From Dioscorea cayenensis subsp. rotundata (Eukaryota > Streptophyta > Magnoliopsida > Dioscoreales > Dioscoreaceae): 64,000 nt of DNA. Within the stretch, counting starts at the first letter, position 1. Each line of letters opens with the position of its first letter. Positions 1 to 64,000 of this stretch are shown here, one piece after another. The translations under genes were made by a program, and so were the position numbers. The stretch covers positions 2,666,001 through 2,730,000 of the forward strand of contig NC_052475.1 of assembly GCF_009730915.1 (NCBI RefSeq). Direction: 5' to 3'. The notes under the pieces are model-generated. The model had not been told where the DNA came from and made no database searches. It was given only the letters and a program-made list of their open reading frames with translations.

Positions 1-645
1 AAGTCCAAACTCACATAATTTTCATCTGTTTAAATCAAATACATGGATTTAATTACCCAAATTGTCTTATTGTTTGAATTATTGATCAATTGATGAAGTC
101 ATACAAATGATTAAGTGAGAAATATTATTAGAATGATATCATCTTGAATAGAACTCAACATTTGTAAGGAAACATGGAGAGTGTGCCTTGTCAATAGTTC
201 AAGAAACATGAGAGTGGCATAAGATGAGGCTAGAGACCCACATGTATCAAGATCAAAAGGGTATGTGAGATTCATTGCATTTATGTATTTAATTTGAGAG
301 TTCAAAACTTAGGCAATGTGAGGATGAGAAGGACACATGGAGCAAAGTGAAAGGACTGAAAATGTCTTTATTTTTTGACCTTAGAAAAAGGGGGCCATGT
401 TCTAGAAATAAATTTTGCTACTAAGATTGGTGGTTGGATTATTGGTGAGCTCATCAACCCCTTAGAAAAACAAACAAGAGATATTGTTGAATTATGGTAC
501 TCTTTGAGATAAAGTTTGTTATTTATTTTTATTTAATTCCACTTAGAAAATTTAATGAGGTCCTTTTTGTTGTATTATTATTATGTAATTTTTAATAATT
601 TTAAAACTTACATGTTGTGTATAGAGTATATAGTTGACTTTGAAT

Positions 646-677
<32 letters not shown>

Positions 678-2556
678 TGATAAAAGTGTGTGTATATATA
701 ATTTGAGAAAAGTGAACAAGTTTGCAATCTCTTATTTGGAGGGGAATAAAATACTAACTTAAATATTGGAAGAGTGGTTGTTTTAATTTTTCAAGGATTG
801 AGGCTTCTTAAGATTATCCTGCAAAAAGAAATAATAATCATTATTATGAGTTGTGCAAAATTAATATTTTGTTGTATATCACACAAATTAAAACTTAATT
901 TAAAAAAATAGGGTATATAACCCAAATGGTCCCCTATTTTTTTGTGCCACCCCTATTTTTTTTTTTTTGTGTCACCTAGTTTTAAAAAATTACTATTTGG
1001 TCCCTTATGTTTAGTTTTAATTAAAATAAAATCGCTTAAGGCTTACAGTGTTAACGGAAATTATACATGATCTACAATAAGGTCACCCCTAAAAATCTAC
1101 GTGGCTTACAATACCGCAAGCCAGTCATGTGTGATCATTGTTAACGCCATAAGCCCATGTGAACTTATTATAATAAAAACTAAATTTAAGAGATCAAATT
1201 GTAGCTTTTTTAAAGCTGTCTAATTGAAATAGAAACAAGAGAAAAAGTAAAAGACTATTTAGGTTGTTTATTCAAAAAATAAATAAATCATTCGTCACTT
1301 TTTATTTTCATGCATACTGAAAAAATATGTAAAATAAAAATAAAAATGATTCTAAAACTAACTTAAAATGAAATACAAGCAAATAGAACTGTCCAATAGG
1401 AATATGATTTCTAGAAAGACAAATTAGAAATTACAAACTTTTTAGTGAAACACAAATACATTTTATTAATATAAAATTTGAAAACATATTCAATTATGTT
1501 ATTCTCGGGCTAAATTTTATATTTAAACAATTTATTTTAGGAAAATACTAAAACATAGACTTACAATCTTAAAATTGATTTTTTCTATTTTAATTATCTC
1601 AATGATTTCAAGTAAATATATTGCTTACTTCTTGTTTTCAAACCAATATACATACCATGTGATATGTAGTTGTTATGTATGAGAAAGACTTCAAGCAATC
1701 TATTATTATGTATATGATGATCCTCTTATCAAATAAACAAACAAATAAATAAATAGTGTTACAGTTGTTTAAAAGTATATATATATATATATATAATAAA
1801 AATTTTGATCTATTTATTTAATCATGAAGTTTATCAGCTGTAATGCTTTAATCATTATATTATACATTAAAAAAATCTACAATTCATACCAAAAAGGGGG
1901 AAAAAACATATAGTCAAACAATAAATAAATTTGATTAATTTGATAATATAAAGTATAAACATCTATCTATTTACCATTTTAGATTACACAATACCAAACA
2001 ATTAATTCCATTAATACCATGCTAAATGAGCTTAAACCTAAACAGATAGAACAAAACAAAAAATTAAATAATGTGAGATTATTAAAATATCATGTTTAAT
2101 AATATCAAGCATATCCATTGTCATAGCACTATTGGCAATGCCAGTTGGGAAAATAATAATAAATAAATAAATAAACAAAACTAAAAACAAAAGGAGAATT
2201 GGGTTCCAGCTTCCAAGTTAAAGAATGGCACACAATATTAGACAATAAGATGCATTATTTTATTTTAATTTTTTAATTAAAAAAATAATGATGGATCTAA
2301 GACCTTGTTAGCACTTATAGTCTCTGCATTATAGTTTAATATGGTCTTTCCACTTTGAAAATGTTCAATATGGTGCTTTTACTTTACAATTTTTATGTTA
2401 TTTATTTATTCTTGTCTGTATTAATAAACATTTTAATTATACACAAATTGTTTTTTTGATGAAGGGGCAAACTATGTAATTTGCCCTTGATAAACACCTT
2501 AATTATACACCATTAGTTTTGAAGTATCAATTTTTGTAAATTAAATCATGTATTTC

Positions 2557-2602
<46 letters not shown>

Positions 2603-2604
2603 AC

Positions 2605-2639
<35 letters not shown>

Positions 2640-3365
2640 TTGTTGGATTCACATTACATCTATCAATTCATTAAAAAAAAGCAGAATAAAATCATCACAA
2701 ATATACCCAACTAAAAGTTAAGATTTCATTTCTTTCCCAACTCAACCGTTCAATAAAACTAGTGGTTGATTTAATTGGTGAAAATTAACTTCGAAGTATA
2801 TAGTTTGGCTGATATAATTAAAATTATAAAAACTACCTGAGACTAAGCACAAGCTAAAGGATTTAAAAATAAATAAAATTTTCCAATAAAAAAATGAAAA
2901 AGGAGAATTAAAATCCAAGTTGAAGAGTGGCACACAATGAAGCTGGAGATCTGAGAGCCATGCAAAATTGCAACTTGTTCTTCTGGGATTCCTCATTATA
3001 TTTATTGTACTTTTCATTTGGACAAGTGTGCTAACCACTGGTCATGGGACAGTCTCAGAGATCTGGATTTCAGTATTATATAACATTTATTCATATATAT
3101 ATATATAAATGCCAACTTTACATGTACTAGATATTATATAAAAATAAAAATAAAAATATATATACTGTTTGCATAGTATGAATTATAGTAAAGAATGCAT
3201 TGAATTTGATGACAATCTTTAATGGTTAGAAATTGTCCTCACATGCCTTTTTAAAGTAATGCTTTCAAGTTTCAACCTTGTTGACCTCCCCAGCCACCAT
3301 CCACTGTTTTCCATTTGTTAATCATGGATTGCTAATTGCTTGCTTGATTTTTTGTAAATAAATAT
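1..3365. other. AT-rich intergenic region, no gene seen
   Basis: No credible coding region was found on either strand; the short ORFs are low-complexity and lack family features. The region holds simple repeats: TA runs near 657-680, 1778-1794 and 2561-2599, and a TTA/ATT run near 2607-2637. A stretch at about 905-1020 rich in the phrase 'ggtccc' resembles decayed dispersed repeats seen in many plant genomes, but I could not define its ends. Confidence 0.6.
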
Positions 3366-3369
3366 ATAT

Positions 3370-3650
3370 AAGGGTCAGTCTTCTGTGGATGTCTATAGAT
3401 AAAAATTTTACAGACAAATAACACCTGTTAAATTTGAATCCAACAATATATACATTGTAATGAACAGCACTCATCAACAGGGCTAACCAAAATTAATAAC
3501 ATCAATGCACCTGCCGACGACTCTCTCTTTTCACCTTTGTCTCCGTCTTTCTCTTCTTTATTTTCTCTTATTTTTAGAGAACACTTTGCGTCCGTCTACG
3601 AAGGTCCGCATAGAACATATTGTGTGTGTATATATAGTTTTATTTATTTG
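3370..3650. repeat. Dispersed repeat family, copy 1 (partner at 29215-29530)
   Basis: This stretch and 29215-29530 share, in the same order, several diverged blocks: a 'cagtctnctg...atgt' start, an 'aattttac' block followed by 'ctgttaaatttgaatccaac', a pyrimidine-rich block around 'cacctttgtctc', and an end 'catagaacncattg' running into TA repeats. Spacing is only partly kept. No terminal inverted repeat or target duplication was recognised, so the element class is unknown. It could be an old MITE or a fragment of a larger element. Confidence 0.5.
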
Positions 3651-4500
3651 CTTGATTGGTTAATTATTTATTAATTCACATCATTATAAATTCAAGTCAA
3701 TTAAATTGAGGAAAAAAAGTCAATATTTTATAATTGTATCAAAACAAATACATTAACATTCATTTTAATACCTTTAATATTTGAAGTGCTAGCAATATGT
3801 GTCATGTATAGTTCTTTATACCATATTTCCATTAATGACTACATGATACATTTAACTGATCTTTGAACCTGGACTAGTGAAAATATTATTCTACTTTTCA
3901 ATCTAAAGTTGGTCGGTCCAAATCAAAGCTTTTTAAAACATTTGGTTTTTTTTTTATTTTATCTTCATGGAATAAAAGGTCTATTAGCTCTTAAAGTATC
4001 AGAAATATAAATTTACATATAATTGCAAATCTATGACATTTGAGGAGCTAAAACCTAACTAAATTTTTTCCCCCAAAAAACCTGGAGAACACTAGAAACT
4101 TTCAAAAAAACCCAAACCTGTGAAACCGAATAATTCGATTGTTATATTGAATAGCTCGACTTAATTATCGTTCCCGAGAACTTGGGGTCTCTTTGGGCTT
4201 TCATTAAAACAGAGGGACTAATCTACACTTTTATGTCAGGGTTTAATTCAATGAATTAGGGCATGATCCATATCTGTCAATACCTAAATGCTATTTACAA
4301 CACTGTTAAGGTTTTCTAGTAATGCTGGTTGTTGCACTTCAAAAACATCAGCAGAAACATGATGGCACTAATTTATGTCATATGCTCTCCATAATGCTAA
4401 TTAAGTTCAGCATTTTAGAGTGATATTCACAAAACTAATCAAAATCTGCAAATAATTGAAAACCACTTGAAAAATGAAGAACTCAAAGTCAATTAACAAA
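3651..4500. other. Intergenic region, no gene seen
   Basis: AT-rich sequence without a convincing ORF. The part close to 4500 borders the 3' untranslated exons of the LEA_2 gene that is read on the minus strand. Confidence 0.5.
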
Positions 4501-5043
4501 GATAAAAAGTTATCGAGGTGAAACTTTACTTGGAGTTGATTCTGAAGCAAGAAGCAGAAGATGAAGCTCTGAATTTTAAGCTGCAAGAGACTCCACCTTG
4601 TCTTGACATAGTTGAAAATATCATCCTGTTAAATAAAGAAAAATTTAAGAGTCTATAATGTTGAGGATCACATCATTATTAGGGTCTGCCAAGCTGAGTA
4701 TAGTAGTCTCAACCATTCAAGAACTTATACAACACCACAAACAGCAGGCGGTCTTAACCAAATAAATGAGTTGGAAAACAACTGATCGGAAATTGATTGC
4801 ATAAGTCCAATGATACTTCAACCTTAATGCAACTCAAGTATAAGACGAGAAGCATAATTCATATTGTTCTGGTCATATATAGATGAGAACATAATAAAAG
4901 TAGCTCTCAGAACAGATGACAGAAGCACACAAAAGCATTTCACAGACTCTAGTACAGACATACTAACATATTATTGTTCACAAGGTAGATCGCTTCACTA
5001 TTAAAATCAACAGGCAGCAAACCAAAGACCTGATGGTAGTTCA
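4500..5043 (-). other. 3' UTR exons of LEA_2 paralogue 1
   Basis: The segment is collinear with 24240-24730 downstream of paralogue 2; both contain 'cacaaaagca' and 'tattattgtt' blocks. An acceptor-like tttaacag at about 4627-4634 on the minus strand suggests a further non-coding exon. This supports a duplication that included the 3' region, not only the coding exon. Confidence 0.5.
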
Positions 5044-6836
5044 TCATTCCTGCACAGATAAAAGAATTAAAGGATAAGAAAATCAGTTTTAAAATTGGCA
5101 GTGAGGTAAAATTTTTTAATAAACAGAATAAAGCCTATCTGCACATATTATTAGCTTTCCACAAGCAAAGAACATTAAGGCATTCTGCGTCCAAAAGAAA
5201 AATATATCATTTGCTGATCAGCACTTGTATTGTGGTATGCTGTTTATTAAAATATTCTTAAATTAATCATATGGGAAAAATAAAAGAAAATTTGATCTAA
5301 CCATTGTTAGATGATTTGATCAAACACAAAACAAATATACATGAAAACATTCTCATTCTTTCAAAGATTCTTGACCTAATACAGTTCCATCTCCCTCTTG
5401 CTAGTTGCTACCAAATTTATTATATATAAGATTTCACCGTAGTTGTATACCAAAGCTATAAAGGGCTTCCAATTCCAACCCAAATCAATGTTCTGATCCC
5501 AAACCATCTAACAGCCTTTATCAAGTAACAGGCATATCAAACTCATTTCTTCAAGAATATTCATTAATCATGTAGAAGAACAAGTTTTGTATAATTCAGA
5601 TTCCAAACCATGAATACTTAAAATTGATCATGGCATCCTCATCTATCAACAAATGCAATAGATGGGGTCAGAACAACATAGCTGACGCTGTCATGAATAA
5701 AACACGTCCCTCAAATCCATAAATACATCTCAAAGTAAAAACTGGCACTAATATGTTACAAAGACTGAAGCAAGTCTTGCATGAAACATAAAAACACATT
5801 CTGCATGTATCTATAGCAAGTTGATTATTAATATCATTGTTTTATTCCATAAAACTAACATATCATAAAGAACTGGGAGTTAGCATACCTCATCATCATC
5901 ATCATCATCATCATCCCTATTTTTCTTGAGGCGCGTGGTCCCACCCTCCTTGCTAATTGGCAACTTCATTGACCCGAATGGAGTATCCGCATCTATATGT
6001 CCCTTGATTGTATAACCAGTACCTCTTCCCCTAATCATATCCCAAAGGGCAGAACCAAAGTCCTTAGGCCTAAATGTGATTGGAATCTCCATCTTAGTTA
6101 TTCCTTGCTTTTCAATTTTTGTAGATTTGTTCATCTCACCAGATCCAACGCTCACATCAGAAAGCCAGATTTCATATTCCAAAACATTCAGTCCAAGGTC
6201 AAAGTCATTTTTATTCTCTAATTTCAGATGGAGGGTGGCTACCGTTTCTTCAAAAGAGAACTTATCAAAGTGTATCTTCTCAAGATCAACATCTGGCTTG
6301 TATGGGATGGGTATCTCACCGGTCTTCTCTAGTGGCAGGGTAAGCCTTCCAAAAATGGGCACATCTACAAGAAGATCAACCTTGATTTTGTAAGGGATGA
6401 TGCTCCCAGGCTTGATATCATGATATGTTTTTTTGATGTCATCAAAGATCAAAGTCACTGGAATTTTGACAGTTTCTGAACCATGTGCATGGATGGTTCC
6501 TGCATCAGGAATCATCCCAGACACAAGCTTCCTTCCATCACTCTCAATTAAATAATTGATGTCACACAAAGGAATTGGCAACGGATTTGGGTTTGAGATC
6601 AGTACGTCTACAACAATATCAACCTTCTCCAGACTGATATGTGGAATGTGGACTCCGGAGACATCCGCAGTTGGTTTTCCAAAGCCAATAGCCCCCTCAA
6701 TCTTCTCTCCTATGTCATGGATGAAGTCCTTGACTTTTTCAATGAATCCACCCTTCTCTTCATCCTTCTCTTCCTCCTTGTGCTCTTTCTCCTTCACTTC
6801 TCTTTCAACAACTTCAGGATTATCAGATGATGCCAT
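5044..6836 (-). CDS. LEA_2 / WHy-domain protein (LEA14-like), paralogue 1
   Basis: Late embryogenesis abundant group 2 protein, a family linked to desiccation and stress tolerance and normally cytosolic. The main coding exon runs 6836 to 5889. A clear acceptor (ttttcag) precedes the GT dinucleotide before the ATG, so the more upstream in-frame Met lies in an intron and was not used. After a highly charged N-terminus there are two LEA_2/WHy repeats, at about residues 60-165 (motif NPNPLPIPL) and 180-290 (motif LENKNDFDLGL). The exon ends in an acidic Asp run and a GAG|gtatgc donor. The next acceptor (ctgtgcag, 5050-5056) gives one more Glu codon and a TGA at 5046-5044, for about 317 residues. 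If the intron is retained the protein ends with Val-Cys instead. No signal peptide is visible. The closest relative in this window is the gene at 24860-25771. Confidence 0.9.
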
Positions 6837-7990
6837 ACCTGAAAAACACAACATAGAATATTCAGATCATTTGTTTAATAAAAGGATTCGCTTTTTCAGC
6901 TTCAAGTGTATGCTTCACATTTCCACAATACAATCTCAAAAGAAGCAAAACACCCAACTAGTTCCAAACAGATCAACAATGGACATCATACATTCTGCAT
7001 TTACAGTAATGATCAGCATAAAACATGCAACATGCACCACAACCCAAACAATGGTCAGTAGCAACTTTCACAGATGAACTAAAAGGAAAACAAAGCTATA
7101 ACTTTTAACCTTCAGCCTGAAATGCATGACAAATTACTCTCACTTGATCATGAAAATCTCCATGTATAACAGATCTATTCTTTTCCTTTCCCAAAATTTC
7201 TCAAAACTCAACTATACATAAAAAGGTTTTCAGCAACAAAAGCCAAACTTTGCCCAAAAATCAACAACTGAGATCACGCATTCTGGATTTACCCAATGAC
7301 CGACATAAAACATGCAACATCCACAAAATGTTAAATAGAGACCAGAAGCAACCTTTAAGGATGAACAGTGGATGAAAAGAAGGGCTTTTAAGCATCAACT
7401 TCAAATGAAATGCAGATCAATCCTTTTCTAGTGTCAAACCTCAACAAAGCAAATCCTCAATCAAAGCCAAAAATCTACATCTTCATGATCATCAAAGTTT
7501 ACAGGTTCAAAAATGCATTCTATACCAAAAAGGAAACAATCAAATAAAATCTAACATAATAACAATAAAAAAAATACATGGAAAAATCGACAAGAAAAGA
7601 CTAATGACAGCACAAAAAGGATCTAAATCACCCCACAACAATCAAACAACAGAAATGTTTCAATCCAATACATAACAACAATCAACAAACTAAATCCATC
7701 TCATCAAATCACACCAAAACCATGCTTCCATTTCAGCCAAAAAAAAATCAATATATATAAAAATAAAATTCCAAAAGAACCAAACCTTCAATGATCTATC
7801 CACAAGGTATGAGATCAAAGACAAACGATACTAATTTCCGATTGAGATCAAGATCAAGATCAAGATCGAAAGAGAGGTAGAGAGAGTTCTCACTAGCTAG
7901 CGAGACGCAGCGGCGATGCAGACGAAGATCAAAGGAGTGATTTTTCTCGTTTTTATTTTTGGTTAGTTTTAATGAGGGGGCACGCGAGAG
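6837..7990 (-). promoter_or_regulatory. 5' UTR exon and ~0.95-kb leader intron of LEA_2 paralogue 1
   Basis: A leader intron runs from the donor at 7785-7784 (exon end GAAG, then gtttgg) to the acceptor at 6840-6839, two bases upstream of the ATG. The 5' UTR exon (7786 to about 7950) is purine-rich, with four copies of a 'gatcaa' hexamer block. A donor-like GAAG at the same relative place in paralogue 2 is followed by ct rather than gt. The transcription start was not located. Confidence 0.65.
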
Positions 7991-8145
7991 AGCAAGCAAT
8001 CATGGAAGGCGCGTGCGTACGCTGGGTGTTTTAGTCGGTGCCACGTTGCTTGATCGGAACCGTTGGATTAAGATGTTCCATTCATATGCAGCCTAATTTC
8101 CGATTTATTTTATTTTATTTCATTTTATTAGGTAATTTACTAATT

Positions 8146-8404
8146 AAATTTTTTTTTTTTTACAAAACAAATAGATAGCCCAAAAGCTCTGCTAAACCGT
8201 CAGGGAAGGAGCAATGGAGCATGTATAAGTCTCGGTGTAGCAAATAGGGGCGGAACCCGCACATATATGGATGCTGAGATCACTTGCACACAACTACCAT
8301 TCACATCTCTCATAAATGTGCCCTCAGTTAAAAATTGAACTCTCACCATTTGATGAAGAGCTCTATCGGCAACCCGTATACCCATAGACTATTTGGTGGT
8401 TGGC
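8146..8404 (-). mobile_element. tRNA-derived SINE, copy 1
   Basis: Read on the minus strand, the head contains a tRNA-like region with a B-box-like 'agttcaattttt'. The body is collinear with the SINE at 29574-29810, and the 3' end is a run of A (plus-strand T at about 8149-8161). It is flanked by a perfect 12-bp direct repeat, AATTTACTAATT, at 8134-8145 and 8405-8416. That repeat is the target-site duplication expected of LINE-mobilised SINEs. The B box is worse preserved than in copy 2. Confidence 0.8.
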
Positions 8405-8416
8405 AATTTACTAATT

Positions 8417-9715
8417 TTATATGTTGCCACCATATACATTTTTAAATTGATAAGTAATTTGTTTTGTAATAAATATTTTATTTTATTTTTAATTAAAATT
8501 TTGTATTTTATATATATATATATATTCGTCTTTGCCGGTGAGGAAACGGTAGAATGTGACATGCACATGGAATATATATTTTATATGTGAGAATTCCAAA
8601 ATCCCTATGAAAATTGTATGTGACCACTGACCACACACGGGTTTTAAAAAATTTAGCTTCCCAATAAATCTCAGGTAATTCAATTTACAAAAATCATTTT
8701 TTTGTTCAGTTTGTCCCATTTAGTGGGGTGGGAGTAGGTGGACTTAAAAAACATAATAGGATTATATAATGGTAAATTCTTGAAAGTAGCTCAGATTTTA
8801 TATGGTTAATTCTTGAAAGTAGCTCTACATAACAATTATAATTCCATTGTTTATATAATAAAATTTTTAGTTGCTTATGGTTTTTATGGTTTTTTAACCT
8901 ATCAATTTGAGAGGCATTTCTTGTTAAAATCTTGTCTTATATATATGTGATTGATTGATTTTATTATAACTTACTTGAGATCCTGTTTTAGTCCATAAAA
9001 AGAAAACTTGTACTTGTTTAAAAAGTTATTTCTTGGTTTCGCCCAGTCATTAATAACTTGATTATTTTTAGATAATAGTAGATAGAAACAACGCTCGTAA
9101 TGAGTCCTATTGAAATCAAGAAATATAGGCTCATCTGCAATCACACCAGAATAGATGGAGTTTTCCGAAAAAACCTGCTAGTGGAGAAAGATCTCCTAGT
9201 GATAAGAGACATAAGGCTGTAGAGAGGGCTAAAAAAGAATTTTTCGTGTATAATTTTGCAATATATATAGAGATACTTGGGCCTCAACACACTTGTGTTG
9301 CAAGTCATATTGATTATAAAAAAGTACACGGTCCTAAACACTCTCGCAATGAAAGCCATATTTCTCAAAAAACAAATGTAGAGAGGGTTACACGGCCTTT
9401 AAAATGGCTATGTAAAGTAAACATGTATAGTAGCTACTAGCTAGTAACACACTTGTACAGTGACGAATTTTGTTTTGCCAAGTACTCTAGTTTTTCCAAC
9501 ATTTTTTTATAAAATTATATTTTTGTCTCTTCCCTTCTGCTCCAGCATTCCTTTTCCCTCCATCACTGGATGCTTTTCTTTGCCACCTCCTCATCAAGAA
9601 CCCTTCTTTCATCACTCGCATCTTCCCATTCTAATTTGTCACCTCCAGAAACCCAGAGACCATCTCGTCATCATCATCGCCAGCACCACCGACTATCTCT
9701 TGCTAACCACCCCTT
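8417..9715. other. AT-rich intergenic region, no gene seen
   Basis: No gene recognised. A short local repeat ('attcttgaaagtagctc') occurs twice near 8772-8825. The part 9060-9440 contains purine-rich low-complexity ORFs without family features. Confidence 0.5.
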
Positions 9716-9724
9716 CCACCCAAG

Positions 9725-10490
9725 GACCCGTTTGGTATTTTGCAGAGAAAGACTTTTTCTGTAAAGTCTTTCACTGTAAAGTCTTTCCCTACAATTACTT
9801 TTCATGCAAAGTAACAAAACAATGTTTAGTATATATAATAAAAATTGTAATTGAAATGCATGTAAAGTTAAATCCTTCGTTTGGTATAAATAGGTTTCTA
9901 TGTAAAGTTAAATCCTTCGTTTGGTATAAATAGGTTTCTATGTAAAGTTATATGCATTCTCAATTTTACCCTAGATTACTCTAGTTAATAAAATTTTAAA
10001 AAATATATAAAAAAAAAAGTAAAAATCCCATCACCAAACCCTTGTAATATCAAATGAATTCATTGAAACCATGGAAAAAGCAAAAATCTAGTTCCAAAAA
10101 TATAAAAATTTAATAAAAAATAATAAAATAAGTAAATAAAAAAATAAAATAAAAATCTAATGAGTGATCTCTTTTGCCCTTGAGTTTTGGAAAGAAAAGG
10201 AAAACGAAGGAGTTTTGCTCTAGGGGTTTCTAAGCCAAGAAAAGAGAAAGAAAAAAATTATTTAAATAAAGGTAATATCAGAATTTCACTCAACTAATAT
10301 TTCACAGAAGTATGTAATCTTTTTCACACCCTCTCTCCTATGAATCATTTTTCCTAGTGAAAGGGAAAATAATTGCAAGAAGACCGTTACTTTATATAGT
10401 TCATATTAAAACCAAACATGCGAAAGTCTTTTACAAGTTTACTTTCTCTTGTAAAATTGTTACTTTTCCACATACCAAACAGCCCTTATC
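9725..10490. mobile_element. MITE-like element with GTTTGGTAT termini
   Basis: The left end carries 'cccgtttggtattttg' and the right end the inverse, 'cataccaaacagccc', giving imperfect terminal inverted repeats. Inside, a 40-bp unit containing 'cgtttggtataaatagg' is repeated in tandem (9864-9948). No transposase was seen. Target duplications were not clear, so the superfamily (hAT or PIF/Harbinger type) is open. Confidence 0.45.
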
Positions 10491-10837
10491 ACAATCTCAA
10501 TTCGACACCTTAATCCAAAATGACGAGAATGCATGCCAATCCACTGGTAGAGGAGCTGACCCAATTGATTGGAATGCATTCACATCTAATTAGCTTATTC
10601 TACCACCACATTACGAAAAATAAAAATCTCCACAAAAAGCAATCCAATTTAAGAAAAATCCAAAGGAATTTTTTATATATATATATGAGTGAGTCTTTGA
10701 CTCTTTTCAAAACTTGCCAGGGACCTTGAAGTCCTTTTCTCTGTGTTTTACTGACCAATTATATCTTATTAGTAGTAAAATATGTTAGAGTTATCTTAAT
10801 TTATTTATTTAAATATATGTTAGTGTTTTACTGACCA

Positions 10838-11329
10838 ATAGGTTTGTAACTGTAGCAACAGTAGTCTTACTGTTGAAGAGCATGCTTGTACTTAATGGGT
10901 TTGGTAAGTGTCATGTTAGCTACATGACAATTAGGTATGTGTCTTGTAAGCTATAGTTAAGTTTGGTTTGAGTCTTGTCATAAATAGTTAGGACTTGGAG
11001 CCTATATAAGGCACCCTTGGGTTGTAAGGGAGGAGATTCATATTCATATCCATATCCCGAACACACATCTCCTCCTCCTAAGGATAACATCATCTCATCC
11101 CTTCCCTTGTATCCACCCATCCTAAGTTATGCAATAAAGAAGTCCCTTATTTGTGAATACATCTATTGTCTCTTTCTAGCTCTCATGCTCTCTTCTCTCT
11201 AAACTCTTTCCGTAAGATTCCGCATTAACCGTTACTTCACCCCGAATGAACCCCGGAGTAAGTTGAACGGCATCCCCAACATCCTCACCTCCGTCTAGGA
11301 GCTGGCGCAACCCCGGCTGTAGGATCTAG
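10838..11329 (+). promoter_or_regulatory. Viral promoter / terminal-redundancy block, copy 1 (unit A)
   Basis: TATA box CTATATAAGG at 11002-11011 and AATAAA at 11133-11138, about 120 bases downstream, as in pararetroviruses that read past the poly(A) signal once. A pyrimidine-rich tract (ctctcatgctctcttctctc) follows. The block repeats almost identically at 17687 and 21234. The left edge at about 10838 is where similarity with the other copies starts. Confidence 0.8.
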
Positions 11330-11341
11330 TGGTATCAGAGA
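11330..11341 (+). promoter_or_regulatory. Minus-strand primer binding site, copy 1
   Basis: TGGTATCAGAGA matches the usual plant pararetrovirus site complementary to the 3' end of initiator tRNA-Met (TGGTATCAGAGC type), with a difference at the last base. It lies about 200 bases after the poly(A) signal. Confidence 0.8.
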
Positions 11342-12508
11342 TACAGTAACCTTCCTCGAAAACCTCAAGGTAATGTTTACCATGCAGGGGTAAAACCCTT
11401 AACAAGGTCCCCAACATGTAGATAGTAAGTTTTACCTTGGTAGTATAGCTTTTATTTGATCCATGAACCCATATCTAAAAATCTAAAAAATGAGTTTTGT
11501 AAAGATCTTTGAAAAATATTTTGAGCTTGAAAAATGGATCTTTTATGTAAAAAGAGTTTTTCTAACTAATCTAAGAGTAAGACAAACTGGAGAACACCAA
11601 ACAGTACCCGTCTGAAGGACAGGAGGTCCGTTTAGGGGAAAAGGAGTGTGGAGGTAAGTCTGAACTCTGAAAGTTGGAAAGATGAACTCTTATATATTAA
11701 AAGATAATCATGATGATCTCAAAAAATTACTCTTCTAAGTAATTATGCAAAGTGGAACACTCGAGGGCTTTTGGAAAGCTGGAGACTCTACAAGAGTGAC
11801 CTAGTACATGAGCAGGGAAAGGTTAGTACACTCTAAGACGGTAAGGTTGAACGAGCCGACATGAGAATGTCCATGGTGAAAAGGAGTTTAATTTTAAAAA
11901 AACCCATAAAAACTAAAAAACCAACAAAAACCAAAAACATGTTTTTACTTACAATAATTATGGATCAAATAGAGTTATTTACCAAGTCTAACTTCTATTA
12001 TATTACATGTTGTGGATCTTGTTATTGCATAAGTATTCTCTTCTCTTAAGAATTCTCTTATTTAGAAGTAAATTTTATTTTACTGCAAAATAGAAGTAGA
12101 TTATATTTTCTGCAAACCGTATTTCATCTAAAATTTAAAAACAAATTAAATCAACAAGAAACAATTAAATCAACAACAAAATATCAAATCAACAATATCA
12201 ACAAAATATCAAAAAGAAAGAAATCGTAAATCATTGAATTAAATTAAAACATCAATGAATCAAATTCTAAAAGAAATATTGGAAAAAATAATTATAATAC
12301 AAACAATATGTATTACAATAATAATATTAATTATGATAAATATCATGGTAATAATAAGAAATCTAAATATTTTAAAATGAAAACTAAAAAGAATATCCAT
12401 CAAGAGATAAAAATAATAACTAAAATATTAATGGTATTAAAAGTATCAATACAAGTTATTAAAGAAATAATAGAAAGTTTAATAGAATCATAAACATAAA
12501 AACTAAAA
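11342..12508 (+). other. Long viral leader of unit A with hairpin and splice donor
   Basis: More than 1.1 kb of leader without a long ORF. A hairpin of about 9 bp lies at 11611-11635 (GGAC/GTCC core). It is followed by a near-perfect plant 5' splice site, GAG|GTAAGT, with the GT at 11654-11655. Both are kept in the third block (donor GT at 22050-22051). After about 12048 the sequence is unique to unit A and extremely A-rich. The short ORFs here show no recognised domain. Confidence 0.65.
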
Positions 12509-12715
12509 ATGGATATAAAAATGGAAGAAATAATAGAAAAAATATATCCAGGATATGACTGGACAATTGATTTTGAAGAATTACCAGAAGATATTGATGA
12601 TATAAAATTTTTAATAAAATGCAGATATGATAAATATAACTATCCAACAAAAATACAAACAGAAGAAAACTACATAATGGAAGAAATTAATAAGATGAAG
12701 AATATCAAGAAATGA
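12509..12715 (+). CDS. Small viral ORF upstream of the coat protein, 68 residues
   Basis: Acidic and lysine-rich, starting at an ATG after a long A-rich leader. Its stop overlaps the next start in an ATGA (12712-12715), the arrangement by which badnaviruses and rice tungro bacilliform virus link consecutive ORFs for leaky scanning. No domain recognised. It may be an independent small ORF, or the N-terminal acidic part of the coat protein separated by a frameshift. Confidence 0.45.
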   Translation: MDIKMEEIIEKIYPGYDWTIDFEELPEDIDDIKFLIKCRYDKYNYPTKIQTEENYIMEEINKMKNIKK

Positions 12716-13977
12716 TAAAACAATTAGAAGAAATTAATATAGAAGAAATAATGATGAATGTTGAATCAAGAGCAAGTAATATTTCAGATAATCAAAGAGC
12801 AGAAAGTTCAAATACTAGAACAATAGTAACACCAACAACAATTGAAAGAACTAGCAGAACAACACAACCTTTACAATTTCCATCACAACATAATTTCAAT
12901 TCAACCAATTACTATGAAGAAAATTTTAAAACATATAAAGGAAAACCAGATCCTTTAGAAGTTATAAAAACAATGCCTAAACAAAATAATGAAGGAAGCA
13001 TGTTAGTACTAAGTACAGTCCATCCTCAAAAATGGCCCGAATTAATAGATAGATGGGAATCAGATGCCATAAATACATTAGAAAGAATACCCCATACATT
13101 AGACTCAATAGGAACAACAAATTTTATTGAAAATCTTTTAGGAACTACTGCAAGAGATTTACTAAATAGTTGAAAAATTAATTATTCAGAAGAATATCAA
13201 TATATGGTACAAATGGCTGATAACCCATATAATGTAACAGGACAAATTAGACAAATCATATTAGGAACTAATCCATCTAGAGGAGATACACTATTACAAG
13301 ATATGGCAGCTAGAGATTTAGAAAGACTCCAAATTCAAAACTTTGGTGAAATTGTTCAATTTAGTCAAGCATACATAACATTAGCAGCTAAAACAGGAAG
13401 AGCATTCACAAATAATGAATTAACTAAAAAATGGTTTAATAAGCTCCCTAAACCTTTAGGAGATATTATTTTAAAAAATTGGATTGAAAAAGGACATGAA
13501 AATTTAACTGGAATAGGGCCAGCAATAATGTTTACATTTAATTATTTAAAAGATAAATGTTTAGAAGCTGAAGCAAACAGACAAATATCAAATTACAGTT
13601 ATTGTAGTAAAATATATGTACCAGCCCTGAATAATGAATGGAAAAAACAAAAAGGATTAAAAAGAAGCCAATACTTTAAAAAAGGAAGACCTAAACCGAA
13701 TCATGTTAAAAAATTTAAAACACATAAACCACCAGGAAAATGTAAATGTTATTTATGTGGAATAGAAGGACATTATGCAAAAGAATGTAAAAATTCACAA
13801 GTAAATAAAGAAAGATTAAATATGTATCAAAATCTAGAAATGCATGATGAAATTGATATAGTAAGTATAGCTAGTAATGATAGTGAAAATGATAGTGATG
13901 TATGTAGTATTTTTGATGGAAATGAAGGACCAAATTTCTTTCTAGAAGAAACAGAAAATCCTTATAAAACAATATGA
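12712..13977 (+). pseudogene. Viral coat protein region with zinc knuckle, one in-frame stop
   Basis: Caulimovirid coat-protein-like region. After a low-complexity Ser/Thr/Asn-rich N-terminus come the family-type stretches WPELIDRWE and FIENLLG, a central helical domain, a basic segment, and a CCHC knuckle (CYLCGIEGHYAKEC, C-x2-C-x4-H-x4-C) at about 13749-13790. An acidic C-terminus follows. A TGA at 13171-13173 interrupts the frame and the same frame reopens directly, so this is a nonsense change rather than a boundary. The capsid role is inferred from the order of domains and the knuckle. The frame then closes at 13977, and the next domain lies in another frame, implying an indel in 13978-14040. 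Confidence 0.8.
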
Positions 13978-14087
13978 TGTATAAAGAAATAATAAACTAA
14001 TTTCTGAAAAGAATCAAAAACCTAGAAGACGAAATTAAAAAATTACAAAAACAATTAGAAAATAAAAAACAAAGTCAAAATAATACA

Positions 14088-16073
14088 ATGACCTATGGAA
14101 AAAATAAAAATTTAATAGAAACAGAAAGTGCAATGACCATTTATTATAAAGATAACAATTTACTTAATATTGATTTTATCTTAGAATTTAAAGATGGATT
14201 TAAAATTTCAGAAAAAGGAATAATTGACACAGGAGCAAGTAAAACTTATATAACAGAAAATATTGTTCCATCAAAATATAAAGAACTAACAACACAAAAA
14301 GCATTAGTAAATGATGCCTTTGGAAATCAATTAATTTTAAATGAAAAATTAATAGATTGCTCAATCATATTAAATAATCAAAAATATAATTTACCATATA
14401 CTTGGATTAAACCAATAACAAATGAAAATTCTATAAAATTTTTATTATGCATGAATTTTATAAAAAATCAAACATGAGGAATATTTATTCAAGAAGAAAA
14501 GGTAATGCTATTTAATAAAGTAAATCATTTAGAAACAACAACAACAGTACAATCTTTAGCATATCTATCAGAAATTGACATCCCATTAGATGAAGAAATT
14601 GAAGTAATAAATTATATTGAATTAAATCAGATAACTCCTTTAAAAGATAAAATTGAACCTATATTAGAAGATCTAAAGAAAGATGGAACTATAGGAGAAA
14701 ATCCAATTAAAAACATAAACAGAACAAATGAGAACTGTAAATTAGAAATAATAAATCCAGATATCAGAATAACCTGTCCAGTAACAAAGGCAACCCCATA
14801 TGAACAAGAAGAATTCAATAAACATATAAAAGAACTAATGGATTTAAACATAATAGAACCAACCAAAAGTCCTCATAGAACTAGAGCATTTATAGTAAAT
14901 AAACATAGTGAAATAATTAGAGGAAAAAGCAGAATGGTATTCAATTATAAAAGACTAAATGATAATACAGAAGATGACAGATATCCATTACCAAATAAAG
15001 AAGCATTAGTAAACAAAATCAAAGGAACAAACATTTATAGTAAATTTGATTTAAAAAGTGGTTTTTGGCAAGTTAAATTAGAACCATAAAGTAGAAAATG
15101 GACAGCATTTGTAACACATAATGGGCATTATGAATGGAAAGTTATGCCATTTGGATTAAAAAATGCTCCTCAAATCTTTCAAAGAAAAATGGATAATATA
15201 TTCAGAAACGATTCATTTATTGTCACTTATATTGATGATATCTTAGTATTTAGCAATAATATAAAGGAGCATATCAATCATTTAAAAATATTTTTTCATA
15301 AATGCAAACAACATGGTCTAGTATTATCTGAAAAGAAGATGAAAATTGGGTGCAGAAAAATAGAATTTCTAGGAGTAATTATTGGAAAAGGAGAAATAGA
15401 ATTACAGAAACATATAGCAAGCAGTATTTTAGAAATGCCAGATAAATTGGAAGGATTAAAACAAATTCAATCATTCTTAGGAAAATTAAACTATGCAAGA
15501 AACTTCATACCAAATTTAAGTAAATTGGCTGGACCATTATATAATAAAACAAAACAAAATGGTGAAAGGAAATTCAACAATGAAGACATTAAACTTGTTC
15601 AAAAAATCAAACAAATTGTAAGCAACATAAAACCTTTAGAATTACCACCATTAAATTCATACTTAATAATTGAATTAGATGGTCGTATAGGTGGTTGGGG
15701 AGCTGTTTTAAAATTTAGACCAAAAAAGGAATCAACAAAAAATGAAGAAAAAATAAGCAGATATGACAGTGGAACTTACAATACTAAAGTAACAAGTACA
15801 GATGCAGAAATCTTAGCATGTATTAAAGCTATGGAAAAATTTAAATTATTTGTTATAGAAAGTAAAGAATTTCTATTAAGAACTGACTGTCAAGCTATTG
15901 TATCTTTTTATCATAAAAAGTCAAAAAATAAATTATCTACAAACCGATGGTTAACATTCATAGATTATATAGTCGGAAATGGATTTCATGTTATTATTGA
16001 ACATATTAAAAGAAAAGATAATATTATAGCAGATCAATTAAGTAGGATTATACAAGAAAACAAACTTAATTGA
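14088..16073 (+). pseudogene. Viral aspartic protease, reverse transcriptase and RNase H, two in-frame stops
   Basis: The frame opens upstream of 14088 with a short coiled-coil-like Lys/Glu/Gln segment. The protease motif DTGAS starts at 14226. Reverse transcriptase occupies about 14750-15560, with VMPFGLKNAPQIFQ at about 15141 and the catalytic YIDD at 15228-15239. RNase H follows at about 15670-16060, with acidic residues in ELDGRIGGWG, TDAEILA and LRTDCQA. No integrase follows, which separates this from a Ty3 element. Stops at 14475-14477 (TGA) and 15087-15089 (TAA) fall inside one continuous frame. The TGA at 16071-16073 looks like the natural end. Enzymes not functional as they stand. 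Confidence 0.92.
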
Positions 16074-16080
16074 ACACAAA

Positions 16081-16159
16081 AGACTTGTCCATCCGCATAG
16101 TAAGACTGTGGCTGCAAAAACCAGCAGGTCCATTCGCGTTCTTGCTATGGTGGGAGTCT
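16081..16159 (+). ncRNA. Putative structured RNA element, copy A
   Basis: Nested helices can be drawn: P1a 16081-16085 with 16155-16159 (AGACT/AGTCT); P1b 16089-16091 with 16151-16153 (CCA/TGG); P2 16096-16105 with 16140-16149 (CATAGTAAGA/TCTTGCTATG, one G-U); P3 16112-16115 with 16124-16127 (CTGC/GCAG). The same fold is kept with different bases at 19429-19509 and 19544-19623. It starts 8 bases after the polymerase stop and ends about 73 bases before the next ORF. Function unknown; I matched it to no RNA class I know. Confidence 0.65.
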
Positions 16160-16220
16160 GGATCACCATCATCCAAAAATACAAAATATAAAATATAAAA
16201 ATTTATAAAACTAACAGGAT

Positions 16221-16232
16221 TCTGTTTTGCAG
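16221..16232 (+). promoter_or_regulatory. Splice-acceptor-like site before the downstream ORF of unit A
   Basis: tctgttttgcag is directly followed by ATG at 16233. It could pair with the leader donor at 11654 to give a spliced mRNA whose first large ORF is the downstream protein, as known for rice tungro bacilliform virus ORF4. The matching site in unit B is at 19716-19727. Confidence 0.6.
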
Positions 16233-17624
16233 ATGTCTAAAGTTCCTTCAGCACAAGGAAACCCTTTTCCTACCCTTCAATTCTCAACTATCCCACAAAA
16301 ACATAAATTCCGTACTACTAATATCTTGGACCATGAACAACAAACTCTTCTTGACAATCTTTGGAATAATAGAAACAATACCCAATATCTCCAATCCATG
16401 AAGAACCTTAGTCAGTATTTCCAAGACCAAAATGCAAAACCAAGCCACATTATCCCATACAACTCTACATCACATCAACCCCAAACAAAAGTTTATTCTC
16501 CACCAGCCGTTGAACACTTTATTGCCCAAGACCGAACAATAAAATTACTAGAAACTGAAATTGAGGTTAAGAAAAAAGAAATTGAAGAACTCAACAAAAA
16601 GCTCCAAAAGGTAGCTGAAGACTACAAAGAAATATCTCAGTATATGATTCAAAATCAGAAACAAAAAGAAGAAACTCTTGAAAGATTCCCTCCAGTTATC
16701 CAAGATGTACAACAAGTAATTCTACAGAAAGTTCTCAAAACAGCCTATGAAGATTTTGTCCAGACTCAATTACTTCTCCGAGAAATGGCCAAAGATAATG
16801 TACATCCTCATGGTATGGCACTCTCCGTTGATCTTTACCAAGATTCAGCACATCGCCATCAAGACTGTCAATGTGAAAAAAGCTTCTTCATTGTCAAAGC
16901 ATCTTTTGACCTATCTTCCTGGATTGACCATGACATAAAAGGGATATCATTCAGTATTGAAAGGCTACTACAATATGGCATGATCAGCAGACTGATACTT
17001 ACAAGGCCAAAACAAATCAAGTTCTTACAGAAGCACTGGAAACTTTCATATCTACTGTCAAAAATATTCAAGAAGCTAAAACTGCCTGCAGTCCTCAATC
17101 TCTCAATCAAGTCAATTCCATCAGGCTATGAAGAAGGATACTTAGAAAATGCAAGACATCAAATCACTATGGAATTGTTCATGAAGTCTGTTCCATATCA
17201 ACTACATATTCCAACTGACGTATTCACAAAAGAAATGCAGTCATTCCCTACTCCAGTCACTGAACAACTTTCCTTATGGCGAGCATTCACCTTCATCAGT
17301 ATCAGACAATCTTATTATCATCCCTTGGCAATGGAAGATTCCACTATGAAAGTTTATTCAAGAAAAGAGGTACTTCCTATAGACATTCCATTTGCAAACC
17401 TCAAATATAATAAACATGCAGCAGTTCAACACTTCAAGGACATAAATGCAACCATCTCACTTCAACACATGGGAGACTATTCTTCAAGCTATCTTCCAAT
17501 AATTGAGGATCAAGACAACGAACTTCCTTTGGGTATTCCTAATGGTCATTTACCAAACGACTCAGAAGATTCTCTATTCCCTTCACATGAAGACATAACT
17601 ATTGCTCATCTTTTGGTGGACTGA
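16233..17624 (+). CDS. Downstream viral protein of unit A, 463 residues, function unknown
   Basis: Open from ATG 16233, which follows a cag acceptor. The in-frame TTG six bases earlier was not used. A Pro/Gln/Asn-rich N-terminus is followed by a coiled coil at about residues 105-150 (EIEVKKKEIEELNKKLQ). A core domain follows with a Cys/His cluster (HRHQDCQCE, about residues 210-218). A conserved segment (SIPSGYEEGY...ARH) comes next, then an acidic C-terminus. It is clearly homologous to the broken ORF at 19730-21127. Codon and base use are less A-rich than the polymerase region upstream. Candidate roles such as movement, transmission or transactivation cannot be told apart from sequence alone. 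It is the only long viral frame here without a break. Confidence 0.75.
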   Translation: MSKVPSAQGNPFPTLQFSTIPQKHKFRTTNILDHEQQTLLDNLWNNRNNTQYLQSMKNLSQYFQDQNAKPSHIIPYNSTSHQPQTKVYSPPAVEHFIAQDRTIKLLETEIEVKKKEIEELNKKLQKVAEDYKEISQYMIQNQKQKEETLERFPPVIQDVQQVILQKVLKTAYEDFVQTQLLLREMAKDNVHPHGMALSVDLYQDSAHRHQDCQCEKSFFIVKASFDLSSWIDHDIKGISFSIERLLQYGMISRLILTRPKQIKFLQKHWKLSYLLSKIFKKLKLPAVLNLSIKSIPSGYEEGYLENARHQITMELFMKSVPYQLHIPTDVFTKEMQSFPTPVTEQLSLWRAFTFISIRQSYYHPLAMEDSTMKVYSRKEVLPIDIPFANLKYNKHAAVQHFKDINATISLQHMGDYSSSYLPIIEDQDNELPLGIPNGHLPNDSEDSLFPSHEDITIAHLLVD

Positions 17625-17686
17625 AGCAGTGTTGTTTATTTTTATTATGTAAAGGAGTCGGTGTTTGTTTTTTTTAGTGTGTAAAA

Positions 17687-18173
17687 TAGGTTTGTAACTG
17701 TAGCAACAGTAGTCTTACTGTTGAAGAGCATGCTTGTACTTAATGGGTTTGGTAAGTGTCATGTTAGCTACATGACAATTAGGCATGTGTCTTGTAAGCT
17801 ATAGTTAAGTTTGGTTTGAGTCTTGTCACAAATAGTTAGGACTTGGAGCCTATATAAGGCACCCTTGGGTTGTAAGGGAGGAGATTCATATTCATATCCA
17901 TATCCCGAACACACATCTCCTCCTCCTAAGGATAACATCATCTCATCCCTTCCCTTGTATCCACCCATCCTAAGTTATGCAATAAAGAAGTCCCTTATTT
18001 GTGAATACATCTCTTGTCTCTTTCTAGCTCTCATGCTCTCTTCTCTCTAAACTCTTTCCGTAAGCTTCCGCATTAACCCTTACTTCACCCCCGAATGAAC
18101 CCCGGAGTAAGTTGAACGGCATCCCCAACATCCTCATCTCCGTCTAGGAGCTGGCGCAACCCCGGCTGTAGGA
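17687..18173 (+). promoter_or_regulatory. Viral promoter block, copy 2 (start of unit B), lacking primer site
   Basis: TATA box at 17850-17859 and AATAAA at 17981-17986; nearly identical to copies 1 and 3 up to 'ggctgtagga'. There the other copies continue into the primer site and leader, but this one changes abruptly at about 18173 into A-rich coding sequence. About 1 kb or more of leader is therefore missing, with the primer site and splice donor. The shared block extends upstream too: 17610-17686 matches 21159-21233. Confidence 0.75.
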
Positions 18174-18538
18174 AAGGATTAATAGATTCAACAGATATAA
18201 ATTTAATTGATGATTTAATAAGAAACTCAATTAAATATACAATAAAAGAAAATAGAAGCTTAAAAGAAGAATTAAAAGCAAAACAATGTATGTGGTTAAA
18301 AGGAGTTAAAAGATATATAACTCTAAGAGATCAAATCAACCATCAAGCAGAATCATTAATAGAAGTAAAATTCAAATCAAAAGAAAAAGATGAAAATGGA
18401 AAATCCATCTGGAAACCTACACAAATAAAATATAAAGAATTTCACCAAGATGAATATTTAAAAGAACAAAATAGATTATGGAATTATAGATCAAGATTAA
18501 AAAATGAATATGATTCTATAAATATTTGTTATGAATAA
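18173..18538 (+). pseudogene. Unit B ORF 1, 5'-truncated at the promoter junction
   Basis: The frame is open from the junction at about 18173 to the TAA at 18538, and the first ATG is at 18290. This suggests the original start was lost in the leader deletion. The product is rich in Lys, Glu and Asn with an apparently alpha-helical pattern and contains a WKPTQIKYKEF stretch. I do not recognise a domain. A remnant of a viral protein with no counterpart in unit A is the simplest reading; a movement protein fragment is possible but unsupported by any motif I can see. Confidence 0.5.
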
Positions 18539-18544
18539 AATAAA

Positions 18545-18979
18545 ATGAATAAACAAACTTACAACCTAGATATAAATCCAAAGTATCTATTAGAACAATA
18601 CAATCAAACTGAAAATTTTGAAAAATGTGAACATAAATTTGAACCATTTAAGGTTAATTATAAAACAAAATGTGATAAATGTTATAAGTTCCATATAACA
18701 AAACATAGAGTAACGTGCTCAAAATGTGAGTTATCATTATGTAGAAAATGTGTATCTGATTTATGTGATTTTACTTTTGAAGAAAAAGAAATAGAAAGAT
18801 CAAATAATAAATATAGTCAAGATAAAGAAATAATTAATCAATTATTAAAAAGCATTAAAACTCTTGAAGAAGAAATAGAAGATTTAAAAGAACAATTAAA
18901 AAATAAAAAAGAACAAAATAAGGGAAAAGGTATAATCATTCAAGAAATTGAGGAATTAACAGAAAATATTATAACATGA
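18545..18979 (+). CDS. Unit B ORF 2: Cys/His zinc-binding and coiled-coil protein, 144 residues
   Basis: A Cys/His cluster occupies about residues 28-75: one CEH, then three C-x2-C pairs (CDKC, CSKC, CRKC), a spacing like C1/DC1-type or other treble-clef zinc domains. A strongly charged coiled coil follows (about residues 95-135, LEEEIEDLKEQLKNKKEQ). Its stop overlaps the next start in an ATGA at 18976-18979. No homologue occurs in unit A. Function unknown; RNA or protein binding is inference from the fold type. It may be intact, but it sits in an inactive locus. Confidence 0.6.
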   Translation: MNKQTYNLDINPKYLLEQYNQTENFEKCEHKFEPFKVNYKTKCDKCYKFHITKHRVTCSKCELSLCRKCVSDLCDFTFEEKEIERSNNKYSQDKEIINQLLKSIKTLEEEIEDLKEQLKNKKEQNKGKGIIIQEIEELTENIIT

Positions 18980-19431
18980 CTAAGAAGAAAGTAAATAAGG
19001 AAAACACATTAGAATTAGAAAAAATGATTAAAGACTTAAAAGAATTTAAAGATAAAATAATCTTTAAATATCCAATAACTCATTCAAGAAGTAAAATAGT
19101 AGATTCTCTACAAAACAACATAGACTTAATTACTAAAAGAAAAAGAAGATTCAATGGAGAAAATAATGAAATAAAAGAGAAAAAATTAACAATGTCTTAG
19201 AGGATTACAAAAATAGAAAAAGAAATAAAAGAAATCCAAGATAATATAAAGCAAAGGGAAATTAATGAATATTTAAAACAACAAGAAATAATGCATTATT
19301 CATCTTTACAAAAAGAATTTAATTTTTGTTCATCTCCTTCCCTAAATTTAGGACTAGAAACATCACAACCAACTGAATCTCCGTTATTCCTATCTCTTTG
19401 GGAAAAATGTAATTCAAATATTACCCCATAG
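18976..19431 (+). pseudogene. Unit B ORF 3, helical Lys/Glu-rich protein with one in-frame stop
   Basis: Starts at the ATG of the ATGA overlap with ORF 2. A TAG at 19198-19200 interrupts it, after which the same frame stays open to a TAG at 19429-19431, about 151 codons in all. Composition is Lys/Glu/Ile-rich and probably coiled-coil, ending in a Ser/Pro-rich tail. No family recognised. The terminal TAG is also the first base triplet of structured RNA copy B1, so coding and RNA signals abut. Confidence 0.5.
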
Positions 19432-19509
19432 TTTGTCCATTCGCATTGGAGAAAACTGTGACTGCAAAGCCAGCAGGTTCATTTGCGTTTTCTTTAATTG
19501 TGGGAACTA
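19429..19509 (+). ncRNA. Putative structured RNA element, copy B1
   Basis: Same fold as copy A with changed bases: P1a 19429-19433/19505-19509 (TAGTT/AACTA), P1b 19437-19439/19501-19503 (CCA/TGG), P2 19445-19456/19487-19498 (12 pairs, two G-U), P3 19462-19465/19473-19476 (CTGC/GCAG). The unpaired TGT and the CTGTG after P2 are kept. Confidence 0.65.
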
Positions 19510-19543
19510 TGTAACCAAGTCCTAAAAGGAAATAAACAAACAA

Positions 19544-19623
19544 AGGTTTGTTCATCCGAATAAAAAGAGCTGTGGCTACAAAAACAGTAGGTCCATACGC
19601 GTCTCTTTTTATGGTGAAAACCT
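19544..19623 (+). ncRNA. Putative structured RNA element, copy B2
   Basis: Third copy, 34 bases after B1. P1a 19544-19548/19619-19623 (AGGTT/AACCT), P1b 19552-19554/19615-19617 (TCA/TGA, against CCA/TGG in the others), P2 19560-19569/19603-19612 (ATAAAAAGAG/CTCTTTTTAT), P3 19576-19579/19587-19590 (CTAC/GTAG, against CTGC/GCAG). Both strands of P1a, P1b and P3 change together. Confidence 0.65.
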
Positions 19624-19715
19624 GGCTATCTTTATACCCCAATACATGCTAAAAGCATGAAAGATTATATCTCCAACACATGCAAAAACATGAAACTCTA
19701 TTTAGCTAACAAGTT

Positions 19716-19727
19716 TATTTTTTGCAG
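19716..19727 (+). promoter_or_regulatory. Splice-acceptor-like site before the downstream ORF of unit B
   Basis: A T-rich tract ending ttttttgcag lies two bases before the ATG at 19730. It parallels 16221-16232 in unit A. Confidence 0.6.
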
Positions 19728-19729
19728 AT

Positions 19730-21127
19730 ATGGCAGGAAAAAATTTCTATAACCAACCTTCTTCCTTTGAACCTCAATTGAACATCCCAATCTTTCCTTT
19801 GAATTCTACTCTGAAATTTAGAACACAAGCCAACCTCAATCTTCCTCAACAAATAATTCTTGACAACCTTTGGGACAATAAACACGACCCAAAAACTCTT
19901 ATCTCCTTGTTCCATTCCCTAGCAAAATATTTTCATCAGACAAATGAAAAAATCCAAACTCCACCTCATCTGCCCTTACCAGAATCATCCAATATAAAAT
20001 TTTCTTTAAAACCTCAAACACTTAACTACATGGTAGAACAAGAAAAGAAAATTAAAGTATTAGAAGCAGAAATGTCCAACAGAAATGAAGAAATCATTCT
20101 GATCAAAGCCCAACTCCAACAAATTACAAAAGAAGCTGAAGAAATGAAGACAGTTCTTATTGAAGAAAGAAAACAAAGAACAGAGAAATTTGAACTGTTC
20201 CCAGAACCAATAGCAGAAGTTAAATAGCTCATTTTCAAGAAAGTAATGGCAACTCAGTATAACCAATTCATCTCTGAACAAGAAATACTGAGGCAACTTG
20301 CAAAAGAAGAAATTCTTCCGGCAGGATTTGCAATAGCAGGAAATGTTCTCAGAGAAATAGCCCACAAGGATTCTGGATGCCAATGTGAAGAAGGATTCAC
20401 TGCAGTTAAATGCTCCTTAGACATATCCCAATGGCATGATCAAGAAATCAGTGGTGTTCAGATAAAAGCTATCAACCTCTTCAAACATGGATACCTGTGC
20501 AGAATAATGCTTACAAGTCCAGAGCAAGCAAGCTTCCTGAATGAATACTGGCAACTGATACATCTTCTACACAAGTTCTTCAAAGCTCTTGGATCACATA
20601 TTGACGGGTATGTCAATTTAGAACTAAACTCAATCCCTCCTTGCTATGATGAAGGTTATCCTGATGAAGCAAGACATCATATCAAGATTACTCTCCTTCG
20701 CCATCATAAACCTGAGCAAGAAAGGATAAATCCTATTCGACTGGAAGATATGATCATTCCAGGACATATTAAAAGACAAATGAAGCTATGGTGAGCATGT
20801 GCAATCTCCACTGATTGGAAGAGAACTTACCCCACAATTGCTGACAACCAAAGATGTCAAATGGTGCTGGAAACAAAGATCATGAAGGTATATGTTGACC
20901 AGTACATGTTCCCTATGTACTGTCCTTTTCCAAGTCTTATTTTACAGATGCCAGCTACTGAATCTCACATGAAGCAAGTCTGTTCATGGGCAAGAGAATA
21001 TCGTTTTGGAGATTATTCAACACTAAGCATTCCTGCAGATATTTTAATGGTACCAAGTCCAGCTGACTCTCCTGAAGGACTAGAAGACATTGCTGAAGAA
21101 AACTTAGCCAACATGATGGAAGGCTAG
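19730..21127 (+). pseudogene. Downstream viral protein of unit B, broken paralogue of 16233-17624
   Basis: Collinear with the unit A protein throughout: N-terminal LDNLWDN, coiled coil at about residues 100-150, Cys/His cluster (CQCE), SIPPCYDEGYPDEARH, and an acidic tail. Two stops break one continuous frame: TAG at 20225-20227 and TGA at 20792-20794. Both fall where the paralogue has sense codons. Sequence divergence from the A copy is large compared with the near identity of the promoter blocks. The two proteins therefore diverged before these units were joined, rather than by duplication in place. Confidence 0.8.
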
Positions 21128-21233
21128 GAAATCTCTACTAAGAAGGTCTCCGACATCTTTTGGTGGACTAAAGCAGTGTTGTTTATTTTTATTATGTAAA
21201 GGAGTCGGTGTTTGTTTTTTTTTAGTGTGTAAA

Positions 21234-22444
21234 ATAGGTTTGTAACTGTAGCAACAGTAGTCTTACTGTTGAAGAGCATGCTTGTACTTAATGGGTTTGG
21301 TAAGTGTCATGTTAGCTACATGACAATTAGGTATGTGTCTTGTAAGCTATAGTTAAGTTTGGTTTGAGTCTTGTCATAAATAGTTAGGACTTGGAGCCTA
21401 TATAAGGCACCCTTGGGTTGTAAGGGAGGAGATTCATATTCATATCCATATCCCGAACACACATCTCCTCCTCCTAAGGATAACATCATCTCATCCCTTC
21501 CCTTGTATCCACCCATCCTAAGTTATGCAATAAAGAAGTCCCTTATTTGTGAATACATCTATTGTCTCTTTCTAGCTCTCATGCTCTCTTCTCTCTAAAC
21601 TCTTTCCGTAAGATTCCGCATTAACCGTTACTTCACCCCGAATGAACCCCGGAGTAAGTTGAACGGCATCCCCAACATCCTCACCTCCGTCTAGGAGCTG
21701 GCGCAACCCCGGCTGTAGGATCTAGTGGTATCAGAGATACAGTAACCTTCCTCGAAAACCTCAAGGTAATGTTTACCATGCAGGGGTAAAACCCTTAACA
21801 AGGTCCCCAACATGTAGATAGTAAGTTTTACCTTGGTAGTATAGCTTTTATTTGATCCATGAACCCATATCTAAAAATCTAAAAAATGAGTTTTGTAAAG
21901 ATCTTTGAAAAATATTTTGAGCTTGAAAAATGGATCTTTTATGTAAAAAGAGTTTTTCTAACTAATCTAAGAGTAAGACAAACTGGAGAACACCAAACAG
22001 TACCCGTCTGAAGGACAGGAGGTCCGTTTAGGGGAAAAGGAGTATGGAGGTAAGTCTGAACTCTGAAAGTTGGAAAGATGAACTCTTATATATTAAAAGA
22101 TAATCATGATGATCTCAAAAAATTACTCTTCTAAGTAATTATGCAAAGTGGAACACTCAGGCTTTGGAAACTGGAGACTCTACAAGAGTGGCCTAGTACC
22201 GCAGACAGGGAAAGGTTAGTACACTCTAAGACGGTAAGGTTGAACGAGCCGACATGAGAATGTCCATGGTAAAAAGGAGTTTAATTTTAAAAAACCCATA
22301 AAAACTAAAAAACCAACAAAAACCAAAAATATGTTTTTACTTACAATAATTATGGATCAAATAGAGTTATTTACCAAGTCTAACTTCTATCATATTACAT
22401 GTTGTGGATCTTGTTATTGCATAAGTATTCTCTTCTTTTAAGAA
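21234..22444 (+). promoter_or_regulatory. Viral promoter and leader block, copy 3
   Basis: TATA box 21398-21407, AATAAA 21529-21534, primer site 21726-21737, leader hairpin, and splice donor GT at 22050-22051. Collinear with 10838-12048 apart from scattered substitutions and short indels (clustered around 22155-22205). Viral similarity ends near 22444, where host-like repeat DNA starts. Confidence 0.8.
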
Positions 22445-22804
22445 AGATCAAATTACTGTACATCCCACTTTTTACTGTGTTACTATTTCTAAGCACAATA
22501 ATATTATAAATAGTAGAAATAGGGTCGGACAGTTCAGATTTGTTTAGTTACTGTGCAGAAATTGATTAACGGTTCAGATCAAATTACTGTGCATCATTTT
22601 TTTTTTACTGTGTTACTATTTATAAGCACAGTAATCATGTGCTTGAAACAGTGCTCAACTGTTTGATTTCAATCCAACGATTGAGAGCACTTTTCACTGT
22701 GCCACTGTTAATAAACACAGTAATATTGTACATGAAACAATACTTAACCATTGGATTAAAATCCAACGGTTGAGAGCAACGTTCGACGTTCTCAGATGAT
22801 TCAT

Positions 22805-22805
<1 letters not shown>
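22445..22805. repeat. ACTGTG-rich dispersed repeat with internal duplication
   Basis: The phrase 'agatcaaattactgt' plus 'actgtgttactatt' occurs at 22444-22495 and again at 22577-22622. A further related pair of blocks follows, around 'aatccaacg(a/g)ttgagagca' at 22670-22690 and 22760-22780. It resembles the vocabulary of the element at 35915-36170 ('ccgttggatca', 'cactgta'). Probably a non-autonomous transposon; termini not defined. Confidence 0.4.
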
Positions 22806-22843
<38 letters not shown>

Positions 22844-23235
22844 AATGATAAAAATTAAAATTCAAAATTCAAAATATATAAATAAAAAATATTTTTAATC
22901 TTTAATTAATAAAATATTTACATACACACCAAACCTATAATTTTTTCTGGAGTGAGTATTTTCTTATACTTTTTATAATTTTGAAATCCATCACATTTTT
23001 AATTATATATGACCAAACACTTTTCATAAGGTCTTGCATAAGATGTTCCCTGGTTAAAATGACGAATTTGAATCCCAATTCAGCTCTTCCCTTCCTCGGT
23101 GGCTTGCACACATTTTATTTTATATTTTTTTTAACAAATTTTTTTTTTAATGAGATACACCATAGCTTAGAACCATCAAAGAATGAGGATTGACAGCTAC
23201 TGATACTAATCGCCAAAATCAAGGATAAGACCACA
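22806..23235. other. AT-rich intergenic region with TA microsatellite
   Basis: A TA run at about 22808-22839, then AT-rich sequence with no gene recognised. Confidence 0.5.
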
Positions 23236-23239
23236 GACG

Positions 23240-23865
23240 TACTAGTAGACCTATCCATGGGTCGGGCCGGGCCGGATTTGGGCCAGGCTAATTACTAAAT
23301 TTTAAGTTTGTCCAAATCCGGCCCGGTCCAAAAATCTGAGCCTTAATTTTTACCAAAACCCGTCCAAATTTAATAACCTCTAATTAAGGCCCCCAAGCCA
23401 GCCCAAATTTAGGTTTTTCATTAAATAATATATAAGTTATAAAAAAATTAACAATAATATTAATATGTGAATATGACCAAATATTATTTTATAAAACACT
23501 TAAAAATTAAAATATCAAATGCAAATACTTATTCAATTACAACAACTAAAATTCAAACCATTATAATTAATCAATGGTAATCAACAATAAATATATATTA
23601 TATAAATATATAAAAAAACTAATTAAAAAACAATCAATGGGAATTCAAACCATTATATATAAGTATTATTTGTTGATAATTATATTTTATAATTCAGGCC
23701 GGGCTGAATTTTTAATAATGAAAACTATACATCTCCTGTTTTTAAAATGGGCTTCTTTTTTTTATCCAAGGTCGGGACATTAGGCCTTATATATTTGATC
23801 AAACTTTTTTTATTTTTTGGGCTGGCCTTCGGGCTTGGGTGGGTAACCCGGCCCAAAGGAATCAA
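23240..23865. repeat. GGGCCGGGCC-bounded repeat, possible decayed hAT-type element
   Basis: The left part contains 'gggtcgggccgggccgg' and the right part 'gggtaacccggccc', an imperfect inverted pair. In between lie AT-rich DNA and a further 'caggccgggctg' block. GGGTCGGGCC termini are common in non-autonomous plant hAT elements. No clear 8-bp target duplication was found, so the class is tentative. Confidence 0.35.
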
Positions 23866-24059
23866 ATAGAACAAATCACAAAAGACAATAAAAAAATAGC
23901 TATAATTTGTGATGGTAAAAGATTGGTCAACGTACTAGGATCTAAACCCTCATGAAATAAACATAGTTCATGGTGGTGTCCACATGCATGAGTCACAAGC
24001 TCATCAGCTAAGACATTACTGTCCATTGATAAGACTTCAACGGTCAAATCTGGATGGCA

Positions 24060-24859
24060 ATTTTTCATTTTTAAGTAGAAAGTAGAAACTGATACATCTT
24101 TGGTATCTCCACAGCATCAATGTGTCAGCATCAACTGCTGCTCTAATCTTTGAAGCAGTACCTGTTTGTCTCATTTGCTCTCTCCAATCCATAATGCTCA
24201 TTAGTTTCAGTCTCAAATATCTGAAGAGACAACTTCAAAATCATCAGTCACTGAATTATAGGCATAGACAATAAATAGAATAAAATGAATTCAAAACCAA
24301 TTAATATATAATGCTTTACTTGAAGAATTAATTGATTATGAAACAAGAACCATAAGATGAAGCTGAGAATTTGAGTCTCCCTGAAAAATTAAGTGTCTGC
24401 ATTTGATGATGATCACATCTTGTTCACCTGTATAACAGTCTCAACCATTTAATGAATAAAGGCAAGGCTTGATGTTCAATTCCACAAATGAATCAGGAAA
24501 CAACTGATGCAGAACTTTATTGAGTAGGTCTCCAAGAAGTTCAAAATGCAACTGAAGTAGAAAAACCAGAATCACATGACACATTACTCTGATCATACAT
24601 AGAGAACATAAGACACAAAAGCATGCAAAAGCACATCACAAACTGCAATACAGATACACAATAAAAAATATTATTGTTTGCATGGGCATAAGGGGGCCTG
24701 AGATCCTAGCTAGCTCAAAGATCCTGCACAGATAAAAAAGAACTAATGAATAAGATATAAATAAATTGATCAGTTTTAAAATTATTCATGAAGTAAATAG
24801 GAGTTAATATACATACATCATCCTGAATTTCATTGAGAAGACTGGTTTGAAACTTAGCA
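24060..24859 (-). other. 3' UTR exons of LEA_2 paralogue 2
   Basis: Collinear with 4500-5050. A ctgtgcag acceptor lies at 24726-24733, and another acceptor (gttatacag) lies near 24430-24438 on the minus strand. This mirrors the exon pattern of paralogue 1. Confidence 0.5.
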
Positions 24860-25771
24860 TCATCCATGTTTTTGATTCTCACAAATGGTTGCACCCACCT
24901 TGCCAATAGGCAACTTCATTGGACCAAATGGTGAATCCACATACAAATACCCCTTCAGAGTATAACCAATACCTTTTCCACTAATCATATTCCAAAGGGA
25001 ATTACCAAAGTCCTTAGGCCTAAATGAAATTGGAATCTCAATAGTACCAGTTCCATGCTTTTCAATTTTTTCAGATTTCTTCAGCTCCACAGATCCAATG
25101 TTCATATCAGAAAGCCAGATTTCACAGTCCAAACCAGTCAGTCCAAGTTCAAAGTCATTTTTGTTCTCTAATTTCAGGTGAAGTGTGGCAACTGTTTCCT
25201 CAAAAGTGAACTTATCAAAACTTATCTTCACTAAATCAATATCAGGTTTGCATGGAATGGGAATCTCACCTGTCTTCTCTAGTGGCAGGGTCAGTTTTCC
25301 AAAAATGGGTATATCCACAATAAACTCAACCTTGAGTTTGTAAGGGATGATGCTTCCAGGCCTGATATCAAGAAGAATGTTCTTGATGTCATTAAAGATC
25401 AAAGTCACAGGAATTTTGACAGTTTCTGAACCATGTCCATGGATTGTTCCTGCATCAGGAATCAATCCAGAAACAAGCTTCCTTCCATCACTCTCAACTG
25501 AATAATTGATATCAGTCAAAGGAATTGGCAATGGAGTGGGATTTGTGACAAGTATGTCCACAACAATCTCAACCTTTTCCAGACTAATCTGGGAAATGTG
25601 GATTCCAGTGACCTCTACAGTTGGTTTTCCAAGTATTAACTCCTCAACCTTCTCTTCTACTTCATGGATGAATTCTTTAACTTTTTCAATGATTCCACCC
25701 TTGTCTCCCTCCTTATGCTCTTGCTCCTTCACTTTACTTGCAAGTACTTCAGGCTTATCAGATGATGCCAT
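24860..25771 (-). CDS. LEA_2 / WHy-domain protein (LEA14-like), paralogue 2, 303 residues
   Basis: Same family and layout as 5044-6836. The start is the Met after the cag acceptor (MASSDKPEV). Two LEA_2/WHy repeats follow, with NPTPLPIPL and LENKNDFELGL as landmark motifs. The C-terminus differs: instead of an Asp run plus spliced Glu-stop, the frame meets a TGA at 24862-24860, right where a GATGAT acidic run would begin. In another frame the sequence continues to a GATGAT|gtatgt donor at about 24813, paired with an acceptor homologous to the one in paralogue 1. The coding end has therefore shifted by a small indel. The main domain is complete, so the protein is probably functional. Confidence 0.87.
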   Translation of the reverse strand: MASSDKPEVLASKVKEQEHKEGDKGGIIEKVKEFIHEVEEKVEELILGKPTVEVTGIHISQISLEKVEIVVDILVTNPTPLPIPLTDINYSVESDGRKLVSGLIPDAGTIHGHGSETVKIPVTLIFNDIKNILLDIRPGSIIPYKLKVEFIVDIPIFGKLTLPLEKTGEIPIPCKPDIDLVKISFDKFTFEETVATLHLKLENKNDFELGLTGLDCEIWLSDMNIGSVELKKSEKIEKHGTGTIEIPISFRPKDFGNSLWNMISGKGIGYTLKGYLYVDSPFGPMKLPIGKVGATICENQKHG

Positions 25772-26490
25772 ACCTGAAAAACACCACCACATAAAACATT
25801 CAGATCATTTGTCTTGATAAAACAACTAGCTTTTCTAACTTCAGAATTAAGCAACAAAAACCAAACTTTTTTCAGCAGATCTCAACTACTAAGATAATAC
25901 AATACATTCTGGACTATTTACCCAGATCTAAAACTGCAATCTGATTGAAATATTAAATAAAACTGTTAACCTTGAATATTCTCAAATGCTTGCAAATTAA
26001 ACTCCTTTTTCTCTCCGAGCAGCAACTCAATGCACTACAATACTTTATGAGTATTTCACTTCACAATACATGAATTCATCTCATGACAACAAGGATTTAA
26101 AGGAAAAAAAAAAAAGAACAAAAAGAAAACAAAATCTAACATAGAAAAGGAGTAAAAAAAAGGCCATGGATCAACAGAATGACAAGAACAAAAAGACTAA
26201 TGATAGAGAAATTTAGAACTAAAACACAACTCCAAAACTTCAACCACACAAAATCATCCTCCAGTTCCAACAAACAATAAGAATCAACAATTAAACTAGT
26301 CCAATCTCATCAAAGCACACCAAAATCAAGCATCCATTTCAGCAAGAAAAATTTAAAGAAAATAAAAAACAACTAATTAAGCATGAAGTAAAGCTTCGAA
26401 GATCGATCCAGAGGGGATGAGAGATAAGAAATAGAGACCGAGATCGAGATCGAGAGATAAACGTCGGAGATGGTGCTCCGGTGAATCCGA
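25772..26490 (-). promoter_or_regulatory. Leader region of LEA_2 paralogue 2
   Basis: The acceptor just upstream of the ATG is conserved with paralogue 1. The purine-rich 5' UTR (gatcgagatcgagag) lies at about 26400-26460. At the place of the paralogue 1 donor (GAAG|gtttgg) the sequence is GAAG followed by cttta, so the 5' splice site appears changed or moved. Confidence 0.5.
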
Positions 26491-26539
26491 GCCGATGTCG
26501 ACCAACACCAAATGGACTCCATTTTATGGCGGGAAACGA

Positions 26540-28068
26540 GACATATACATCACGTGACTAAATTCCAGCCTGGACCCTAGACCCTAAACCCCCTAAGCCT
26601 ATATGGTGGTGCACCACGTAGTCATCACAACTACAATAACTAGATTATATATTCTTTTGTTTTCTTTTGTTACAACCTGATATGTGTCATTTAATCACAA
26701 CATAAAAAATTAAGAACATGATATGAAGACATGTGTTATGCTATGATAGGAGAGAAGTAGAGAATAATCTAGTTCTGAAACCAAACGAAATGTAATTGGT
26801 GCACTACACCAAATATATTTATATATATTATTAAAGCAGATGTATAATCTATTCTGAGAGCGTTTCAATGAATAATTTTAATTTTTTTAATAATATTTAA
26901 GTTTTTATTTATATTATTTATAATATTAATAATTAAAAAAATTAATTACACCTAATTATTTATGTAATAAATGTTAATAAGACCTTTGAAATCCAAAGTA
27001 TAAAATAGTTTCTACGGTAGGAGTTGTTTAATTATATTATTTTATATATAATATTATCTCAAAATTCCTCACAAAATTTTAAAAACTTCAATGCAAAGTT
27101 AAAAAAAATGCCTAGTGTAAGTAATTTTTATTGGTCTGTTGTGATGTTTAAATATGATCACTGGTGTATTATACCATCCTCATAAAATTTAACTATATAT
27201 ATATATATATGTATGTATATATTTGGGATTACGAATTAGGATGTGGAGTTTGGTACATAATATATGGGGTAATTTTGGCCTGGTGCAATAATGAAATATG
27301 GACCCCGGTGCATCGCACCAAACCAAATAATACTTGACTATATATATATATATGTGTTGCAGATTGTGATTTATGGATTTGCAGTCTAGTACGTGAAGTG
27401 GCAATTTTTATTGGTTTGGTACAATAATTTAGTTGGGAAGGACGTCTCAAAGGTAAGACCACTGAAATAATAGCTTGTAGGGTCGCTCAAAGATAAAATA
27501 GTAACTTGTAGGAACACTCTCAAAGATAAGGCTGCTAAAATTATATATAGCTTGCAACTTTGCAGGGTCACTCAAACATAAAGTTGCTAAAACAAGAGGG
27601 ATGCTATTGCTATATTTATGTACAATTATTATAATAAGTTGCATGAGTGCTCGAGGATAATGTTGCTAAAATAATGGTTTTTGGTTTTTTTAAGACTTTA
27701 AATGTGTTGTTATCGATTTTGAAGTATTAAAAGTTTTTAATTTTTTATTGCTATAATTATAATGATTATTATTTATTATAATATAATAAAAATATTATAT
27801 GGAGTATATTTTTAGTTAAATGTTGAACAAATTTCATATTTTTTTTCTTTTTTTTTTAAATTCCTTTATCTTCCTTAACAGTCTACTTCAAAAGTAATAA
27901 TAAACTTTTTAAAAACTAGTTTACTGGTTTTTTAACTTTTTTTTTGTTTTTTATCATTAATAAATATCTAATATAGAGATTTGTTGTCACAGATTTAAAT
28001 AATTTTTTATATTACATAAATTAAAAAATCCACCGATTATTCAAGCAAATAATTTCAAATTCAAATTC

Positions 28069-28107
<39 letters not shown>

Positions 28108-29210
28108 AAACATTTACTGATAAAAAGTCTTTTGAGGTCTCCAGCATTTAACTCCACTCTATTGATAATAATAGTAATACTAATAATAAAAATAATAATA
28201 GAAATCTAATTTTTAAATTTGATTTTAGACTTATAATTATTTTGAGTTGTGACTAGTGGCTACTGACTATAAAAGTTCACTATACATTAAGGATTATGAA
28301 GAAGATTAATGTAAAGTCTAGTACAAATATATGATCATTTTCATTAGCTTCGTGCAAATATTCTAGCCTGAACTGCATGCACTGCCTAACATATGTTATT
28401 GCTAGGGATGGGGATTTTTAATTTATTTTTAGGGATCAGGGATTTTTAGGGATTGGGAATTAGGATGCAGAGCTTGTGCATGAACATTTTGTTTTATTTT
28501 ATTTTATTTTTTCAACTTTAATTTATCTATTTGTTGAAATGGAATCATGAGTTTTATGAAACGGTTAACTTTTCTCAAAAATATATATAATATACACAAA
28601 AATTTAAATCAGCCTTGCTTTTTACTACTTGCAGTAGGTGGTCCCTGTAGGGGCTAATTTTCATAGGAGGACCCCAGACCAGCACCATTGTTACATTGGT
28701 TGGCATGAGTGAATCGACTTTATTTATTTATTTATTTATTTTTTATAATTACCAAGATAGTTCATGTACTTTTTTTCTTTCTTTCCTCTTGTTTCTTCTA
28801 CTCAGAAATTCTTCTAATTAGTCTCTTTACTTTTGAAAATGTGTCCACTTAGTTAGAAATACTCCCAATTAGTTTCTCTACTTCTAAAAATATGTCCACT
28901 TAGTCTCTCTAATTTGGTCATTTTTAAAAGTAGAGGAATTAGTTGGGAGCATTTCTAATTAAGTGAGCACATTTTCAAAAGTAAAGGAACTAGTCGACAA
29001 CATTTTTGAGTAAAAGGATCAAAAGAGAAGAGAGAAAAAAATAAAAGGACCAATTAAGATATTATACCTTTTTTTCACATGCCTTCTGTTCAACTATAAC
29101 TAAATTACTTGCCACCTCCTTTCATTGACAAATAGTTTATACTCTTTTTTTCTAATTTTATTTTATTTTTTCACTTACAACAAATTTGTTATTTTGACCT
29201 AATATATATA
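26540..29210. other. AT-rich intergenic region, no gene seen
   Basis: Simple TA repeats occur at about 27193-27222, 27340-27353 and 28074-28103. A phrase meaning 'gaccc(t)ggtgcat...caccaaac' recurs around 27270-27330. A short degenerate tandem built on 'ctcaaagataa(a/g)...gctaaaat' runs through 27440-27680. A local imperfect inverted pair built on 'ctacttttgaaaatgtgtccacttag' occurs at 28826-28990. None defines a gene or a complete element. Confidence 0.5.
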
Positions 29211-29214
29211 CGAG

Positions 29215-29530
29215 AACCAGTCTACTAAAGATGTATGTAAATAAGAATTTTACGAACGCCTCTATATCAACTGTTAAATTTAAATCCAACAACTGCACAT
29301 TATTATTTAGTGTAAACCCTCACCTCGGGGGAATTTTTTTTTAAAACCAATCAATCCATCCTCTCAGAATCAAATACAACACTCACTAATGTTCCTTACT
29401 GCTATTCCCCAGGTCTCTTTTTTCCACCTTTGTCTCTGTCCTTATCTTTTGTTTTTTCTCTCTTATTTTTTGTTCTCCAAGGACAATCCGGAAATATCCA
29501 CATAGAACGCATTGCATATATATATATATA
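29215..29530. repeat. Dispersed repeat family, copy 2 (partner at 3370-3650)
   Basis: Collinear blocks with 3370-3650, in the same orientation; see that entry. Its right end runs into TA repeats just before the SINE. Confidence 0.5.
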
Positions 29531-29573
29531 TAACAAATGTGACACAACATAGTTATGTGAGTGCATATACATT

Positions 29574-29810
29574 TTTTTTTACAAGAGAAACAGATAGCCC
29601 AAAAGGCCCTACTAAATCGTCAGAGATATGCACAAGCCTCAGTGGAGACACGGCCCGTGCACACATGGGCACTGGGACCACTCACACACAATCACCGCTC
29701 ACATCTCTCAAAAATGTGCCATCAACTGAGAATCGAACTCTTACCACTTAGTGAAGAGCTCTATCAGCGATCCATATACCAATAGATCATTTTGTTGTTG
29801 GCGTGTGTGG
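29574..29810 (-). mobile_element. tRNA-derived SINE, copy 2
   Basis: On the minus strand the head (29790 downward) shows a tRNA-like region with an A-box-like TATTGGTATATGG and a B box GAGTTCGATTCTC. A body shared with 8146-8404 follows, then an A-run tail (plus-strand T at 29574-29580). It is flanked by a 9-bp direct repeat ATATACATT at 29565-29573 and 29811-29819. Confidence 0.82.
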
Positions 29811-29819
29811 ATATACATT

Positions 29820-31640
29820 GGAATTGATCACTCTGGTTCTATGCTCTCATTTGATAACACAAGGTTTGGATTGCAAGCCAAGCCTACATTCACAATTATA
29901 AAGCTATTAACATTACTATGTCCAATTATATTTGAACTCCTAACGCCAACTTTTTTTTGATGGGTTAATATCGTTAGGTTATAAACCTTTTAATTAAATT
30001 ATAAAAATATAGAAAATCTATTTTGTAATATGTATTATGAAATATTTGATATATTATCGATTTTGACAAAGAATTCACAGATTTTTTTGTTAAAATATAT
30101 ATAATTAATATTTATAAAATAAATTATGTATTAAATATATATATATGATGGCGAATGCCACGTGTCATGCGATGGCTTTGGATGCCATTGCCATGAGTTG
30201 CACCTTGGATGCTCCATTCTTGATATGATCATCGATTTAAATGTTATTTTATTAGCAAATGACTTATTTAATATCATTTTGGCTGATTGCTAATTTAATA
30301 TTATTCTAATATATATATATATATTATATACACATTTAATTTAACAGTGCACTGCATGTCAACACCATGGTGTCTTGAGCTTGTTGTCTCTTGGATATTC
30401 CATTCTTGATAGGCTGATTGATTTGAAATTTATTTTATTATTATAATTAAAAAACTTAATTACTTTCAAATTTTTAAATGTCCACTTCCTAGAATCCTAG
30501 ATCAATGTTTGTTTATACAATTTGTTATGTTAAAATATTGGTAACGTTTTTCATCATATTTTTTTCCACAAGTATATTGGTTTTTTTTTTACTTTTTATA
30601 TTTAGCTAAATTTCATTTTATTATTTTTAAATTATTAATTATAACTCTTGATGCATTCATTCATTCATTTGTCTTTACTCGTTGTCAAACAGTTCCAAAC
30701 GTGTTAAATTAAATACTGTTTATATACTGTTCATCCAGAATTTTTATATTATTTATGTACCGTATGTACATACACTGTACATCTAGCACAAGTACTACTT
30801 GGTACTATTTATATTCATAAAAAAGAGTACTTGTCACCTATTATTTAAAAAAAAAACATTTGATAAAATATAATTATTATATGTATTTTGATCGCTATTA
30901 ATTGATATATCCATTATCTTTTGAATAATATTTTCATTTGTAGATGATTTCATTATAATATTATTATCATTATAATAATTCTGAAGTAGTTAAATACCAT
31001 GTTGATAATGTAGACAAGAAATAATTTTTTTTAATTCATGCATACCTTCCTCTTCACCATCTTACTCAAAAGCCATTTGTTCTTCTGATCAGATTATGTA
31101 TTGTCAAAGCCATATACAATAGATATTATTTTCATACCAATGTTCCAAACCACATTAATAATATTAATAGCATCAAATATGTTAATTTTTGAGTATTTGT
31201 AGCTCTACCCAATTGTATAAAATATGAACACTTTCTTTAAATTAATAAATATTTATTTATCAATAATTAAATAAATAGCATCAAATATGTTAATTTTTTT
31301 AGTTCTTGTTGTAGCTCTACCCAATTGCATAGAATATGAAAACTTTCTTTAAATTAATAAATATTTATTTATCAATAAATGAATATTCATTTATTGATAA
31401 ATAAATAACTCTACAAAATAATATTGTTTTTTGCCACAACAGTATTATTATTTTATAGAAGCTTTACTGTAACTAAATAAAAAATTTACGACTATTTCCA
31501 ACCAAACACATCATTCAGTTGTAAATAAAACATAAAACTTTCTTACGATTACAAGTCCTCAGACACTGCAAAATAAATATATAAAACTTAAAAGATAAAC
31601 AAACGAAGGATCGAACGCGAGAAAAACAACTTAAAATACT
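29820..31640. repeat. AT-rich intergenic DNA with a direct repeat and a perfect palindrome
   Basis: A unit of roughly 110 bp ('agcatcaaatatgttaattttt...tttatttatcaataa') is repeated in tandem at about 31168-31270 and 31276-31380. The second unit runs into a perfect 46-bp palindrome at 31362-31407, centred between 31384 and 31385. Two related 'ttggat(g/a)(c/t)tccattcttgata' blocks occur near 30207 and 30392. No gene seen. Confidence 0.6.
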
Positions 31641-31857
31641 CGAAATCCAATTATTCATTTCAACATGAAGCATTGCCAGGATGCCTGCCCTAATTTAATA
31701 CATAATACATGAATGTCACCTTTATTAACTTACCTTCAACTTCTAAAAGATCAAAGCCAAGGACAAGAGTGCGAAAAAAATTCGTCACTAACGTTGATTG
31801 GAACATCAAACCAAATCCATGGAATTGAAGGTTTGATCAACATGAAGCCTCAGGTTA

Positions 31858-35111
<3,254 letters not shown>

Positions 35112-35189
35112 TTCGTTTCGTTTCGTTCCTCTCTCGCTCGCTGGATCGCTCGCTCGCGCAAGAACCTCTACATTGACTGCGACGACCAA

Positions 35190-35914
35190 AACCCGACCCG
35201 CGAGTGTTAACGGGTTTTAACCCGCATTACCCGAATCCGTTAGATCATGCCCATTTGCTAATTTTACCCCCTCCCTTTTTATATGAATTATTTTTAGGGC
35301 CAACCCATGTGGTATACTTGATAAACCCGCTCATGCCCTGGCTTGTCCATATTTTTAAATTTATTTTTAAAAATTATTTTATCTATTTTTTTATAAATAT
35401 TTCTAATTTATATATTATTGTCAACGTCTATTTAATTTATTGACATTATGTCTCTAAAGTATCAATATATTATTAAGGAGACGGATTTAAACCACAACCT
35501 GCACAAAGTTAGGAACAAATATTATTGAATTTACGATAATGTTTATGTTTGTACTTGCTCTAACAAGTGTTTCAAATGAGTTATATGTATTATGTATGTG
35601 TGTATGAGAAATATCCATATAAAAAAATTTTAGCAAGATAAAAAAAACATTATTTAATTACTTGAGTGGCGTTATTTAGTGAATGAATGTAATTTATTTA
35701 TTTATTTTGTTTTATTGATATAGATAGAAAGATGGGACATAAATTTTATTTTGTTAATGTTTATATGAAATGTTTTTTTTCTCACAACAACTAATTAATT
35801 ATAATATTAATTCTTAAAATTATATTTTATATTTGTTAAAATTGTCTTTTTTTGTAATTGTTCAAAGTATAATTAATTTTTGATTTTTCAATATATATAT
35901 ATATGTATGGAAAA
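35190..35914. other. Intergenic region upstream of lumazine synthase
   Basis: Contains the promoter side of the minus-strand lumazine synthase gene at its left end. AT-rich thereafter, with no gene recognised. Confidence 0.5.
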
Positions 35915-36172
35915 AGATCATCTAGGTAGGTCCCTAGATTTGAAATCTAGGGACGTTTTAAATCTAAGCCGTTGGATCATCATCCAATAGTTGATTGTCT
36001 ATATAGTCACTGTACACTTTTTTACTGTTTATGATCACTGTACGACACTGTAGAACGCTGTTTCTACTGTTCATAATGATAAGAGCCGTCAGATTACCAT
36101 CCGATGGCTATTATGGACATCCCTAGATTTGAAATCTAGAGACGTCCCTAGATGATGGGTTCTCTATATGTG
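35915..36172. mobile_element. MITE with 'ccctagatttgaaatctaggg' subterminal repeats
   Basis: The left arm (atcatctaggtaggtccctag, then a self-complementary 'ctagatttgaaatctag') is mirrored at the right (ccctagatttgaaatctag, then 'gtccctagatgatgg'). The interior holds an ACTGTA-rich block and 'gccgttggatcatcatcc', answered by 'gccgtcagattaccatcc'. No coding potential. Target duplication not resolved because of flanking TA repeats. Confidence 0.6.
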
Positions 36173-36477
36173 TATATATATATATATATATTTAATAATG
36201 TCATAAGGGTGATCTAGCTTTTTAGTGGGTCACTATTTATTCCGATTTAAGAAATGACCAAGTCCAGGTTTGGTGGACAGAATAGAATATGAACGGATAT
36301 GATATAAGGACTAGATAGAAGTAAAAAAGAATATAGGCATGATAAGGCCATATCCTATTATATATTTGATGTGCACTGAATAAAATATTAGATAGCATTT
36401 TGTTATTCTATTTTATATTCGAAGTGAACTAGATAATGACAGGATATGATATGAATGGTATATAAATAGACAAAATT

Positions 36478-39400
36478 TGTTATAACCAGAGTTTACTGTA
36501 GATTGCTATAACCCATTTCTATAAATTTTTCACTAATCATCAGTATGACTGATCCTCAGTAGAGCACCGGGTCTCAGAGCGGCCTGTCCTCGTGGAAGCT
36601 CTGGTTTGGTAGAGGTCCGATTCATTGTAGCGATCCGAGTTCTCTTAAAAACCTTTCTTCTTCTTCTTTCCTTGCTTTGGCCGAACCCTTCCCATTTCTT
36701 TTGGGCGAGGTTTTTCCGCGAACCAAGCATCCTTTCTCTTCCTCCCTCACCCTTGAACTTGGTAAGCTTGGATTTATGGTTTTATACCGTATTTATTCTT
36801 GTATTTTTTTTGTTTTAGTTTTCTTTTTAAAACCTAGAATTTCTCCATGGATTTGCTTGTTTATAGGCTTAAATTGAAGCCATTGACTTGTTGATCTTGT
36901 GTGAGAATGCTTGTGATGAAATTTCTTGTATTGGTGTTGTAATTTGGAGAAAATCTTAGTTTAAGTGGCGGTTTCACTGTAGCAATTCCGAGGTTACTGT
37001 AGCACCGGCAATATTTGGTTGTTTCTTTGATTTCTTTGGATTAGATTGAAGCTAAAACCCCTAGGAATTCATTGGTAATCTTTAAACCTAGTTTTGAGCT
37101 AATCCTATGATCGAATTAGGGTTGTTTGTTAGAAAACTTAGGGTTTTTCTTGTTTGTTTTGTTTTTTTGCTAAATTTTGTTGTGTTTTGTTATGCTTTGG
37201 CAAGGAGAAGAAGTCTTGGCTCGAGGCAAAGACTTAGCCGAGGAGTAGCTTGCGAGGAAGACAAATTGCCGATCCGGTGAGTGAAAGTATTTTGCATAGC
37301 TTTATTAGAAGAATGCCAATAGCTATATATATATATATATATGCATATCATGTTTTAAGTAAGTTTTATTGATTTATACTTGTTTGGCAATTTGGTGAAT
37401 GATAATTATTGTTGAGACAAATCATGGATGTCTCGTTCGGCATATGATTTGTTATCGTGGGAATTGTGATTGACTTATGTATCCATGAGTTTGTGAAATT
37501 CTTATTTTGTAGGAAACTTGAGATTGTTGTGGAAATATTTGATTTGGTGAAATCCTAGGTTTGAAACAAATTTTTGAATTGTTGAGAGGAAAGGATTTCC
37601 ATGTTAATTCTTGTGTTGGGACTTGCAAATTATTTTTGTATTAAAAAAATTTGGGCTTTGCTTATGTGTTTATCTTGTTCTCGTGCAAAATGGCGAGGTA
37701 TTCTTGATTTATGATTTTGGATGAATATTGTACTCCGAGTGGAGTTATGTTTATTGTTGTGAGTTGTTTTGGTGATATACTACTACAGTAGGCGGTCTCC
37801 ACGGCCAGCCTGTTGAGGTGGCGTGTTGACCGGTTGATTACTACGAGGGCCAGTTCAGGTGGGAGTGTAGAGCCCTGACTGGATATTCATCAAGTAGCCC
37901 TTGACGTTGACCCATCAAGTAGCCCTTGTTCTCGTTATGTTTATTGTGGTGAGTTGTTTGATTTATAATTTTGGATGGATATTGTACTCCGAGTGGAGTT
38001 ATGTTTATTGTGGTGAGTTGTTTTGGTGATATACTACTGCAGTAGGAGGTCTCCATGATTTATGAATATCCAGTCATGACTCTACACTCCCACCTGAACT
38101 GACCCTCGTAGTAATCAACCGGTCAACACGCCACCTCAACAGGCTGGCCGTGGAGACCGCCTACTGCAGTAGTATATCACCAAAACAACTCACAACAATA
38201 AACATAACTCCACTCGGAGTACAATATTCATCCAAAATCATAAATCAAGAATACCTCGGCCATTTGCACGAGAACAAGATAAACACATAAGCAAAGCCCA
38301 AACTTTTAATACAAAATAATTTGCAAGTCCCAACACAAGAATTAACATGGAAATCCTTTCCTCTCAACAATTCAAAAATTTGTTTCAAACCTAGGATTTC
38401 ACCAAATCAAATATTTCCACAACAATCTCAAGTTTCCTACAAAATAAGAATTTCACAAACTCATGGATACATAAGTCAATCACAATTCCCACGATAACAA
38501 ATCATATGCCGAACGAGACATCCATGATTTGTCTCAACAATAATTATCATTCACCAAATTGCCAAACAAGTATAAATCAATAAAACTTACTTAAAACATG
38601 ATATGCATATATATATATATATAGCTATTGGCATTCTTCTAATAAAGCTATGCAAAATACTTTCACTCACCGGATCGGCAATTTGTCTTCCTCGCAAGCT
38701 ACTCCTCGGCTAAGTCTTTGCCTCGAGCCAAGACTTCTTCTCCTTGCCAAAGCATAACAAAACACAACAAAATTTAGCAAAAAAAAAAACAAAAAAAACA
38801 AGAAAAACCCTAAGTTTTCTAACAAACAACCCTAATTCGATCATAGGATTAGCTCAAAACTAGGTTTAAAGATTACCAATGAATTCCTAGGGGTTTTTAG
38901 CTTCAATCTAATCCAAAGAAATCAAAGAAACAACCAAAATATTGCCGTGCTACAAGAACCTCGGAATTGCTACAGTTGAAACCGCCACTTAAACTAAGAT
39001 TTTTCTCCAAATTACAACACCAATACAAGAAATTTCATCACAAGCATTCTCACACAAGATCAACAAGTCAATGGCTTCAATTTAAGCCTATAAACAAGCA
39101 AATTCATGGAGAAATTCTAGGTTTTAAAAAGAAAACTAAAACAAAGAAAATACAAGAATAAATATGGTATAAAACCATAAATCCAAGCTTACCAAGTTCA
39201 AGGGTGAGGGAGGAAGAGAAAGGATGCTTGGTTCGCCGGAAAACCTCGCCCAAAAAAAAAAAGAAAGAAATGGGAAGGGTTCGGCCAAAGCAAGGAAAGA
39301 AGAAGAAGAAGGAAAGAAGAAGAAGAAAGGTTTTAAGAGAACTCGGGCTGCTACAGTAACGGGCCGCTACCAAACCAGGCTTCCACAGGAATATGTCGCT

Positions 39401-39498
39401 ACAGAACCGGTCTGCTACAGGATCAGCCTGCTACAGTATTGGACTGAAAATCTATAGAAATAGGTTATATCAATCTACAGTAAACCCTGGTTATAACA
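36478..39498. mobile_element. Foldback-like element, ~1.4-kb inverted arms, TG...CA ends, 5-bp target duplication
   Basis: Left arm about 36478-37890 and right arm about 38061-39498 are inverted copies separated by about 170 bp, in which part of the arm is repeated again. Ends are TGTTATAACC and GGTTATAACA, flanked by AAATT at 36473-36477 and 39499-39503. Arms are nearly identical near the centre but much more diverged toward the outer ends. No transposase or reverse transcriptase seen. A transcript through it would form a long double-stranded RNA. Class unresolved: TG...CA with a 5-bp duplication is typical of LTR elements, while long inverted arms are typical of foldback elements. Confidence 0.75.
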
Positions 39499-39503
39499 AA
39501 ATT

Positions 39504-41039
39504 ACCTTTTATAATATAATCATATATTTTTTTTAAATATATTTTTTTTATGTTTTAAAAAAGGATTTATTTATCGGTATATATTTTAGTTTTTATTAAA
39601 TTTTTTAAAAAATAAATAACCTATAAATAATGTCCACAGATATATAGATTTCAATATCAAGATACCTATTTCCTTAGAGAAAATTATATACAAAGTCATC
39701 AATATGGCATAAAGCTCGAGTAACAAATTCATTAGTGGGAAATAAATGGATCACATCAAAATCGATTTGAAAAACATCCGACTAGAGAAACTAAAAATAA
39801 GGCATGATTAAAAAAAAGGCATATAGATGAAAAAAACTAGCTCAAGCACAATATCAACGGAGAAACCCTTTAACCACTTCGAATGCAAAAAACTCTACTT
39901 AAAATAGTAAAATTAGTGTCATATCTAGTTGTTGACAAGATTCTTGTCCCAAGCATCGTGTTTAAAAGATAAAAAAAAACCCTAAATGAGAGAGAGAAAC
40001 CAAGTAATATGGCAAAAAGGTAAATTTAATTTTTATCATATCTTACCGGTTTGTATTCTAACTCCCCCCATAGGATTAGTTATCATGAGGCCGGTAAGAT
40101 GAAGCGGGCCAACATGATGAGACTATAATATCCTATTGGCACACCAAACAAAAGATAATAATAGGATATGATAGACTATCATATTCTATTGTCCTTATCA
40201 TATCCACCAAACGGGCTCTAAATCTCATTCAATTCTTTATCCGTAAACCAAACACTTGGAACTCCATTAACACTCCATTTGAACTCTATCCATAAAATAA
40301 GAGAATGTGTATAACCTACAAATTCTAGGTTATTTTCACGAGCACCCTTGAATCAATATCTAATACTCATTGTATGGTAAATATTCACCTATCTATTATC
40401 ACTCTTTCTTCTTTGATGTTTATCTACTGTCCAAAATAAATAAACACATTGCTTAACAAATATTCCCAATCAATGCATAAAGCATGTCTTACAATAAATA
40501 AATAAATAATACAACACTCAGGAGTTCATCCTAGTATTAGTGGGAGCCTACAAGAAATATATCACTAATCCAAACATATCCATGATATATATATATATAT
40601 ATATACTGGAAAAACCACAACTTTGCTAAAAAAAATAAAAGAAAAATACATATACATTAGAGCAGAGAGGAGACAAAACAACTAATAAAACCAAAGAGTA
40701 ACCACAAACAGTAATCCAATCTTCCTACATAAAACAAGAAAAAAAAATAGAATCACAAGAAGGAAAGATGGAGTTTTCCAACAATGACTACTATATATGG
40801 ACATTCATCCTAGGTCCTTCTGGGGGCACAATTGTTGAACATGACCATTTATCAGGGGAAGAGTCCTTGGGTGAAACTTGAGAATTCTCCTCGATGATAA
40901 GAGTTGTGCTTAAGATTGCGTTTAAAATGGTTGATAACGCCTCTCCTAACTTGGTTTTTTTTCGATTCGCAGATAGCCAACCAATGAACAAGTGATCAAA
41001 TTTAATAATAATTGATATTGGAAGGAAGGAGTATTGGTT
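39504..41039. other. Intergenic region, no gene seen
   Basis: AT-rich, with a TA run near 40586-40604. A 'ggatatgata...tatcatatcc' vocabulary near 40140-40205 also occurs left of the foldback element at 36290-36450, suggesting an older repeat split or flanked by it. Confidence 0.45.
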
Positions 41040-41044
41040 GTAAT

Positions 41045-42103
41045 TGTTAGTGCAAAAGCACTTTAATTGACATGATTTTACACCAAGTCAAGGTGATGTG
41101 GCAACCATTGTGATGTGGCATAGATGATGACATGGGAAGCATGGGACGTGGCAAGGAATCTTGGCTTAGAGGCAAATATCTTGGGAGATCTTAGTGGAGT
41201 TATTTTTTGTGTGTGTTACAACTTGAAGACAAGATCTTATCAAGACCATATTTAGGAGATTTGATTGAAGGCTAAAATATAGATGGAGGCTAATTGAAGA
41301 AATACTTATCAATAGTATGATTGGAGAATTACTTATTGAAGATATACCCATTATTGGTATGATTGGCATGATTGAATGAAAATCTATTCTTGGGAAGATT
41401 TGAAGACCAAACTTGGGTGAATTGAAGATCAAGTTTGGAAAGTCTTTGAAAACCAAACTTGGATGAATGACGATCAAGTTTGGAAAGTTTTGTGAAGACA
41501 CACAAAGTTGTACACCCTTTGCGAGGGGACTGCGTGATGAGGAGTTGAGGTAGACTAGTTGCTGGTAGTCGGGATCAGGAGATTTGACTACATCGACTCA
41601 GGCTAAGCATGACTCGGAGGTTGATGGGCTTTGAGATCGCTTTGCAATGGAACCAGAACTTAGTCAAGTTAGCAGTCAGGGCCATGTTGCAAATTCGGTT
41701 ACAACAGAAGTTACAACAGCTAATTTTGGAAGGTTCGAAAGTTAGTAGCCGTAGAGATTTTAAAAGAGGTATGAGCTATATTTGGGATGTTGAGGCATCT
41801 ATATAAACGACCTTGCTTTGAGATTATGATGATGACCGAAGCTATAGCTTGAGTGGGCATTAGAGAATCCAGTGAGGGTTCTTATTTACATTTGAAAAGT
41901 TGAGCGAAAAGATTTGTACTTATGTATTTTCACCTATTTTAGTGGATTGTTTATCTCCGGGCTTGACCCCCAGACGTAAGCGAGTTGACGCCGAACTGGG
42001 TTACCAATTTTGAGTGCCTCCTTTTTTGTTTTGGTTTGTGTGAAATTTTTTATGAGTGTTTGAGTATTCTCTAAACCCACAAACCACAACGGAGGAACAA
42101 ACA
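41045..42103. mobile_element. Solo LTR with 5-bp target duplication
   Basis: Starts TGTTAGTGC and ends GAACAAACA, so the termini form TGTT/AACA. It is flanked by GTAAT at 41040-41044 and 42104-42108. The length of 1059 bp and an end region with 'ccgaactgggttacc' fit a plant LTR. No internal retrotransposon sequence, primer site or second LTR was found nearby. A single LTR between perfect duplications implies LTR-LTR recombination. Lineage not determined. Confidence 0.78.
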
Positions 42104-42109
42104 GTAATA

Positions 42110-43139
42110 TTATAGAATATTCATATATAATTTATGTGTATTTTTAAGAGATTTGTTTGAATATTAAAGGCACAATTGTTTTATAAATATTCTCCTTAAT
42201 TATGTTTTCTTACTATAACTATAACTATCATATCATTAATATAGTTTCTTAATATAAGTTGAACATTTGCCTATTAATAGGCAAATACTCTTTGTATTAC
42301 AAATGCAGCAGTTAATGAAATAATTTTTCACTATGTTCTCTTGAAAATGCTATTATCTTTTTACTAATCAAATATTCCCGTGAATGGCCCTAATAAAGAG
42401 TTCCCATGTCTCATGTTTTTTGAACTTTAGTTTGAAACTTTGAATACCCAAGAAGTCTAGACCTCTGACATGGAAACTGAAAATTATGGTATGCTGTGAA
42501 TGTAGTTTCAAATGTGATCTACAAAGAGGCAACACAAGAATAGATGACTAGTTCTTTCCACCACCCATTGACAATACACTGATATGCCTATTGACAAACT
42601 GCTGGAACCTTCAGAAAAAATCAAGAATCAACAAAGTTTAAAGGCAATACAACATCCAACTCAAAACATCTAATACAAAGTTAAGGTTAATTATCAAAAA
42701 AAGATGAAAGTTTAAAAGCACTAACCTCTGCATGTGATAGGCTTTAAGAATATAATCACCATTTTTCCAAAAGTCAGCAAAAAAAATGTTCCTCATTTTT
42801 AGATTTTCTTTAACTCAATTATTCCATAACGTTACTAAAATACACAAAACTCCTAAAATAGACTATTAATAACATTACAAAACCACTTTCCAAAAAAACC
42901 CTTTAACTAGAAGCTACATCAAGTGTGTATAATTTTTTGAACTTAGAGGGGTACAAATGCAACAAAAAAAATCCATTTTCTTATAAAAAAAAATAAAATA
43001 TAAGAAACCCGAGGTTCTAAGTCAAAAAAACACACTACCATCTTCCTCGGAAATGAAGCCCATTTGATTTGATTCTCGAGGCGCTATTTCCATTTCAAAT
43101 CTCTTAACTCCTTCTCAACGGCTACTCAAAGCCCTAGCC
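42110..43139 (+). promoter_or_regulatory. Region upstream of the 43140 gene
   Basis: AT-rich without ORFs. The last about 80 bases before the ATG are C/T-rich (ctcttaactccttctcaac), as in plant 5' leaders. No TATA box was assigned with confidence. Confidence 0.4.
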
Positions 43140-44927
43140 ATGAGCAAAGCTCTGAAGCTCGGGCGCAAGAGCTCCGACGAAACCCTAATCACCAACCCAT
43201 CCACCAAGAAGAAGAACAACCCAAACGCCAGGAATCCATTGAAGGACCTCAATGTCGTCTCATCCTCCGCCGTTGCCCCTAAATCCCGTTGCTTCAGCTT
43301 CATCCACCGCCCCAAATCCCCTGCTTCCACCCCTCCTAATCCTAAGAGTCATTCGTCGAAAGCCCCTGTGAGTTCCTCAAAATTGCAGGGAAAATCAGAG
43401 AGAAATGCGTTGAAATCGAACCGTAATGGTCCCCGTCGAGCCAATTCGAAGAATTCTAATGTTGGTTTGAAGAAAGATGTCATCTTGGAGAGTGCCCCTG
43501 CTGCTGCTACTACTCCTCCTCTGGAGAAAACTCTTCTCGGGACTCCGACGAGCAATGTTACACCACCAGTGTTGGTTTCCATCTCGCCGGAGATCATCGG
43601 AGCGTCAGTGGTTACTCCGGCACCTGTTTGTTTCGGTGCTGGTCATGTGATGACGGGAGTGACTGATCGGAGGAAATGTAGGCCTAGAGGCATACTCACC
43701 ATTGGCGAAGATAGGGTTAGCGATGGGTCTCGTGTTTCTTCAGCTGCACCACCGCTAGCTGAGGCTTCAATGCACTGGTTGTCATCTCCGTCCAAGAATG
43801 AAGGGAGTTCCTGTTCTACTGTCCAGTTGGCACGTTGCAATGGTGAAGCTTCAGTGAATTGGTTGATTTCCCCCATGGATGATGGAAAAATAAGTGCTTG
43901 TAATAATGGCTCATTAATCTCAAAAGCTCCAGTTTTGAACATGGGCATTGGTTATGATCAAGAGAATTGGAGTTTTTCTCCTATTGGTTGTAATAATGCA
44001 GCATCACCTGAGATTGGAGGATCTATGAGTATTAAATCTTCGATTTCTGAGAGGACACCATTATCTGGTTATGATGTTTGGAGAACTTCCACAAGTGAGA
44101 GTAATATTAGTCCTTTCTCAATGATTTTAAGGAGGGCAGAAGAAATGTCAACATGCAAAGTTTTCAGGCCTTATCAAGAGAGAGTTGGTAACCGCTATGG
44201 TTCGGCAATGCATAATTCACCCTTCTCTGATGGTTCTTTAGGGAGTGGCAATGTCATTTTGACACCATCTTCATGTTCAAGCTCTGGAAAGCAAGCGGCA
44301 AAGTGCCCCTTTGAGACTAATTCATTTGCCGAAGTTCTTGGAAACATCAGGCTGCCCCCTCAGCAGGTAGCAGTGAACAACGATGTAAACAGTCAATTGC
44401 CATTGCCTGAAATTAGCTTTCAGTTTCGCTGCCCAGCCACTCCATCAAACTCTGTTGACTTGAGTCAATTTCTAAAGCCTTCATGCAGTAAGGGACTCCC
44501 AACAGAAGAGTCTTGTTTGGTTAAGAAGGAGTTGTCCTGCGCTGATTTGAGGATATCTTGGAGAGAAGGACTCATCAGTAGAATCTTTGAAGCAGATGAC
44601 ATGGATTGTTTTCATTGGCTTTCAGACGATGAAGAAGATAATGCCTCTTGTAATGGAGTAGACATGGTTGAACATAAGCTTCATCCTAAGTCTGGCTCAG
44701 ATGGTAAAGCCCCTTCACTGGGAGACAAAAATGACCTGCAAAGAACAGATGCTTTTGGATCTATAGAACTCCCTTATGACAAATTAAGCCTACAAAAAGG
44801 TGAAGCTGACGTTACTACTAGAATACTTTCCTGTGCAGAGTCCATTAGCACAGATGGAGGTGGACTGATATCTTCGGGTGATTCTGATTGGACCCTCTTT
44901 TATAAAAACCATTTATTTGAAGTATGA
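43140..44927 (+). CDS. Uncharacterised plant protein, 595 residues, Ser/Pro-rich, with repeated W-x-x-SP motifs
   Basis: One long exon with strong coding character (GC-richer, codon-biased) against AT-rich flanks. A basic N-terminus (KLGRKSS, PSTKKKNNPNARNPLKDLN) could serve in nuclear import. Three spaced motifs, HWLSSPS, NWLISPM and NWSFSPI, lie at about residues 213-281. They look like repeated phosphorylation or docking motifs. A Pro-rich segment (LPLPEISFQFRCPATPSNSVDLSQF) and an acidic patch (WLSDDEEDN) follow, and the end is SDWTLFYKNHLFEV. No enzyme domain or membrane segment is visible. I do not recognise the family. The final GAA|gtatga could be a donor; an open, phase-compatible candidate exon lies at 48398-48474, so the C-terminus is uncertain. 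Confidence 0.8.
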   Translation: MSKALKLGRKSSDETLITNPSTKKKNNPNARNPLKDLNVVSSSAVAPKSRCFSFIHRPKSPASTPPNPKSHSSKAPVSSSKLQGKSERNALKSNRNGPRRANSKNSNVGLKKDVILESAPAAATTPPLEKTLLGTPTSNVTPPVLVSISPEIIGASVVTPAPVCFGAGHVMTGVTDRRKCRPRGILTIGEDRVSDGSRVSSAAPPLAEASMHWLSSPSKNEGSSCSTVQLARCNGEASVNWLISPMDDGKISACNNGSLISKAPVLNMGIGYDQENWSFSPIGCNNAASPEIGGSMSIKSSISERTPLSGYDVWRTSTSESNISPFSMILRRAEEMSTCKVFRPYQERVGNRYGSAMHNSPFSDGSLGSGNVILTPSSCSSSGKQAAKCPFETNSFAEVLGNIRLPPQQVAVNNDVNSQLPLPEISFQFRCPATPSNSVDLSQFLKPSCSKGLPTEESCLVKKELSCADLRISWREGLISRIFEADDMDCFHWLSDDEEDNASCNGVDMVEHKLHPKSGSDGKAPSLGDKNDLQRTDAFGSIELPYDKLSLQKGEADVTTRILSCAESISTDGGGLISSGDSDWTLFYKNHLFEV

Positions 44928-44929
44928 GT

Positions 44930-46062
44930 TGTTTGTTATCTGTAGGCTTTGTATACTCTGTAGATGTGGCCACTTAGTTTGATTGAGCTTTTAGATAGTT
45001 CGATCAATTCAATTGGTAGCATTAGACAGATTTGTAACTTTCTAACAGATGTATGTTAGCTTCTCCCTGTATCGATGGTTCCGATGTCATTTCATTATTA
45101 GTCCCACATAAGTTTAATTGGTAAATCTGCGCATGAGTATATGTCTGGGTCTCTCATTCTATTGGCTTAAGCAGCTTTAGATGGTCTGTTTCTTTATTCA
45201 TTCAATATTGCTGACTTGTTTGATATACTAATCTTTCAACTGTTGATTCTATTCTCATACTTTAACAACATTTGCATGAATCATTTTCACATTGGATCTG
45301 TTTTTCACACTAAATGGGAATATTTGAAAGTAACTTAACTTTGTGAAAAATAATGACTGATGAAGTTCAGTTTCTACATATATAATGACTAATGAGTCTG
45401 CCATTTAAAATCTAAACTAGTTCTTCCTAGGCTTCCAAACAATTGCGCTAAAAAAATTGCCATTACAGAAACAAAGGTAGCCTTGAAAGTTATAATATAT
45501 GCTTGCTAATTGTTGTCCATTGCACACAGGAACAGAAATTAGAAGTGATGTATATGCCAACCTGGTGAAGATGGCGAGTAAGCTCTAGTCTATTTTTTTA
45601 TGTATTATAACAGAAATGAACCAATATTTGGTTTCCTTATTCTTTAAGCAATAGAGCTTGTCTGGAAAATTATATAACATATGCTTTCTAATTGTTGTCC
45701 ATCACACAAACACAGAAGTTTGTGGTAATGTATAACCAATCTATGATGATGGTGAGTGGTCTCAAGTCTATTTTGTTATGTATAATAACAGAAACGACTG
45801 AATATTTGTTTCCTTGCTGTTTGTAATCAAAGATGCTAATTGGGAAGATTTTCTACTGTATGCTGACACAGAAGTTCCTAGTAATTTCCGTGTGAACCTA
45901 GTGATGCTGGTGAGTACTCGCAAGTTGATTTTGTGATGTATGATAACAGAAATGAACCGACATTGTTTTCATAGCTATCTTTAATCAAGTATGCTAGCCT
46001 AGGAAATTTTATAATGTTCACTTTCTAATTGTTCATCACACTAACAAAGAAAGTACAACTGA
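44930..46062. repeat. 3' flank with ~170-180-bp degenerate tandem repeats
   Basis: From about 45490 to 46060 a unit marked by 'ctaattgttgtccat', 'cacagaag', 'gatg(g/c)tgagt' and 'ataacagaaa(t/c)ga' recurs about four times with strong divergence. 44930-45490 holds the probable 3' UTR of the 43140 gene and no other gene. Confidence 0.55.
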
Positions 46063-46064
46063 TA

Positions 46065-46368
46065 CCTCTGTCCATTATAAGTGCCCATCTTAACCATTTC
46101 ATGAAGAGTGAAAAAAGTAGTTGGTTTTATTAAAATTTTATAAACATTTAGCTTACTTTTTAAAAAAATTTAGCTTACTTTTTCCATTTTGCCTATTTCT
46201 CTCCATCCACTAAGATTGTGCTTTAATGTGATATTGGTGGAGAATAATCTATTTAAATAGATTAGTGAGGTTAAATTTGGAAATTAACACTCATATTAGT
46301 TATGTGGACAGATAATTTCGAACATGGAAAGTTTCTGAAAGTGGACACTTATAATGGAATGGAGGGAG
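46065..46368. mobile_element. Stowaway-like MITE (Tc1/mariner), 304 bp
   Basis: The right end reads 'cacttataatggaatggagggag' then TA, and the left end TA then 'cctctgtccattataagtg'. Once inverted, the right end gives CTCCCTCCATTCC, the characteristic plant Stowaway terminus. The TA target duplication is at 46063-46064 and 46369-46370. The interior is AT-rich and non-coding. It inserted into the tandem-repeat region. Confidence 0.8.
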
Positions 46369-46370
46369 TA

Positions 46371-47195
46371 TATAGCAATCCAGTGATGATAGTAAATTCT
46401 TTAAAAGTCTATTTAAAAGTCTAATTTGTAATGTAGTTTGGTGTAAACATCTAGAATTGCTTGTGCAAAATGCAGATTCATATTTAGATTGCTTCTGAAA
46501 TTCTCAAGAGAGAATGTCATCATAATTATGGCTGTATAAATCACATCATGCCGCTATTTTCTGTTGATTTTGGTATCATCTTTCTCATGTCTTTTATTAA
46601 ATTATTATTGTTTGCATTTAAGATGATGATCGATGACTAGTATCAGCTAACCAACTCCGAGACACTTTACCATTACTAAACTGCCGCTGGTTTGGTTTCA
46701 AATAAAGACGCTGTTCTCTTGCCCGTCAAGAGAGTTTGGATATATTAGTGATTCTGTACTTGGAGGTGTTAACATCAGAGATTAATGCTTTGACATATAT
46801 GCGAATCCAATGGAGCTGGTAAATTCTTTGAAGACTATTTTGTTATGTAGTTTGGTGTAAACATCTAGAATTGCTTGTGAAATTGCAGATTCATCTCTGG
46901 ATTGCTTCTGAAATTGGCCATATAAATCCTATCATGCTGTGATTTTTTGCTGACTTTGGTATCATCTTTCTCATGTCTGTCATTAAATTATTTTTGTTTG
47001 CATGTAAGATGTTGACAAATGTCAAATAAACAACTTGGAGATGCTTTTCCATTACTAAACTGCAGATAGTTTGGTTTCACATAAACACATTGTTATCCTG
47101 TCAGTCAAGCAAGTTGGGAGATATTAGTTATTCTGTACCCAGAGGTGTTAATATTAGATATTAATGCTTGCTCACACCTACAAAAATCAGTAATT
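46371..47195. repeat. ~400-bp direct duplication
   Basis: The blocks 'tagtttggtgtaaacatc', 'tttggtatcatctttctcat', 'attactaaactgc' and 'ggtgttaa(c/t)at' appear in the same order at about 46380-46790 and 46800-47190. An old tandem duplication with small indels. Confidence 0.6.
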
Positions 47196-50159
47196 GTTAA
47201 TATGCCTTTATAAACACTTGAAAAGACATATTTATCCTTCAATTTTATCTTCTTTTTTCACTTTCCCTAGATCAATGATGTGAACAGAGTAAGGAGTAGT
47301 TTGTTCTTTTTTATAAATCTTTTTCATTGACTTCAAGATTTGTGGGGTATATATGCAAATGTATTGAATATTATGTGCCCATAACTCCATCATTGGGGTC
47401 TACCTTTTTAATTATCTTTTGACAAAAAAGGTTCTCTCTTGTTGTATGAGTTTGATGGCCTGACTGACACCTTATTTTAAATCTCTGCTAAAATTGTTTC
47501 TCTTCTGGTCAATAATAGTTAATCCCTGAGATCTCTGTTTATTTACCATTGTTGTATTTCATATTTACTTCTTCATTTATCGCTGAAAGTCAGGAATCTG
47601 AAATCTCTAATGCAGTATTTAACATCCACTTGAGCATAAACCTTTTTTAGCTGGGAAAAAAACTTTATACTGTCATAAGTTAGTTCAATCATTGGCTCAT
47701 GTTCTGTAATATTTTGATAAATGAGACATTTAATTGTTTAATGTATTAGAGTAATTAATAGTCTCGTCTCACATCGGTTAATTTAGAAAATAAGGATCTG
47801 AATATGTTTCTCATCCTGTCACCGTAAGTTTTTGGGTTCGAATCAGGTCTAATTAATATATTTGGTTTGCAACTAACACAAAATATATGTCATTGAGAAA
47901 ATACATATTTTGAAAAGATATTATCAAGAACTAGAGCATAATCCTATTGGTTTGGTGAATTCTAACTTGATTTCAAAGTTTGACATTAGTGCATCAATGA
48001 ATGAAAAAAAAAAAAAGGCAACATTACTTCTCTTTGTGCTTCTTGTACTAATCACATGCATTACCTACTTAACATCTCCTTTTATTGTTCAATCATCATC
48101 AGCAGCTTTTCTGCTACTTTTTCTTTGAGCAATGAAAGACATTTTACTGATAAGATAAATTCTGTTAATGATTTTATCGGTAGATGAGATATTTGATAAG
48201 ACATTGATAAATTTTCTTTTATCCAACTCTGCTTTGTAAACTACTGCAGTATTGATTCCTGATGAATTATTCTCTGGCTATTTCTGAATCCAAATTGTCA
48301 CAGAAATTTTCTTTTTTTGCTCTCACATGAATCTAGATTCAACTTTTTTCAATTCTTTTTCTGAATGAATTGTTTGTCTTCTTCTTCTTCTTCTTAGGTT
48401 TTTAAAGACTTGACTCTGGCTCCAAACTCCCACTTTGAATGGCTATTGAGAATCAACTCTTGTGCCTATTTGAGGTCAGTCTGAAGCTGAGAATTTTTGA
48501 CTATTTTTTGCATTAATTAAGTTAAATTATTCTTTTGATTATTTCTTACACTTGAATTAAGTTCAATTTTTATTAAAAAAAAATTAAGTTCAATTGATTG
48601 ATTGGATTGGAATTAGTCTTTTTCTTTGTTTGCAACTGAAGAACTTTTCCTGAAGTTTTCTGGTTCATTGAGAATTGCTTTTATATTGATTGCCAATGAA
48701 TCTGATGGGAATTTATATATACTTAATTGCTTTAATTTTAAACCAGAATTTTTTTTTAAAAAAAAAGATCAACGTGTAGACCAAAACCTTATTCAAACAT
48801 TTTAGTGTTTTAATATTAAATATATTTTTTCCCTTCTAAAATAAGAATAATTTATAATGAAATAAAGTAATTTTCATCACCGTAGTAATAAAATATAAGA
48901 AAATTTTACCACACATGATTTTTATTAAAATAGTTTGATTTTTATTATAAAAAAACAATCAAAATACGTGTATTTGCCTTTTGCTTTGTCGTTTGTGAAC
49001 TTTGTCAAAATATATATATATATATATATTCCAAGCTATTTTTTTGACTGATTATATACTATTTTAATTACAAAACTACCCTACTTTTATAATAATGCAA
49101 TGGATCGTTTTTTTTTTTATTTTAAAAAAAAGACTTTGTTTTAAAATATTTTAAATTGACTTTGTAAAACTATAAATCCTCCCAGACTTTTTTTATATAT
49201 AAAAAAACAAAAATAAAAATGACTTCAATTTAAAAAGCAAATGATCCCATTCCCCCAATAAATAAAAAGCCATGCCTCTATCAATGCAAAGTAGTACGTT
49301 GGAAAATTACATGCCCATGCTCACTAAAACTTGAGTCAAATAAGACTGCCCCTTCAATTGGGCTGGTCTTTAGACTCTTTACTCTGTTTTTTATTTATTT
49401 ATTTTAAAGGTTGGTGAACAGGGCACCTTTTTTTTTAAAAATAAATAAATCAGATAAAAATAATTAAAAAAGAAATTCAATTTTTTTTTATTGAAATAGG
49501 GTCAATTTTCATTAGGATGTCTTTTTATTATAAATTATTTATTTTATTTATGGAGTTTTCCATTTGTACCCCAGATAATTGTATAAGGTCAGTAGATTAC
49601 AAGCAAATAATGTGTTGGTATTATATTAAATATTTATTAATTAAAATTAATTTAAATAGACATATTCAAATTAAATTATAGGTGATTGTATTTATTTTGA
49701 ATTTTTATTTCAAATTATTTTTATTTAGTTGGGAGTCAAGAAGAATTGACAAGTGGAGTCTACTAGAATAAATTATCAGTAACAACTTTAAATAAATTTT
49801 TTTTATAATATTTAATTATTTATTTATAATAAATATTTAAATTAAAAGCTAATATTTATTCAAATCAAATTTAAATCAATTAAAGATTCAAACCAAATTC
49901 CAAAATTCAAAACTTCTCTAAAAAAGCAATGACTTTGTCCATTTTAATGGTTATGAGAGCATATAAACATCTGATTCATATATTTGCAGAGGGTATACAT
50001 GTCATTTTGCACAATGAATAAAGGAAAATTAAAAAAAAATAATAAAAGTTATAATAAAAAAAATTAAATTTCTTTTTTCATCTTCAAAATAAATAAATAA
50101 ATAAATAAATAAAAATTTATATTAATTTATTTCGAATCGATGTTAAATAGATATCAGAG
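47196..50159. other. Intergenic region with one candidate exon at 48398-48474
   Basis: AT-rich with no full gene. At 48398-48474 a 77-base open segment is bordered by a strong acceptor (cttcttcttcttag) and a donor (gag|gtcagt). It could be a downstream exon of the 43140 gene or an untranslated exon. A 72-codon ORF with a hydrophobic stretch at 47910-48128 is not convincing. TA repeats at about 49010-49030. Confidence 0.45.
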
Positions 50160-50675
50160 TCTGATCCCGCTTCGAAGTCTCGCTCTCTTTTTCTCTCTCG
50201 AAGAACAACGAGAAGAGGGAGGGGCGAGTGCTGCCATTGCCGACGATCTTGATCTTGATTTCCTTCTCTGAAGGTATTCGCTTGTTCTTTCAATGTTGGA
50301 TCTCCTTCTTGTTTCGATCTTGATCTCTTTTTTTTTCCTTTTTCTTTTCGTTATTTGGAGTATGATGATCTCTTTTACATGCATAAGAAATTTAGTCTCT
50401 TGAGTGGGTGTTGAATTCTTAGATTTACGGTTTATTTGCTTGTTTCTTGATGATTTAGTACTGATTAATTCTTGAAGTTTTCTGCTTTTTGTTTTTGCTT
50501 TTGTTTTGATTGGATGGAGAACTAGTTCTTGTGTGAATTTTTTCTATGATGGTTATTGATCATGATGTTGATCTGTTTATTTTTGGAAAGAAAAGTTATG
50601 GTTTTTCCATTAAAGTTTGATTATTTTTTTCAGAATCTTTATGTTTGAAAGAGGAGGGATTTAAGGAGAGTAATC
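50160..50675 (+). promoter_or_regulatory. 5' UTR exon and leader intron of the diacylglycerol kinase gene
   Basis: A C/T-rich leader (ctctctttttctctctcg, about 50180-50200) ends at the donor CTGAAG|gtattc (GT at 50271-50272). The matching acceptor (ttttttcag, ending about 50633) lies 40-odd bases before the ATG at 50676. Leader introns are common in plant lipid-signalling genes. Transcription start not placed. Confidence 0.6.
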
Positions 50676-53600
50676 ATGGATATAGGAGTTTCTATCTTCA
50701 AGATTTATACTGAGCTTGATGATGCATCTGGTCCTATGCTTTTGGGATGTCTCATCACTGGGTTGTTTGGACTAGTAGCACTCATTTATGGATTCCTTAG
50801 GTTGCAAAGACAAACATCACTGAACTGGGTCAAAGCTGCTGCAAGAGCTAAGAAGAAAATATGGAAGAAATTTAAGCTCCCTGTTTCACCCCATTGTTGG
50901 TCTAAAGATGATTGCTCTGGTGACCGGCCCTCCGCTTGTTGTGTGTGTTTAACTTCATTGACATCTCCACAAACCCAAGGTGCAAATGGCGCAGATAATG
51001 TCTCTCTTCTTCAATGCTCTATCTGTGGTGTGGCAGCACATTTCAATTGTTCTCAGTATGCGGCGAAGGATTGCAAGTGCGTGGCACAAGCTGGTTCTTC
51101 ACAATTGCTGCATCACTGGTCTGAAAAATGGGCTGAGTCAGATGAGAACTCTGATTTGTCCTCCTTTTGCCATTATTGTGATGAGCCATGTGGCATTCCT
51201 TTTCTTGTTGTTTCCCCTGTATGGCGTTGCTTATGGTGTCAGTGTCTCATACATGTGAGTTGTCATGCCAAATTATTGAAAGAGACTGGCAATGTATGTG
51301 ATTTGGGTCCTCTAAGAAGACTGATTCTGCCACCTCTATCAGTGAGTGAAATAAATGGTGATGGTGCAACTGGGGGAATGTTGAACTCCATCAAGGAAGA
51401 GATAATTGCTTCATCATTCAGAGGCCAGCTCAAGAGGAGGCGCAATCGAAGTAAAAACAGAAACAATCAGACTGTTTACAGAACAACTAAAGATAAAGTT
51501 CACAATTCCACTGCAGCTGCACACTTGACACTTGAATCTGTGCTAAAGTTTTTTCTTGGACTGGAGAGGCCAAACAACAGAGAAACTAATTCAAAGCAGA
51601 GGAGTAATTTAGAAAGCATTAAATGCAACTCACTTGGTTTAAGCCAGAAAAATGGTGAAATTGTTAATATGGGACAGAAGCGGAAGTATAAACTTGTGGA
51701 TTTGCCACTAGATGCCAGGCCCCTACTTGTTTTTATTAATGCTAAGAGTGGAGCTCAATATGGACCATCTCTTAGGAGGAAGTTGAACACCTTGTTGAAT
51801 CCTGTACAGGTGAGCCTTTCAATTGTGGACAATAACATTTGTCTGTTTCAACTTTTAATTGCATAAATAAATATCTACTGAATGATGTATGGCTAATTTA
51901 TGTGTCACACCATGATATTTCATGTTTGACAAATGTAGTACATATGCACTTGATAAGATAATTATTATTTATTTTGTTTTTAAGTGGAAGCCTTTTCACC
52001 GAATTAGGTGTCTCATTCATGTCTTTATCCATGCATTATATTTTGCTTTTTACATTGTAGATCTGTATGGTTCAAATAAATGCTTTAGGTAATAGAAAGC
52101 TTAGAGACATGGTAGTTATCTGATGTGTGTTTCTTCTATAGAGATCAAAGTCCAACCGGACTTTCAGGTAGAATCAGAAGGGAGGCCTGTGTGCATTGGG
52201 AAAGTTGCTTGTTGCCAATTGATGTCATAGATTTTAAGTGAGCAAATAAGTAGACCCTATCTTTACCTATCTCATCGAGAGCTAAGTTATCGGTGGGTGA
52301 CACACTTTGTTTCCTTCCGATCATCATCAGTCATTTGTTAGGATTACTCCTTTAAATCTGTTGATTCTTCCTAATTACAACCATTCCTTTTTTGAACTTG
52401 ATTTGGCATTAAGTTCCTGGTTACTTGGCACTATTATGTTTAATCTCAGATCAGTATTTGGACTTACATGAGTAAATGTGCTGTATTCAAAATTTTCTTT
52501 TCCTATTGTTAGAAATTTGTTAATCACAGTGTGGTTATTGTTATTATTTCAAATGTCAGAAGTTGCATTTATCTTAAGCTTTTCTTTTTCAGGTTTTTGA
52601 ACTTAGTTCTTCCCAAGGGCCAGAGGTTGGGTTGCGGTTATTTCGTAATGTGCAATATTTTAGAGTTCTTGTCTGTGGTGGAGATGGTACAGTGGCCTGG
52701 GTTCTTGATGCTATTGAAAGGGAAAATTTTGAGTCCCCACCACCAGTTGCTATACTCCCACTTGGAACTGGTAATGATTTATCTCGGGTTTTGCAATGGG
52801 GAGGAGGTTTGTCCTCAGTTGAAGGACAAGGTGGTTTAGCTGCACTTCTTCATGAAATCGACCATGCAGCAGTAACTATGCTTGATCGTTGGAATGTCTG
52901 TATCACAGAGGAAATTGAAGATCCAACTCAACAGATAAAACAAGTGAAGTTCATGACAAATTATTTAGGTATGCTATTATACAAGTTTAGTGTATTTTGC
53001 AGTTGTTATCAGGTTCTGAACATAATCTTAAATTCTTATCCTATGCATGTCTGCATTTTGTTTGTCATCAGGTGTTGGATGTGATGCTAAGGTTGCATAT
53101 GACTTTCACATGTCTCGTGAGGAAAGACCTGATAAGTTCTCTAGCCAGGTAATACTGGCCCCATCAATTCTAGATGATACCGAATTGGACAAAAATGTTA
53201 TTTTTCAGAACTCTTTTCAATAATTAAAAGCCCAATTTTCCTGTGACATTGTCCTGGTAGTTTTTTGAACAATGTTATGTAAGTGGCATGGAATTATACT
53301 AATTAGTTGGTTATGTATATATATAATATTCTTTTATGAGGAGTATAAATTATAATTTTAACTTGATTGTGTGTACTGAATGCTACATATAAGAGTGTAT
53401 TGAGCAAACATGCAAGATTGTAGCATTTTGGCTTGTTTGAAAATAATAAAATAATGAAAAGGTAAAATAGCATAATTTGTTAGAAATCTGACGAATCGGG
53501 ATAGGATTTGGTCAGATGAAGATCTTAGGCAATATTGGACAGGAAAAGGCTACTTTTATGCCTTTGATGATACTCTCCCTTTAATTAAACTTAGGACCGT

Positions 53601-55341
53601 GAGGTTTATAATTGTTTTCCCAGTAGTATATAGTCTAAGTTTTTATGTGCTGTACTTGTTTATATCACCAAACCTTCAGAAAATTTGTATTGGCATTTTC
53701 CCAATTTTCACTGCTAATCTCTTTAATTGCAGTTTGTGAATAAATTGCGGTATGCCAAAGAAGGTGCAAGAGATATCGTGGACAGAACTTGTGCTGGTTT
53801 ACCATGGGAAGTGAGCCTTCAAGTTGATGGCAATGACATTAAAATCCCAGAGGTGAAAATTCTTCTCTTTTTCCTTCTCTCTCTAACATATAATTTATAT
53901 TAAAATCACCATGGACTTTTCGTTAATCAGGACGCAGAAGGTGTCCTCGTGCTGAACATTGGCAGTTACATGGGAGGTGTCAATCTCTGGCAAAACGAGT
54001 ATGAGCACAATGATGATTTTGAGCTACAGTCAATGCATGATAAAGTGCTTGAAGTTGTTTGCATATTCGGAACATGGCACCTTGGTAAACTTCAGGTTTG
54101 TTTCTTTTTCTTTTTCTTATAAACGTCATGTTTCATTTAATTTGACTTAACGTTCTGGTATAATTTGCAAAATTTAGGATTATGTTGGTTTAGTTTAGCA
54201 CCATGAAAGGAATTGAAATGTAATGCAGAAACCATTTTCGCTTTGTTTTTAATTATTTTAATGTGCTCTACATCTATTACAATGATATTAAGCTGCATAA
54301 TAGAATTTAGAAGCGTTTGCTTCAGATAAACTGACATAAAAACGGTGGTAAAAGCAAACTAAATTCTCATTATCGCATTTGCCATTCTTGACAGGTAGGA
54401 CTTTCACAAGCTCGAAGGTTAGCCCAAGGGAGAACAATTAAACTGCAACTTCACAGCCCATTTCCTGTTCAAGTTGATGGAGAACCATGGATCCAGCAAC
54501 CTGGTTGCCTGGAAATAACACATCATGGGCAGGTAATCTTTCTTCTTTTGCATCTTAAGTTAACAATTACTACAATAGTCAATTGACAGTCAACCTTAGC
54601 ACACAATAAAGCACTTGTTTGATGAGCGCTATGCAACTGAAACTTCATGGTGAAAACTGAGTTACTCTCATGTTCTGAAAACTTTTATCTCACAACAAAG
54701 AAACTACACTCTTGGATAAACCAAAAGTTTATATAGGACAGGAGACCCAAACTTATATATTCATATCATATCACGCGCGAGACTAGTTTAACTGATGATA
54801 TTACAATTACAATGTTAGGTGTAAAGTAAAACATAATATTTAGGATCAATGTAACCTCAAAGTTAATTAAGCTGTCAGGATCAAAGACCCAAATTTATAT
54901 ATTCATATTCATACTTACTGATTTAATCGATATGAGATTAATACCTTCTCTAATATACTATTTTGACACAGTAGTAGTTTTTTTTTAGTTGGTCGTATTG
55001 CAAACAAACCAATTAACTAAGTTTTGCTACCATATTATATGCAAGTCACACATGTAATGTCTAAGCCTGACTTTTATAAGCAAGTCACACATGTAATGTC
55101 TAAGCCTGACTTTTATAAGTACTGATGTGGGACTATTAGTTATTCTAATGCGCACAATCTAATCGGTACATGATTTTATAACTGAATGCAGACATTTATG
55201 TTAAGGAGGGCATCTGAGGAGCCTACTGGGCATGCTGCTGCTATAATGACAGAGGTTCTTGTCAATGCTGAATGCAGTGGCCTGATCAATGCTGGTCAGA
55301 AGAGAGAGCTCCTCCAACAAATGGCGCTTCGTCTCACCTGA
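50676..55341 (+). CDS. Diacylglycerol kinase, plant cluster I (DGK1/DGK2-like), seven coding exons
   Basis: Phosphorylates diacylglycerol to phosphatidic acid with ATP at membranes. Exons: 50676-51809, 52593-52968, 53072-53148, 53733-53852, 53931-54095, 54395-54532, 55192-55341. All have GT-AG borders and phases join to about 719 residues, close to the 712-728 of Arabidopsis DGK2/DGK1. An N-terminal hydrophobic helix (about residues 20-43) should anchor it to the membrane. Two Cys/His-rich C1 domains follow (about residues 75-140 and 148-215), the second ending in [13 protein letters not shown]. The catalytic domain starts with [11 protein letters not shown] and has the ATP-site [11 protein letters not shown], then [11 protein letters not shown]. 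The accessory domain contains [25 protein letters not shown] and [11 protein letters not shown]. No EF hands, as expected for plants. Intact and probably functional. Confidence 0.95.
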
Positions 55342-56505
55342 TTGCAATGTAACTAAACCAAACATGAGAAGATCAATACACATTCTTCTCCTCTTGAGTC
55401 AAGAGATTGCTTGGAGTAACACAAAACACAGTATGTATATGAAAGAAGAGGTTCTTGCTCACTGTTTGTATTTTTGTTGCTGTTGATTGTATATTAGAAC
55501 TTAAGTTTTTGTTTTTTTCTTTTCTTTTTTATTCAATTTTAAAGAGGTTTTTGTAGATCTGTGGAGATAAAATAAAACAGAAAGAGGAATATCTGGCTTC
55601 TGTACATGTGAAGGAACAAAATTATACAGAAAGAAAAAGAAAAAGAAAAAGGAATAGAATCTTGTTGTTGTTATGCCTTGTCAGCCTTCTGTTTTTTTGC
55701 TAATTGGATCTTGTGCATTTTGATATTTTTATTTCAGCCTGCTCTGGTTTTGCTGTCTAATGTCCTATTGTGGAAGTTTTAGCTTTTAAAAAAAAAAGTT
55801 TTTACAATTTCATCATTATTTTTTAAAGTTTTTAGGAAGAAAATTTTCTGCATTTTCCCTTTGAAGACAATACATCCTATATATATATATATTATGTATA
55901 GTGATAAAAATACAACAAGTAATTCTATAAGGAAAGAAAGAATAATTTATAAAAATAAATAAATAAATAATCATTTCTACAAATTCCAAAATATTATAAC
56001 AAAATCAGGAATAGCTTAAAATCTCTCTAATTAAATCTCCCAAAAATAGAAATCTTCCAACATTTTTTAACTAAAAGATCTATTTAAAATATGAATACTT
56101 TTAAAGTTAAATTTACCAAAAAGAAAAAGAAAAAAAGGAAAGAAAAATAAAGAAGAAGAAGACCCAATTTTAATCATTAAAAATAAAATTAAAAAAAAAA
56201 ATCTCATCAACAAGACAGTGAAATGAAATAAGGAATTCCTCTAAACTTGAGGGTCATTCATACACCTCTAAATCAATCATCAATCAATCTCCAAAACTCG
56301 ATGTTCCATAATCCCAATCAAAATTATAAACACATTAAATTGCAATCAATCAATTATATATATTCATTTATATTTATATAAGCTCAAATTAACTTCAAGA
56401 GCTCATGAAACTGATGAAACATTTTTTTCCATCAAACTGAAACAAATTATAAAACATCTTCAATTCATAAAACATAAAACCTACCACCTTTTACCTTCAA
56501 CGTCC
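55342..56505 (+). other. 3' UTR of the kinase gene and AT-rich intergenic DNA
   Basis: A likely poly(A) signal AATAAA lies at about 55570-55576. Beyond about 55700 the DNA is AT-rich with no gene seen up to the minus-strand ORF at 56511. Confidence 0.45.
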
Positions 56506-56510
56506 TACAA

Positions 56511-56858
56511 TTAAGCATCACCTCCCATGCATGCAAACACACGTTCACGGTAACTACGAAAGCCGAAATCCTTCTCCGGCCGCCGTTGCTGCCGCCGTAG
56601 CTTATAATCACCTAATTCAATCGAACACAAGTCATCGGCGATCTCCGGCATCGACATACGTCTCCGGTGAATCTTCTCCTCCTTTAAACCTCCTCCAAGT
56701 TTCTCTATTGGCTCAGTGAACACCATACTTCCATTTGTATCATCAGTACTGTTTGACACGTTAAACATCTTTGCATGGTCTGTTGAAAGACACTCATATG
56801 ATCTTTGAGTATTCTTTCTTTTGATGACTTTGATAACAAATGGAATCAATCCTTCCAT
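56511..56858 (-). CDS. Small uncharacterised plant protein, 115 residues
   Basis: The preferred start is the second Met (56858), giving MEGLIPFVIKVIKRK. An MEGLIP start followed by a basic helix and 'RSYECLS' recalls a family of small plant proteins that I know only as uncharacterised. A Ser/Arg segment RRRMSMPE resembles a phosphorylation site, and the C-terminus contains RSYRERVFACMGG. GC content is higher than the flanks, which supports coding. The upstream region (56880-57060) on the minus strand is C/T-rich like a 5' leader. No membrane segment or known domain. Function not assigned. Confidence 0.65.
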   Translation of the reverse strand: MEGLIPFVIKVIKRKNTQRSYECLSTDHAKMFNVSNSTDDTNGSMVFTEPIEKLGGGLKEEKIHRRRMSMPEIADDLCSIELGDYKLRRQQRRPEKDFGFRSYRERVFACMGGDA

Positions 56859-57059
56859 CTTTGCATGCATATCATATAAAAAAAATTAACAAGCACAAGA
56901 ACAACAACAAGAAGATCAAGAAGGATTTATTTGTAGGATTTATTTATATATATATAAATATAAATATAGAAAGAGAAAGGAGTAGAAGAAGAAGGAGAAG
57001 AAGAGGAAGGAGATGGTTTTTGGATAGAAGTAACAAAGATTAGATCATGGTTTTCTTAT

Positions 57060-58957
57060 AGAAAAGGATGATGAATGTAAGTTGACTTGATTATTTTTAT
57101 TTAAATTTATAAAGTTTTTCTTTTTTTAAAAAAAATTTGTTTAGTGATGAATATTTTAATATGATTATTTTTGTTGGTTTTAAAAAGAGTGATATTTGAT
57201 AGTGATGCTTGTTGGAGTGGGTGATCAATCAAATGAAGAAAGACATCCTGAAAAAAACTCTAACCTAACCTTAGTACGTTTCTTTGAATCATTGGAGAGG
57301 ATTAGAACCTCTTGTTCTTATGATTTTTGTAGGTATTGCTCAATAATAAATAAATAATATTTTTTTTTTTAATCTTGAATTTGTTATTGAACAACAGCTT
57401 AGGTATAAAATTTATAGAATAATTTTGGAATAAAGTAATGAGAAATTTGTCTCCATTTCTTTTTTAGCTTCTCATAATTTTGTTAAATTGTTAAAAATTT
57501 TAATGTGAATATAAACAAAAATTTTATTTGATTTTAAATTAATAATTTTAATTTTAATTTTTGTTTTTAGATATTGAAAAAATTAACATAAATAAGAGAT
57601 TATAAGTTCGACGATTATTTTTTAGGTGCCATTATCATCATTCATTTGTGTGTGGGGTAAAACCTTATTTTGATTTGTGATTTTGTTATTTTTTTATTTT
57701 TTATTTTTTGTATGTAATGCCGTTTTTCTATTTAATAACGTTATTAAAAAAATATAAATAAAATAAAACTTCGTTTATACAATTTTTTATTAATATCATT
57801 TTACCCATATGTTTTTGGTTTTATAAGCTCAATTTACACACATAATAATATAGTTAAATAATTAAGTTGGTTAAATGGCGGCTGAGAAAGATTCAAAGCA
57901 TGACTTGGTTTTCCATACCTAAAACACCACTCACATAAACAAGTGTATAATTATAATCCAATATAACAAACAAGGTCTTCTCTACAATGATATTCTTGCC
58001 TACAATTCCAGCACTTCACCTACTCCCCTTGAAATTTTATCACTACATTCCATGTTTTTATCAAAATTAAAAAAGTGGTTTTATTATTATTTTTATTTTA
58101 TTTTTTTTGAAAAAAAAATAATATAGGGATCAAAATACAGAGATATATATCGAAGAATAGAGTGATATAAAGAGAGAATTGAATACAGAGAGATCAAAGT
58201 AGAGGAGAGGAGAATAAAAACAATGGAAATAAAAAAAAAATTCCACTAGTGGTGAAATGGAAAAAGGATTTCTCCTAACATCAGTGCGCGAGATTCCAAA
58301 AACTCGAGGCTTTGTTTTAGAGTCACAATACTACTTTCTAATTTAGCTTTTTTCTATTTTCGATGTGATTCCAATATATATTGAGAGGCAGAGCATAGTG
58401 ATTTTATTTTATTTTTTAAAATAATCAAATTATAATAAGATAAAAAATAATAATCTAATTATAATAAGATTTTTGTGATGCAAACTCATCTTCATTCATA
58501 TTTATTCAATTAAATTAAGAAAGGTCATTAGCCACCTTTGACTAATCACAGTGAAGCTTTGGGACCGTTGTTTAGTTTTGTTCACAATCTTTTCACAAAT
58601 TCACAAATTCACATATGTTTTAATAATGCTAAGGGTATATATGTAATTTACATTTTTAAAATGGTGTATATGATTTTTATTTAACCTAATTGGTCTTTTC
58701 ATTAATTTCATACATTTTCATATTTGAAATTAAAAATTTAGATTTTGGGAATAAATCATAATCTTGTGATGAATTTTTTATTCATAACAATTAAATTTTG
58801 TAACATGTGAGACAGATTTGTGAAATTGCTGCACATATCATGCCAAATCACACACAAAGACCAAAGTCTTTAAAAAATAATCATTATTAAATGAGAACAA
58901 AGATAAAATCATAAAATACATCAAAAATAAGAACTTTGATGCATGACACTATGATTA
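57060..58957. other. AT-rich intergenic region, no gene seen
   Basis: No coding or RNA gene recognised on either strand; long A/T runs and short dispersed repeats only. Confidence 0.5.
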
Positions 58958-58966
58958 AATAAACAT

Positions 58967-60302
58967 GAGTAATGCTATATCGTGCGAATAACTTGGCCGA
59001 ATTCTTGACACGAATGAGGTGGCAGCCAGGTGTCATCTATTATTATCTCTCCTAATCAGTAATTTTTTAAAAATCAAACCCTACATCCTCTTTTCTCTCT
59101 TCATCTTCACACCGTCGCCATCACACACCCCCCTACCGAACTGGTCACCCGCAGTCGCTGCCGCCACCGACTCCGACGAACCCCCATAACTATAACTAGT
59201 CGCCGGTAAAAAAATATGGTCACCCAGCCATCCCGTCTTCGCTCTCACCCACAAACGAACTTGTCGCTCTCACCCACAAACGAACTTGTCGCTCTCACCC
59301 ACAAACGAACTTGTCGCTGCCATTACCAACGCCGACGAACTCCATCACTAGTCCGCAAACAAACTTTATTGCTCACGCCATCCCATATGTTTCTACAAGT
59401 TTTTTTTTTCCATTGAGAATTATTTTTCTTTTGTCTCTAATTCACAAATTGATAGAGAACATGCTGAACTAACAAGGACAAATCTAACCTTGTTGAGGAA
59501 AGAGACTCTTACTTCTTTCATTGAAGTGTTCTTTTCTTTAAATCACGATTCTTAAATTCAATAGATAATTATTAACGAAATTATGTAAATCATACATCAT
59601 CTGCAAACAAATCCCAGAATTTATTGAAAATTCATTCAAAATACTGATGTCAACGGAGGAACCAGTGGATCCAATTGCAAGCAATATCATCAGAACAATT
59701 TCTATCGCCATCCCCAAGAGGATGGTCTACATTATTTTACCCCACTGTAAACACTTTGACATCAACTTTCGGTGTGAGTGAGTATGTCTTTGAGAGAGAT
59801 CAGAGAGAGTGACAGGGTGTGTTGGCTGGTGAAGATGCAGACGCAGACGAAGAAGAGGAAGAAGAATATGGGATGGCGCGTGCGATGGGGTTTGTTGGCG
59901 GCGGCTAGTGATGGAGTTTGTCGGTGTTAGTGACGGCAGCAACAGGTTCGTTTGCGGGTGAGAATGAAGACAGGATGGCTGGGTGCTCATTCGTCGGTGT
60001 CGGTAACGGCAACAATATGTTCGTTTGCGGGATGGCATGGGTGAGTGACCATATTTTTTTTGTGGTGATGGTGGTTCGTCGGAGTCGATGGAGGCAGCGA
60101 CGGCGGGTGACGAGTTTGGTAGGGGAGGGTGTGAGATGGCGGCGGTGTGAAGACGAAGAGAGAAAAGTAGATGTAGGGTTTGATTTGTTTTTTTTTTTAA
60201 AAAAAAATATTAATTAGGAGAGATAATAATGGATGACACCTGGTTGCCACCTCATTCGTGTCATGAATTCGGCCAAGTTATTCGCACGATATAGCATTAC
60301 TC
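58967..60302. mobile_element. Non-autonomous Mutator-like element (MULE), 1336 bp, 9-bp target duplication
   Basis: Terminal inverted repeats begin GAGTAATGCTATATCGTGCG and extend, with gaps, for a few hundred bases into each side. They are flanked by a perfect 9-bp direct repeat AATAAACAT at 58958-58966 and 60303-60311, which is diagnostic for the Mutator superfamily. The arms are GC-rich compared with the surroundings. A 25-bp unit ending 'acaaacgaacttgtcg' occurs three times at 59233-59310. No transposase. The ORFs inside are by-products of the GC-rich arms. The middle (about 59400-59740) is AT-richer and of unknown origin. Confidence 0.85.
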
Positions 60303-60393
60303 AATAAACATTGCCTCTTAAATAGCAATGTTGTTAATTATTTTAATATGTCACAGAACTTGTGGCCAAGGGCCAAGCATAAATAAACAATAT

Positions 60394-60745
60394 TGTTATA
60401 AACAAATATTCTTTTAATAGATGCCTACTGTAGCAATATTACTGTAGCATCATCTAGAGAACACTGTAACAGCCGCCCATGTGGTTCTGTAGCAGCCGCC
60501 GGTACTGTTACTATTCCACCAACTAGGGTATTTTGGACCGTCGGATCAAATCGATCCTGACCGTTCATTCAACTCTTGTAACCCTATAAATACCCCCTCA
60601 TTTGTATAATTTGAGATATAGAGAAGAGAAGAAAAAGAGAGAAATAAAAGAAGAAGAAGAAGTCAGGGTTTTTTGAGTTTTTGGTAAATACTCTGGCTCT
60701 CTATTCTTATTACTATCTTTACATTTATAACATATATTTTTAACA
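60394..60745 (+). repeat. 5' LTR of the Copia element
   Basis: Starts TGTTATAAAC and ends TTTTTAACA. It contains a TATA-like CCTATAAATACC at about 60583-60594 and a purine-rich agaagaag stretch near 60645-60665. It is followed at once by CGTTATCAGCACGA, the primer-site region usual in many plant Copia elements. The partner LTR lies outside the window. Confidence 0.72.
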
Positions 60746-61485
60746 CGTTATCAGCACGAATTTGCTCATATGATTTTAATTTTCTTTGGCTCATCTAATA
60801 TATATGTTATATATGTGGAATCCATTTCTAACACTGAATGCAGGAAGGTTCGACGGGTAAATATAATACTAGCAAACCATACATTTTATTTAATACATAA
60901 TTTCAGTCAACCATACATAAGATTTTCTTAGAAGCATACATTAAAAAAAAAAACATACAGTACTAAAGCCACTAAGGCTAATATTACCAGTACTTTTAAA
61001 ATAAACAAGAAAAACAATAATATTATTATTACAATGAGGTTTTCCATCAAATCCAAATTATCAAGCATCATCTTTTCCTAAGTTTTCGCGGCGACCCTCC
61101 GATCCCGGCAATCGTTGACAAAATCAGGTAAAAATCGGTCGGGCCCTTTTTCTCTTCTCCGTCGCTTTCTCTCTACTCCGCCGGCCCCTTCGAGTTTCTC
61201 TGTCGGCAACTAGGCCGGCTTTTCTCCTTCGGCCCCCTACTTTCTTCTCTCCCTTATCTTTACTTCTTCTTCCCTTTTAACTTATAATCAGTTTCAAACA
61301 AATTTTAATTCCCAATGCTGCAATAATTGAGCGTATGAACAGTACCGTATATATGAATAGTACCATATATATATATGAATAGTGTCGTACATGAACAATA
61401 CCGTATATATGAACAGTATAAATGCTTTATATTTTATTCTGTACTCTCTATTCTAATTACATGCTATATTATTATTTTGAAGAAA

Positions 61486-62429
61486 ATGGCAAATATTGCA
61501 AAAACAGAATTCGATGCCCTTCAAATCTCGGGGAGGAATTATATATCCTGGAGCCTCGATATCAAGCTCCATCTGAAAGCAAGAAACCTGAGTATAACTA
61601 TTGAGGCTAATAACAATGAGCCTAGTGATAATAAGGCGAAGGACTTAATATTTATAAGGCATCATATTGATGATGGCCTGAAGAATGAATACTTGACTAT
61701 TGAGAATCCACAGGAATTGTGGTTATCCCTGAAAGAAAGATTTGAGCATCTCAGAATGGTCTACTTGCCCAAAGCACGTAATGATTGGTCAAGCCTTAGG
61801 TTTCAAGATTTTAAAAGCGTGCAAGAATATAATTCCGAGCTATTTAAAATTGTTTCAGTACTACGTCTCTGTGGAGAAACAGTGACAGAAGGAATGATGC
61901 TCGAGAAAACATTTACAACATTTCACGCACGAAATATTATATTACAACAACAATATAGAGAAAAGAATTTTACAAAATTCTCTGAATTAATTTCTTGTCT
62001 CTTTGTGGCGGAGCAAAACAATGAATTGTTGATGCAGGATCATCAATCTCGACCATCTGGATCAGCACCACTGCCAGAAATTAATTTTGGGCAAAGAAGA
62101 TGGCGTGGTCGCGGTGCTAGTTTTAAAAACCGCGCGATAACAGAATTGATGTACATCAACAAAAACAACAAAGCCACAAGATGGGATCAGAGACAAAGAA
62201 GGATACATGCTATCGTTGTGGCCTGGAAGGTCATTGGTCCAGAATTTGTAGGACCCCTAAACATTTTGTCCATCTTTACCAAGAATCACTTAAAAATAAG
62301 AAAGGTAAAGATATTGAGACAAATTTTGCTGACAACCCCATAGTTGATCCAATAGAGAATAATTCTATAAATAATTCAAATGTAACTGAAAATACATATT
62401 TAGATATGTTAGATTTCATTATAAACTAG
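61486..62429 (+). pseudogene. Copia Gag with zinc knuckle in a shifted frame
   Basis: ATG at 61486 starts a Copia-type Gag domain (SGRNYISWSLDIKLHL, ENPQELWLSLKERF). The Arg/Gly-rich linker near 62090-62130 is followed by a frame change. The CCHC knuckle CYRCGLEGHWSRIC (62205-62246) lies in the other frame, which runs to a stop at 62429. A frameshift therefore splits the gene at roughly 62130-62180. Confidence 0.8.
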
Positions 62430-62486
62430 TTTGTAATATGTCTTTATGTTTTATTAAATTATGTTTTTCTTTTGTTTTGTTAGAAT

Positions 62487-63826
62487 ATGGCTGATGATGA
62501 ATGCATTATTGATTGCGGGACAACGCATACTATTTTGACAAGAAAAATATATTTTATATCCTTATTAATGAGAAAGGCATGTATAGCCACAATAGCAGGG
62601 TCATCAGACCTGGTTGAAGGTTCTGGAGAAGCAGCATTGATGTTGCCAAATGGAACATCCTTGCAGATGAAAAATGCTCTCTATTCCCCTAAGTCTAGGA
62701 GGAACCTTTTAAGTTTTAAAGATATACGTCTCAATGGATATCATTTAGAGACGGTTGATAAGGAAGGAAAAGAATATCTTTATATTACACAAGTTATTTC
62801 ATGCCAAAAACGTGTACTTGAAATCTTTCCCTGTATATCTTCAGGATTATATTTTACACGTATTAAAGTGATGGAATCACATACAGTATTAACCCGGAAG
62901 GTTAATGACCCAGAGATATTTAAAATATGACATGAAAGACTTGGACATCCGGGTGCTATTATGTTGCGCCGGATTATTACTAGTTCTCATGGACACCCAC
63001 TGAAGGATTATAAAATCCTAACACATAATGAATATGCATGTTCAGCATGCTCAATGGGAAAGCTAATAACCAAACCTTATATAACTAAGGTGACTGGTGA
63101 ATCTCCTAAATTTTTAGAAAGAATACAAGGAGACATATATGGACCAATACATCCATCATGTGGACCATTTAGGTATTTTATAGTTGTAATCGATGCATCG
63201 ACTAGATGGTCCCATGTTTCACTTCTGTCTACAAGGAATGTAGCATTTGCAAGGTTATTGGCACAAATTATCAGGCTTAAAGCACAATTTCCAGATTATC
63301 CAATAAAGACAATTCGCCTTCATAATACTGGTGAATTTTCATCAAAATCAATTTATGATTATTGTATGGCAGTTGGAATACATGTTGAGCATCAATAGCT
63401 CATGTACATACCCAAAATGGATTGGTGGAGTCATTAATTAAAAGACTCCAGATTATTGCCCGTCCAATGTTATTAAGGGACTGAAACCGCCTACAAGTGC
63501 GTGAGGGTCATGCTATTTTTGCATCTGCGAGCTTTTAATACTGGATCCGACCCACTACATGTAATTCATATTCACCACACCAACTTGTTATGGGTAAAGA
63601 GCCTGATATTTCATATATAAGAATATTTGGTTGTGCAGTATATGTGTCAATACCACCACCAAATCTTACAAAAATGGGTCCACAACGAAGACTTGGTATA
63701 TATGTTTGTTTTGATTTTCCTTCAATTATACGATATTTAGAACCATTAACAGGGGATGTATTTACTGCAAGATTTGCAGATTGTCATTTTGATGAATATG
63801 TCTTCCCCGCATTAGGGGAGAAATGA
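62487..63826 (+). pseudogene. Copia protease and integrase region, several breaks
   Basis: The protease has DCGTT where family members usually have D-S/T-G-A. After a TGA at 62928-62930 comes the GAG-pre-integrase/zinc segment (HERLGHPGA...CSACSMGK). The integrase core follows with QGDIYGPI and HNTGEFSS, where the catalytic second Asp position reads H-N-T-G-E, so the Asp is altered. A further stop (63396-63398) and frame change follow. The C-terminal part (IRIFGCAVYV...MGPQRRLGIYV) is at 63590-63826. Clearly non-functional. Confidence 0.82.
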
Positions 63827-64000
63827 TTACTCAAAATGAGCCAAAAAGAAATTGATTGGAATGCATCACGATTACATACATATGATCCTCGTACTCAATG
63901 AATGTGAACTTGAAGTTCAAAGGATCATTAAATTGCAAAATATTGCAAATGAAATACCGATGCATTCATCGATACTAAAATGATAACCAAATCATATATA

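Follow-up and report, generated by a model that had tools for sequence, protein, structure and literature searches.

Why would an endogenous caulimovirid of yam carry the same short, structured sequence three times, in each case between an upstream stop codon and a downstream gene, and at which step of the viral RNA cycle could such a sequence act?

The viral locus

The window, that is, the whole 64,000-nt stretch of yam DNA analyzed here (Table 1), contains a caulimovirid coat domain (Pfam PF22909, 2.1e-33), a protease, an RT-RNase H and a tRNA-Met primer-binding site, with PF21024 (2.5e-06), PF00078 (4.8e-20) and PF17917 (2.3e-09) as the further caulimovirid domains. The coat domain, which includes a zinc knuckle, is encoded by unit A. 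Units A and B share intergenic repeat blocks that are 99-100% identical and differ in their gene sets; no movement protein was detected among the frames scanned. The name TAV was considered for the downstream protein and dropped for lack of Pfam support, and we call it ORF X. The N-terminal half of ORF X-A looks coiled-coil-like to us, and an AlphaFold prediction of this protein with one relative was unusable (mean pLDDT 35.7).

The bipartite florendoviruses are described with a similar organization, namely two kinds of unit, an intergenic region more than 90% identical and compound insertions (PMC4241990), but their gene sets differ from those found here, where an ORF X with its element(s) is found in each unit. 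The Dioscovirus DNUaV of Dioscorea nummularia is likewise a caulimovirid with an ORF 4 of similar size after pol. According to its description, that ORF has a TAV domain, whereas ORF X does not reach the cut-off of any Pfam family, and ORFs 3 and 4 lie one nucleotide apart, which leaves no comparable intergenic room for an element (PMC6135502).

Table 1. Features of the window, in window coordinates
Feature	Position	Strand	Remarks
tRNA-Met primer-binding-site start, TGGTATCAGAG	11330..11340	+	Start same as the site quoted in PMC6135502
Leader 5' splice site, GTGTGGAG/GTAAGTCT	11646..11661	+	Predicted, strong; GT at 11654
Caulimovirid RT-RNase H frame	15144..16073	+	Ends immediately 5' of c1
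Element copy c1 (unit A)	16081..16159	+	79 nt; 94.5 bits, covariance model
c1 outer half-site, 5' strand GTYCATHYGM	16087..16096	+	3' strand KGTGR 16149-16153
c1 inner half-site, 5' strand	16128..16137	+	3' strand KGTGR 16107-16111
Unit A branch point CTAAC and 3' splice site, TTTTGCAG	16211..16232	+	Predicted; exon would start at ATG 16233
ORF X-A, post-pol ORF	16233..17624	+	Below the cut-off of every Pfam family
Shared promoter/intergenic stretch, two repeat blocks	17685..18173	+	Other copies from 10837 and 21233
Unit B ORF upstream of c2, Cys/His-rich and coiled-coil parts	18545..18979	+	Weak Pfam matches
Element copy c2 (unit B)	19429..19509	+	81 nt; 91.1 bits, covariance model
c2 outer half-site, 5' strand	19435..19444	+	3' strand 19499-19503
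c2 inner half-site, 5' strand	19477..19486	+	3' strand 19457-19461
Element copy c3 (unit B)	19544..19623	+	80 nt; 101 bits, covariance model
c3 outer half-site, 5' strand	19550..19559	+	3' strand 19613-19617
c3 inner half-site, 5' strand	19591..19600	+	3' strand 19571-19575
Unit B branch point and 3' splice site	19706..19727	+	Predicted; 22-nt spacing identical to unit A
ORF X-B, homologous to ORF X-A and broken	19730..21127	+	Pieces 19730-20227, 20246-20794, 20861-21127

Fold and covariation of the element

A first-pass annotation had proposed three copies of about 80 nt with one common fold, as a candidate for a structured viral RNA not described before, whose helices covary. Its coordinates and helices were exact, and the case is stronger than it claimed. 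Copy c1 starts 7 nt past the pol stop codon (16071-16073), the first three bases of c2 are the in-frame TAG that closes the upstream frame (already interrupted by a TAG at 19198-19200), and 34 nt separate c2 from c3. All 81 pairs proposed for the core helices of the three copies are standard, with P1a, P1b, P3a and P3b of 6, 3, 3 and 4 bp and a P2 of 10, 12 and 11 bp in c1, c2 and c3. The annotated P3 hairpin is present and longer than had been stated, with GUGR/YCAU stacked on it beyond a GU bulge. Each half of the element reads as helix, GU bulge, YCAU/GUGR helix, bulge and P2.

In a MAFFT alignment of c1-c3, 12 of 28 pairs carry two-sided changes and 98.8% of cells are paired; sliding the partner by 1-3 columns left 44.6-54.9% paired and at most two two-sided pairs. 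A covariance model built from these copies, as the annotation had suggested, returned them at 91-101 bits in a scan of the window, where the next match scored 12.4 bits. In the 584-Mb yam genome, the loci selected by ORF X and 20 pairs retrieved with the element, together with the window itself, gave 104 matches. Loss of covariation with further copies had been named as grounds for rejecting the fold; instead, two-sided changes extended to 24 of 28 pairs, with 93.9% paired. Two divergent element classes, folded separately by RNAalifold, gave the same arrangement, and A-type copies by themselves added almost no covariation. Rfam 15 had no match above the gathering score over the 64-kb window, and at E<=10 it gave just two weak matches within 16060-19660, neither inside the elements.

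Folded alone, c1, c2 and c3 were more stable than most dinucleotide shuffles (z = -2.98, -2.56 and -3.52; 1, 3 and 2 of 200 shuffles each folded as well), and 12 divergent copies gave mostly unremarkable single-sequence values (z from -2.53 to +0.47). The proposed inner pairing is a minority of the predicted ensemble in c1 (0.15-0.26), and the outer P1b is weak in that of c2 (0.36-0.40). From the three window copies, RNAalifold recovered P1, P2 and P3b unaided, and beside P3b it favored a different inner pairing (29 pairs, of which 11 show two-sided changes).

Two-fold symmetry

Each window copy is pseudo-two-fold symmetric. One internal-loop motif, 5'-GUYCAUHYGM-3' facing 5'-KGUGR-3', occurs twice, and the two modules are related by a 180-degree rotation about the 10-12-bp P2, approximately one helical turn apart. 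The inner loop departs from the outer-loop consensus at 0, 1 and 1 of 15 positions in c1, c2 and c3, a match equaled by 1, 1 and 2 of 5000 shuffles in a structure-aware test. This test supersedes a generic direct-repeat comparison of the halves (best 10-mer), in which 2, 118 and 382 of 500 shuffles did as well and only c1 was significant. At no more than one mismatch, both half-sites are found in 78 of the 104 elements and at least one in 96, so that at least one half fails in 26; random window draws, skipping those that overlapped elements, never matched both (0/20000). In three-element arrays, the first element keeps its outer half-site and its inner one has drifted, and strict symmetry is consequently not universal. 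The repeated 'tccat(c/t)cgc', previously suggested as a tertiary contact, is better read as the second copy of this motif. In our opinion, the symmetry is the most informative feature of the element. It does not appear in the first-pass annotation.

Distribution in the yam genome

It is important to consider that 29 further A-type loci were picked by the element itself, which biases their identity to the window: 94-100% for the element, 72-100% for the spacer, 90-97% upstream (exceptions 81% and 56%) and 83-98% downstream (exception 58%). At 28 of them, the upstream sequence is 81-97% identical to the pol end of the window, the exception being L049 at 56%. Because of this bias, 40 loci selected by ORF X were added. 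Elements were found at 29 of these, one to three per locus, and all 61 lie in sense orientation. Both observations speak against the earlier concern that copies might occur solely outside viral contexts.

No element was found at the other 11 ORF X-selected loci. The strict acceptor pattern (see below) is missing at 10 of these, but also at 16 of the 29 element-bearing loci, and the missing acceptor therefore does not account for the missing elements; at one locus (L143), the acceptor is present and the element absent. Among IMG/VR viral contigs, no relative of the caulimovirid RT was found. A DNA pattern of the P3 region matched 38 contigs, which were dropped as chance matches, since they reached at most 20.4 bits with the covariance model and matched partially.

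Predicted splice signals

As the first-pass annotation had noted, the elements stand after viral stop codons and before a splice-acceptor-like site, and the order is the same in both units: upstream stop codon, element(s), branch point, 3' splice site and ORF X. A CTRAY...TGCAG pattern lies 3' of the element at 25 of the 29 further A-type loci. The strict acceptor pattern, which 35 of 3000 random stretches of the window match, is present at 15 of the 20 B-pair loci and, among the ORF X-selected loci with elements, at 13 of 29. It was used alone because a relaxed pattern, present at 20/20 and 21/29 of these loci, was also found in 1232 of the 3000 random stretches and does not discriminate. The donor GTAAGT is present in 9 of 10 leader contexts. 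Among 18 ORF X-A starts (<=4 mismatches) in the loci compared, none belonged to a copy in which the leader was spliced to ORF X.

With a donor in the leader and an acceptor 3' of the elements, the latter fall inside a predicted intron of the ORF X mRNA. These signals give the layout of RTBV (Tungrovirus), compared here by its description, in which P4 comes from spliced RNA that joins a leader donor to the acceptor of the post-pol ORF IV; a structured element before that acceptor goes without mention in the account drawn on (PMC5902531).

Proposed role and alternatives

The fold, covariation, symmetry, sense orientation, tandem repetition, viral linkage and place before splice-site-like sequence are all read from the DNA; splicing itself, protein binding, a dimer, and export or retention are inferred. 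Our tentative reading, to which we give slightly less than an even chance, is that a caulimovirid lineage endogenous in yam has in this element a conserved RNA that acts in cis, in retention or export of genomic RNA through a dimeric factor. The elements would lie at the 3' end of an intron whose removal yields the mRNA for ORF X, the last gene, and would thus be carried by the unspliced (pre)genomic RNA alone. A dimeric protein could dock onto the two modules of each hairpin and mark the intron-containing RNA, which would escape splicing, be exported, or both, and serve as genomic RNA and polycistronic mRNA. Such action would be CTE-like, as in type-D retroviruses, or RRE/Rev-like if the protein is viral; a candidate viral ligand, e.g., ORF X, would itself be made from spliced RNA. 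In HIV-1, Rev is produced from spliced RNA and acts on the RRE, an intronic structure in unspliced RNA, a logic that would be shared if ORF X were the ligand, although the yam RNA is much smaller. Plants are not known to have a clear NXF1 orthologue, which speaks against this reading.

The retroviral CTE (MPMV/SRV-1, type D) is a two-fold symmetric stem-loop, and the NXF1:NXT1 dimer platform is proposed to recognize it and export unspliced RNA (PMC4330390). Like the yam element, it is described as one long stem-loop whose two internal loops are related by two-fold symmetry, within the unspliced RNA of a reverse-transcribing virus (PMC4330390, PMC7551171). The likeness is one of layout, that is, two near-identical loops rotated on one stem: the yam element has about 80 nt against about 130-175, its loop sequences differ, and it stands in a plant host, within a predicted intron before the last ORF and in tandem copies. 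AAGACA, the loop motif quoted for the NXF1-binding MLV gamma-CTE (PMC7551171), is present in one of the 104 elements and absent from the three window copies.

The anatomy fits splicing control or export, as well as packaging, among the roles suggested earlier. The elements might be splicing silencers alone, stable hairpins 50-80 nt 5' of the branch point that hinder use of the 3' splice site or bind a repressor and in this way fix how much genomic RNA is kept relative to ORF X mRNA, without any part in export. Their location 5' of a branch point and acceptor, in both units and at many further loci (25/29, 15/20 and 13/29), agrees with this, and structured RNAs implicated in plant alternative splicing are on record (PMC12218528). 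However, a purely steric hairpin needs no conserved, duplicated loop sequence, and the half-site motif is kept where stem sequences vary; we consider a silencer alone rather unlikely.

Less likely still is a packaging or genome-selection signal that tags the unspliced RNA of both units for the capsid or for reverse transcription through a coat or zinc-finger protein. An element carried by both RNA units, and confined to their unspliced RNA provided that the predicted intron exists, would fit such a signal, as would the zinc-knuckle coat domain of unit A and a symmetry suited to a dimeric capsid protein, but the copy number varies, from one in window unit A to two or three in B-like loci, for no obvious reason. 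A translation element for ORF X (reinitiation, shunt landing or IRES) appears improbable: the copies do begin just past or on an upstream stop, but an ATG found at an equal place in c1 and c3 is absent from c2, other caulimovirids are described as relying on splicing or on a subgenomic promoter to express this ORF (PMC5902531), and the earlier suggestion of shunting or reinitiation is weakened because a predicted 3' splice site separates the element from ORF X.

That the fold is a neutral relic, surviving merely because the copies are recent duplicates, was already disfavored and is very improbable. The further A-type copies are indeed nearly identical and add little covariation, but compensatory changes run across the A, B and divergent lineages, and the elements (66-73% identity) are more alike than the adjacent ORF X proteins (33-36% between A and B over the first two ORF X-B pieces, the third, 20861-21127, being left out). 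A self-cleaving ribozyme is the least credible reading. The nested compact fold and conserved bulges would suit one, but no ribozyme family reaches the Rfam threshold in the window or E<=10 locally, and with tandem copies the genomic RNA would be cleaved several times over.

Implications

For retention or export of unspliced genomic RNA in plant pararetroviruses, the review matter drawn on offers just a possible role of CaMV P6, which perhaps aids nuclear export of unspliced pgRNA (PMC5902531); the text drawn from a review of viral RNA export covers pararetroviruses via hepatitis B and has no word starting with 'plant' (PMC7551171). A compact, repeated, covarying RNA beside a 3' splice site is a small bait for a viral or host factor. 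The element may also serve as an annotation marker for endogenous caulimovirids, because it is still recognized at L139, L140 and L142, loci at which the identity of ORF X has fallen to 36-38%. A bolder version of the retention/export reading, possible but doubtful in our view, is that a lineage of plant pararetroviruses has evolved a two-fold-symmetric transport or intron-retention element of its own, with one to three tandem dimer-docking hairpins in the intron of the spliced last gene and a Rev-like ORF X that the spliced RNA encodes. If true, the element would be a plant counterpart of the CTE or RRE and would reveal a plant route for exporting intron-containing RNA.

A shared fold in three RNA copies

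The shared fold proposed in the first-pass annotation for three ~80-nt RNA copies (c1, c2 and c3) was borne out, with 81 of 81 helix pairs standard across the three. Every copy has the same segment order, P1a - GU - YCA - UHYGM - P2 - KG - UGR - P3b before the loop and P3b' - GU - YCA - UHYGC - P2' - KG - UGR - P1a' after it, with P1a and P1b as outer helices, P2 as the central helix and P3a and P3b as inner helices. The two-sided helix changes claimed are present in P1a, where 4/6 pairs differ in this way between copies, and P2, likewise said to differ in sequence, varies much between copies and is fully paired in each. In YCA/UGR a single position covaries in each helix: two copies have C-G and one U-A in the outer helix, and two have G-C and one A-U in the inner helix.

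Folding energetics agree with the proposed fold for P1a and P2. Pair probabilities of outer P1b are 0.85-0.87 in c1, 0.36-0.40 in c2 and 0.96-1.00 in c3. Those of inner P3a are 0.15-0.26 in c1, where this pairing is the minority, 0.41-0.48 in c2 and 0.86-0.92 in c3; going by these values, the inner module may be dynamic. A competing pairing in the inner region of c1 is UGUGG/UCGCG; the alternative inner pairing is less consistent over the copies, with pairs 32-57 and 33-56 showing one-sided changes or being broken.

Comparison with Rfam 15, which the annotation had recommended, found nothing reaching a gathering threshold anywhere in the window and, at E ≤ 10, no hit inside the elements. Additionally, no description of such an element was seen among the papers listed by searches of open-licence PMC full text.

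Positions of the elements and the units that carry them
Feature	Position	Context
c1	16081-16159	begins 7 nt past the stop codon that ends pol in unit A (16071-16073)
c2	19429-19509	opens with an in-frame TAG of the unit B upstream frame; another TAG of that frame precedes it at 19198-19200
c3	19544-19623	34 nt downstream of c2
Unit A	between shared intergenic stretches	caulimovirid coat domain PF22909, protease, RT-RNase H, then ORF X-A
Unit B	between shared intergenic stretches	Cys/His-rich coiled-coil ORF, further frame, then broken ORF X-B

Two-fold symmetry of the loops

The 10-nt sequence GUYCAUHYGM occurs twice on the same strand in each window copy: both internal loops, outer and inner, contain it, and in both it faces KGUGR. 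The two loops of each copy are related by rotation about P2. Compared with a consensus of the outer loops only (15 positions), the inner loops of c1, c2 and c3 have 0, 1 and 1 mismatches, a match equalled by 1, 1 and 2 of 5000 shuffles; a cruder repetition test without structure was significant for c1 only. With 10-12 bp, P2 would separate the two modules by roughly one helical turn. In a wider set of 104 elements, 78 have both half-sites with ≤1 mismatch, and 96 have one or both.

Further copies and covariation

We searched the 584 Mb plant genome containing the window (2249 contigs; the window is contig 5, 2,666,001-2,730,000) by DNA. The A-type search gave at least 40 scored matches among at least 61 candidates, and the B-type search at least 40 among at least 135, the scored B-type matches spanning almost all of the c2-c3 query. 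Most of these are copies of close relatives that have integrated. Broken pairs occur in several A copies, as expected from decay after integration. A piece of ORF X-B, the ORF downstream of the elements in unit B, was also used as query because this avoids choosing loci by the element, and yielded 152 matches and 484 first-look candidates, with listed identities of 36-100%. The upstream stretch was taken for 40 of these matches, with preference for divergent ones matching near the N-terminus. Elements were found in 29/40 loci (one in 5, two in 16, three in 8), all 61 on the ORF X sense strand, and none was found in the other 11. Three-element arrays carry the more divergent element first, then a c2-like one, a c3-like one and the ORF, L134 being irregular; the aligned upstream copies mostly retain the outer half-site and show drift in the inner one. 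The third, more diverged array element is seen in L130, L131, L132, L134, L135, L151, L152 and L155. In the L139/L140/L142 lineage, whose ORF X is 36-38% identical, each locus has one element with AUC/GAU in P1b replacing YCA/UGR, so that the sequence is changed and the pairing kept.

Covariation extended to further copies in a set of 104 matches (103 distinct rows: 3 from the window, 40 from B-pair loci and 61 from ORF X-selected loci). Pairing holds in 93.9% of 2868 cells, compared with 43.8-52.3% for slid pairings, and two-sided changes occur in 24/28 pairs versus 10-13 when slid, in an alignment that, being fitted to the model, favours the fold and includes many rows of common ancestry. 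Representatives at identity cut-offs of 85, 75 and 65% (28, 14 and 10 sequences) pair in 91.0, 92.2 and 93.0% of cells versus 44-51% slid. Furthermore, RNAalifold recovered the same P1-P2-P3 arrangement in two divergent classes aligned apart; two-sided changes affect 1/22 pairs in one class (8 sequences) and 7/28 in the other (4 sequences), and in these alignments several pairs fail to form in one or two of the sequences. Single-sequence folding of 12 divergent copies was mostly no better than that of shuffles (z from -2.53 to +0.47). Three of their minimum-energy folds differ outright (L155, L131, L132), that of L140:330-409 differs partly, and those of L139 and L142:343-422 have no P1a.

Splice context

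The splice-acceptor-like site claimed to follow the elements is supported by the strict pattern in 15/20 B-pair loci and 13/29 element-bearing ORF X-selected loci, set against a background of 35/3000 random 160-nt window stretches. The predicted 3' splice sites are TTTTGCAG/ATGTCT in unit A and TTTTTTGCAG/ATATGG in unit B, with CTAAC beginning 22 nt upstream of the exon start in both. CTRAY...TGCAG is kept in 25/29 further A loci, and at least two of the remaining four (L042, L043) have ACAG for GCAG. The other 16 of the 29 element-bearing ORF X-selected loci do not have the strict pattern, and 4/29 stretches end within 110 nt; 10 of the 11 element-less loci also do not have it. The exception is L143, an element-less locus with an acceptor, where the best match to model R2 with filters off lies on the opposite strand (14.0 bits, E 0.29). 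Two tandem small CATGC-A5-type hairpins lie between c3 and the acceptor in unit B (19640-19700), and their number and loops differ among L075, L079 and L084.

A predicted donor, GGAG/GTAAGT, lies in the leader downstream of the tRNA-Met site, and GTAAGT is kept in 9/10 leader contexts found. With this donor and the acceptors before ORF X, the elements would lie towards the 3' end of a ~4.5-kb intron predicted for unit A. In RTBV, a leader uORF is described as fused by splicing to the distal ORF IV (PMC5902531). The leader-donor-to-post-pol-ORF layout is parallel here, as judged from sequence signals. A conserved uORF fusion is unlikely for units A and B, whose exons differ in the phase at which they begin with respect to their ATG.

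Host array

The elements lie in an endogenous caulimovirid array (~10837-22400) with three promoter/intergenic stretches, whose repeat blocks start at 10837, 17685 and 21233 and are 99-100% identical. Units A and B have these intergenic blocks in common, and each has its own ORF X; they look like a two-component genome, similar to that proposed for florendoviruses. ORF X-A and ORF X-B are homologous (33% and 36% identity in the two pieces compared), and neither matches any Pfam family at its cut-off. In a word-based search of limited sensitivity over 5.8 billion proteins, the sole relative of the post-pol ORF was a Dioscorea alata protein, 68% identical, which would make the host yam-like. This relative of ORF X (16233-17621) bears the database name 'Retrovirus capsid N-terminal protein [Dioscorea alata]'; Pfam found no capsid domain. 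No movement protein was recognised among the array frames scanned.

The unit B shared stretch stops, at 18165-18180, ~5 nt short of the expected tRNA-Met site and is followed directly by coding sequence, which suggests joining at the minus-strand gap. As this stretch runs into coding near 18173, unit B in the window has no leader of its own. A 92-nt piece of its coiled-coil ORF (18822-18913) is kept in unit A between CP and protease (13981-14072, 78% identity), which may be left over from a rearrangement of genes between the units. Near the array, an ORF with an LEA_2 domain (PF03168, 3.2e-36) at 24860-25792 (-) is probably a host gene.

Possible role

The closest architectural precedent is the constitutive transport element (CTE) found in type-D retroviruses, a stem-loop reported to have two-fold symmetry, for which a platform formed by an NXF1:NXT1 dimer is proposed and through which unspliced RNA is exported (PMC4330390). 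We do not file the yam element as a CTE: its loop sequence is not of the AAGACA type (AAGACA occurs in 1/104 elements), its host is a plant, and binding of an export factor is putative. Splicing silencing and packaging are both serious rivals for the role of the element. As to our own reading of the most likely role, a loop module that is conserved and duplicated, on stems that are exchangeable, indicates recognition by a protein, and the two-fold rotation at one helical turn would suit a dimeric factor. Restriction of the element to unspliced RNA would point to a role in deciding the fate of that RNA.
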